38,533 bases of DNA from Actinomycetes bacterium. Its GTDB lineage: Bacteria > Actinomycetota > Acidimicrobiia > Acidimicrobiales > RAAP-2. The translations under genes were made by a program, and so were the position numbers. The notes under the pieces were generated by a model. The model searched no databases, was not told where the DNA came from, and saw only the letters and a list, made by a program, of their open reading frames with translations. Positions 1 through 38,533 of the stretch are shown one piece after another. The DNA lies in NCBI GenBank assembly GCA_021799615.1, contig JAJZAC010000015.1:1-38533 (forward strand), read 5' to 3'. The stretch's first letter is position 1; every line of letters begins with the position of its first letter.

Positions 1-609
1 GCGGGCCCGTCCGGCGCCGCCGCGGCCGCCGGCGCCCGCCCGTCGAGGCGGTCCCGCCGCCAGCGCGTGCTCCTGGGCGGGGCGGTCGCCGCGCTGGCCG
101 CCGGAACGGCGGGAACCGTGCTGCTCGTCCTCGGGCCCCGGCACGCCGGCCAGGCGGTGACGGGCAACGTCCCCCTCACCGGGCAGCAACAGGTGGCGGC
201 GTGGCTGGCGCAGGCGGCGGTCGACGTGAACGGCGACCAGCTGGGCCCGGCGGCCGTGCTCTACACGCGGGTGCTGGCCCAGGATCCCTCCAACGAGGTG
301 GCCCTGGCCCAACTCGGGTACCTCGAGTACCGCACCGGTATCGACGGCAACGACGCCTCGCTCGTCGCCCAGGGCACGTCGATGCTCCACCGGGCGGTGA
401 ACCTGGTGCCCGGCGACTTCGCCGCCCGCCTCTACCTGGGAACGGTGCTGTTCCAGCACGACCACGACGCCGCCGGTGCGGTGGTCCAGTACCGGTCGTT
501 CCTGGCCGACGACCCGCCCGCGTCGGTCCTCGCCCAGGCGGCGCCGGTCGTCCGCCAGGCGTTCACCGCCGCCGGCCAGCCGGTGCCGACCGGCGTGCCC
601 GCCGGCTGA
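1..609 (+). CDS. Membrane-anchored tetratricopeptide-repeat protein, 5' end missing
   Basis: The frame is open from the first base to a TGA at 607-609, so the true start lies upstream. The visible protein begins with an Ala/Gly-rich, Arg-rich stretch (about residues 1-22), then a single hydrophobic helix (about 23-43, LLGGAVAALAAG then TVLLVLG). This is an N-in membrane anchor with the rest outside the cytoplasm. The exported part has helical repeats of TPR type, for example AAVLYTRVLAQDPSNEVALA and later LHRAVNLVPGDFAARLYLG. The layout recalls the TPR part of cytochrome c maturation factor CcmI, but no haem-maturation genes are visible, so only a protein-protein scaffold role is suggested. 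The next gene is convergent, 21 nt away. TPR assignment is fairly sure; the function is not. Confidence 0.75.
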   Translation, partial: AGPSGAAAAAGARPSRRSRRQRVLLGGAVAALAAGTAGTVLLVLGPRHAGQAVTGNVPLTGQQQVAAWLAQAAVDVNGDQLGPAAVLYTRVLAQDPSNEVALAQLGYLEYRTGIDGNDASLVAQGTSMLHRAVNLVPGDFAARLYLGTVLFQHDHDAAGAVVQYRSFLADDPPASVLAQAAPVVRQAFTAAGQPVPTGVPAG

Positions 610-630
610 ACGAGCAGCCCGGCCCTCCCG

Positions 631-1785
631 TCAGCCGCGCAGGGCCCGCAACTCGGCCACCACCTGCGCCAGGGCGGCGGCGAAGGTGGCGGCGTCGTCG
701 GCGGTGGTCGACCAGCCGGCGGAGACCCGCAGGGAGTGGCGGGCGTCGACGCCCATCGCCTCCAGGACCGGCGATGGTTCGAGCGCCTCGGACGAACATG
801 CCGAGCCCGAATGGACAGCCACACCCCTCCGGTCCAACCCGAGGAGGACGGGTTCGGCCTCGACGCCGTCCACGGCCAGGCAGGCGATGCCGGCCAGCCG
901 CTCGGTCGGGTGGCCGAGGAGACGGACGCCGTCCACGGCCAGCGCACCGGCCAGCACCACCCGGTCGATCGCCGCCAGTCCTTCGAGCTCGCCGGCCAGC
1001 CGGACGGGATCGGCCAGCACCCGTGCCACCGCGCCGAACCCGACGGCGGCCGGCACGTTCTCCATGCCGGCCCGCCGGCCCCGCTCGGCGTCGCCCCCCA
1101 CCAGCAGGGGGGCGATCCGGGTGGTGCGGGCCAGGATCAGGGCGCCGATCCCCGGCGGCCCCCCCATCTTGTGGGAGGAGAGGGAGACGAGCGCCGCGCC
1201 CAGCCCGGCCAGGTCGGCGTGCAGCCGGCCCGGTGCCATGGCCGCGTCGACGTGGACGGGCACGCCCCGCCGACGGCAGCGCTCCACGACCTCGGCCACC
1301 GGCTGGACCGTGCCGACCTCGTGGTTGGCCAGCTGGCAGTGGACCAGCGCCGGGAGCACCCCGTGGTCGGCGACGGACCGGTCGAGGGCCTCGTCCACGG
1401 CGTCGGGCAGGATCCGGCCGGACCCGTCGACCGCGATGCGGACCTGGGGGGCGAGCCGGGCACTGGCCTCGCGGACGGCCGAGTGCTCCACGTCGGCGAA
1501 GGCGACGGGGCCGGCCGCTGCACCGGTCCGCTGCAGCGTCCCCCAGATCGCGGTGTTGATCGCCTCGGTCGCACCCGAGGTGAACACCACCTGGCGGGAC
1601 CGGCTCCCGGCCAGGGCGGCGACCTCCTCGCGGGCCCCTTCCAGCGCGACACGGGCCTGCTGGCCCTCGGTGTGGAGCCGGCCGGGATCGGCGGTGACAC
1701 CCGTGGCGGCCCAGGCGGCCATGGCGTCGGCCGCCTCGGGGCGGAGGGGGCTGGTCGAGGCGTGGTCCAGGTAGGCGCGGGCCAC
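631..1785 (-). CDS. Cysteine desulfurase, NifS/IscS type (class V aminotransferase)
   Basis: PLP enzyme that takes sulfur from cysteine as an enzyme-bound persulfide for iron-sulfur clusters or other thio-cofactors. Visible landmarks are YLDHASTSPLRP at the N-terminus, SGATEAIN in the cofactor site, DVEHSAV with the histidine over the PLP ring, and SSHKMGGPPG with the Schiff-base lysine (about K206). SGSACSS carries the catalytic cysteine (about C330). At about 384 residues it has normal family length. I place the start at GTG 1785, which gives the usual short lead to YLDHA. An ATG at 1833 would overlap the upstream gene by 38 nt and add 16 residues. It sits 10 nt behind the SufR-like regulator on the same strand, so the two are probably co-transcribed and the enzyme repressed with it. 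Confidence 0.9.
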   Translation of the reverse strand: MARAYLDHASTSPLRPEAADAMAAWAATGVTADPGRLHTEGQQARVALEGAREEVAALAGSRSRQVVFTSGATEAINTAIWGTLQRTGAAAGPVAFADVEHSAVREASARLAPQVRIAVDGSGRILPDAVDEALDRSVADHGVLPALVHCQLANHEVGTVQPVAEVVERCRRRGVPVHVDAAMAPGRLHADLAGLGAALVSLSSHKMGGPPGIGALILARTTRIAPLLVGGDAERGRRAGMENVPAAVGFGAVARVLADPVRLAGELEGLAAIDRVVLAGALAVDGVRLLGHPTERLAGIACLAVDGVEAEPVLLGLDRRGVAVHSGSACSSEALEPSPVLEAMGVDARHSLRVSAGWSTTADDAATFAAALAQVVAELRALRG

Positions 1786-1795
1786 GTCGGCCAGC

Positions 1796-2584
1796 TCAGA
1801 CAGCGGTCGCGCAGGCGTCGTCCCCGCGCGCACGCGACGACAGGACGACCGGCACCGGCTCGACGTCGGCGCCGCCGCACAGGCCGGCCAACAGCCCGTT
1901 GACCATGCCCCGGTCGACGGCGCACAGCACCGGGAACTCGGCGGCGGCCCCCCCGAACGGGCACGTGTCCGACACCATCACGGTGGCGTCGCCCAGCTCC
2001 TCGGCATGGGCGGCGAACCCGTGGGCGGTGAAGGTCTCGGCGATGGTGTGCATGGCGTTCCGTAGGGACCGCTGGCCTTCACCGGGCGACATGTGCGCGG
2101 CCAGCGTCCGTCCGTACTCCTCGCCGACCCGTTCGGCCATCTGCTCGGCGGCCTCGGGCCCCAGCAGGTCGAGCGCAGCCCGGAGCAGGCGGACGAGCAG
2201 GTCGTCGCGCCGGGTGAAGAGGTCGAGGGTGGGATCGTCGCCGACGGCGCGGTAGCGTTTGGAGGGCCGCCCGGCGCCGCCGTTCACCCCCCGGGCCACC
2301 GTCACCTCGAGGTAGCCACCGGCCACCAGGCGCTCGAGGTGGTGGCGGGCCACGTTCGGGTGGAGGCCGAACCGGGTGGCGACCTCGGATGCGGTGGTGT
2401 CGGGGTTCGCCCGGGCGAAGAGGAAGATGTCCCGCCGGGTCGGATCGCCGAACGCGGCGGTCACGGCGGCGACGGTGGCCGTGAAGCGGTCGTCCTCGGC
2501 CGACGGCACCTCCACCACCTCGGCGACCAGGCTGGACGCGCCCCCCGGGGGGTGCGTGCGCAGGCTGGACGGGGGTGTCGGCAC
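1796..2584 (-). CDS. SufR-like winged-helix regulator with cysteine-rich C-terminus
   Basis: About 262 residues. The N-terminal third holds an ArsR/DeoR-like winged helix (FGDPTRRDIFLFARANPD, then TASEVATRFGLHPNVARHHL as recognition region, then GRPSKRYRA as the wing). The C-terminal part has cysteines spaced C-X12-C-X14-C (in SDTCPFG, PVLCAVDRG and AGLCGG) plus one near the end. That resembles the conserved cysteine pattern of SufR, the [4Fe-4S] repressor of suf operons. Position next to a cysteine desulfurase and divergent from mrp supports an iron-sulfur homeostasis role; this is inference. GTG 2584 is chosen because a TAGACT hexamer lies 7 nt upstream, fitting a leaderless start, and no earlier in-frame start would leave room for that promoter. 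Confidence 0.8.
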   Translation of the reverse strand: MPTPPSSLRTHPPGGASSLVAEVVEVPSAEDDRFTATVAAVTAAFGDPTRRDIFLFARANPDTTASEVATRFGLHPNVARHHLERLVAGGYLEVTVARGVNGGAGRPSKRYRAVGDDPTLDLFTRRDDLLVRLLRAALDLLGPEAAEQMAERVGEEYGRTLAAHMSPGEGQRSLRNAMHTIAETFTAHGFAAHAEELGDATVMVSDTCPFGGAAAEFPVLCAVDRGMVNGLLAGLCGGADVEPVPVVLSSRARGDDACATAV

Positions 2585-2590
2585 GTCACC

Positions 2591-2597
2591 TAGTCTA
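2591..2597. promoter_or_regulatory. Overlapping divergent -10 elements between the SufR-like gene and mrp
   Basis: The 46-bp gap between the two divergent genes holds TAGTCT on the plus strand (2591-2596) and TAGACT on the minus strand (2597-2592). Both match the actinobacterial TANNNT -10 pattern and share five base pairs. The minus element ends 7 nt before GTG 2584, so that transcript would be leaderless. The plus transcript would have about a 28-nt leader with GAGGAG ahead of ATG 2631. CACC/GGTG arms flank the shared core (2587-2603) and could be part of an operator. One bound repressor here could block both promoters. Confidence 0.5.
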
Positions 2598-2630
2598 CCG
2601 GTGAAGGCCCCGAACCCCCGAGGAGAGCCC

Positions 2631-3809
2631 ATGCCGGTCGACGACGCCCAGGTCCACGCTGCCATCGCGGAGGTGGTGGACCCCGAGCTCCGGCTCCCCC
2701 TGGGCCGGCTGGGCATGGTGCGTTCGGTCGGCGTCCGCAGGGGCCACGTCGAGGTGCAGCTCGCGTTGCCGGTGGCCGGGTACCCGGGCGCCGACGAGCT
2801 GGCCGGGGCCGTGCGGGCGGCGGCCGCCGCCGTTCCCGGGGTCCGCGACGTCGCCGTGTCGGCATCGGCCATGTCCGACGAGGAGCGCGTCCCCCTTCGC
2901 CAGCTGCTGCGCGGCGAACCCGTCGGCGACGAGGGCCACGGCCACGACCACGGCCACGGCCACGGCCACGGCCACGGAGGCGGCACCCTCGGCCACGAGG
3001 AGGGACGCCCCAACCGGTTCATGGCCCCCCGGTCGCGCACACGCGTGCTCGGGATCTCGTCGGGCAAGGGGGGCGTGGGCAAGTCGTCGGTCACGGTGAA
3101 CACGGCGGTCGCCCTGGCCCGGGCGGGCAAGGACGTCGCCGTCCTCGACGCCGACGTCTACGGGTTCTCCGTCCCGGCGATGCTGGGCGTCGACCGGGAC
3201 CCTGTCATCCTCGACGACCTGGTCATCCCTCCGACCTCCCACGGGGTCCGCTGCCTGTCGATGGGGTTCTTCGTCCCCGACGAGACCCCGGTCATCTGGC
3301 GGGGACCCATGCTCCACAAGGCCCTCGAACAGTTCCTGGTCGACGCCTACTGGGGTGAGCCGGACTTCCTGCTCATCGACATGCCGCCGGGCACCGGCGA
3401 CGTGGCCCTGTCGCTCGGGCAGTACCTGTCGAAGACCGAGGTCTACGTCGTCACCACGCCCCAGGCGGCCGCCCAGCGGGTGGCCCAGCGTTCGGCCTAC
3501 GCGGCCCGGCAGCTCAAACTGTCGGTGCGCGGGGTCATCGAGAACATGAGCTGGTTCACCGGTGACGACGGCACCCGCTACGAGCTGTTCGGGAGCGGTG
3601 GCGGCGCCCAGTTGGCCGGCGAGCTGGGGGTGCCGCTGCTGGGCCAGGTCCCGCTGGTGCCGGCGGTGCGCGTCGGCGGCGACGTGGGTACCCCGGTCGT
3701 GGTGGCCGAACCCGACGGCGAAGCCGCCGCCGCCTTCGCCGCGCTGGCCCAGCGCCTCATCGAGCTGGGGCCCGCCCGCGTCTACCGCAACGAGCTCACG
3801 CTGCGCTAG
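2631..3809 (+). CDS. mrp: Mrp/ApbC-family iron-sulfur carrier P-loop ATPase with histidine-rich linker
   Basis: A 392-residue Mrp/NBP35-type ATPase thought to carry and insert iron-sulfur clusters. Residues 1-80 form a MIP18/DUF59 domain (VVDPELRLPLGRLGMV). Residues 102-118 are a Gly-His run (eight His in 17 residues) followed by GGTLGH. From about 137 comes the nucleotide domain with deviant Walker A SSGKGGVGKSSV (145-152), LDADVYGFS and LLIDMPPGTGD. The CxxC seen in many Mrp proteins after the ENMS motif is absent; ENMSWF runs into TGDDGT, as in some actinobacterial homologues as I recall them. ATG 2631 is preceded by GAGGAG. The His-rich linker is unusual and suggests metal binding. Divergent from the SufR-like/desulfurase pair, so all three are probably one iron-sulfur locus. 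Confidence 0.92.
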   Translation: MPVDDAQVHAAIAEVVDPELRLPLGRLGMVRSVGVRRGHVEVQLALPVAGYPGADELAGAVRAAAAAVPGVRDVAVSASAMSDEERVPLRQLLRGEPVGDEGHGHDHGHGHGHGHGGGTLGHEEGRPNRFMAPRSRTRVLGISSGKGGVGKSSVTVNTAVALARAGKDVAVLDADVYGFSVPAMLGVDRDPVILDDLVIPPTSHGVRCLSMGFFVPDETPVIWRGPMLHKALEQFLVDAYWGEPDFLLIDMPPGTGDVALSLGQYLSKTEVYVVTTPQAAAQRVAQRSAYAARQLKLSVRGVIENMSWFTGDDGTRYELFGSGGGAQLAGELGVPLLGQVPLVPAVRVGGDVGTPVVVAEPDGEAAAAFAALAQRLIELGPARVYRNELTLR

Positions 3810-3818
3810 GGGAAGTGC

Positions 3819-4979
3819 TCAGGGCCGTGGCCCCGCCCGTCCGGTGACGTCCACCCCCCGGGGCAGCGCGCCCGGGTCCCAGTCGAGCAACTCGACGGCA
3901 CGGGCGAAGGCGAAGCGGTCGGTCATGCCGGCCACGTAGGCCACCGCGGCGCGCACCGGGTCGTCCCCGGCACCGTCGTCGGGGAGCTCACCGGGGTGGG
4001 CGACGAAGTGCTCGACCAGGGCCCGGAGTACCGACACGACGGCCCGACCCTGGTCGAGCGAGGCGGGTCGCAGGTAGATGCGCTCGTAGTTGCAGGTGCG
4101 GAAGGCGGCCAGCGCCTCGGCCAGGGACTCGTCCATACCCACCTCGCCGGTTGCCAGCGTGGTGGCGATCATCGAACCGATGAACGCGCCGAGCTGCTGG
4201 CTGCGGCGGGTGCCGCAGCGGTCGCGGACCACCGGCGGCAGCACGTCGGGCGTGACCACCCCGCAGCCCACGGCGTCCTCGAAGTCGTGGCACACGTAGG
4301 CGATGCGGTCGGCCCAGCTGACCACCTCGCCCTCGGGTGTGGCCGGAGCCGGCCGGGACCACGAGTGGTTGGCGATCCCGTCCAGGGTCTCCTCGCACAG
4401 GTTGAGCCCGGCCAGGGAGACGGCCGCCCCCCAGGGCGCGTGGTCGAACCCGCCCGGCAGGAACGGCGACAGGGCGTCCTCGCTGGCGTGGCCGCCGGGG
4501 CCGTGGCCGCAGTCGTGCCCCAACGCGATCGCCTCGGTGAGGTCGACGTTGAGGCCGCAGGCCCGAGCGATGCCCGTGGCCACCTGGGCCACCTCGAGCG
4601 CGTGGGTCAGCCGGGTGCGCTGGTGGTCGTCGGGGAAGACGAAGACCTGGGTCTTGCCCGCCAGCCGGCGGAACGCCGTGGCGTGGAGGATGCGGTCCCG
4701 GTCGCGCTCGAAGCACGTCCGCCAGGGATCCGGCTCCTCGGCGACGGCCCGACGGCCCGCCCCGACGGCCCGGGTGGCCCCGGGGGCGAGCGACGCGTCC
4801 TCCGCCTGCTCGCGGTCCTGGCGGTGGACGCCGGCCAGTCCCGGTGGCCCGGCCGGGGCCCGGTAGTCGGCATGGGCGCTCCGGCCGTGGGTGCGCCGGT
4901 GCCCGGCCATGGTCGACGCCCACCGGGTGGCCCGCTGGTGGGCGGTCTCGGAGGTGGGGACGGCCGGGTCGAGGTTCAC
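3819..4979 (-). CDS. dgt: dGTPase-like HD-domain triphosphohydrolase
   Basis: Hydrolyses dNTPs, classically dGTP, to the nucleoside and triphosphate. The 386-residue product has the opening RDRDRILHATAFRRL, then RLTHALEVAQ (first metal His), LGHDCGHGPGGH (HD pair) and WADRIAYVCHDFEDA (last Asp). That is the full HD metal set of the Dgt family, short bacterial type-2 form. GTG 4979 is taken as the start. The first 60 residues are polar and poorly conserved looking, so a later start is possible. CAGACT lies 6 nt upstream of the GTG, a near-consensus leaderless promoter; GGAG is also nearby. The gene is convergent with mrp (9 nt apart) and divergent from the DUF3107 gene. Confidence 0.9.
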   Translation of the reverse strand: MNLDPAVPTSETAHQRATRWASTMAGHRRTHGRSAHADYRAPAGPPGLAGVHRQDREQAEDASLAPGATRAVGAGRRAVAEEPDPWRTCFERDRDRILHATAFRRLAGKTQVFVFPDDHQRTRLTHALEVAQVATGIARACGLNVDLTEAIALGHDCGHGPGGHASEDALSPFLPGGFDHAPWGAAVSLAGLNLCEETLDGIANHSWSRPAPATPEGEVVSWADRIAYVCHDFEDAVGCGVVTPDVLPPVVRDRCGTRRSQQLGAFIGSMIATTLATGEVGMDESLAEALAAFRTCNYERIYLRPASLDQGRAVVSVLRALVEHFVAHPGELPDDGAGDDPVRAAVAYVAGMTDRFAFARAVELLDWDPGALPRGVDVTGRAGPRP

Positions 4980-5078
4980 GGCTCCAGTCTGGCGCGCCGG
5001 CGTGACAGCCGGGCCGGAGGGCCGGGTATCGTCGCGGGGAGCGGCCAGACGGCCGGAGGATGACGAGGAGCGTGCCAG

Positions 5079-5315
5079 GTGGACGTCCGTATCGGGATCG
5101 TGCAGTCGGTCAAGGAGATCGACGTGGAGCTACCGGACGACGCCGAGCGCGACGAGGTCGTCGCCCAGATCGAGAAGACCCTGGCCACGGAGGGCGCCAT
5201 CCTGTGGCTGACCGACCGCAAGGGCCGCCGGGTCGGGGTGCCGGGGGCGAAGGTCGCCTATATCGAGGTCGACGCGCCCTCCACCGATCGTCGAGTCGGG
5301 TTCGGGATCTCCTGA
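5079..5315 (+). CDS. DUF3107 small conserved actinobacterial protein
   Basis: A 78-residue protein (VRIGIVQSVKEIDVELPD near the start, ending DRRVGFGIS) that matches the TB9.4/Rv3208A family from memory. Its function is unknown. The fold appears mixed beta/alpha, and the strand AKVAYIEVDAP before the conserved RRVGFG tail is typical. GTG 5079 has GACGAGGAG 8 nt upstream. A TATCGT hexamer at 5027-5032 could be its promoter, giving about a 40-nt leader. It is followed 40 nt later by the paired ArsA-like ATPases and is likely the first gene of that operon. Confidence 0.85.
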   Translation: MDVRIGIVQSVKEIDVELPDDAERDEVVAQIEKTLATEGAILWLTDRKGRRVGVPGAKVAYIEVDAPSTDRRVGFGIS

Positions 5316-5355
5316 GCACGTCGGGCCGGGGGGCAGGACCGGGCGGACCTGGCGC

Positions 5356-6306
5356 ATGACCGTCGACCTGGTCGACCGCCGCCTGGTGTTCGTCACCGGC
5401 AAGGGGGGTACGGGCAAGACGATCGTCGCTTCTGCCCTGGCGCTGTTCGCTGCCGGTCGGGGCAAGCGGGTGCTGGTCTGCGAGGTCGACGGCAAGGGGG
5501 ACGTGGCCGGCTTCTTCGAGGCGGGCCCGACGGGGTTCGCCGAGCGGGAGCTGGCGCCCGGTGTGTTCGTCATGACGATGGACACCGAGGCGTCGCTGCG
5601 GGAGTACCTGAAGCTCCAGCTGAAGGTCCCGGTGGTCGGCCGTATCGGACCCGTGGCCAAGGCGTTCGACTTCGTGGCCACGGCCGCCCCCGGCGTGCGC
5701 GAGATCCTCACCGTGGGGAAGCTCTGCTACGAGGTGCGCGAGCGCCACTACGACCTGGTCGTGGTGGACGCACCCGCCTCCGGTCACGTGGTCGGTCAGC
5801 TGGCCGCACCCCAGGCCATCAACGAACTGGTCCGGGTGGGCTTGATCCGCTCCCAGACCGACTGGATGCTCGAGATCCTCTCCGACCCGGACCAGACGGC
5901 GTTGGTGGCCGTGTGCACGCCCGAGGAGATGCCGGTCAACGAGACCCTCGAACTTGCCGCCCGCGTGCGGGACGAGACCACGGTCAGCCTGGCCGCGGTG
6001 GTCGTGAACCGGGTGCTCCCCGAGCTGTTCAGCCAGCGGGAGGAGGCCGTCTTCGAGGAGCTGCGCACGCCCGCGGCGGTCGGGGTCCTCGACGGGGGGG
6101 TCGGTGGTGACGTGACCCCCGTGCTCGAAGCGGCTCGGCTGGCGGTGACGATGCGGCGCTCCCGGGCCGTCCACCTGGCCCGCCTGCGCGAGGGCATCGA
6201 CCCGACGGTGCCCCTCCTCTACCTGCCGTTCATGTTCACCCGCTCGCTCGGGCTGCGGGCGGCACGGCTGCTGGCGCAGGCGCTCGGCGAGGAACTGGGG
6301 TACTGA
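5356..6306 (+). CDS. ArsA/Get3-like ATPase, first subunit of a pair
   Basis: A 316-residue SIMIBI ATPase with the deviant Walker A GKGGTGKT at residues 15-22, including the signature lysine K16. CEVDGKGDVAGFF follows, then LVVVDAPASGHVVGQL as the switch/Walker B region. It has a single ATPase domain, unlike the double ArsA of arsenic operons, and no arsenite-binding cysteine cluster is seen. The stop overlaps the next start (TGATG at 6304-6308), so the two are translationally coupled. Paired single-domain proteins of this kind occur in mycobacteria (Rv3679/Rv3680) and are thought to form heterodimers. The cargo here is unknown. Arsenite transport is not supported. Confidence 0.85.
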   Translation: MTVDLVDRRLVFVTGKGGTGKTIVASALALFAAGRGKRVLVCEVDGKGDVAGFFEAGPTGFAERELAPGVFVMTMDTEASLREYLKLQLKVPVVGRIGPVAKAFDFVATAAPGVREILTVGKLCYEVRERHYDLVVVDAPASGHVVGQLAAPQAINELVRVGLIRSQTDWMLEILSDPDQTALVAVCTPEEMPVNETLELAARVRDETTVSLAAVVVNRVLPELFSQREEAVFEELRTPAAVGVLDGGVGGDVTPVLEAARLAVTMRRSRAVHLARLREGIDPTVPLLYLPFMFTRSLGLRAARLLAQALGEELGY

Positions 6307-7511
6307 TGTCGCGGCGGCAGGCCCGAGGTGCGCCCGCCGGTCGGAGCGAGCCGGCAGCCACCGTCGAGGGCCTCCTGTCGGCCCGTGAGATCGTGATCGC
6401 CTGCGGTCCGGGGGGCGTGGGCAAGACCACCACGGCCGCCGCCACCGCGGTCATGGCCGCGCTCCACCACGGCGGTAAGGTCCTGGTCCTCACCGTGGAC
6501 CCGGCCAAGCGGCTGGCCAACGCCCTCGGGCTCGAGGGGATCGGGAACAGCGAGCGCCGGGTGCCGGCGTCCGCCTTCCGCGGCGCGGGGGTGAAGCCCC
6601 GGGGCGAGCTGTGGGCGGCCATGCTCGACACGAAGGAGTCGTGGGACGACCTCATCCGTCGCCACGCCCCCGACACCCGGACCCGTGACGAGATCCTGGC
6701 CAACCCCCTGTACCAGAACATCTCCGGGCGTTTCGTCCAGAGCCACGACTACATCGCCATGGAGCGGCTGTTCGAGATCCACTCGGAGGGCGACTACGAC
6801 CTGATCGTGGTGGACACCCCGCCGACCCGCAACGCCCTCGACTTCCTCGACGCACCCCAGCGCATGGCCGACTTCTTCTCGTCCCGCCTGCTGCGGTGGC
6901 TGATCGTCCCCTACCGGTCCAAGCTGGTGAACGTGGCCACCCGGCCCTTCTACCAGGTCGCCGACCGGATCCTCGGCACCCAGTTCCTCGCCGACATCTC
7001 GGAGTTCTTCATCCTGTTCCAGTCGATGTACGACGGGTTCGTGCAGCGGGCCGAGTCCGTCGGCCGCCTCCTCTCGGACCGGCGGACCACGTTCATGGTC
7101 GTCTCCACGTTGGAGGCCGTCCCCCTGCGCGAGGCGGAGTTCTTCGCCCGCGAACTGACCGGCCGCTCGCTCCACCTCGGCGCCGTCGTCCTGAACAAGG
7201 TGCTGCCGGACTTCCTGCGGGACCCGGCCGCCGCCGCCGTGGCCGGGGCCCTCCAGGAGCGGCGGGCGGAGCTGGCCGGTGCGCTCTCGGCGGCGGCCCG
7301 TGGGCCCCTCGGCGACCCGGTCCAGGTGGAGCGGGTCCTCGTCGAGGTGGCGGAGAGCTTCCTCAACTTCCGCGTGGTGGCGCTGCGCGAGGCGGAAGAG
7401 CGGGCACACCTCGGATCGGCGCCCGAGGTGCTGGCGACGGTGCCGTTCTTCGACCACGACATCTACGACCTGGCCGGCCTCGTCCGGCTGGGCGAGCAGA
7501 TCTGGGAGTAG
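6306..7511 (+). CDS. ArsA/Get3-like ATPase, second subunit lacking the signature lysine
   Basis: A 401-residue partner of the preceding ATPase. Its Walker A reads CGPGGVGKTTT (about residues 33-43), so the position of the signature lysine is Pro, while the P-loop lysine K40 is kept. VLTVDPAKRLANALG and DLIVVDTPPTRNALDFLD are typical of the Rv3680 type. A longer hydrophobic helical insertion (about 185-245) contains FFSSRLLRWLIVPYRSK and SEFFILFQSMYDGF and could bind an amphipathic partner or membrane. ATG 6306 overlaps the stop of the first subunit. An asymmetric heterodimer, one subunit with and one without the signature lysine, is inferred from the two sequences. Confidence 0.85.
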   Translation: MSRRQARGAPAGRSEPAATVEGLLSAREIVIACGPGGVGKTTTAAATAVMAALHHGGKVLVLTVDPAKRLANALGLEGIGNSERRVPASAFRGAGVKPRGELWAAMLDTKESWDDLIRRHAPDTRTRDEILANPLYQNISGRFVQSHDYIAMERLFEIHSEGDYDLIVVDTPPTRNALDFLDAPQRMADFFSSRLLRWLIVPYRSKLVNVATRPFYQVADRILGTQFLADISEFFILFQSMYDGFVQRAESVGRLLSDRRTTFMVVSTLEAVPLREAEFFARELTGRSLHLGAVVLNKVLPDFLRDPAAAAVAGALQERRAELAGALSAAARGPLGDPVQVERVLVEVAESFLNFRVVALREAEERAHLGSAPEVLATVPFFDHDIYDLAGLVRLGEQIWE

Positions 7512-7551
7512 GCGGGTCCGCCGGCCGGGCGGGACCCCGCCGCCGCTGCCG

Positions 7552-7557
7552 TACGAT
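7552..7557 (+). promoter_or_regulatory. -10 element for a leaderless O-methyltransferase mRNA
   Basis: TACGAT matches TANNNT and ends 6 nt before GTG 7564. There is no Shine-Dalgarno sequence in the gap. This fits transcription beginning at the start codon, which also supports the choice of that GTG. Confidence 0.55.
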
Positions 7558-7563
7558 GCAGTC

Positions 7564-8208
7564 GTGCCGGACATCGTCGCTCCCGAGCTCGACGCCTACG
7601 CCGAGCGTCACACCACCCCGCCGCCCGGCCACCTCGTCTCGCTGGCGGCCGACGTGCGAGCCGAGCTGGCGGCACCGGGCATGATGGTCGGCACCGTCGA
7701 GGGCCGGCTTCTCGAGCTCCTGGTCTTCGCGCTCGGGGCCACGTCGGTCCTCGAGATCGGGACGTTCGGCGGCTACTCCGCGCTGGCCATGGCCGCCGGC
7801 CTGGCTCCGGGTGGGAGGATCGTGAGCTGCGAGCTCGATCCCGCGCACGCAGCCTTCGCCCGGCAGCGGATCGCGTCGAGCCCCTACGCCGGCGCCGTCG
7901 AGGTGGTCGAGGGACCGGCGCTGGACACCGTCGCCCGGCTGCCGGGGCCGTTCGACTTCGTCTTCGTCGACGCCGACAAGGAGCGGTACCTCGACTACTT
8001 CGAGGCGACCCTGCCCAAGCTGGCCCCCCGGGGCCTGCTGGCCGCCGACAACACGCTGTGGAGCGGCCGGGTCCTCGACGACGGCGACCGCACGGCCGAC
8101 ACGGTTGCCCTCCGGGCGTTCAACGACCGTCTGGCCGCCGACCCCCGGGTGGTCGCCGTGCAGACCACGGTGCGCGACGGGCTGACGCTCGTCCGCCGGG
8201 CCGGTTGA
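7564..8208 (+). CDS. Class I SAM-dependent O-methyltransferase, CCoAOMT/COMT family
   Basis: A 214-residue metal-dependent O-methyltransferase. Motif I is VLEIGTFGGYSALAMA, then CELDPAHAAFARQ (SAM ribose acid), DFVFVDADKERYLDYFE (metal/catalytic Asp region) and LLAADNTLWSGRV (metal-binding Asp-Asn). These are the full set for the family, which methylates vicinal hydroxyls of small aromatic or catechol-like compounds. The substrate cannot be told here. GTG 7564 is set by the leaderless promoter hexamer just upstream. The stop is 8 nt before the PHP gene, so the two may be read as one unit together with the histidine kinase. Confidence 0.9.
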   Translation: MPDIVAPELDAYAERHTTPPPGHLVSLAADVRAELAAPGMMVGTVEGRLLELLVFALGATSVLEIGTFGGYSALAMAAGLAPGGRIVSCELDPAHAAFARQRIASSPYAGAVEVVEGPALDTVARLPGPFDFVFVDADKERYLDYFEATLPKLAPRGLLAADNTLWSGRVLDDGDRTADTVALRAFNDRLAADPRVVAVQTTVRDGLTLVRRAG

Positions 8209-8216
8209 GGCTGGCC

Positions 8217-9110
8217 ATGCTCGACTACCACCTGCACCTGTGGCCCCACACCCAGTCCGACGCCGAGGCGACGGTGGAACAGGTGGCGGCCTACTGCGAG
8301 CGGGCCCAGGCCGCCGGGGTGGAGGAGATCGCCGTCACCGAGCACCTGTTCCGGTTCGTCCAGACGGACCGGTTGCTCCACGGGTTCTGGGACGACCTGC
8401 CCGGTGAGGCGCTCCGCCCGGGCATGGCCGCCTACTGGGAGCAGCACGCCCGGGTCGACCTCGACGAGTACGTCGAGGTGGTCGAGGCGGTGAAGGGCGC
8501 CGGCCTGCCCGTGGTGCTCGGCATGGAGGTCGACTACTACCCGGGCCGGATGGACGAGGTGGCCGACCTGCTCGCCGGCTATCCCTTCGACGTCCTCCTC
8601 GGATCGGTCCACTGGCTGGGGGCCTGGCGGTTCGACGTGCTGGACGACCCGCAGGTCATGGCCGAGTGGGACCTGCGCGACGTCGACGCCGTGTGGGACG
8701 AGTACACCCTGGCGATGGAGGAGCTGGCCGCCTCGGGTGCCTGCGACGTCTTCGCCCACCCCGACCTGGTGAAGATCGCCGGACGGGTTCCCGCCATGCC
8801 CGACGAGTTCTACGACCGCCTGGTCGAGGCGGCCGTGGCCTCCACGATGGCCGCCGAGGTGTCGTCGGCCGGCTGGCGCAAGCCGGTGGGGGAGGAGTAC
8901 CCGGCGCCGGCGCTGCTCCGGCGGTATGTCGACCGGGGCGTCCCCCTCACGACGGCGTCGGACGCCCACGGCCTGCCCGACGTGGCCCATCGGGCCGACG
9001 ACCTCCGGGCCCTGCTCACGGCCGCCGGGGTGGTCGAGCTGCGCGCCTTCCGGGCCCGCCAGGGGCGGGCGGTGCCCCTGGCGCCGGCGGACGTCCCGGC
9101 CGGGGACTGA
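8217..9110 (+). CDS. PHP-domain phosphatase, histidinol-phosphatase (HisJ/HisK) family
   Basis: A 297-residue PHP protein with all expected trinuclear-metal ligands: DYHLHLWPH at residues 3-11, VTEHLFRF, GMEVDYYPG, LLGSVHWLG, DVFAHPDLVK and TTASDAHGL. The VHWLG and SDAH motifs point to the histidinol-phosphatase branch (histidine biosynthesis, last phosphatase step). No other his genes are in the window, so another phosphoester substrate is equally possible. ATG 8217 starts 8 nt after the methyltransferase stop. Its own stop is 4 nt before the kinase start, so it lies inside a tight plus-strand unit. Confidence 0.87.
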   Translation: MLDYHLHLWPHTQSDAEATVEQVAAYCERAQAAGVEEIAVTEHLFRFVQTDRLLHGFWDDLPGEALRPGMAAYWEQHARVDLDEYVEVVEAVKGAGLPVVLGMEVDYYPGRMDEVADLLAGYPFDVLLGSVHWLGAWRFDVLDDPQVMAEWDLRDVDAVWDEYTLAMEELAASGACDVFAHPDLVKIAGRVPAMPDEFYDRLVEAAVASTMAAEVSSAGWRKPVGEEYPAPALLRRYVDRGVPLTTASDAHGLPDVAHRADDLRALLTAAGVVELRAFRARQGRAVPLAPADVPAGD

Positions 9111-9114
9111 CCCG

Positions 9115-10665
9115 ATGGCGACCCCGGCCGAGCTCGCGCTGGAGCGGACGTCGCTCGCCCCCGCCGAGCTGGCCCACCTCCGGCGCCTGGTGGGGACGTG
9201 GGGCATCCTCGCCGACCTGGCCTTCTCCGACCTGGTGCTCGTGGCGCCGCTGGCCGGCGGAGGCGCCGCCGACCAGCCCGGGAGCCCGCCCGAGATGGTG
9301 ATCCTCGGCCAGATGCGACCGTCGAACACGGCCACCGTCGTCCAGGACGACCTGGTCGGCCGGACGGTGGGCCAGGACGACTGGCCGCTGGCCGCCGTGA
9401 CGCTGACCACCGGCGAGGTGACCCGGGGGGAGCTCCAGCTCGACCGGGCCGAGGAGCCCGTCCAGCTCCAGTGCATCCCCGTGCGCTTCGAGGGGCGCAC
9501 CATCGCCGTGGTGGCCCGGCTGACGGCGGCCGCCGGCCGGCGCCCCGGCCACCTGGAACGCACCTACCGGGATCTCTTCGACCGGTTCGCCGTGATGCTG
9601 TCCGAGTCGACCTTCCCGTTCCCGAGCGAGGAGGTGGCCATCGAGGAGGCACCCCGGGTGGGCGACGGCATCGTCCTGGTCGACGAGGAGGGCCGGGTCC
9701 GCTACGCGTCGCCCAACGCCACCAACGCGCTCCACCGCATGGGGATGTACCTCCAGGTGGAAGGGCGACGCCTCCCCGAGCTGGGCATCGAGGAGTCCGC
9801 CGTCGAGTGGGCCCTGGCCTCGGCGCTGCCGGTGGTGGAGGAGGTCGAGCGCCGGCCGGACGTGACCGTGCTCCTGCACTGCATCCCGCTCATGGCCGGC
9901 GGCGACGTCACCGGGTGCGTCGTCCTCCTCCGCGACGTCACCGACCTGCGCCGCCTCGACCGCCTGCTGCTGTCCAAGGACGCCGCCATCCGTGAAGTCC
10001 ACCACCGGGTGAAGAACAACCTGCAGACCATCTCCGCCCTGCTGCGCCTGCAGGCCCGGCGCCTGGAGTCGGCTGACGGACGCGTCGCGCTGTTCGAGGC
10101 CGAGCGGAGGATCCGGTCCATCGCCCTCGTCCACGAGATCCTGTCGCGCGAGCCGAGCGAGCAGGTGCCGTTCGACGAGATCGTCGAGTCGCTGGTGGCC
10201 ATGGCCACGGACTCCGTCGTGTCGTGGCGGCCGGTCGCCTTCTCCACCACCGGTCAGCTGGGGGAGCTGGGGGCCGACGTGGCCACCCCGCTGGCCGTGG
10301 TGCTCGCCGAGCTCCTGCAGAACGCGGTGGAGCACGCCTTCGGCGACGGGGCCGGCGAACCGCCCGGCGCCGAGCCGGGCGACGGCGAGCGGGCGCCGTC
10401 GCCGGTGGGCCACGTCGAGATCGCCCTCGCCCGCGACGGCGAGCACCTCGTGGTGGAGGTGACCGACGACGGCGTGGGGATCCCCGAGGGGTTCGACATC
10501 GACCGGACCCAGAGCCTGGGGCTGTCCATCGTGCGGGATCTGGTGCGCACGCAGCTCGAGGGGACGATCACCCTGGCACCGGGAGCGGGGAACGGGCCGT
10601 TCGGGCCGGGCTCGGTCGTCCGGATCGTCCTCCCGGGACGGGAGGCGCCCCGCCTCGGCGTCTGA
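9115..10665 (+). CDS. PdtaS-like sensor histidine kinase (HisKA_2)
   Basis: A 516-residue cytosolic kinase; I see no membrane helix. The N-terminal 150 residues resemble the GAF-like sensor of PdtaS. A PAS-like segment follows (GDGIVLVDEEGRVRYASPNA, about residues 183-202). The dimerisation box is EVHHRVKNNLQTISALLRLQ with the phospho-acceptor at His296 or His297, typical of HisKA_2. The ATPase lobe has AELLQNAVEHAF, VTDDGVGIPEGF and SLGLSIVRDLV. In actinomycetes PdtaS signals to the ANTAR antiterminator PdtaR; no ANTAR gene is in the window. The gene runs into a convergent OmpR-type regulator 36 nt away, which may or may not be a partner. Confidence 0.9.
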   Translation: MATPAELALERTSLAPAELAHLRRLVGTWGILADLAFSDLVLVAPLAGGGAADQPGSPPEMVILGQMRPSNTATVVQDDLVGRTVGQDDWPLAAVTLTTGEVTRGELQLDRAEEPVQLQCIPVRFEGRTIAVVARLTAAAGRRPGHLERTYRDLFDRFAVMLSESTFPFPSEEVAIEEAPRVGDGIVLVDEEGRVRYASPNATNALHRMGMYLQVEGRRLPELGIEESAVEWALASALPVVEEVERRPDVTVLLHCIPLMAGGDVTGCVVLLRDVTDLRRLDRLLLSKDAAIREVHHRVKNNLQTISALLRLQARRLESADGRVALFEAERRIRSIALVHEILSREPSEQVPFDEIVESLVAMATDSVVSWRPVAFSTTGQLGELGADVATPLAVVLAELLQNAVEHAFGDGAGEPPGAEPGDGERAPSPVGHVEIALARDGEHLVVEVTDDGVGIPEGFDIDRTQSLGLSIVRDLVRTQLEGTITLAPGAGNGPFGPGSVVRIVLPGREAPRLGV

Positions 10666-10701
10666 CGCCGGGCGGGCCGGGGTCGGTGCCGGCCGCGGCG
10701 G

Positions 10702-11457
10702 TCAGGCCACGCCGCGCATGGCGGCCGGATCGCGCTCGAAGCGGTAGCCGACGCCCCGGACGGTGGTGATGTACCGGGGGTGGTTCGGGTCCGCCTCGAC
10801 CTTCAGCCGGATCCGCCGGACGTGCTCGGTGACGGTGGACCCGTTCTGCCACGCCTCGGTGCTCCCCCACACCTGCTCGAGGATGCTCTCGCGGGTGTGC
10901 ACGTGACCCGGACGGGTGGCCAGGAAGGCCAGCAGGTCGAACTCCTTGCGGGTCAGCTCGACGGGGGCGCCGTCGACGGTGACGGTGCGCTCGTTGCGGT
11001 CGATGACCAGTCCGTCGGCCGAGATGTGGTCGATGCGCTCGACCGGCCGACTGCGCCGGAGCACGGCCCGGATCCTCGACTCCAGCTCAGGCAGGGAGAA
11101 CGGCTTGACGAGGTAGTCGTCGGCACCGAGGTCGAGCCCGGTGATCCGGTCCCGCTCGGCGGCACGTGCCGTGCAGATGATGACCGGCGTGGTCTGTTCC
11201 CGACGGAGCGTGGTGAGGATGTCGAGCCCGTCGACCCCGGGCAGCCCGAGGTCGAGGAGGACGGCGTCGGCCGGGTCCTGTACCAGCTGGCGCAGCACGT
11301 CGGGACCGTCGGCGCACTCGGTGACCCGGTAGCCGCGTCGTCGCAGGTAGTGGACGGCCGCGTAACGGTTCGCGGGGTCGTCCTCCGCCACCAGGAGGTG
11401 GGTCGGGCGACCGGTCACGGGCGTGGCCGTTCCCTGGGCTTCTTCGATGGGCATCAT
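10702..11457 (-). CDS. OmpR/PhoB-family response regulator
   Basis: A 251-residue regulator. The receiver has the acidic pair EDD (25-27), phospho-acceptor D69 in VLLDLGLPGVDG, ICTARAAERDR and the conserved lysine in DYLVKPFSLPELE. A winged-helix domain follows, with LTRKEFDLLAFLATRPG, RESILEQVWG, VTEHVRRIRLKVE and TTVRGVGYRFE. It is a standard two-component activator or repressor. There is no classical HisKA kinase beside it; the only kinase nearby is the convergent HisKA_2 protein. The start is ATG 11457 or 11454 (adjacent codons), with no clear Shine-Dalgarno sequence. The upstream region contains two small dyads that could be an autoregulatory operator. Confidence 0.93.
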   Translation of the reverse strand: MMPIEEAQGTATPVTGRPTHLLVAEDDPANRYAAVHYLRRRGYRVTECADGPDVLRQLVQDPADAVLLDLGLPGVDGLDILTTLRREQTTPVIICTARAAERDRITGLDLGADDYLVKPFSLPELESRIRAVLRRSRPVERIDHISADGLVIDRNERTVTVDGAPVELTRKEFDLLAFLATRPGHVHTRESILEQVWGSTEAWQNGSTVTEHVRRIRLKVEADPNHPRYITTVRGVGYRFERDPAAMRGVA

Positions 11458-11484
11458 GTACAGCGTAACGACGGGAGGTCCCGA

Positions 11485-11540
11485 ACCCTACGGCGGGAGC
11501 TGCGATTGTCTAATCGGAGTGATTCCGTTGTGCAACACAA
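11485..11540 (-). promoter_or_regulatory. Promoter and dyad elements upstream of the OmpR-type regulator
   Basis: On the minus strand TAGACA (11512-11507) and TAGGGT (11490-11485) lie 16 bp apart and form a reasonable -35/-10 pair about 28 bp before ATG 11457. CGATT-N4-AATCG (11503-11516) overlaps the -35 hexamer, and TTGTG-N3-CACAA (11528-11540) lies farther upstream. This stretch is clearly less G+C-rich than its surroundings. The dyads are seen directly; their use as operators is inference. The gap also serves the divergent HAD gene, for which GACGAT (11607-11612), 6 nt before ATG 11619, is a possible weak -10. Confidence 0.45.
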
Positions 11541-11618
11541 GCGTATTCGCTGATCGACGGCAGCGCACCGGGACCTCCAGCCCTGGCCGCACCGGGGTCG
11601 GCGGCGGACGATGGCCCC

Positions 11619-12410
11619 ATGGGCGAACGGGACGTGTGGCCGCCTCCAGCCGGGTTGGCGGCCGTGGTGTGTGACCTCGACGGCGTGGTGACCGACACCG
11701 CCGCCGTGCACCGCCGGGCGTGGGCGGAGACGTTCGACGGGTTCCTGGCCCGCCGGGCGGCGGCCGGGCTGGTCCCGGCGCAGGCGGCAGCCCCCTTCAG
11801 CGACGGCGACTACGCCGCCTACGTGGACGGGCGCCCCCGGCTCGACGGGGTCCGCACCTTCCTGGCATCGAGGGGGGTCGAGCTGCCGGTCGGCACGCCG
11901 GCCGACCCGCCGGGCGACGACACGGCCTGGGCGGTGGGCAACGCCAAGGACGAGCGCTTCGTCGCCCGGCTCGCCGACGGCGTCACCGTCTTCCCCGACG
12001 CGGTGGCGTTCGTCCGGGAGGCCCGTGCCCACGGGTGGGGTGCCGCCGTCGTGTCGTCCAGCGCCCACTGCCGTCAGGTGCTGGGCCAGGCCGGCTTGGG
12101 CGACCTGTTCAGCGTGCGGGTCGACGCCCAACTGGCGGCGGAGCTCGGGCTCCCCGGCAAGCCCGACCCGGCGACGTTCGTCGAGGCGGCTCGGCGACTG
12201 GGTGCGGCACCGCCGGCCGCCGTGCTCGTCGAGGATGCCGCCGTCGGCGTCGAAGCGGGCCGGCGGGGCGCCTTCGGGCTGGTGGCCGGGGTCGACCGTG
12301 CCGGCGGCGATCCGCGTCACCTGGGCCGGTGGGCCGACGTGGTCGTCCCCGACCTCGACGCGCTCCGCCGCCGGTTGTTCGGTTCCGGTCGGGGGGACGT
12401 CCGGCCCTAG
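11619..12410 (+). CDS. HAD-family beta-phosphoglucomutase-like hydrolase
   Basis: A 263-residue HAD enzyme. Motif I is VVCDLDGVVTDT, with nucleophile D19 and acid/base D21. Motif II is VVSSSAHC, the lysine is in LGLPGKPDPATF, and motif III is VLVEDAAVGVEAG. The DxDGVxTDT form, helical cap and GKPDP stretch are those of beta-phosphoglucomutase, which converts beta-glucose 1-phosphate to glucose 6-phosphate. Beta-glucose 1-phosphate is the product of inverting GH65 phosphorylases, and one is encoded two genes downstream. The link is therefore functional: phosphorolysis of a disaccharide, then entry into glycolysis. A trehalose-6-phosphate phosphatase is less likely, since the sequence lacks that family's features. 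Confidence 0.85.
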   Translation: MGERDVWPPPAGLAAVVCDLDGVVTDTAAVHRRAWAETFDGFLARRAAAGLVPAQAAAPFSDGDYAAYVDGRPRLDGVRTFLASRGVELPVGTPADPPGDDTAWAVGNAKDERFVARLADGVTVFPDAVAFVREARAHGWGAAVVSSSAHCRQVLGQAGLGDLFSVRVDAQLAAELGLPGKPDPATFVEAARRLGAAPPAAVLVEDAAVGVEAGRRGAFGLVAGVDRAGGDPRHLGRWADVVVPDLDALRRRLFGSGRGDVRP

Positions 12411-12442
12411 CCGGCACCCCGCGCCGGTCCCACACTGAGGGT

Positions 12443-12913
12443 ATGTGGATCGACCAGCGAGGGTCGGAGATCCTCCCCCGGGGCGAGTGCCTGCGCCTGG
12501 TGGCCGTGGCCGCACGCGAGGGCCAGGTCGGCCGCCTCGGGATCTCGCGGCCCGGCGCGCCGCTCGTCCTGCCGATCAGCTTCGGGTACGTGGCCGACGG
12601 CGTCCTCGTCAACCTGGGACCGGGGCGCACCGCCGACGTGGTGGTCGGATCCCTGGTCGCCTTCGAGACGGACCACGTGGACGAGGCCTCGGGGGAGGCG
12701 TGGGCCGTGCTCGTGCGCGGGCTGGCCACCGAGCTGGCCGACGACGAGGTCGAGCGGTGGCGTCCGTCGCTGCCGAGGCCGCGGGTGGCCCACCCCGGCA
12801 GCAGGTTCGTGCGCATCCGTCCCGACGTGGTGACCGGCAGGAGGTTCGTGGCCACGGGCAGCCCGGAGGCGCCCGCACCCGCCGACCCGCCGGCCGTCCC
12901 CGTCGCCTCGTGA
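12443..12913 (+). CDS. Pyridoxamine 5'-phosphate oxidase-fold protein
   Basis: A 156-residue split-barrel protein. LVAVAAREGQVGRLG, LVLPISFGYVADGVLV and VVVGSLVAFETDHVDE are the strands that bind FMN or F420 in this superfamily; AWAVLVRGLATEL follows, as in the family. Such proteins are oxidoreductases or cofactor-binding sensors, and the specific substrate is unknown. It lies between the beta-phosphoglucomutase-like and GH65 genes with gaps of 32 and 9 nt, but a role in sugar phosphorolysis is not obvious. ATG 12443 has CACACT 6 nt upstream (leaderless-like, weak) and GAGG directly before it. Confidence 0.8.
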   Translation: MWIDQRGSEILPRGECLRLVAVAAREGQVGRLGISRPGAPLVLPISFGYVADGVLVNLGPGRTADVVVGSLVAFETDHVDEASGEAWAVLVRGLATELADDEVERWRPSLPRPRVAHPGSRFVRIRPDVVTGRRFVATGSPEAPAPADPPAVPVAS

Positions 12914-12922
12914 CCGACGGCC

Positions 12923-15121
12923 GTGGACGGCCCCGACCGGGATGACGGTCCCCGGGCAACCGGCGGGGACGACGGCGGCACCGAGGTCCTCCGACGGGCC
13001 ACGGGCTGCACCCCGGGTGGCTGGTCGGTCACCGTTCCCCCCGGGCGCCCGGGGCTCGAGCGGGTCGAGGAGAGCTGCCTGGCCGTCGCCGACGGCCGCA
13101 CCGGGGTCCGCGGCAGCCTGGAGGAGGACGGGGCCGGCTCCCGGCCCGGGGTGTACGCGGCCGGGATCTACGAGCGGGAACCCGACGGCAGCGAGCGGCT
13201 GGTGGAGGCACCGACCTGGACCGCGGTCGACCTGGCCGCGTCGCCGGGGCCCGGTGTGCGCCTGCTCGACTTGCGCACGGGTGCGGTGTCGCGCACGGTC
13301 GAGCGCGACGGCCGCACCGTCCTGCAGAGCGTCCACTGGCTGTGCCTGGCCCGCCCGGGTACCGGGGTCCTCGTGGCCGAGGTCGACGGTGACCTGATGG
13401 CCGCCCCTGGCGGCGTCGGCGCCGACGGCGACCAGGTCGACACCACGGCGGTCCCGTCGGCGCTGGGCGGCGTGATCGAGATGACGTCCGTCACCCGGGT
13501 GGCTCCGTTGCCCGTTCCGGCGGGGGTGGCCGGTCCCGACGACCCGCCGCCGGCCGTGGTGACCCGGCTGGTGGGGGTGGTGGCCGGGCGCCGCACCCGC
13601 ACGCTGCGCGAGGATCCGACGCGGCTGCTCGGCCGGGCTCGCCGGTCGGGCATCGCCGGCCTGTGGGACGAGCAGGTGGCGGCTTGGGCCCGGCGGTGGG
13701 AGGTGGCCGACGTCGAGGTCGTGGGGGACGAGGAGCTGACCAGGGCCGTCCGCTTCGGGCTCTTCCACCTGATGGCGTCGGTGGCCAGCCGGGGCGAGGC
13801 CGCGGTCGGGGCGCGGGGGATGACCGGTCCCGCCTACGACGGTCATGTCTTCTGGGACGCCGACGTGTTCGTCCTGCCGTTCCTCGCCGCCACCTGGCCC
13901 CGCTCGGCGCGGGCGATGCTCGAGTACCGGCTGCGCCGGCTGCCGGCCGCCCGGGCGGCGGCGGCGGCGGCCGGGTTCGCCGGGGCCCGCTTCCCGTGGG
14001 AGTCGGCCGACGACGGCACCGACGTGACGCCCACGTCGGGCGTCGACGAGGCCGGCCACGTGGTCCGCATCCTGACCGGGCAGGAGGAGGAGCACATCAC
14101 GGCCGACGTGGGCTGGGCCGCCTGGCAGCTGGCCGCCTGGGCCGGGAGCTGGCGGTTCCTCGACGGTCCCGGCAGGCCGCTCCTGGTCGAGCCGGCCCGC
14201 TACTTCGAGCACCGGATGGACGTCGACCGGGCCGGCTCGGCCCACCTGCGGGCCGTGATCGGTCCGGACGAGTACCACGAGCACGTGGACGACAACGCCT
14301 ACACGAACTTGATGGTGTCGTGGTTGCTGCGCCGGGCCGCCGAGGTCGGGGACCGCCAGCCGGGAACGGTGGTGCCCGGTGAGCCGGCCCGCTGGCGCAC
14401 CCTGGCCCACCGCCTGGTCGACGGGTACGACGAGGAGCGGGGGATCCACGAGCAGTTCGCCGGGTACGGAGCCCTCGAGCCCCTGATGGTGGCCGAGCTG
14501 GGCACCCCGCCGCTGGCCGCCGACCTGGTGCTGGGCCGGGAGCGGCTGGCCGGCTCGCAGATCGTGAAGCAGGCGGACGTCCTCATGGCCCACCTGCTCG
14601 TCCCTGACGGGATCGCACGGGGATCGCTCGCCGCCGACCTGGACTTCTACCTGCCCCGCACCGCCCACGGCAGTTCGTTGTCGCCGGCGGTGCATGCGGC
14701 GTTGCTGGCCCGGATGGGCCGTACCGACGCGGCACGCCAGCTCCTCCACCTCGCCGCCCGTGTCGACCTCGACGACCTCACGGGGACGACGGCCGGGGGG
14801 CTCCACCTGGCCACGTTCGGTGGTGTGTGGCAGGCGCTGGTGAACGGGTTCGCCGGAGTCCGGGTGACCGGTCCGGACGACCGGGCCCTCGTCGTCGACC
14901 CGCAGCTCCCGCCCGAGTGGGAGGAGCTGCGCCTGCGGGTCCAGTGGCACGGTCGCCGGGTCGCGCTCCGCTGCCGGAACGACCGGGTGCACGTGACCAC
15001 GGACCGGTTGCTGGCCGTGCAGCTCGGTGCCGGGCCCGTCACCGCCGTGCACCCGCCGGGCGCATGGGTGGAGCGGACGGGGGGACGGGGCGACGGCGGA
15101 AGGCGCGAGGAGGCGACATGA
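12923..15121 (+). CDS. Glycoside hydrolase family 65 phosphorylase (trehalose/maltose/kojibiose type)
   Basis: A 732-residue GH65 protein that splits an alpha-glucoside with phosphate, releasing beta-glucose 1-phosphate. An N-terminal beta-sandwich is followed by the (alpha/alpha)6 barrel, with MTGPAYDGHVFWDADVFVLP in the substrate pocket. GPDEYHEHVDDNAYTN carries the general acid E450. GSQIVKQADVLM and SSLSPAVHAALLAR are the late conserved loops. The beta-phosphoglucomutase-like gene upstream fits a complete phosphorolysis route. Which disaccharide is used cannot be told; trehalose, maltose and kojibiose are candidates. GTG 12923 starts 9 nt after the previous stop. The end overlaps the next gene by 4 nt (ATGA). 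Confidence 0.9.
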   Translation: MDGPDRDDGPRATGGDDGGTEVLRRATGCTPGGWSVTVPPGRPGLERVEESCLAVADGRTGVRGSLEEDGAGSRPGVYAAGIYEREPDGSERLVEAPTWTAVDLAASPGPGVRLLDLRTGAVSRTVERDGRTVLQSVHWLCLARPGTGVLVAEVDGDLMAAPGGVGADGDQVDTTAVPSALGGVIEMTSVTRVAPLPVPAGVAGPDDPPPAVVTRLVGVVAGRRTRTLREDPTRLLGRARRSGIAGLWDEQVAAWARRWEVADVEVVGDEELTRAVRFGLFHLMASVASRGEAAVGARGMTGPAYDGHVFWDADVFVLPFLAATWPRSARAMLEYRLRRLPAARAAAAAAGFAGARFPWESADDGTDVTPTSGVDEAGHVVRILTGQEEEHITADVGWAAWQLAAWAGSWRFLDGPGRPLLVEPARYFEHRMDVDRAGSAHLRAVIGPDEYHEHVDDNAYTNLMVSWLLRRAAEVGDRQPGTVVPGEPARWRTLAHRLVDGYDEERGIHEQFAGYGALEPLMVAELGTPPLAADLVLGRERLAGSQIVKQADVLMAHLLVPDGIARGSLAADLDFYLPRTAHGSSLSPAVHAALLARMGRTDAARQLLHLAARVDLDDLTGTTAGGLHLATFGGVWQALVNGFAGVRVTGPDDRALVVDPQLPPEWEELRLRVQWHGRRVALRCRNDRVHVTTDRLLAVQLGAGPVTAVHPPGAWVERTGGRGDGGRREEAT

Positions 15122-15831
15122 GCAAGCAGCTCGACGAGGTCCCCACCGGCACGCTTGCGGTCTTCGGCGGTTCGGAGGCGCTCCGGCTGGCGTGGGCGGC
15201 CACGACGGACCAGGTGGGCCGGGTCCTGGCCCTCGACCCGGTCGCCGTGGAACCCGACGGGTCGGCGGCAGGCAGCGTGGAGGACATGGTGGCGCTGGCC
15301 GGCCGCACGGCCGGCCCGCTCCTGGTGCTCCCGCAGTTCCCCCCGTCGGCCGGCGGGGGGAGCACGCCCGCGGCACAGGTGCTGGTCCCCTTCGACGGCA
15401 CGGACTCGGACGCCCGCCGCCTGCGTCCGCTCGTGGCCCTGTTCCGTGCCGGCGGGGTGGCGACCGTGCTCATGCACGCCCTGACCGAGGAGACCCGTCC
15501 CCGGTTCTGGGAAGGCCCGGGACACCATGCCGAGGCATGGCGGAACGAGGTCGAGCTCCGCCACGGCGCCGAGGACGACGCCGAGCTCCGCATCTCGAGC
15601 GACGATCCGGGCCGGGCCGTGCGGGAACAGGCCGGGGCCGTCGACCTGGTGGCCATGGTCTGGGGCGGTGACCCGTCGGTGGAGCGGGCCGCCGTGGTGC
15701 GTGCCGCGCTGGGCGACGCGGTCATGGTTCCCGTGCTGCTGCTGCCGGCCCCGTGGGTCGACGCCGTCCACGTCGAGGGGGACGACGCGCCGGAGGGTGT
15801 CAGCCCCGACCGGCCGGCCGGGTCCGGCTGA
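15118..15831 (+). CDS. Universal-stress-protein-like protein, translationally coupled to GH65
   Basis: A 237-residue protein whose ATG overlaps the GH65 stop (ATGA at 15118-15121). The second half reads like a UspA alpha/beta domain: AQVLVPFDGTDSDARRLRPL, VATVLMHAL, DLVAMVWGGDPSVERAAVV, and VPVLLLPAPW at the end. The first half (LAVFGGSEALRLAWAA, GPLLVLPQFPP) may be a shorter, degenerate copy. The usual ATP-binding G-X2-G-X9-G(S/T) motif is not clear, so nucleotide binding is doubtful. It probably accompanies the sugar phosphorylase. The family is a structural guess; no precise role is assigned. Confidence 0.65.
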   Translation: MSKQLDEVPTGTLAVFGGSEALRLAWAATTDQVGRVLALDPVAVEPDGSAAGSVEDMVALAGRTAGPLLVLPQFPPSAGGGSTPAAQVLVPFDGTDSDARRLRPLVALFRAGGVATVLMHALTEETRPRFWEGPGHHAEAWRNEVELRHGAEDDAELRISSDDPGRAVREQAGAVDLVAMVWGGDPSVERAAVVRAALGDAVMVPVLLLPAPWVDAVHVEGDDAPEGVSPDRPAGSG

Positions 15832-15846
15832 CAGACCGACGGGACG

Positions 15847-15893
15847 CCCGGGGCGCGTGGATCAGGCGGTGCCCGCCCGGGTCACGCCCCGGG
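15847..15893. terminator. Possible bidirectional terminator hairpin
   Basis: The nine-base arms CCCGGGGCG (15847-15855) and CGCCCCGGG (15885-15893) are perfect complements separated by 29 nt. They lie between the convergent usp-like and whiB genes. There is no U-tract, and the loop is long, so this is a weak call. Confidence 0.3.
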
Positions 15894-16184
15894 TCACGAT
15901 GCCCGGCGGCGTGCGGCCAGCCACGCCTTGCGCAGCTTGCGGCGCTCCTCCTCGGAGGTGCCGCCCCAGACGCCGGACTCCTGGTTGGTGGCCAGGGCGA
16001 AGTCGAGGCACGGCTCCTGGGCCTCGCAACCCCGGCAGACGCGCTTGGCCGCCTCGATCTGGTCGATGGCAGGGCCGGTCGTGCCGACCGGGAAGAACAG
16101 GTCGGGCTCGGTGTGCCGGCAGGCAGCCACCTGGCGCCAGTCACCCTCGTCCCACTCGACCGTACGGTTCCACACCAGGGCCAC
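15894..16184 (-). CDS. whiB: WhiB-family iron-sulfur regulator, WhiB1-like
   Basis: A 96-residue Wbl protein with four cluster cysteines, C22, C50, C53 and C59 (CX27CX2CX5C). The beta-turn GVWGG lies at about residues 71-75, and a basic C-terminus (EEERRKLRKAW) would bind DNA. LFFPVGTTGPA and NQESGVWGG follow the WhiB1 subgroup, whose [4Fe-4S] cluster reacts with NO and which binds the primary sigma factor. GTG 16184 is preceded by GGAGGAAG 4 nt away. A perfect CRP-type palindrome lies about 40 bp upstream of the start (16217-16232). A later GTG (residue 9) could be used instead without loss of a cysteine. Confidence 0.93.
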   Translation of the reverse strand: MALVWNRTVEWDEGDWRQVAACRHTEPDLFFPVGTTGPAIDQIEAAKRVCRGCEAQEPCLDFALATNQESGVWGGTSEEERRKLRKAWLAARRRAS

Positions 16185-16216
16185 GACGCTTCCTCCGCTC
16201 CACAGAGATGCCCGTT

Positions 16217-16232
16217 TGTGATCTTGTTCACA
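16217..16232. promoter_or_regulatory. Perfect CRP/FNR-type palindrome upstream of whiB
   Basis: TGTGA-N6-TCACA is seen exactly at 16217-16232, centred 40.5 bp before the whiB GTG. It equals the full CRP consensus also recognised by the mycobacterial CRP protein Rv3676. A CRP-family regulator is not encoded in the window. The promoter itself is uncertain: TACGCT (minus strand, 16282-16277) is one candidate and would put the site downstream of the transcription start. The site could also act on the divergent glycerophosphodiesterase gene. Confidence 0.7.
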
Positions 16233-16381
16233 TGGCTCGGCGCTCGCTGGTCACCTGCCATTTCGGATCGTCACGTAGCGTACCGACCAGCGCGTACCGT
16301 TGCAAGCAGTTTTCGCGGCAGCTGCCGGCCACCGGGGCGGTGTCCACCGGGGGAGGCGGGACGGGCGGCAGCGGACGTGGG

Positions 16382-16419
16382 CCGGACGGCGAGGCGGGGG
16401 CCGGACGGCGAGGCGGGGG
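16382..16419. repeat. Perfect 19-bp tandem duplication in the whiB-gdpD gap
   Basis: The 19-bp unit CCGGACGGCGAGGCGGGGG occurs twice head to tail (16382-16400 and 16401-16419), followed by a partial GACGGGC/GGGGGACGG echo. It lies in the 290-bp intergenic stretch 16185-16474. Apart from this repeat and the CRP-type palindrome I see nothing else in that stretch. Confidence 0.8.
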
Positions 16420-16474
16420 ACGGGCATGCGGGGGACGGACCAGTGGGCCACAGGCCGGACAGGGAGGGAGCGTC

Positions 16475-17221
16475 GTGACCGAGCAGCATGCGAGGCCGCT
16501 CGAGGCGCGTCACGGGAGCCCCCCACGGCTCCTGGCCCACCGGGGCAGCCCGGCCGCCGGGATCGCCGAGAACTCGCTGGCCGCGTTCCTGCGCGCCGCC
16601 GACCTGGGGGCGGACGGGGTCGAGCTCGACGCCCGCTCGACGGCGGATGGCGCCGTGGTCGTCCACCACGATCCCGTCGTCCCCGGAGCCGGCCCCGTGG
16701 CGGACCTGCCCGTCGGCCGGCTTCCCGACCACGTCCCACTGCTCGCCGAGGTCCTGGCCGCCCTCCACGGGCTCCTGGTGAACGTGGAGGTGAAGAACCT
16801 GCCCGGCGAGCCGGGGTTCGACCCGGACGACGGGACCGCCCGCGCCGTCGTGGGGCTGGTGCGCGACGACGCCGCCGCCGGTCGGGTGGTGGTGTCGTCG
16901 TTCTGGACACCCGCCCTCCAGGCGGTCCGGGCCCTCGACCCGGACCTACCCGTCGGGCTGCTGACACCGTCGTGGATGGAACCCGAAGCGGCACTGGAGG
17001 CGGCCCGGGTGCTCGGCGCCGACGCCCTCCACGCCGCCCACCCGACCGTCGGTCCTGCGCTGGTCGAGGCCGCGCACCGGGCCGGGATCGAGGTGTGCGC
17101 CTGGACGGCCACGACCCCACGCGACCTGCGGCGCATGGTCGGCGCCGGGGTGGACACCGTGATCACCGACGACGTCGCCGTGGCCCGGGCCGTACTGGGG
17201 GGGCCACCACCCGGACGGTGA
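16475..17221 (+). CDS. Glycerophosphodiester phosphodiesterase (GDPD)
   Basis: Hydrolyses glycerophosphodiesters to glycerol 3-phosphate and an alcohol. The 248-residue product has LLAHRGSPAAGIAENSLAAF (HRG and the E-N pair), GVELDARSTADG (metal Glu/Asp), VVHHDPVV (catalytic His), VNVEVKN (Glu/Lys), and then VCAWTATTPRDL at the barrel end. All GDPD catalytic elements are present. No signal peptide is seen, so it is cytosolic. GTG 16475 has a strong GGAGGGAG about 4 nt upstream. The gene stands alone, divergent from whiB. Confidence 0.92.
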   Translation: MTEQHARPLEARHGSPPRLLAHRGSPAAGIAENSLAAFLRAADLGADGVELDARSTADGAVVVHHDPVVPGAGPVADLPVGRLPDHVPLLAEVLAALHGLLVNVEVKNLPGEPGFDPDDGTARAVVGLVRDDAAAGRVVVSSFWTPALQAVRALDPDLPVGLLTPSWMEPEAALEAARVLGADALHAAHPTVGPALVEAAHRAGIEVCAWTATTPRDLRRMVGAGVDTVITDDVAVARAVLGGPPPGR

Positions 17222-17287
17222 CCGTGCGGCACCACCCGGCGTGACCAGCACTCGGGCGCCGATTGGTCGGCGGGGCCCGTTTTCGTC

Positions 17288-17293
17288 AACAAT
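17288..17293 (+). promoter_or_regulatory. Candidate -10 element for etfB
   Basis: AACAAT ends 7 nt before ATG 17301, and no Shine-Dalgarno sequence is present in the gap. TTGGTC (17263-17268) lies 19 bp upstream. The hexamer departs from TANNNT at its first base, so the call is tentative. Confidence 0.3.
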
Positions 17294-17300
17294 GCACGCC

Positions 17301-18080
17301 ATGAACGTCGTCGTCTGTGTCAAGCAGATCCCCGATCCGGCGGCTCCGCCCGCACTCGATCCGGGGACCCATACCCTCGACCGATCGGGGAAGCTCATCC
17401 TCGACGACTCGGACGCCTACGGCGTCGAGATGGCGCTCCAGCTGGCGGACGCCGCCGGCGGCGGCGAGGTGACCCTGGTCTCGATGGCGCCGAACGGCGA
17501 GGTCTCGGGCCTGCGCACGGCGCTGGCCATGGGCGCGGCCAAGGCCATCCTGGTGAGCGACGACGCCCTGGCCGGGTCCGACGCACTCAGCACGGCGAAG
17601 GTCCTGGCCGCTGCGGTGCGCAGGGCCGAGCCCGACCTGGTGCTGGCGGCGACCGAGTCGACCGACGGCTACACCGGCACCACGCCGGTCCAGATGGCCG
17701 AGCTGCTCGGCATGCCCTCGGTCACCTTCGCCAAGAAGGTCGAGATCGCCGACGGCACGGTCAAGGTGGAGCGCCAGACGGAGGCAGGTTACGACGAGGT
17801 CACGTGCCCGTTGCCGGCGGTGGTGACGGTCACCGCCGGTGTCGTCGAGCCCCGCTACCCCTCGTTCAAGGGGATCATGGCGGCCAAGTCCAAGCCGGTG
17901 GACACCCTGACGGTGGCGGATCTCGGCCTCGACCCGTCTGAGGTCGGAGCGACCGGCTCCCGCCAGGAGATCACGTCGGTGACCGAGGCGGAGGCACGCC
18001 AGGCCGGCGAGATCGTCACCGACGAGGGTGACGGCGCCGAGCGCATCGTCCAGTTCCTCGAGCAGCTCAAGGTCATCTGA
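17301..18080 (+). CDS. etfB: Electron transfer flavoprotein, beta subunit
   Basis: The beta subunit (259 residues) holds AMP and, with EtfA, passes electrons from acyl-CoA and related dehydrogenases to the quinone pool. It starts NVVVCVKQIPDP and continues with DSDAYGVEMALQLAD and the family signature region VERQTEAGYDEVTCPLPAVV, then PRYPSFKGIMAAKSKP. Length and motifs are normal for the group I (housekeeping, FixA-like) ETF. ATG 17301 is preferred over the in-frame ATG 17292, because the beta subunit normally opens MNVVVCVK. It is followed after 22 nt by etfA. Confidence 0.95.
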   Translation: MNVVVCVKQIPDPAAPPALDPGTHTLDRSGKLILDDSDAYGVEMALQLADAAGGGEVTLVSMAPNGEVSGLRTALAMGAAKAILVSDDALAGSDALSTAKVLAAAVRRAEPDLVLAATESTDGYTGTTPVQMAELLGMPSVTFAKKVEIADGTVKVERQTEAGYDEVTCPLPAVVTVTAGVVEPRYPSFKGIMAAKSKPVDTLTVADLGLDPSEVGATGSRQEITSVTEAEARQAGEIVTDEGDGAERIVQFLEQLKVI

Positions 18081-18102
18081 GACCGGGCAGGAGAACAACC
18101 TC

Positions 18103-19074
18103 ATGACACGTGCATCGATCTGGGTCCTGGCCGAGGTGGTCGACGGGACGCCCATCACCACTTCGCTGGAGCTGCTGACCCACGCCCGCTCGCTGGCCTC
18201 GACCGTCGAGGCGGTGGCCTGGGGCGCCGAGACCGCGGCGGCCGCCGCCACCCTCGGGGAGTACGGCGCCACCACCGTCCACGACGTCGGCGACCTGGCC
18301 GGCGCCCTGCCCGGCGTACCGGTGGCGGCCGCCATCGCCGCCCTCGTCGAAGGGGGCGCGGCACCCGACGCCATCCTGTTCCCCGCCACCTACGACGGGC
18401 GTGACGTCGCCGGGCGCCTCTCGGCCAGGCTCGACCTGCCCGTCCTCACCAACGTGGTGGGCCTCGACGAGGAGGGGGACGCCCTGAGCTCGACCCACGC
18501 CATCTTCGGTGGGACCCACAACGTCGTCGCCCGGTTCACCGGGTCCGGGCCCGCGCTGTTCGTCGTCCGTGCCAAGTCGTTCGCCGCCGAGCCGTCGGGC
18601 GGAGCGCCGGCGGCCGTCGTCGCCGCCCCGGCGCCGGACACGGGGGCGACCAACGCCGCCCGGGTGGTGGCTCGCCACGTGGAGGAGCGCTCCGGTCCGA
18701 AGCTGGACGAGGCCGACGTGGTCGTCTCCGGCGGCCGCGGCCTCGGCGAGAAGGACGCCTACGCCATGATCGAGGAGCTGGCCGGCCTGCTCCACGGGGC
18801 GGCCGGCGCCAGCCGGGCCATCGTGGACGCCGGCTGGGTGCCCTACTCGCACCAGGTGGGGCAGACGGGCAAGACGGTCAAGCCCACGGTGTACCTGGCT
18901 TGCGGGATCTCCGGCGCCACCCAGCACATGGTGGGCATGAAGAACTCCAAGAACATCGTGGCCATCAACAAGGACCAGGACGCGCCCATCTTCTCGGTGG
19001 CCGACCTCGGCATCGTCGGCGACGTCCACAAGGTGGTGCCGAAGCTCATCGAGGCGCTGAAGGCCCGCGCCTGA
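18103..19074 (+). CDS. etfA: Electron transfer flavoprotein, alpha subunit
   Basis: The FAD-binding alpha subunit (323 residues). The C-terminal FAD domain reads [55 protein letters not shown] and [19 protein letters not shown], the classical EtfA signature. It forms a heterodimer with the upstream EtfB and feeds ETF-quinone oxidoreductase, which is not in the window. ATG 18103 has GGCAGGAG upstream. No dehydrogenase gene follows; the operon seems to stop at the hairpin 35 nt downstream. Confidence 0.96.
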
Positions 19075-19108
19075 TCGACCCCGGACCGGCGGTCCGCCGC
19101 CGGCGTGC

Positions 19109-19139
19109 GACGTCCCGGGCCCGGCGCGCCCGGGACGTC
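19109..19139 (+). terminator. Strong 12-bp hairpin after etfA
   Basis: The 12-nt arms GACGTCCCGGGC (19109-19120) and GCCCGGGACGTC (19128-19139) are perfect complements around a 7-nt loop. The hairpin begins 34 nt after the etfA stop. No U-tract follows, as is common for high-G+C actinobacterial terminators. Apart from it, the 211-bp gap before the MBOAT gene holds a TAAGGT hexamer at 19206-19211, a likely -10 for the next operon. Confidence 0.65.
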
Positions 19140-19205
19140 CGCGTCCGGCACCTCGAGCCGCCACCGGGACCGCCAGGCGACGGCAGCAGCCCGGCGAGGG
19201 CGCGC

Positions 19206-19211
19206 TAAGGT
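19206..19211 (+). promoter_or_regulatory. Candidate -10 element for the MBOAT-SGNH operon
   Basis: TAAGGT matches TANNNT and would start transcription near 19218, leaving a leader of about 68 nt to GTG 19286 or 11 nt to GTG 19229. No good Shine-Dalgarno sequence precedes either start. Confidence 0.35.
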
Positions 19212-19285
19212 CGTGCGTCGCCGACCCGGTGACCCGCGGTCGTGGGCCGATTCGCGGACTGGCTCGCTCGACGAACCTCACGGAC

Positions 19286-20707
19286 GTGCTCTTCCCCACC
19301 ATCGACTTCGCCATCTTCTTCGCGGTGGTCTTCACCGTGAGCTGGCTCCTGAACCCGTTCCCGGTCCCGTGGAAGCTGTTCATCGTGGCGGCCAGCTACT
19401 TCTTCTACGCGTGGTGGGACTGGCGGTTCGTGTTCCTCCTGGCCGCCGCCACGGTCATCGCACACGTGGGCGCCACCGCGATCGAACGGACGTCGGGCAC
19501 GGCGCGCCGGGTGGCCATGTGGGCGTCGGTGGCCGGGCTGCTCGGGCTGCTCGGGTGGTTCAAGTACTACGGGTTCTTCGCCGTGAACCTGGACAACCTG
19601 TTCCGCTCGATCGGGTTCGGGCACCCGCTGCCCCTGCTGGCCATCACCCTGCCGGTGGCCATCTCCTTCTTCACCTTCATGGCCATCAGCTACGTGGTGG
19701 ACGTCGAGCGGGGCGTGGTGCGGCGGGCCCGGCCCATCGACCTCGCCGTCTACCTCTCGTTCTTCCCCCACCTGGTGGCCGGGCCCATCGTGCGGGGGAC
19801 CGAGCTGCTGCCCCAGATCCGCCGCCGCCGGGACGCCGCCGAGGTCGAGTACGCCCGCGCCTTCTGGCTGATCGCGTCGGGGCTGGCCAAGAAGGTCGTG
19901 CTCTCGTCGTACCTGTCGGCCAACGTCGTCGATCCCGTCTTCGCCGACCCCCACCAGCACTCGGCCCTCGAGATCCTCATGGCCGTGTGGGGGTACGGGG
20001 TGCAGATCTACGCCGACTTCAGCGGGTACACCGACATCGCCATCGGGATCGCCCTGCTGCTCGGGTTCCGGTTCCCGCAGAACTTCGACCGGCCGTACAC
20101 CGCGCTGTCGCTCCAGGACTTCTGGCGGCGCTGGCACATGACGCTCTCCTTCTGGCTGCGGGACTACCTCTACATCCCGCTCGGGGGCAACCGGGGGACG
20201 GAGCCGAGGATCGCCGCCAACATCATGGTGACGATGCTGCTCGGCGGCCTGTGGCACGGTGCCGCCTGGACCTTCGTGATCTGGGGCGGGATCCACGGCG
20301 TGGGGCAGGTCGTCGGCCGCCGGCGCCGGATGTACCGGCTCGCCCGCGGCCTCCCTACGGTGCCGGTCGGCCGGCGGCGGGTGGCGCTGGCCCGGTTCGC
20401 CACCTTCCAGTTCGTCTGCCTGGGCTGGCTCTTCTTCCGGGCGGACACGGTGGGGGTGGCGTGGACCATGCTGACCCGCGCCGTCACCGCCTGGGGATCG
20501 GCACCACTGGTCACGCCACTGGCCGTCGGTGCCGTCGCCATCGGGATCGCCACCCAGTACGTCCCCGACGGGTGGTTCGACGCCGTGCTCACCTTCTTCG
20601 CCGAGCGCCGCGTGGTCGTCCAAGGGGCCATACTGGGCCTGGTGCTGCTGGCCATCACCACCCTGGGGCCGGCCGGCGTCGCACCCTTCATCTACTACCG
20701 CTTCTGA
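19286..20707 (+). CDS. MBOAT-family membrane O-acyltransferase (AlgI-like)
   Basis: A polytopic membrane protein of 473 residues that moves acyl groups across the membrane to a carbohydrate. It opens LFPTIDFAIFFAVVF and carries FFPHLVAGPIVRG, YADFSGYTDIAIGIALLLGF, DFWRRWHMTLSFWLRDYLYI and LLGGLWHGAAWTF with the catalytic His324. These are the core MBOAT/AlgI motifs. GTG 19286 is chosen because family members begin at LFPT; GTG 19229 would add 19 residues. Thirty-one nt on lies an SGNH-type protein, the usual partner that completes O-acylation outside the membrane. The glycan target is unknown. Confidence 0.92.
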   Translation: MLFPTIDFAIFFAVVFTVSWLLNPFPVPWKLFIVAASYFFYAWWDWRFVFLLAAATVIAHVGATAIERTSGTARRVAMWASVAGLLGLLGWFKYYGFFAVNLDNLFRSIGFGHPLPLLAITLPVAISFFTFMAISYVVDVERGVVRRARPIDLAVYLSFFPHLVAGPIVRGTELLPQIRRRRDAAEVEYARAFWLIASGLAKKVVLSSYLSANVVDPVFADPHQHSALEILMAVWGYGVQIYADFSGYTDIAIGIALLLGFRFPQNFDRPYTALSLQDFWRRWHMTLSFWLRDYLYIPLGGNRGTEPRIAANIMVTMLLGGLWHGAAWTFVIWGGIHGVGQVVGRRRRMYRLARGLPTVPVGRRRVALARFATFQFVCLGWLFFRADTVGVAWTMLTRAVTAWGSAPLVTPLAVGAVAIGIATQYVPDGWFDAVLTFFAERRVVVQGAILGLVLLAITTLGPAGVAPFIYYRF

Positions 20708-20738
20708 CCGATCCGCCACCGCTCCCGACCTGGCCGAC

Positions 20739-21848
20739 ATGACTCCAGCGCTTCCCGACGACGTCGACGTCCGCCGCCCGCCCGGGCTGGGACCGGGCGA
20801 GGGGCTGCCCGACCCGGACCACCGGCGGGCGCCGTGGCGCCGGGTCCTGGCCGTCGGCGTGACGTGCTTCGCCGTGTGGCTCCTCCTCGACGCGCCCAGC
20901 CTCCAGCGCTCCGCGGAGGTGTCACCCCTCGGCACCCGGCGCACCGTCTCGCTCGACGTGCTGGGCCCTCTGGCCGCCGTCAGCCGGGGCCTCGGGGTGG
21001 ACCACGTCGTGTCCGTCGCCGACGGGCTGCTCGGCCGGACGCCCGGTGGCGGCCCGGCGCTCGCCACCCCCCGCCCGGGCCGCACCGTGGGACGGGTCGA
21101 CCCGCCGCCGACGGTGCCGCCCGCACCTGCCCACGGGCAGCGGCCGGCGTCGCCGTCCACCACCACGACCACCTTCCCTCCCCTGTTCGCGGATCCGACG
21201 GCGGCCGACCCGCTGCGGGTCCTGGCCGTCGGCGACTCGATCGGGATCGATCTCGGCCAGCCGCTGGTCGACGACCTGACCGCCACCGGCATCGTCCACG
21301 CCGTCCTCGACGGCAGGGTCGACACCGGCTTGGCCCGGCCCGACTACTTCGACTGGCCGGCCGAGCTGCGCATCGACCTGAGCAACGACGCGCCCCAACT
21401 GGTGGTGGTGATGATGGGGGCCAACGACCCCCAGAGCATGCTGGTCGGCGGCCGCGCCGTCGCCTACGGGACGGCGGCGTGGGACGCCGCCTACGCCCAG
21501 CGGGTCGGCGCCTTCATCGGCGAGGCCACCGCCACCGGAGCCCACGTCCTGTGGGTGGGGATGCCGCCGATGGAGAACCCGCAGCTCACTGCCGAGATGG
21601 TCCACATCAACGCCATCGTGGCCGCCCAGGTTGCCATGCGGCCCGGTGCGGCCGCCTTCTTGTCGTCGTGGAACGTGCTCGGTGGGCCGCAGGGGACGTT
21701 CAACGCCTATCTCCCCGGACCGGGCGGGGCCGAGGTCAACGTGCGCACGCCGGACGGCACCCACCTGACGCCGGGCGGCGGGCAGGTCCTGGCCCAGGCG
21801 GTCATCGCCGCCATCCACGCCGACTTCCACGTGGCCCTGCCCGGCTGA
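20739..21848 (+). CDS. Membrane-anchored SGNH-hydrolase-like acyltransferase partner (DUF459-like)
   Basis: A 369-residue protein. The first 40 residues are a charged cytosolic tail, then one hydrophobic helix (VLAVGVTCFAVWLLLDAP, about residues 37-55), then a Pro/Thr-rich linker (SPSTTTTTFPP). From about 155 comes an SGNH domain with AVGDSIGIDLG (Ser167), VMMGANDPQSM (block III Asn) and TPDGTHLTPGG (Asp339, His342). The full SGNH set is present, so it should be catalytic. Next to an MBOAT gene, it is expected to attach acetyl or other acyl groups to an exported polysaccharide. ATG 20739 is the first plausible start after the MBOAT stop. Confidence 0.85.
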   Translation: MTPALPDDVDVRRPPGLGPGEGLPDPDHRRAPWRRVLAVGVTCFAVWLLLDAPSLQRSAEVSPLGTRRTVSLDVLGPLAAVSRGLGVDHVVSVADGLLGRTPGGGPALATPRPGRTVGRVDPPPTVPPAPAHGQRPASPSTTTTTFPPLFADPTAADPLRVLAVGDSIGIDLGQPLVDDLTATGIVHAVLDGRVDTGLARPDYFDWPAELRIDLSNDAPQLVVVMMGANDPQSMLVGGRAVAYGTAAWDAAYAQRVGAFIGEATATGAHVLWVGMPPMENPQLTAEMVHINAIVAAQVAMRPGAAAFLSSWNVLGGPQGTFNAYLPGPGGAEVNVRTPDGTHLTPGGGQVLAQAVIAAIHADFHVALPG

Positions 21849-21869
21849 CGGTCGGGGCGGTGCCGGGCC

Positions 21870-22598
21870 TCACACCAGCGGCCAGGGATAGGGCGGGTGG
21901 TCGCCGTCCGGCTCCGGGTAGGTGCCCGTCGCCACCAGGCGGGCGATGCGCCGGCGGAGGGCGGCCACCTCGCCGGCGTCGAGCAGGTCCGACAGCGCAG
22001 CTGGCACGGCCCGGCCCAGGGTGTCGAGGTCGGCGAGCAGGTGGTCGGGGACCGGCTCGCCGCGGTACTCCCAGATGACCGTGCGGAGCTTGTGGTCGGC
22101 ATGGAAGCAGAGGCCGTGGTCGATGGCCCGCAGGCGCCCGGCGTCCGTGGCCAGCACGTGGCCGCTCTTGCGGTCGGCGTTGTTCACCACCACGTCGAAG
22201 GCGCAGATGGTCCGCAGGGTGTCGTCGTGGCCGCCCTCCTCGATCAGCGTGAAGGCGTGGCGGTCGTAGTCGGCCGGTTCGAACGCCTGGAGCGAGCCGG
22301 TGCCGAACGGCAGGTCGTGGCGGACGACGGTCGGTGGCACCAGGTCCCAGGCGAGGGCCCGTGACACCAGGTAGGCGGCGACCTCCCGCCGGTAGAGCCC
22401 GCCAGGGAAGTCCCAGAGCGGCCGCTCGCCCCGCTCGGGCTTGTAGACGGCCCGGAGCCCCGGTCCGCCGTCCGGCGAGCACACGGTGACGAGGAAGGTC
22501 TGGTTGGAGCTCCACGGGAGCCGGCCCTCCACCTCCACCTCGCCGGTGGCCAGTGCCAGCTCGACCTGGTCGTCGGGGTGGGCGCCCACTGCCGGCAC
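21870..22598 (-). CDS. SCO1664-family kinase-like protein (PI3/4-kinase-like fold)
   Basis: About 242 residues. It is kept with DUF3090 and a histidine phosphatase in many actinomycetes, but no function is known to me. Kinase-like landmarks are visible: RAVYKPERGERPLWDFP (candidate ATP lysine), DVVVNNADRKSGHVL (catalytic-loop-like Asp/Asn) and LRAIDHGLCFH (Mg-binding IDHG in place of DFG). GTG 22598 follows the DUF3090 stop by 2 nt. An ATG at 22682 would overlap that gene by 82 nt. The Lys, NADRK and IDHG elements suggest an active phosphotransferase; the substrate is unknown. Confidence 0.8.
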   Translation of the reverse strand: MPAVGAHPDDQVELALATGEVEVEGRLPWSSNQTFLVTVCSPDGGPGLRAVYKPERGERPLWDFPGGLYRREVAAYLVSRALAWDLVPPTVVRHDLPFGTGSLQAFEPADYDRHAFTLIEEGGHDDTLRTICAFDVVVNNADRKSGHVLATDAGRLRAIDHGLCFHADHKLRTVIWEYRGEPVPDHLLADLDTLGRAVPAALSDLLDAGEVAALRRRIARLVATGTYPEPDGDHPPYPWPLV

Positions 22599-22600
22599 CC

Positions 22601-23098
22601 TCAGGACACCGGCGGTCGGTGGCCGTTCGTCCGCGGGCACAGGTGCCCCGACGGGTCGAGGGGGGACCCGCACAGCGGGCACGGCGGCCTGCCCGACGCC
22701 ACGAGGCGGGTGGCGGCGATGGCGAAGGCGGCAGCCTGTTCCCGGGTCACGGCCAGGCGGGCCATGGAGCCGGCCTCGTCCTCGGGGACGAGCTCCTCGA
22801 CGACCAGGATCACGCGGTCGATGTCGGCGTCGAAGGAGACCCCGATGGTGCCGACCACCCAGTCCGGCTCGGCGTCGCCCTCGAACGGTGGCGGCTCCCC
22901 GACGTGGCCGGGACGGGGCGCCTGGCGGACCACGCCGCCCAGGTACTCGGCCAGGGCCCCGACCTGTTGCTTCTCGAGCTTGAGGGTGAGCACCTGCCGG
23001 CCCTGGGCGACCTGGACCAGGAACACCCGCTGGCCCGGTGGACCCGGCGCGGCCACGGTGAACCGGTCGGGAGCGTCGAAGTCGTGCTGGGCGCTCAT
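22601..23098 (-). CDS. DUF3090 family protein with C-terminal zinc ribbon
   Basis: A 165-residue protein of unknown function. The body (VFLVQVAQGRQVLTLKLEK, then WVVGTIGVSFDADIDRVILV) is conserved and is predicted mixed alpha/beta. The C-terminus has CPLCGSPLDPSGHLCPRTNG, a zinc-ribbon-like Cys set with a following His. Homologues are nearly always next to the SCO1664-like and phosphomutase-like genes. ATG 23098 is chosen; the adjacent GTG 23101 would add one residue. It lies 10 nt behind the phosphatase and 2 nt ahead of the kinase-like gene, so it is certainly in one operon with them. Confidence 0.85.
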   Translation of the reverse strand: MSAQHDFDAPDRFTVAAPGPPGQRVFLVQVAQGRQVLTLKLEKQQVGALAEYLGGVVRQAPRPGHVGEPPPFEGDAEPDWVVGTIGVSFDADIDRVILVVEELVPEDEAGSMARLAVTREQAAAFAIAATRLVASGRPPCPLCGSPLDPSGHLCPRTNGHRPPVS

Positions 23099-23108
23099 CA
23101 CACCCGCC

Positions 23109-23771
23109 TCACGAGATCGCCAGCTCGGCGAGCGACGCCGTCGAGTTCACGCACAGCACGTGGATCCCACCGGACCCGATGGCGAGGGCGCTGACCGAGC
23201 ACGGCGAGACCACCAGGCGTTGGAACAGGTCGAGCGGGGTCCCGGCCGCCCCGGCCACCGCCGCCTTGATCGGGTCGGCGTGGGACACGGCGACCACCGT
23301 CTCGCCGGGGTGGGTGGCGGCCAGACCTTCGAGGGTGCCGGCCATCCGGGCCGAGAGCTCCGTGAAGGACTCGCCACCGGGGAACCGGAACGACGCCGGT
23401 GCGTACTGGACGGTCTGCCAGGAGCGCTCCCGCACCAGCTCGCGCAGGGGGCGACCGGTCCACTCGCCGAAGTCGCACTCGAGCAGGCCCCGGTGGCGGC
23501 GCACGGCGAGCCCGAGGGCGCGAGCGATCGGCCGGGCCGTCTCCACCGTCCGCTCCAGGGGCGACGCGTAGACGGCGGCGACCGAGCGCCCGCGGCCCGA
23601 GGCCGACTCGGCGATCCGGCCGGCCACCGACTCGGCCTGGGCACGGCCCTCGTCGGACAGGTGGAGCCCGGCGGCCCGCCCGGGCAGGACGGCACCGGTG
23701 GTGGGGGTGCGCCCGTGACGGACCAGGAGGACGACCGTGGGGCGCTGGGCGGCGGAGCGTCGTGGCGGCAC
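23109..23771 (-). CDS. Histidine phosphatase-family protein (MSMEG_4193-type putative phosphomutase)
   Basis: A 220-residue histidine-phosphatase-branch protein. LLVRHGRTPTTGAVLPGRA holds the catalytic RHG and the following Thr/Pro, ASPLERTVETARPIA the second Arg, LLECDFGEWTGRPL the proton donor and AVSHADPIKAAVAG the second His. The set is complete, so it should act as a phosphatase or mutase. The name MSMEG_4193 refers to a conserved actinobacterial subgroup. GTG 23771 follows a TACGGT hexamer by 8 nt, so the operon is probably leaderless. It is the first gene of a three-gene unit with DUF3090 and the kinase-like protein. Confidence 0.88.
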   Translation of the reverse strand: MPPRRSAAQRPTVVLLVRHGRTPTTGAVLPGRAAGLHLSDEGRAQAESVAGRIAESASGRGRSVAAVYASPLERTVETARPIARALGLAVRRHRGLLECDFGEWTGRPLRELVRERSWQTVQYAPASFRFPGGESFTELSARMAGTLEGLAATHPGETVVAVSHADPIKAAVAGAAGTPLDLFQRLVVSPCSVSALAIGSGGIHVLCVNSTASLAELAIS

Positions 23772-23779
23772 GAACGTTC

Positions 23780-23789
23780 ACCGTACCCT
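23780..23789. promoter_or_regulatory. Overlapping divergent -10 elements for the phosphatase operon and UdgB
   Basis: TACGGT (minus strand, 23785-23780) and TACCCT (plus strand, 23784-23789) share two base pairs. The plus element ends 6 nt before ATG 23796 and the minus element ends 8 nt before GTG 23771. Both transcripts are therefore predicted leaderless, and the whole regulatory space is 24 bp. GAACGTTC lies between the minus element and the GTG. Confidence 0.55.
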
Positions 23790-23795
23790 CTCACC

Positions 23796-24488
23796 ATGGG
23801 ATCCCGTCCGCACGAGACCGCCCTCCCGGCACCCCTGGCCCGCCTGGCCGCCGAGGTGGAGGCCTGCCGGCGCTGCCCCCGCCTGGTGGCCTGGCGGGAG
23901 CAGGTGGCGTCCGAGCGGCGCGCCGCCTTCGTCGACCAGGTCTACTGGGGCCGGCCGGTGCCCGGCTTCGGCGACCCAGCGGCGACGGTCGTCGTGGTGG
24001 GCCTGGCGCCGGCCGCCCACGGCGCCAACCGGACGGGGCGGATCTTCACCGGCGACCGGTCCGGTGACTGGCTGTTCCGGGCCCTGTGGCGGGCGGGCTA
24101 CGCCAACCAGCCGACCAGCACCGCCCGAGACGACGGCCTCGTCCTGTCCGGCGCCTGGGTCACCGCCGCGGTCCGCTGTGCCCCGCCGGGGAACCGGCCC
24201 ACGACCGAGGAGCGCGACGCGTGCCTGCCCTTCCTCGACCGGGAGCTGGAGCTCCTCGACCGGACGCGGGTCGTCGTCGCCCTCGGTGGGTTCGCCTTCG
24301 GCATCGTGGCGTCACTGGCCGGCCTGCGCCCCCGGCCCCGCTTCGGCCACCTGGCCGAAGCGGCCCTGCCCGACGGGCGCACCCTGCTCGCGTCGTACCA
24401 CCCGAGCCAGCAGAACACGTTCACCGGCACCCTGACCGAGGAGATGTTCGACCGGGTGTTCGACCGGGCCCGCCTGCTGGCCGGCTGA
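23796..24488 (+). CDS. Family 5 uracil-DNA glycosylase (UdgB), iron-sulfur type
   Basis: Removes uracil (and in family 5 also hypoxanthine and other deaminated bases) from DNA. The 230-residue product has EACRRCPRLVAWR at the start with cysteines C24 and C27, motif A VGLAPAAHGANRTGRIFTGD, ARDDGLVLSG, AVRCAPPGNRPT, RDACLPFL and motif ASYHPSQQNTF. The four cysteines fit the [4Fe-4S] cluster, and GLAPAAHG with no Asp/Glu at the family 4 position points to family 5. ATG 23796 is set by the leaderless promoter 6 nt upstream. It is convergent with the MMPL gene. Confidence 0.93.
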   Translation: MGSRPHETALPAPLARLAAEVEACRRCPRLVAWREQVASERRAAFVDQVYWGRPVPGFGDPAATVVVVGLAPAAHGANRTGRIFTGDRSGDWLFRALWRAGYANQPTSTARDDGLVLSGAWVTAAVRCAPPGNRPTTEERDACLPFLDRELELLDRTRVVVALGGFAFGIVASLAGLRPRPRFGHLAEAALPDGRTLLASYHPSQQNTFTGTLTEEMFDRVFDRARLLAG

Positions 24489-24514
24489 GCGGTGCCGCGG
24501 GGCCGGGAACCGGG

Positions 24515-26914
24515 TCACCACCGGCGGGGGCCGGTCCCGGTCCGGAGGGCGCGGTGGCCGGCGCCCGGCGCGAGGTGGTGGGGGTGGGCGGCCCGGTAGG
24601 CGGCCCGCCTGGCCAGGTCGGCTGTCTCCTCGAGCTCCTCGGTGGTGGGCACGACCCGGTCCCCGGCGTGCTCCTCGCGCCACAGGTGCGACGGCCACCA
24701 GTTCCACCGTCCGAGGAGGACAGCCACGGACGGCACCAGCAGCGTGCGGACGAGGAACGTGTCGAGCAGGATGCCGGCGGCCAGGCCGAGCCCGATCTCG
24801 CGCACCTGGGTGTCGCCGGCCAGGGTGAGGACCCCGAACGTCCCCGCCAGCACCAGTCCGGCCGACGTGACGGTGGTGCCGGTGGCGCCGATGGCCCGCC
24901 GCACGGCCACGGCGATCGGGGCGTGGTGGGCCTCCTCGCGGATGCGGGTCATGACGAGGATGTTGTAGTCCTCCCCCAGGGCCATGATGAAGATGAACAT
25001 GAAGAAGGGCAGCACGAAGTTGATCCCGCCCTGCCCGCCGATCACGACGAAGACGAGCACGGCGAGGCCGAGGGACGCCAGGTAGGAGAGGCCGACGCTG
25101 GCCACCAGGTAGAGGGGCGCGACCAGGCTGCGCAGCACCGCGGCGAGCAGCAGCGCCAGCACGGCCAGGACCACCGGGATCATGCGGAACAGGTCGCTCC
25201 CCGACACGGCGGCCACGTCGGCCAGCGACGGCGCCTCGCCGGCGACCCCCGCGGCGCTGGCGCCGATCTGGTGGCTGACACCGGCCACCACCTGGCGCAC
25301 GGCAGGGATGGCGTCCACCGCCGCCGGGGAGGTGGGCGGCCCGGCCCGCAGCGCCACGTCGTAGAGGACGGTCCGCCCGTCCGGGCTGACGAACTGGGTC
25401 GCCGCCCGGTAGGCGTTGTAGACGTCGGGCGCCACCGCCACCCCCGGTGGCACCTGGCTTGGGAGGGAGGCGGCCGGTCCCAGCGGGGCCAGGGCAGCGT
25501 GGGCGGCAGCCAGCTCGGCCGGTGCCAGCCTCCGCCCGCTGGCGTCGAGCGGCCCGGTGACGGCGGCGAACTGGCCCGAGGCGACGAGGGACCCCTCGGC
25601 CCGGTCCAGCACGGCCGGTGCCGCCCACACCGGCGTCGGCAGCCGGAAGACGACGCTGGTGGGATCCTGCTCGGCAGCGGGGAAGTCGGCGGCCAGGATG
25701 GCCTGCCCCTCGCCCGAGTCGCTGGTCGCCGCCGGCCCCCCACTGGCGAAGCCGGAGGGCCCGTAGCGCAGCATGGCCGTCGACAGCCCGCCGAAGACGA
25801 CGAGGCCGACGACCAGGGTGGCTGCCGGCCTGGCCACGATGCGGGAGGCCGTCGCCCCCCACAGGCCGCGGCGGTGCTGCCCCGCCCGGGGGATGCGGGG
25901 CCAGAAGGCTGCCCGTCCGAGGACGGCCATGAGGGCCGGCAGCAGGGTGAGGTTGGCGGCCAGGGCGAAGGCCACGCCGATGGCCAGGCCGGGCCCGAGG
26001 CCCTGGTAGAGGCCGAAGCTGGCCAGGGCCAGGCTGCCCAGCGCCGCCATCACGGTGAGGGCCGAGAACGTGATCGACTCGCCCACCTTGGTGAGGGAGA
26101 ACGCCACCGCGTCGTGGCCGGACCGCCCGCGCCGGATCTCCTCGCGCACGCGGAAGATGAGGAACAGCCCGTAGTCGGTGCCCGCCCCCAGCATGAGCAC
26201 GGTGAGCAGGATCGGCGTCAGGGTGGATACCTGGACACCGAGGTGGGACGAGGCGGCGATGACCGGCCCTGCCGCCACCAACGCCACGGCCGAGGGCACC
26301 AGGGCCACCAGCGGGGCCAGCAGGCTGCGGAAGATGAGGAACAGGAGCACGACGATGAAGACGATCGAGAGGTACTCGGTCAGCGCCTGGACGTGCGTGG
26401 TCTGCTGCTCCTGGTCGACCGAGGCGGCCACCCCTCCGGCCAGGTGGACGGCGAGCCCGGCCGGCGGCCCGGCGGCGGCCATGGCGGCCCGGATGTCCCG
26501 CACGGCCGTGGCATCGGGGACCGGGTGCCGGGGGCGGGCCGGGGCGAGCTCGATCGACGCCTTGCGGGCCCGGCCGTTGGCCGACACCCCCTGGTCGACG
26601 ACGGCGCGCACGAACGGCAGCGCCCGGATCGCGCCCTCGGCCCGGTCGACGGCGGCCTCGTCGGCGGCGTCGAGCGCTCCCCGGGCGGTCGCTGCCACCA
26701 GGGTGGTGGTGGCGCCGTGGGTCGGCTGCAGTGGCGAGGCCAATTGGGCGGCCACCGTGCTGGCGGCCTGCGGCGGCAGGAAGGCGCTGTTGGTGCCCTT
26801 CTCGACGCTGGCCAACGAGGGGAGCGAGGCGGCGAGGGCGACAGCGCCCAGCAGCCAGAGGACGATGATGGGCCAGCGGAAGCGGACGCTGAACCGGCCC
26901 AGGGCGGCGAACAA
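24515..26914 (-). CDS. MMPL/RND-family membrane transporter
   Basis: A 799-residue transporter with two halves, each with one N-terminal helix, an outer loop domain and a five-helix bundle. The first half begins FAALGRFSVRFRWPIIVLWLLG and carries GAGTDYGLFLIFRVREEIRRG. The second half carries ALGEDYNILVMTRIREEAHH. The Asp-Tyr pairs within the helices (GTDYG and GEDYN) are the proton-relay sites of MMPL proteins, which export lipids, polyketides or drugs. The cargo is unknown. The start is TTG 26914, with GAGGAG 9 nt upstream; the N-terminus then matches the family, and no ATG or GTG fits as well. TACAAT (26983-26978, minus strand) is a good -10. Confidence 0.92.
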   Translation of the reverse strand: MFAALGRFSVRFRWPIIVLWLLGAVALAASLPSLASVEKGTNSAFLPPQAASTVAAQLASPLQPTHGATTTLVAATARGALDAADEAAVDRAEGAIRALPFVRAVVDQGVSANGRARKASIELAPARPRHPVPDATAVRDIRAAMAAAGPPAGLAVHLAGGVAASVDQEQQTTHVQALTEYLSIVFIVVLLFLIFRSLLAPLVALVPSAVALVAAGPVIAASSHLGVQVSTLTPILLTVLMLGAGTDYGLFLIFRVREEIRRGRSGHDAVAFSLTKVGESITFSALTVMAALGSLALASFGLYQGLGPGLAIGVAFALAANLTLLPALMAVLGRAAFWPRIPRAGQHRRGLWGATASRIVARPAATLVVGLVVFGGLSTAMLRYGPSGFASGGPAATSDSGEGQAILAADFPAAEQDPTSVVFRLPTPVWAAPAVLDRAEGSLVASGQFAAVTGPLDASGRRLAPAELAAAHAALAPLGPAASLPSQVPPGVAVAPDVYNAYRAATQFVSPDGRTVLYDVALRAGPPTSPAAVDAIPAVRQVVAGVSHQIGASAAGVAGEAPSLADVAAVSGSDLFRMIPVVLAVLALLLAAVLRSLVAPLYLVASVGLSYLASLGLAVLVFVVIGGQGGINFVLPFFMFIFIMALGEDYNILVMTRIREEAHHAPIAVAVRRAIGATGTTVTSAGLVLAGTFGVLTLAGDTQVREIGLGLAAGILLDTFLVRTLLVPSVAVLLGRWNWWPSHLWREEHAGDRVVPTTEELEETADLARRAAYRAAHPHHLAPGAGHRALRTGTGPRRW

Positions 26915-26977
26915 CGGTGGGTACTCCTCGACGACGGCACGCGTGCCACCCCGGAGGCGGCGCGACGGGATCGACGA

Positions 26978-26983
26978 ATTGTA
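26978..26983 (-). promoter_or_regulatory. -10 element for the MMPL transporter
   Basis: TACAAT (minus strand) in an unusually A+T-rich patch gives a transcript with a leader of about 56 nt ending in GAGGAG before TTG 26914. The gap to the upstream FrhB-like gene is 114 bp, so the transporter has its own promoter. Confidence 0.5.
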
Positions 26984-27028
26984 GGTGACGCAGCCCGGGC
27001 GCCGGGGGTCGGCCCCGGGCCCGGCGGC

Positions 27029-28153
27029 TCAGACCGGAGTGGGCAGGCGGCGCGGCATGGGCACCGCCGTCTCGGGCCAGCGGCGCCGGCTCACCCGCGA
27101 CAGCTTGTGCAACAGCGCCACCGCGCCGGGGTCGTCGCTGCCCGGGCGCACCTCGAGGGCGCCCCCGTCGGCCATGGCGTCGACCAGGTCGCGCCCGCGC
27201 TCGGTCCGCACCAGGGTGAGGGTCCAGTCGGCGTTGGCGCCGATCCCGCCGGTGGAGATGTCGGCGTGCTCAGCGGCGAAGTCCGGGCAGGCCGTGCATC
27301 CCTCGCGGGTCCAGCCGTGGGCCTCCTTGAGCGGGATCTCGTGGTAGCTGCCGTCGCGCATCCACACCTGGAACACGCCCTTGATGTTCATCTTGGCGAT
27401 GTCGGCCCGGGCCAGCCCGTAACGGGCCTCGAACAGCTCGGGGAAGATGGCGTCGTCGAACGACTTCGAGCAGAGCAGGCCGATGGACAGCGACAGGCGG
27501 CGGGCGATCTTGCCCGCCTTGCGGGCCGCCATGATGGCCGGCGCCGATGCCTGGCAGCCCATCCCCACCAGGGCGATCCGCTCGGCACCCCCCGCCACCG
27601 CCTCGGGGTAGGCGAGGGTGTTGGCCGAGTAGGTGTAGCGGGACCCGGCCGCCCGGAGGACCGACGCCCGGTCGGTGGCCACCGCGGGGACCGCCTTCCA
27701 CGTCGAACCGTCGCCTTCGAGGTCCGACACCAGGGCGGCGTCGATCACGTCGTGCTCGAGGGCCCAGATCAACAGGGCGGAGACGAGACCGCCGTCCTGA
27801 CCGGCGGCCAGGATCTCGGGGTCGGTCGCCCTGGCCAGCAGGACCCGCCCCTCGATCCCCGACACCTCGTCGTCGGTGCGCTCGCGGCCGTGGAGGTGGG
27901 TGTCCGCCTCGGGTTCCCAGGTCCGGAACCTCGGGCAGGCCCGGGTGCACATGGTGCACCCCTTCACGCCGTGGGTGCAGTCGGTCGGGCCCCCGTCCTC
28001 CTCGACGTGGAACGGCTTGTACCGGCCGCCGGCGTCGTCGTAGCGGAGGACGTCGTGGGGGCAGGCGACGATGCACCCGGCGCACCCGGTGCACAGCCCC
28101 GACGTGACGACCTCGGTGTACAGCTCGGCCCACTGCGGCTTCTCTGGAGGCAT
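27029..28153 (-). CDS. F420 hydrogenase/dehydrogenase beta subunit-like (FrhB family) iron-sulfur flavoprotein
   Basis: A 374-residue FrhB/FpoF-type protein expected to move electrons between F420 and iron-sulfur or FAD centres. The N-terminal ferredoxin part reads GLCTGCAGCIVACPHDVL (CX2CX2CX3CP), followed by a second set GCTMCTRACPRF. ILAAGQDGGLVSALLIWALE starts the FrhB domain. VGMGCQASAPAIM, IGLLCSKSF and GCTACPDFAAEHADIS carry more conserved cysteines, and GIGANADWTLTLVRTERG is the F420-site region. No hydrogenase or coenzyme-M partner is near, so it is a stand-alone oxidoreductase. ATG 28153 lies 6 nt behind TAGGGT, so it is probably leaderless. Confidence 0.9.
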   Translation of the reverse strand: MPPEKPQWAELYTEVVTSGLCTGCAGCIVACPHDVLRYDDAGGRYKPFHVEEDGGPTDCTHGVKGCTMCTRACPRFRTWEPEADTHLHGRERTDDEVSGIEGRVLLARATDPEILAAGQDGGLVSALLIWALEHDVIDAALVSDLEGDGSTWKAVPAVATDRASVLRAAGSRYTYSANTLAYPEAVAGGAERIALVGMGCQASAPAIMAARKAGKIARRLSLSIGLLCSKSFDDAIFPELFEARYGLARADIAKMNIKGVFQVWMRDGSYHEIPLKEAHGWTREGCTACPDFAAEHADISTGGIGANADWTLTLVRTERGRDLVDAMADGGALEVRPGSDDPGAVALLHKLSRVSRRRWPETAVPMPRRLPTPV

Positions 28154-28159
28154 GGGCTC

Positions 28160-28165
28160 ACCCTA
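28160..28165 (-). promoter_or_regulatory. -10 element for the leaderless FrhB-like mRNA
   Basis: TAGGGT (minus strand) ends 6 nt before ATG 28153 and no Shine-Dalgarno sequence lies between. It is one half of a divergent pair with the glycosylase promoter 33 bp away. Confidence 0.55.
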
Positions 28166-28197
28166 GCGACGCGCCAGGGGGGAGCGGAATCCCCGGG

Positions 28198-28203
28198 TAC
28201 CGT
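28198..28203 (+). promoter_or_regulatory. -10 element for the leaderless Fpg/Nei mRNA
   Basis: TACCGT ends 6 nt before GTG 28210. The codon is fixed by the conserved PELPEVE that follows, so the spacing is reliable. Confidence 0.6.
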
Positions 28204-28209
28204 CGTGCC

Positions 28210-28989
28210 GTGCCCGAACTGCCCGAGGTGGAGGCCTACCGGTCGGTGGCCGAGGCGGTGGTCGGCCGACGGGTCCGGAGCGTCTCGGCACCGGACCCCT
28301 GGTATGTGAAGGGTGCCTCGCCGGCCGACGCCGCCGCTGCCCTCGCCGGGCGGACGGTGACCGCCGCCCGCCGTCACGGAAAGCTCCTCGTCCTCGACAC
28401 CGACGGCCCCCACCGCCTCGGCCTCCGGTTCGGCATGACCGGGACCCTGGTGGTCGACGGGGAGCCGGCCCTCGAGCGCCTCCGCTACGGGCCCGCCCGC
28501 CTCGACCCGGGCTGGGTCCGCTTCGAGCTGGACTTCGCCCGCCGGGGGCGGCTGGCCGTCCACGACCCCCGGCGCCTCGGCGGCGTGTCGCTCGATCCCG
28601 ACGAGTCGGTGCTGGGTCCCGACGCCGCCACCGTGAGCGTGGCCGACCTCGGGGCGGCACTGGCCGGCTCGGCGGCGCCGCTCAAGGCCCGCCTGCTCGA
28701 CCAGGCGCGACTCGCCGGTGTGGGGAACCTGGTGGCGGACGAGGTGCTGTGGCGGGCGGGGTTGGCGCCCGGCCGCCCGGCCGGTTCGCTGGCCCCGGAC
28801 GAGATCCGCGGGCTCCGGCGGGTGCTGGTGGCGACGGTGGCCGAGCTGTGTCGGCGGGGCGGTTCGGACGCCGGCGACCTGTTCGTGCACCGCCGGCCGG
28901 GCGGGCGCTGCCCCCGCGACGGCACCGGCCTGGCCCGTGCCACCGTCGGGGGCCGCACCACCTGGTGGTGCCCGTCCCACCAGCGCTGA
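28210..28989 (+). CDS. Fpg/Nei-family DNA glycosylase with altered zinc finger
   Basis: Base-excision enzyme for oxidised bases. The 259-residue product starts PELPEVEAYRSV (catalytic Pro2 and Glu3) and has the beta-hairpin lysine K58 in RRHGKLLVLD. AGVGNLVADEVLW is the H2TH region with the DNA-binding Asn. The C-terminal finger keeps the normal spacing but reads C234-X2-D237-X16-C254-X2-H257, so two of the four cysteines are replaced by Asp and His. An Asp-His-Cys2 zinc site, or none, is possible. Whether it favours 8-oxoguanine or pyrimidine lesions cannot be told. GTG 28210 is certain from the N-terminus. Confidence 0.9.
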   Translation: MPELPEVEAYRSVAEAVVGRRVRSVSAPDPWYVKGASPADAAAALAGRTVTAARRHGKLLVLDTDGPHRLGLRFGMTGTLVVDGEPALERLRYGPARLDPGWVRFELDFARRGRLAVHDPRRLGGVSLDPDESVLGPDAATVSVADLGAALAGSAAPLKARLLDQARLAGVGNLVADEVLWRAGLAPGRPAGSLAPDEIRGLRRVLVATVAELCRRGGSDAGDLFVHRRPGGRCPRDGTGLARATVGGRTTWWCPSHQR

Positions 28990-28995
28990 CGCTCC

Positions 28996-29025
28996 CGGCA
29001 GGGGAGGCCGGCCGGGCACCTGCCG
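28996..29025 (+). terminator. Possible terminator hairpin after the glycosylase
   Basis: The seven-base arms CGGCAGG (28996-29002) and CCTGCCG (29019-29025) lie just after the stop. No U-tract follows. The remaining part of the 164-bp gap to the next gene holds only its GGAGGAGG ribosome site. Confidence 0.35.
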
Positions 29026-29153
29026 TTCGTCGCCGGCCCGCTCCCGGATGACCAGTCCGGTGGTCGCCCGCCCCATCCGCGACGGGCGGCGGCGCCGAAC
29101 CTCCACGAGCGCACGCGCCGGGGAACGCCCGGCGGGCACGGGAGGAGGTCGGG

Positions 29154-30110
29154 ATGCCGGATGTCCAACTCGGCGGCCGGGCACCGGGGCGGTTGCGGCG
29201 GGTCCGGATCGCGCTCGGTGTGGCCTGGTTGGTCGACGCCGCCCTGCAGCTGCAGCCGTCCATGTTCGGCCGGGGTTTCGTGACCGGCGTGCTGGCCCCG
29301 GCCGCGGCGGGCCAGCCCGGGATCGTCGGCCGTCCCATGGTGGCCGTCGACCACCTGGCCGGGGCCCACCCGGTGGTGGTCGACGTCGTCGCCGCGCTCG
29401 TCCAGGCGGCCATCGGCGTCGGGCTCATCCTGGACGCCACCGCCCGCCCGGCCCTGGCCGCGTCGGTGGCGTGGGCCGGTGGGGTGTGGTGGTTCGGCGA
29501 GGGCTTCGGCGGCCTGCTGACCGGGTCGGCCTCGCCCCTGACGGGGGCGCCGGGCGCGGCCGCGCTCTACGGCCTGGTGGCCGTGCTGGTGCGGCCCACG
29601 CTGGCCCGGGTCACGGGGTCCCGGTTGGTGCGCGGGACGTGGGCGGTGCTGTGGGCGGGGACCGGCCTCCTGTGGCTGCAGCCCGCCGTGCGCGCTCCCG
29701 GTGCCACCCGTGACGCGCTCGCCACCGCAGCCCCCGGTGGTCCCGGGTGGCTGGCCTGGCCGGCCAGGGCGCTGTCCGACGCGGCCCGTGGGCACGGCCT
29801 CGTCGTGGCGCTGGTGGGCGCGCTCGCCGGCCTGGCCGTCGGGTTCGGGGTTCTCGTGCCGCGCTGGCGCCGGGTCGCCCTGGCCGCCGGCTCCGTGGTG
29901 GCCCTGGCCATGTGGGCCACCGGTCAGGCCTTCGGCGGGGTCCTCACCGGTACGGCCACCGACCTCCAGACCGGTCCGCTGGTGGTGCTGGTGGCCCTGG
30001 CCGCCGCCGCCCGGCTCGAGCCGGGTGGGGCCGTGGCCCGGCAGCCGGCGCCGCCTGAGCGCGCCGAGCCCACCGTCAGGTCGCCGCTTCCGGCCCGCAC
30101 GGCGGCGTGA
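29154..30110 (+). CDS. Multi-pass membrane protein with internal repeat, function unknown
   Basis: 318 residues with a short Arg-rich start and about eight hydrophobic segments. I do not recognise the family. The two halves share a pattern: WWFGEGFGGLLTGSASPLTG (about residues 111-130) and ATGQAFGGVLTGTATDLQTG (about 261-280), both followed by a long hydrophobic helix. That suggests an ancient duplication giving a pseudo-symmetric pore or carrier. The last 30 residues are Pro/Ala/Arg-rich and soluble. ATG 29154 has a very strong GGAGGAGG upstream. The gene stands between the glycosylase and the convergent bcp gene. Confidence 0.75.
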   Translation: MPDVQLGGRAPGRLRRVRIALGVAWLVDAALQLQPSMFGRGFVTGVLAPAAAGQPGIVGRPMVAVDHLAGAHPVVVDVVAALVQAAIGVGLILDATARPALAASVAWAGGVWWFGEGFGGLLTGSASPLTGAPGAAALYGLVAVLVRPTLARVTGSRLVRGTWAVLWAGTGLLWLQPAVRAPGATRDALATAAPGGPGWLAWPARALSDAARGHGLVVALVGALAGLAVGFGVLVPRWRRVALAAGSVVALAMWATGQAFGGVLTGTATDLQTGPLVVLVALAAAARLEPGGAVARQPAPPERAEPTVRSPLPARTAA

Positions 30111-30137
30111 CCGGTGGCCGGGCGGACGCGGCCGTGA

Positions 30138-30605
30138 TCACTCGCCGGCAAGCTCGGCGAGCACCTTGGCCGCGTGGCCGTCGGCCTTCACGTGGTACCA
30201 CGCCCGGGTGATCACGCCGCTGCCGTCGACGAGGAACGTCGAGCGGATGACACCCACCGTCTTCTTGCCGTACATGGTCTTCTCGCCCCAGGCGCCGTAG
30301 GCCTCGCCCACGGCGTGGTCGGCGTCCGTGAGGAGCGGGAACGTGAGGCCGTACTTGTGGCGGAACGCCTGGTGGCGGGCGGCGCTGTCGGCCGAGATCC
30401 CCACCACGGTCGCGCCCGAGCGCGAGAAGGCCGCCAGGTTCTCGTTGAACTGGCACGCCTCCTTGGTGCACCCGGGGGTGTCGTCCTTCGGGTAGAAGTA
30501 GACGACGACCGGTCTCCCGGCGAAGTCGGCCAGGGACACGTCGTTGCCGTCCTGGTCGGGGAGGGTGAAGGCGGGGGCGGTGTCACCGGCGGCGAGCGTT
30601 CCCAT
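30138..30605 (-). CDS. bcp: Peroxiredoxin Bcp/PrxQ
   Basis: Thiol peroxidase of the Bcp/PrxQ group, 155 residues. AGDTAPAFTLPDQDGN opens the thioredoxin-like fold. YFYPKDDTPGCTKEAC holds peroxidatic C46 and resolving C51, separated by four residues, the typical alpha2-helix PrxQ arrangement. GISADSAARHQAFRHKY and GVIRSTFLVDGSGVI complete the family pattern. ATG 30605 has AAGGA upstream. The 5' region on this strand is a striking four-base repeat tract. It is divergent from thiC. Confidence 0.95.
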   Translation of the reverse strand: MGTLAAGDTAPAFTLPDQDGNDVSLADFAGRPVVVYFYPKDDTPGCTKEACQFNENLAAFSRSGATVVGISADSAARHQAFRHKYGLTFPLLTDADHAVGEAYGAWGEKTMYGKKTVGVIRSTFLVDGSGVITRAWYHVKADGHAAKVLAELAGE

Positions 30606-30614
30606 GGGTGGTCC

Positions 30615-30694
30615 TTTCGGTCGGTCGGTCTGTCGGTCCGTCGGTCTGTCGGTCTTTCGGTCTTTCGGTCGGTCTGTCGGTCGGTCTGTCGGGG
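30615..30694. repeat. Tetranucleotide-based simple repeat tract upstream of bcp
   Basis: About 80 bp made almost wholly of TCGG, TCTG and TTTCGG blocks; on the minus strand these read as GACCGACA, GACCGACC and GACCGAAA. It begins 10 bp upstream of the bcp start and so lies in its leader or promoter. Such tetramer tracts can change length by slippage. It has no spacers and is not a CRISPR array. Confidence 0.85.
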
Positions 30695-30756
30695 CCCGCT
30701 GCCGACCTGCGCTCGGCCACCGTCGGCGCGGTGTACCCCCGCCGTGGGAGACTACG

Positions 30757-32613
<1,857 letters not shown>

Positions 32614-32656
32614 CCTCGCCGCCGGGGATGTGACCGGGTCCGGCGCCCCGACGAGG

Positions 32657-32695
32657 TACAATGTAGGTCGCGAGCAGGCATCGAGCCGTGCTCGC
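32657..32695 (+). promoter_or_regulatory. Promoter and 5' leader hairpin of the DEAD-box helicase
   Basis: TACAAT at 32657-32662 is a strong -10; transcription should begin near 32669. Immediately there the RNA can fold GCGAGCA (32670-32676) with TGCTCGC (32689-32695), a perfect 7-bp stem with a 12-nt loop. The start codon is about 184 nt farther on, so the leader is unusually long for this window. The rest of the 239-bp gap after thiC holds nothing else I recognise. Confidence 0.5.
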
Positions 32696-32852
32696 GGGGT
32701 CCAACTCACCCCGTCCCGGTCCAGCGCCGTGACGGTTGCACGTCCGGTCGCATCCGGGCGGCCGAGGCGGGCCCGCCCCCGAGGGCGCCTGTCCCGGGGT
32801 CGCCGCGCCGGCCGCCGGCCGCCGCCAGACGACGAGAGTGAGCAACGACCAC

Positions 32853-34085
32853 ATGACAACCGCCGTTGACGGGGACGAGCGCGTCCCCGCAGCCGGGCCG
32901 GTCCACCACGACCAGCCCTCCTTCGAGTCCCTGGGCGTGGACCCGGCGCTGGTCGCCGTCCTCGACGAGCAGGGCATCACCACCGCCTTCCCCATCCAGG
33001 CCCTCACCGTGGCCGACGGGCTGGCCGGCCGCGACGTCTGCGGCAAAGCCAAGACGGGGTCGGGCAAGACCCTTGCCTTCGGCCTGCCGCTCCTCCAGCG
33101 GACGGCGGCGGACCCGGCGACGGCGCCGGGCCGGCCCCGGGCGCTGGTGCTGGTGCCGACCCGCGAACTGGCCGTGCAGGTGACCGAGGTCCTCGTGCCC
33201 CTGGGCAAGGCGGTCGGGTTGCGGGTGGTGGCCGTCTACGGCGGTGCCGACATCGACCGCCAGGTGTCGAAGATCCGCAAAGGCGTGGACGTGGTCATCG
33301 CCACCCCCGGCCGGCTCATCGACCTGGGCGACCGGGGCGAGCTGTCGGTGGCCGACGTGGAGACGCTGGTGCTGGACGAGGCCGACCGCATGGCCGACAT
33401 GGGCTTCATGCCCCAGGTCGAGTGGGTGCTCCGCCGCCTGGAGCGCGCCCACCAGACCCTGCTGTTCTCCGCCACCCTCGACGGCGCCGTCGACCGCCTC
33501 GTCAGCCGGTACCTGACCGACCCCGTCCTCCACGAGGTGGCGTCGCCCCGGACCACCGTGGAGGCGATGGAGCACCGGTTCCTCGAGGTCCACCAGATGG
33601 ACCGGGTCAAGGTGTGCGCGGCCATCTGCCGCAACTCGTCGAAGACGATCGTCTTCGTGCGGACCAAGCGGGGCGCCGACCGGCTGGTGGAACAGCTCCA
33701 GAAGGAAGGGGTCCGGGCCGCCGCCATCCACGGCGACCTCCGCCAGGTCCAGCGCGAACGCACTCTGGCCGACTTCTCCGAGGACAAGCTCCCCGTGCTG
33801 GTGGCCACGGACGTGGCCGCCCGGGGCCTCGACATCGACGCGGTGGACGTGGTGGTGCACTTCGACATCCCCGAGGACCACAAGGCCTACCTGCACCGCT
33901 CGGGCCGGACCGCTCGGGCCGGCCAGGCCGGCGTGGTGGTGACGCTCGTCCAGTGGAACCAGATCCTCGAGGTCGAGCGCATCCAGGCCCGCATCGGCCT
34001 GCGGCTCCCCATCGTGGAGGTCTTCTCCAACGACCCCCGGCTGGCCGACCTTGCCGGCTGGCACCCCGGCGTCGACGTGGCGTGA
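32853..34085 (+). CDS. DEAD-box ATP-dependent RNA helicase (RhlE/CsdA-like)
   Basis: A 410-residue RNA helicase core without a long tail. Q motif FESLGVDPALVAVL then FPIQ, Walker A AKTGSGKT, PTRELAVQV, ATPGRLIDL, DEAD box VLDEADRMADMGF, SAT motif LFSATL, then ATDVAARGLDID and HRSGRTARAG. The complete set means it is active. It unwinds RNA in ribosome assembly or decay. ATG 32853 is used; GTG 32838 would add five residues and is preceded by GACGAGA. The long leader with a 5' hairpin is reminiscent of cold-induced helicase mRNAs. M. tuberculosis rhlE lies in a comparable neighbourhood with whiB1 and pdtaS. Confidence 0.93.
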   Translation: MTTAVDGDERVPAAGPVHHDQPSFESLGVDPALVAVLDEQGITTAFPIQALTVADGLAGRDVCGKAKTGSGKTLAFGLPLLQRTAADPATAPGRPRALVLVPTRELAVQVTEVLVPLGKAVGLRVVAVYGGADIDRQVSKIRKGVDVVIATPGRLIDLGDRGELSVADVETLVLDEADRMADMGFMPQVEWVLRRLERAHQTLLFSATLDGAVDRLVSRYLTDPVLHEVASPRTTVEAMEHRFLEVHQMDRVKVCAAICRNSSKTIVFVRTKRGADRLVEQLQKEGVRAAAIHGDLRQVQRERTLADFSEDKLPVLVATDVAARGLDIDAVDVVVHFDIPEDHKAYLHRSGRTARAGQAGVVVTLVQWNQILEVERIQARIGLRLPIVEVFSNDPRLADLAGWHPGVDVA

Positions 34086-34098
34086 GCCGACGCCCGGC

Positions 34099-34845
34099 AT
34101 GACGAGCACCGCGCCCGCTCCGGCGGTCGGCGATGCCCTCGCCGGCGTGTCCACGATCCTGGTCGTGACGGCCCATCCCGACGACGTCGACTTCGGCGCG
34201 GCCGGCACCGTCGCCACGTGGACGGCGGCGGGCGTGGACGTCGTCTACTGCATCGTCACCGACGGCGACGCCGGCGGTTCCGACCGCTCGGTGAGCCGGG
34301 CCGAGATGGCGGCCACCCGCCGACGGGAACAGCAGGCTGCCGCCGCAGCCCTCGGCGTGCGCGACGTCCGGTTCCTCGGCCACCCCGACGGTCGGCTCAC
34401 CCCGTCGATCGAGCTGCGCCGCGACATCAGCCGCGTGATCCGCCAGGTCCGTCCGGACCGGGTGGTGACCCAGTCGCCCGAGCGCGACTGGCACCGCATC
34501 TATGCCAGCCATCCCGACCACCTGGCCGCCGGCGAGGCGGCTGCCTGCGCCGTCTACCCCGACGCCCGCAATCCCTTCGCCCATCCTGAGTTGCTCGAGG
34601 AGGGCCTGGAACCCCATACCGTGCCCGAGCTGTGGCTGATGGCCACGGCCCGTCCCGACCGGGTGATCGACGTCACCGACCACTTCGACGCCAAGCTGGC
34701 GGCGCTGCGGTCACACGCCAGCCAGATCGGCGAGGGCGACGGGCTGGAGGAGCGGCTGCGGGCGTGGATGTCGGGGACGGCCCTGGCGGGCGGGCTCCCC
34801 GACGGGCGTCTGGCCGAGGCCTTCCTGGTGGTGGACTGCCGGTGA
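34099..34845 (+). CDS. PIG-L family N-acetyl-sugar deacetylase (LmbE-like)
   Basis: A zinc-dependent deacetylase of 248 residues. VVTAHPDDVDF holds the metal ligands H26 and D29 with the catalytic D28, and SHPDHLAAGEA carries the second histidine. CIVTDGDAGGSD and VRFLGHPDGRL follow the PIG-L pattern. Relatives include MshB and Mca of mycothiol metabolism and antibiotic-processing enzymes; no ligase or glycosyltransferase of the mycothiol path is in the window, so the substrate is open. It starts 13 nt after the helicase stop and precedes an amidotransferase by 25 nt. Confidence 0.9.
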   Translation: MTSTAPAPAVGDALAGVSTILVVTAHPDDVDFGAAGTVATWTAAGVDVVYCIVTDGDAGGSDRSVSRAEMAATRRREQQAAAAALGVRDVRFLGHPDGRLTPSIELRRDISRVIRQVRPDRVVTQSPERDWHRIYASHPDHLAAGEAAACAVYPDARNPFAHPELLEEGLEPHTVPELWLMATARPDRVIDVTDHFDAKLAALRSHASQIGEGDGLEERLRAWMSGTALAGGLPDGRLAEAFLVVDCR

Positions 34846-34870
34846 CGGTCCTGACGGGAGCGGCGGGCAG

Positions 34871-35581
34871 GTGACGGCCGGCCGGGTCGCCGTGGTGCAG
34901 CACGTGGCCCACGAGGGGCCCGGCGTGATCGCCGACGCCCTGGCCGGTGCCGGGCTCGAGCCCGTCGTGGTCCGCCTGGACGAGGGGGCGCCGCTCCCCG
35001 AGGTCGGCGACCTGGCCGGGCTGGTGGTCCTGGGGGGTCCCATGGGGGTGCACGACGACGGGGCGTACCCGTGGCTCGCCGCCGAGCGGGTGCTGCTGGC
35101 CGACGCGGTGTCCGCCGGCATCGGCGTGCTCGGGATCTGCCTCGGGGCGCAACAGCTGGCCGCCGCCCTGGGGGCCGGCGTCACCGCCGGCCGGGCACCC
35201 GAGGTGGGCCTGGGCTCCGTGGTCCTGACCGCGGCCGGGCGGCGCGATCCCCTGTTCGGACCCGAGTACGGCGGCCTGGCCCTCCCCGACGTCCCGTGCG
35301 TGCACTGGCACGCCGACACCTTCGAGCTGCCGGACGGGGCGGTGCACCTGGCCGCCACCCGGGCCTACCCCCACCAGGCGTTCCGGGTCGGGGCGCGCGC
35401 CTACGGGCTGCAGTTCCACCTCGAGGTGGACGCCGGGTTGGCTGCTGCGTGGTCGCCGCACCTGCCGGCGGGTGCCGCACTCGATCCGTTGCGGTTGGCC
35501 GAGGTCACGGCCACCGGGCGGCGGGTGCTGGGCCGGTTCGCCGGCCTGGTGGCGGGCGAGCCGGTGGGAGCTCACCGGTGA
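34871..35581 (+). CDS. Class I glutamine amidotransferase-like protein
   Basis: A 236-residue stand-alone GATase1 domain. VVLGGPMGVHDD, then the nucleophile elbow LGICLGAQQLAAAL (Cys90) and GLQFHLEVD (His and Glu) give the full triad. It belongs with the GMP-synthase-like group of free amidotransferase domains, some of which are gamma-glutamyl hydrolases. No synthase partner is adjacent. GTG 34871 is used. The stop overlaps the next gene's start (GTGA, 35578-35581), which implies coupling. Confidence 0.87.
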   Translation: MTAGRVAVVQHVAHEGPGVIADALAGAGLEPVVVRLDEGAPLPEVGDLAGLVVLGGPMGVHDDGAYPWLAAERVLLADAVSAGIGVLGICLGAQQLAAALGAGVTAGRAPEVGLGSVVLTAAGRRDPLFGPEYGGLALPDVPCVHWHADTFELPDGAVHLAATRAYPHQAFRVGARAYGLQFHLEVDAGLAAAWSPHLPAGAALDPLRLAEVTATGRRVLGRFAGLVAGEPVGAHR

Positions 35582-36288
35582 CCCCGTCGGCACCGGCCGC
35601 GCCGGCACCGGCCGCGCCGGCACCGGCCGGAGCATCGCCGCCCTCCACCGCGGTCAAGCCGCGCCTGCGGGGCGTCCTCCACGAGGTGGCCGCCTACGTG
35701 GCCGTGGCCGCCGGCTTCGGGCTGGTGCTGGCGGCACCCACCGCCGGCGCTACCGTCGCCGTTACCGTCTACGCCGTGGCCGTCGTCGCGCTCTTCGGCG
35801 TGAGCGCCTTGTTCCACCGCAGGACGTGGGGCCCGGCCGGGCGCCGGAGGATGCGCCGTGCCGACCACTCGACGATCTTCGTGGCCATCGCCGGCTCCTA
35901 CACGGCCGTCGGTGGGCTGGCCCTGACCGGCACACCACGCACCGCGCTCCTGGTGACGGTGTGGGTGGGGGCGGCGGTCGGCATCGCCCTCCGGCAGCTG
36001 TGGCTGGATGCCCCGAAGTGGGTGGTGGCCCTGCCCTACGTCGTGGTGGGGTGGTCGGCGCTCCTCGTCCTGCCCCCGCTGTTCCACGCGCTGCGCGTGA
36101 CCGGCTCGGTGCTCCTCCTCCTCGGCGGTATCGCCTACTCGGCCGGCGCCGTCGTCTACGCGGCCAAGCGCCCCAACCCGGTCCCGGGCGTCTTCGGCTA
36201 CCACGAGGTGTTCCACGCCTGCACGCTCGTCGGTGCCGCCCTCCACTACGTCGTGATCGCCGGCTTCTGCCTGCCCCTCGTCCGGTGA
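35578..36288 (+). CDS. TrhA/hemolysin III-family membrane protein (PAQR fold)
   Basis: A seven-helix protein of 236 residues with the PAQR histidine/aspartate metal site: SALFHRRTW, RADHSTIFVAIAGSYT and YHEVFHACTLVGAALHY. Bacterial members help hold membrane fluidity or are annotated as hemolysin III. The N-terminus (to about residue 26) is a Pro/Ala spacer coded by a 15-bp tandem repeat at 35590-35629. GTG 35578 overlaps the amidotransferase stop, and its own stop overlaps the lipoprotein start by 4 nt, so the three genes are translationally linked. Confidence 0.9.
   Translation: MTPSAPAAPAPAAPAPAGASPPSTAVKPRLRGVLHEVAAYVAVAAGFGLVLAAPTAGATVAVTVYAVAVVALFGVSALFHRRTWGPAGRRRMRRADHSTIFVAIAGSYTAVGGLALTGTPRTALLVTVWVGAAVGIALRQLWLDAPKWVVALPYVVVGWSALLVLPPLFHALRVTGSVLLLLGGIAYSAGAVVYAAKRPNPVPGVFGYHEVFHACTLVGAALHYVVIAGFCLPLVR
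35590..35629 (+). repeat. 15-bp coding tandem repeat
   Basis: The unit GCACCGGCCGCGCCG occurs twice and then in part a third time, coding for repeated APAAP in the N-terminal spacer of the TrhA-like protein. Copy-number change would keep the reading frame. Confidence 0.75.
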
Positions 36289-37706
36289 GGCGCCGGGGGG
36301 TGGCGACCGCCGGTGCCGTACTGGCCGCCGTCCTGACCGGCTCGGTGCTGAGCGCGTGCTCGAGCCCTCCGAGTCCTCGAGCCGACCCGCCGGCCGACGC
36401 CCCCGTGGTCCCCGCCTACACCCAGACGTGCGCCCCCGGTGTCGACGACCACGGGCCGTGCCTGCAGGTGACCCTGGCCGCCGTCGACCATGCCCGCGCC
36501 GCCGAAGGCCTCGGCCCCCTGGCCGTCCCGGCCGACTTCGGGCGCCTGCCGATCGCCGCCCAGGTGCTCGACGTGGTCGACCAGGAGCGGGTCGACCGGG
36601 GGCTCGCCCCGTTCGTGGGCGCCTCGGCAGCGCTCGACCGCCTGGCGGTGGCGGCGGCCCGGCGGGACCAGGCGCCCGGGCTACCGGGGGCGCCGGTCAC
36701 GGCGGCGGCCAGCCAGTGGATCGGCGGCGTGGCCAACGGGCTCGACGCCGACATGCAGTGGCTCTACGAGGACGGTCCCGGTAGCGGAGCACCGGGCTGC
36801 CGGACGCCCGCCGGCACCGGGTGCTGGGCCGACCGGCACCGGGTCCTCGCCGCCTACGGCCCGGGCACCGCCGTGCTCGGGGTCGGCGAGATCCCCACGG
36901 CCGACACCTCGCCGGACGACCAGGGCGGCCCGTCGCTGGCCGTGGTGTTCGCGGCCACGCCCTCGGTGGGGGCCACCCCGTTCACCTGGGCCGGGCTCCG
37001 CGCCGACCTGGCCCGGGGCCGCCTCGTCCCCAGCCGGACGCCGCCGGCGCACGAGTCCCTGACCGGGATCGCCGACCCGCCGGCCAACGTGGCGCCGGAG
37101 CCCGACTTCCCCCGGGTGTGCGCCCCGGCGGGCCTCGACTCGTCGGCCCGCTGCCTCGGCGCCGTGCTGGCCGCCGTGGACCACGCCCGCGCCCTCGAAG
37201 GGGTGCGCCCCATGGTCCTGCCCGCCGGCTTCGGGTCGATGCCGGTGCCCGAGCAGATCTTCGTGGCCGTGAACCTGGAGCGGGTCGACCGCGGTCTGGC
37301 GCCGTTCGCCGGCATGACCTCGGCGCTCGACGCCAACGCGACCGACGGTGCGGTGACGGCCAACGATCCGCCCGATCCGGGCCGGACGTACCTCATCTCC
37401 GACGGCGAGTGGGCCGGCGGCTCGGCCAACGGTCTCGACGCCGTCTACGGGTGGATGTACGACGACGGCGTGGGCAGCGGCAACCTGGACTGCACCCGCG
37501 CCGGCCAGTCCGGCTGCTGGGGGCACCGCCACGGGATCCTCGACGACTTCGGCACGGTGGGCACCCTGGTGATGGGGGCGGCCGTCGACCCGACCGGCGA
37601 CACCAACCGGGGCGACCGTGGCGGCACGTCGATGGCCGCCACCCTGGCCGAGACCTCCTCGCCGGTCACGTCGTTCGTGGTCCGCTGGCCCCTCGGCGCG
37701 TCGTGA
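36285..37706 (+). CDS. Lipoprotein with two tandem CAP-like domains
   Basis: 473 residues. A signal peptide (RRRGVATAG then a hydrophobic core) ends in the lipobox LSAC, giving lipidation at C25. The mature part is two copies of one domain (about residues 47-240 and 278-460). Each copy has a Cys pair at its start, the shared block LAAVDHARA, then ERVDRGLAPF, then GG-ANGLDA with D/EDG-GSG, and finally GCW-HR. ERxDRGLxPF and GHRxxIL resemble the CAP/SCP fold, but this is distant. Four cysteines per copy are placed for disulfides. A surface role is likely; activity is unknown. GTG 36285 overlaps the TrhA stop. Confidence 0.75.
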   Translation: MRRRGVATAGAVLAAVLTGSVLSACSSPPSPRADPPADAPVVPAYTQTCAPGVDDHGPCLQVTLAAVDHARAAEGLGPLAVPADFGRLPIAAQVLDVVDQERVDRGLAPFVGASAALDRLAVAAARRDQAPGLPGAPVTAAASQWIGGVANGLDADMQWLYEDGPGSGAPGCRTPAGTGCWADRHRVLAAYGPGTAVLGVGEIPTADTSPDDQGGPSLAVVFAATPSVGATPFTWAGLRADLARGRLVPSRTPPAHESLTGIADPPANVAPEPDFPRVCAPAGLDSSARCLGAVLAAVDHARALEGVRPMVLPAGFGSMPVPEQIFVAVNLERVDRGLAPFAGMTSALDANATDGAVTANDPPDPGRTYLISDGEWAGGSANGLDAVYGWMYDDGVGSGNLDCTRAGQSGCWGHRHGILDDFGTVGTLVMGAAVDPTGDTNRGDRGGTSMAATLAETSSPVTSFVVRWPLGAS

Positions 37707-37725
37707 CCCGAGGGCCCGCCGGCGG

Positions 37726-38010
37726 TCAGGCCTCGTCCGGCTCGTAGCCGGCACCGGCCAGCATGCGGCGGACGTCCACCACCTGCTGGTCGTCGAGGTC
37801 GCGGTGGCGGAGGACGTCGAACATCTGGGTCTCGGAGCCGACGGTCACCGAGTAGCGGCCCTCGTGGCGTTCCTCGACGGTGCCCACCCGTTCGAGGAGG
37901 CCGAGGACGTCGTGCCACTGCACGTTGTGACTGGTGGGGTGGGCGAAGAGCCGCTCGAGCGTCGCCCGGTGGTGACCGTCGAGCCGTTGCTCGCCGTCGG
38001 TGGTGCCCAT
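37726..38010 (-). CDS. Small HicA-like conserved protein
   Basis: 94 residues. HPTSHNVQWHDVLGLLERVGTV, RYSVTVGSETQMF and VDVRRMLAGAGYEPDE follow the HicA-like double-stranded-RNA-binding pattern of helix, beta hairpin, helix. The usual HicA catalytic GSH motif is lacking and there is no HicB antitoxin gene beside it, so a toxin role is unlikely. Similar proteins occur widely in actinomycetes with no known function, as I recall. ATG 38010 is preceded by GAGGAGG 6 nt away. Confidence 0.75.
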   Translation of the reverse strand: MGTTDGEQRLDGHHRATLERLFAHPTSHNVQWHDVLGLLERVGTVEERHEGRYSVTVGSETQMFDVLRHRDLDDQQVVDVRRMLAGAGYEPDEA

Positions 38011-38155
38011 CTCTGCCTCCTCGTGCGAAACGCTGCGTGACCCGACCGTCGGGGCGTGTGACCCGTGCGCCGGGGCGCCGTACCCCGAGCGTAGCGGGGG
38101 TCACCTGCCCGCCTCGCCGGAGCGCGGGACGTGCCGGTCTGTGGCACCGTGGGGG

Positions 38156-38533
38156 ATGGCCTTTCCCGACGTGCGCTGGGGTTCGGAGAACTCGCCCCTC
38201 CGTGGACCCATGGTCGCCTTCGCTGCCACCCGTGCCGGCTCGTGGCTGGTCCGGCCGCTCACCCCGCTCGACCGCCGAATCCTCCAGCGCTCGCACGGCC
38301 GCTACACGGCACTCGGCCCGATGGGCGCGCCCGTCCTGCTGCTGACCACGCGCGGCTCCCGTTCCGGCCAGCCACGCACGACACCCCTCCTCTACGCCCG
38401 CGACGCCGACGACCTGGTCGTCGTCGGCTCCAACTTCGGACAGGAGCACCACCCGGCGTGGACGGGCAACCTGCTCGCCGATCCCCACGCGGTGGTGACC
38501 ATCGGCGGCACCGACGTGCCGGCCATTGCCACC
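38156..38533 (+). CDS. Deazaflavin (F420)-dependent nitroreductase-family protein, DDN type, 3' end missing
   Basis: The first 126 residues are visible; the frame is open to the window end. LLLTTRGSRSGQPRTTPLLY and VVGSNFGQEHHPAWTGNLLA are the two hallmarks of DDN-type F420H2-dependent reductases. These split-barrel enzymes reduce quinones or nitro compounds in mycobacteria. With the FrhB-like gene upstream, it shows that this organism uses F420. ATG 38156 is preceded by a run of five G; CACCGT (38145-38150) lies 5 nt upstream and might be a leaderless -10. The 145-bp gap before it holds nothing else recognised. Confidence 0.88.
   Translation, partial: MAFPDVRWGSENSPLRGPMVAFAATRAGSWLVRPLTPLDRRILQRSHGRYTALGPMGAPVLLLTTRGSRSGQPRTTPLLYARDADDLVVVGSNFGQEHHPAWTGNLLADPHAVVTIGGTDVPAIAT

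Follow-up and report, generated by a model that had tools for sequence, protein, structure and literature searches.

A conserved operon of a PI4KII/Fam20-like kinase, a DUF3090 protein and a histidine phosphatase in Actinomycetota and Chloroflexota

Curated NCBIfam families cover a kinase-like protein (TIGR03843, the SCO1664 family), a DUF3090 protein (TIGR03847) and a histidine phosphatase (TIGR03848, the MSMEG_4193 family), and TIGRFAMs reportedly already records the three as an actinobacterial three-gene system. The Mycobacterium tuberculosis genes Rv2133c-Rv2134c-Rv2135c are presumably members of this set. In the actinomycetes compared by Chandra and Chater, the kinase gene SCO1664 always lay near mshC (PMC4255298). 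Rv2135c has been characterized as a tetrameric acid phosphatase that lacks phosphoglycerate mutase activity, has a Km of ~8 to 14 mM on small phosphates and was located to membrane fractions (PMC3866925); given this Km, such small phosphates are probably not its real substrate. In addition, a transposon screen lists Rv2134c among the mutants of altered rifampicin sensitivity (PMC11329110). Beyond the Rv2135c work and this screen, we found no functional paper on the trio loci in the literature searched, nor one on DUF3090 or the kinase.

The original prediction, made from the DNA of an Actinomycetes bacterium, described the trio as a conserved actinobacterial set of no described function. The function is indeed undescribed, but the trio is not new as a set, since its families are already catalogued; the mshC link and the acid phosphatase are on record, and the set is found in Chloroflexota as well, so it is not purely actinobacterial. 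What the present analysis adds is the exact co-inheritance of the genes, the conservation of their catalytic residues (including a signature histidine in the kinase), their structural likenesses and a second kinase-phosphatase pair in the Micrococcaceae.

The trio and its neighbors

We analyzed a 38,533-nucleotide stretch of DNA (here, the window) from a member of the Acidimicrobiia. Three tightly packed genes had been placed between positions 21870 and 23771, and their reading frames were found there on the minus strand, transcribed in the order phosphatase, DUF3090, kinase and separated by gaps of a few bases:

23109 to 23771, minus strand: histidine phosphatase, trio gene 1 (PF00300, E = 1.2e-45; TIGR03848, 181.4 bits)
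23712 to 23720, minus strand: RHG motif (R18-H19-G20), phospho-histidine site of the phosphatase (R18 and H19 invariant in 65 homologues)
22601 to 23098, minus strand: DUF3090 protein, trio gene 2 (PF11290, E = 4e-35; TIGR03847, 135.5 bits)
22637 to 22681, minus strand: C-terminal zinc ribbon of DUF3090 (C141, C144, H153, C155; Cys/His set kept in 62 to 63 of 64 homologues)
21870 to 22598, minus strand: SCO1664-family PI4KII/Fam20-like kinase, trio gene 3 (TIGR03843, 262.9 bits)
22440 to 22442, minus strand: kinase ATP-site Lys81 (VYKP)
22158 to 22181, minus strand: kinase catalytic loop N168-A-D170-R-K172-S-G-H175
22113 to 22124, minus strand: kinase metal-binding IDHG (D188)
23796 to 24488, plus strand: divergent uracil-DNA glycosylase (UDG), a neighbor outside the system (PF03167, E = 1.3e-26)

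Since the nominal kinase ORF in the ORF list starts at 22682 and overlaps the DUF3090 gene by 82 nt, a start near 22598 or 22589 is likelier. The window set belongs to the catalogued families and keeps their gene order. The kinase matches TIGR03843 over the full profile (positions 1 to 253 of 253) above the cut-off of 172.4 bits, and the DUF3090 protein exceeds its cut-off of 117.25 bits. In contrast, the phosphatase is divergent: TIGR03848 is its best match, but the score falls under the cut-off of 203.85 bits, as do those of about a dozen further trio-linked phosphatases in a scan of 149 genomes. The window trio also differs from the described set in having no mshC, UppP or CorA neighbor.

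Across 142 related loci, the neighbors of the trio vary by lineage, and neither a constant fourth gene nor a constant pathway gene was found. The divergent UDG gene had been proposed as a further clue to function; it proved to be a local feature of Acidimicrobiia-like loci rather than a general one, with a gene of this neighbor family directly upstream in this orientation in 25 of the 142 related loci. Other lineages carry RecO-like, RarA-like (both named by eye from the sequence) or MGMT genes nearby. We rejected a DNA-repair neighborhood as a signal, since these genes are scattered among lineages and fumarase, phosphate-transport-like, ETF and amino-acid genes occur likewise. An apparent AAA+ match at two loci (L099 and L142) was discarded, since the ORF behind it runs antisense to the phosphatase gene.

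Several neighbors were recorded in their own right. The window UDG scores far under the family 4 models, and its GLAPAAHGANRTGR motif recalls what we take to be family 5 (UDGb). Convergent to the trio, positions 19229 to 21848 encode an MBOAT acyltransferase and, after it, a DUF459/SGNH hydrolase, an acyl-transfer pair of the PatA/PatB or DltB-like kind. Positions 27029 to 28153 encode a protein that resembles F420H2-dehydrogenase beta (FrhB) and starts with a ferredoxin domain; 33 related loci have such a gene close to the trio. Finally, a DUF6183-like protein of ~340 residues, absent from the window, is encoded directly 3' of the kinase in 17 Acidimicrobiia-like loci (e.g., L064, 10824 to 11840).

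Active-site residues and predicted folds

The Lys, NADRK and IDHG elements claimed for the kinase are all present, as Lys81 in VYKP, N168-A-D170-R-K172 and I187-D188-H-G. Lys81, Glu100, Asp170, Arg171, Lys172, His175, Asp188, Arg200, Thr201 and Trp204 are invariant in 63 homologues, as is a C-terminal PWP motif. When the catalytic loop was aligned to those of PI4KII (NTDRGNDN) and Fam20A (NMDRHHYE), His175 fell at the position of the metal-binding Asn of PI4KII and of a Glu in Fam20A, and this signature His (DRKxGH) stands in place of the Asn ligand in 63/63 homologues. The conservation pattern is thus unlike that expected of a pseudokinase, though the His is unusual, and because it replaces a metal-binding Asn, ATP turnover by the kinase is not guaranteed.

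The AlphaFold2 model of the kinase (pLDDT 92.3) best matches PI4KII-beta (Z 19.3 over 220 residues, 20% identity), and type II PI 4-kinases as a group align over 217 to 223 residues with Z scores of 17.6 to 19.3 and rmsd values of 3.3 to 3.8. More distant matches are Fam20 (Z 16.1; 15 to 16 across Fam20A/B/C), CtkA (14.0), HipA (11.0) and class I PI3K (9). The matched structures include an ATP-bound PI4KII, and the residues of the ATP and metal sites are all conserved; the possibility raised at the outset, that the modelled site might be unable to hold ATP, was therefore not borne out. At the sequence level, searching the PDB with the single kinase sequence gave no convincing match, while a profile search returned PI4KII as the closest sequence; in a Pfam-type profile search, the PI3_PI4_kinase match was below threshold.

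These comparisons place the kinase near several described enzymes without making it one of them. It shares with PI4KII-alpha and -beta the whole-domain fold, the NxDR catalytic loop and the Asp of the DxG motif; unlike them, it has His for the Asn metal ligand in all homologues, comprises only ~230 residues and is encoded in a bacterial operon. The window protein amounts to a minimal soluble domain; its three Cys residues are isolated, and it has no CCPCC palmitoylation motif. With Fam20A/B/C it shares the fold and a conserved DF..E.AA....VPPTV.R block, although the Fam20 proteins are animal kinases of the secretory pathway. The bacterial Ser/Thr kinases HipA and CtkA lie in the same fold branch; in contrast to them, the trio kinase has no HipB partner, HipA N-subdomain or HipA_C domain and is a conserved chromosomal gene, mostly in single copy.

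The histidine phosphatase was claimed to be complete, and R18-H19-G20, R74, E98 and H164 are all present. Among trio-linked homologues, R18, H19, R74 and H164 are conserved in 65/65 and E98 in 64/65.

The DUF3090 protein ends, as predicted, in a zinc ribbon (CPLCG..GHLCPRTNG). The ligands are C-C-H-C, or C-C-C-C in some members (e.g., L160 and L172), and family members give weak matches to TiaS and double zinc-ribbon models. The Cys residues have been lost in the DUF3090 proteins of a few Anaerolineae (Chloroflexota; L151 and L158). In the AlphaFold2 model (pLDDT 89.5), the core resembles the strands-plus-helix double repeat of PUR-alpha (Z 9.9) and, next, Whirly (Z 6.5), in comparisons that barely cover the zinc ribbon. 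PUR-alpha and Whirly proteins bind single-stranded nucleic acids. They differ from DUF3090 in lacking the extra zinc ribbon, and no match was found at the sequence level: the PUR model was absent among the best 25 of 42 Pfam families, and PDB searches gave nothing convincing with the single DUF3090 sequence and nothing with a profile. Moreover, proteins of the DUF3090 family are acidic, with a median pI of 4.7, so we do not take the likeness as evidence of function.

Co-inheritance and a second pair in the Micrococcaceae

To follow the trio across genomes, we scanned 149 Actinomycetota genomes with profiles and chose loci by homology-guided ORF selection. The kinase and DUF3090 occur in the identical 64 genomes (64/64 versus 0/85), a co-occurrence far beyond chance, and a phosphatase of the trio kind is present in all 64. 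Gene order was the same in 62/62 loci checked. Given this pattern, a lack of co-inheritance, which had been named as evidence against the original proposal, was not found, and the proposal that an intact-looking kinase and a complete phosphatase share one operon gains an invariant, co-inherited locus. Pairwise correlations among the gene trees (126 loci) were 0.49 to 0.69, against a permutation maximum of 0.15, which mainly says that the three genes have a common history.

Streptomycetes, mycobacteria and related groups carry the trio, as does much of the sampled uncultured diversity of the Actinomycetota and Chloroflexota. Among the Chloroflexota, the set is present in Chloroflexaceae, Anaerolineae, Thermoflexus and Roseilinea. 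In some Chloroflexota, kinase and DUF3090 genes have no adjoining phosphatase gene, which implies that a phosphatase can at times be dispensed with or comes from another source. Corynebacterium glutamicum has kinase and phosphatase matches and no DUF3090. The trio is mostly single copy, with a fixed context inside lineages and a distribution spanning whole classes. Two apparent plasmid matches came from records of 11.85 Mb and 33 kb, the smaller of which carries mshC, metH and dapA; the sole phage match was an unverified metagenomic scaffold, and a search of viral contigs found no relative. Since these few records are mislabelled or unverified, the trio is not mobile in the usual sense. The 11.85-Mb replicon filed as a plasmid (NZ_LT559118.1) is apparently mislabelled, as are two MAG contigs named Bifidobacterium breve (L136 and L147) whose trio proteins look Acidimicrobiia-like.

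Eight Micrococcaceae loci (L040, L106, L108, L109, L119, L122, L157 and L163) carry a second kinase-phosphatase pair without DUF3090, divergent from genes for an AAA+ chelatase-like ATPase and a VWA protein of ~667 residues. Because of this arrangement, the AAA+/VWA complex could be a target of the pair. In both gene trees, the second pair falls among Acidimicrobiia-type sequences, with its exact sister position weakly supported, while the canonical actinomycete copies form their own well-supported clade; the second pair was therefore probably acquired horizontally. In the genomes that carry this pair, the native trio is complete in three (G008, G155 and G157), is cut to DUF3090 and kinase, without the native phosphatase, in Arthrobacter G160, consists of DUF3090 alone in G158 and G159, where no adjoining kinase or phosphatase remnant was found, and is absent from Citricoccus G156 and G161. 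The simplest reading of this handful of genomes, some of them draft, is that kinase and phosphatase would act as one unit, that an acquired pair can probably take the place of its native counterpart and that DUF3090 is a separable part. This history of transfer and loss supports coupling of the kinase and phosphatase.

Candidate functions of the trio

These data fit a single-copy, vertically inherited housekeeping module of reversible phosphorylation. In such a module, the soluble kinase, of the PI4KII/Fam20/HipA branch, would use ATP to phosphorylate one endogenous substrate, and the histidine phosphatase would take the phosphate off again. DUF3090, with its PUR/Whirly-like double repeat and zinc ribbon, may serve as an adaptor or regulator, separable from the kinase though in most cases found with it. 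As the substrate, we favor a Ser/Thr residue of a protein (or of a protein complex) over a lipid. Gene order, co-inheritance, the conserved catalytic residues, the predicted folds and the travelling and persistence of the Micrococcaceae pair as a unit are observed here; kinase catalysis, antagonism on a shared substrate, a protein substrate and an adaptor role are what we infer from them. Counted against this reading are the Chloroflexota without an adjacent phosphatase, the native kinase of G160, present without the native phosphatase, and the identity of the best structural match, a lipid kinase. On balance, we regard an antagonistic pair on one endogenous substrate as about an even prospect.

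Instead of opposing each other, the two enzymes could work in succession, each on its own substrate. The main rival is a metabolic pathway, in which the kinase makes a phosphorylated small metabolite that the phosphatase or mutase processes, in consecutive steps or in salvage (e.g., of F420, a thiol or inositol). NCBIfam labels the phosphatase a putative phosphomutase, alpha-ribazole phosphatase is among the next best models for it, and the trio adjoins mshC in actinomycetes (PMC4255298). However, strict mshC occurs in only 12/64 trio genomes, and we rejected mycothiol as the general substrate pathway on this ground. The F420 gene marker CofD overlaps more strongly (60/64 trio genomes versus 24/85 others, a comparison not controlled for shared ancestry), but the exceptions run both ways, with CofD missing from C. 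glutamicum and four trio genomes and present in 24 genomes without the trio, so F420 is not required either. The neighbors of the trio also differ in every lineage and include no constant pathway gene. We regard a metabolic pair as about half as likely as an antagonistic one. Separately, eight genomes of the window's class (G031, G066, G077, G099, G110, G016, G129 and G139) encode an MshC-like protein (~412 to 446 bits; cut-off, 485) within ~8 kb of a PIP-synthase-like gene, and mycothiol or inositol-thiol synthesis is possible in them.

A lipid switch, with phosphate added to phosphatidylinositol or a related lipid by the kinase and removed by the phosphatase, would suit PI4KII as the closest fold and closest PDB sequence, as well as the membrane location of Rv2135c (PMC3866925). 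We consider it improbable, since the kinase is a minimal soluble domain without CCPCC and PIP-synthase-like genes score similarly in trio and non-trio genomes, which led us to reject a link to phosphatidylinositol synthesis. The inositol-phosphate synthase model PF07994 does not track the trio either, a result that is uninformative because the type of synthase found in actinobacteria probably escapes the model. For the trio, mycothiol, F420 and phosphatidylinositol are thus each not required or unsupported.

Slightly more doubtful still is a nucleic-acid-linked module, in which DUF3090 would bind single-stranded DNA or RNA through its core and direct reversible phosphorylation at nucleic acid or at a protein involved in repair or translation. 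The PUR-alpha and Whirly matches and the repair neighbors of some lineages point this way, but the acidity of DUF3090 argues against nucleic-acid binding, a Z score near 10 is just modestly over background, no PUR model was among the best 25 of 42 Pfam families and the repair genes are lineage-specific, with no constant partner. A HipA-like toxin-antitoxin or anti-phage defense module, suggested by weak HipA_2 (sub-threshold) and PADLOC PDC-M66A matches limited to the catalytic loop and by the HipA fold score, is disfavored by the distribution of the trio (mostly single copy, fixed in lineage context, spread over whole classes and essentially absent from plasmids and phages) and by its DUF3090 and phosphatase partners in place of a HipB-like protein, and is very unlikely.

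Taken together, these results identify the trio as real, conserved and catalogued: a tractable orphan system for specialists rather than something categorically new. Tentatively, it may represent a previously undescribed bacterial signalling switch, ancient in the Actinomycetota and Chloroflexota, that combines a PI4KII/Fam20-type protein kinase bearing a signature metal-binding His, a dedicated histidine phosphatase and a PUR-fold zinc-ribbon adaptor, and whose kinase-phosphatase pair moved as a unit into the Micrococcaceae, where the native trio was partly or wholly lost. Should this hold, bacteria would have in this kinase an intact relative of PI4KII and Fam20 whose metal ligand is unusual, and the Micrococcaceae would offer a natural complementation series for the mutual dependence of the trio parts. 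These proposals are directly testable in standard laboratory strains.
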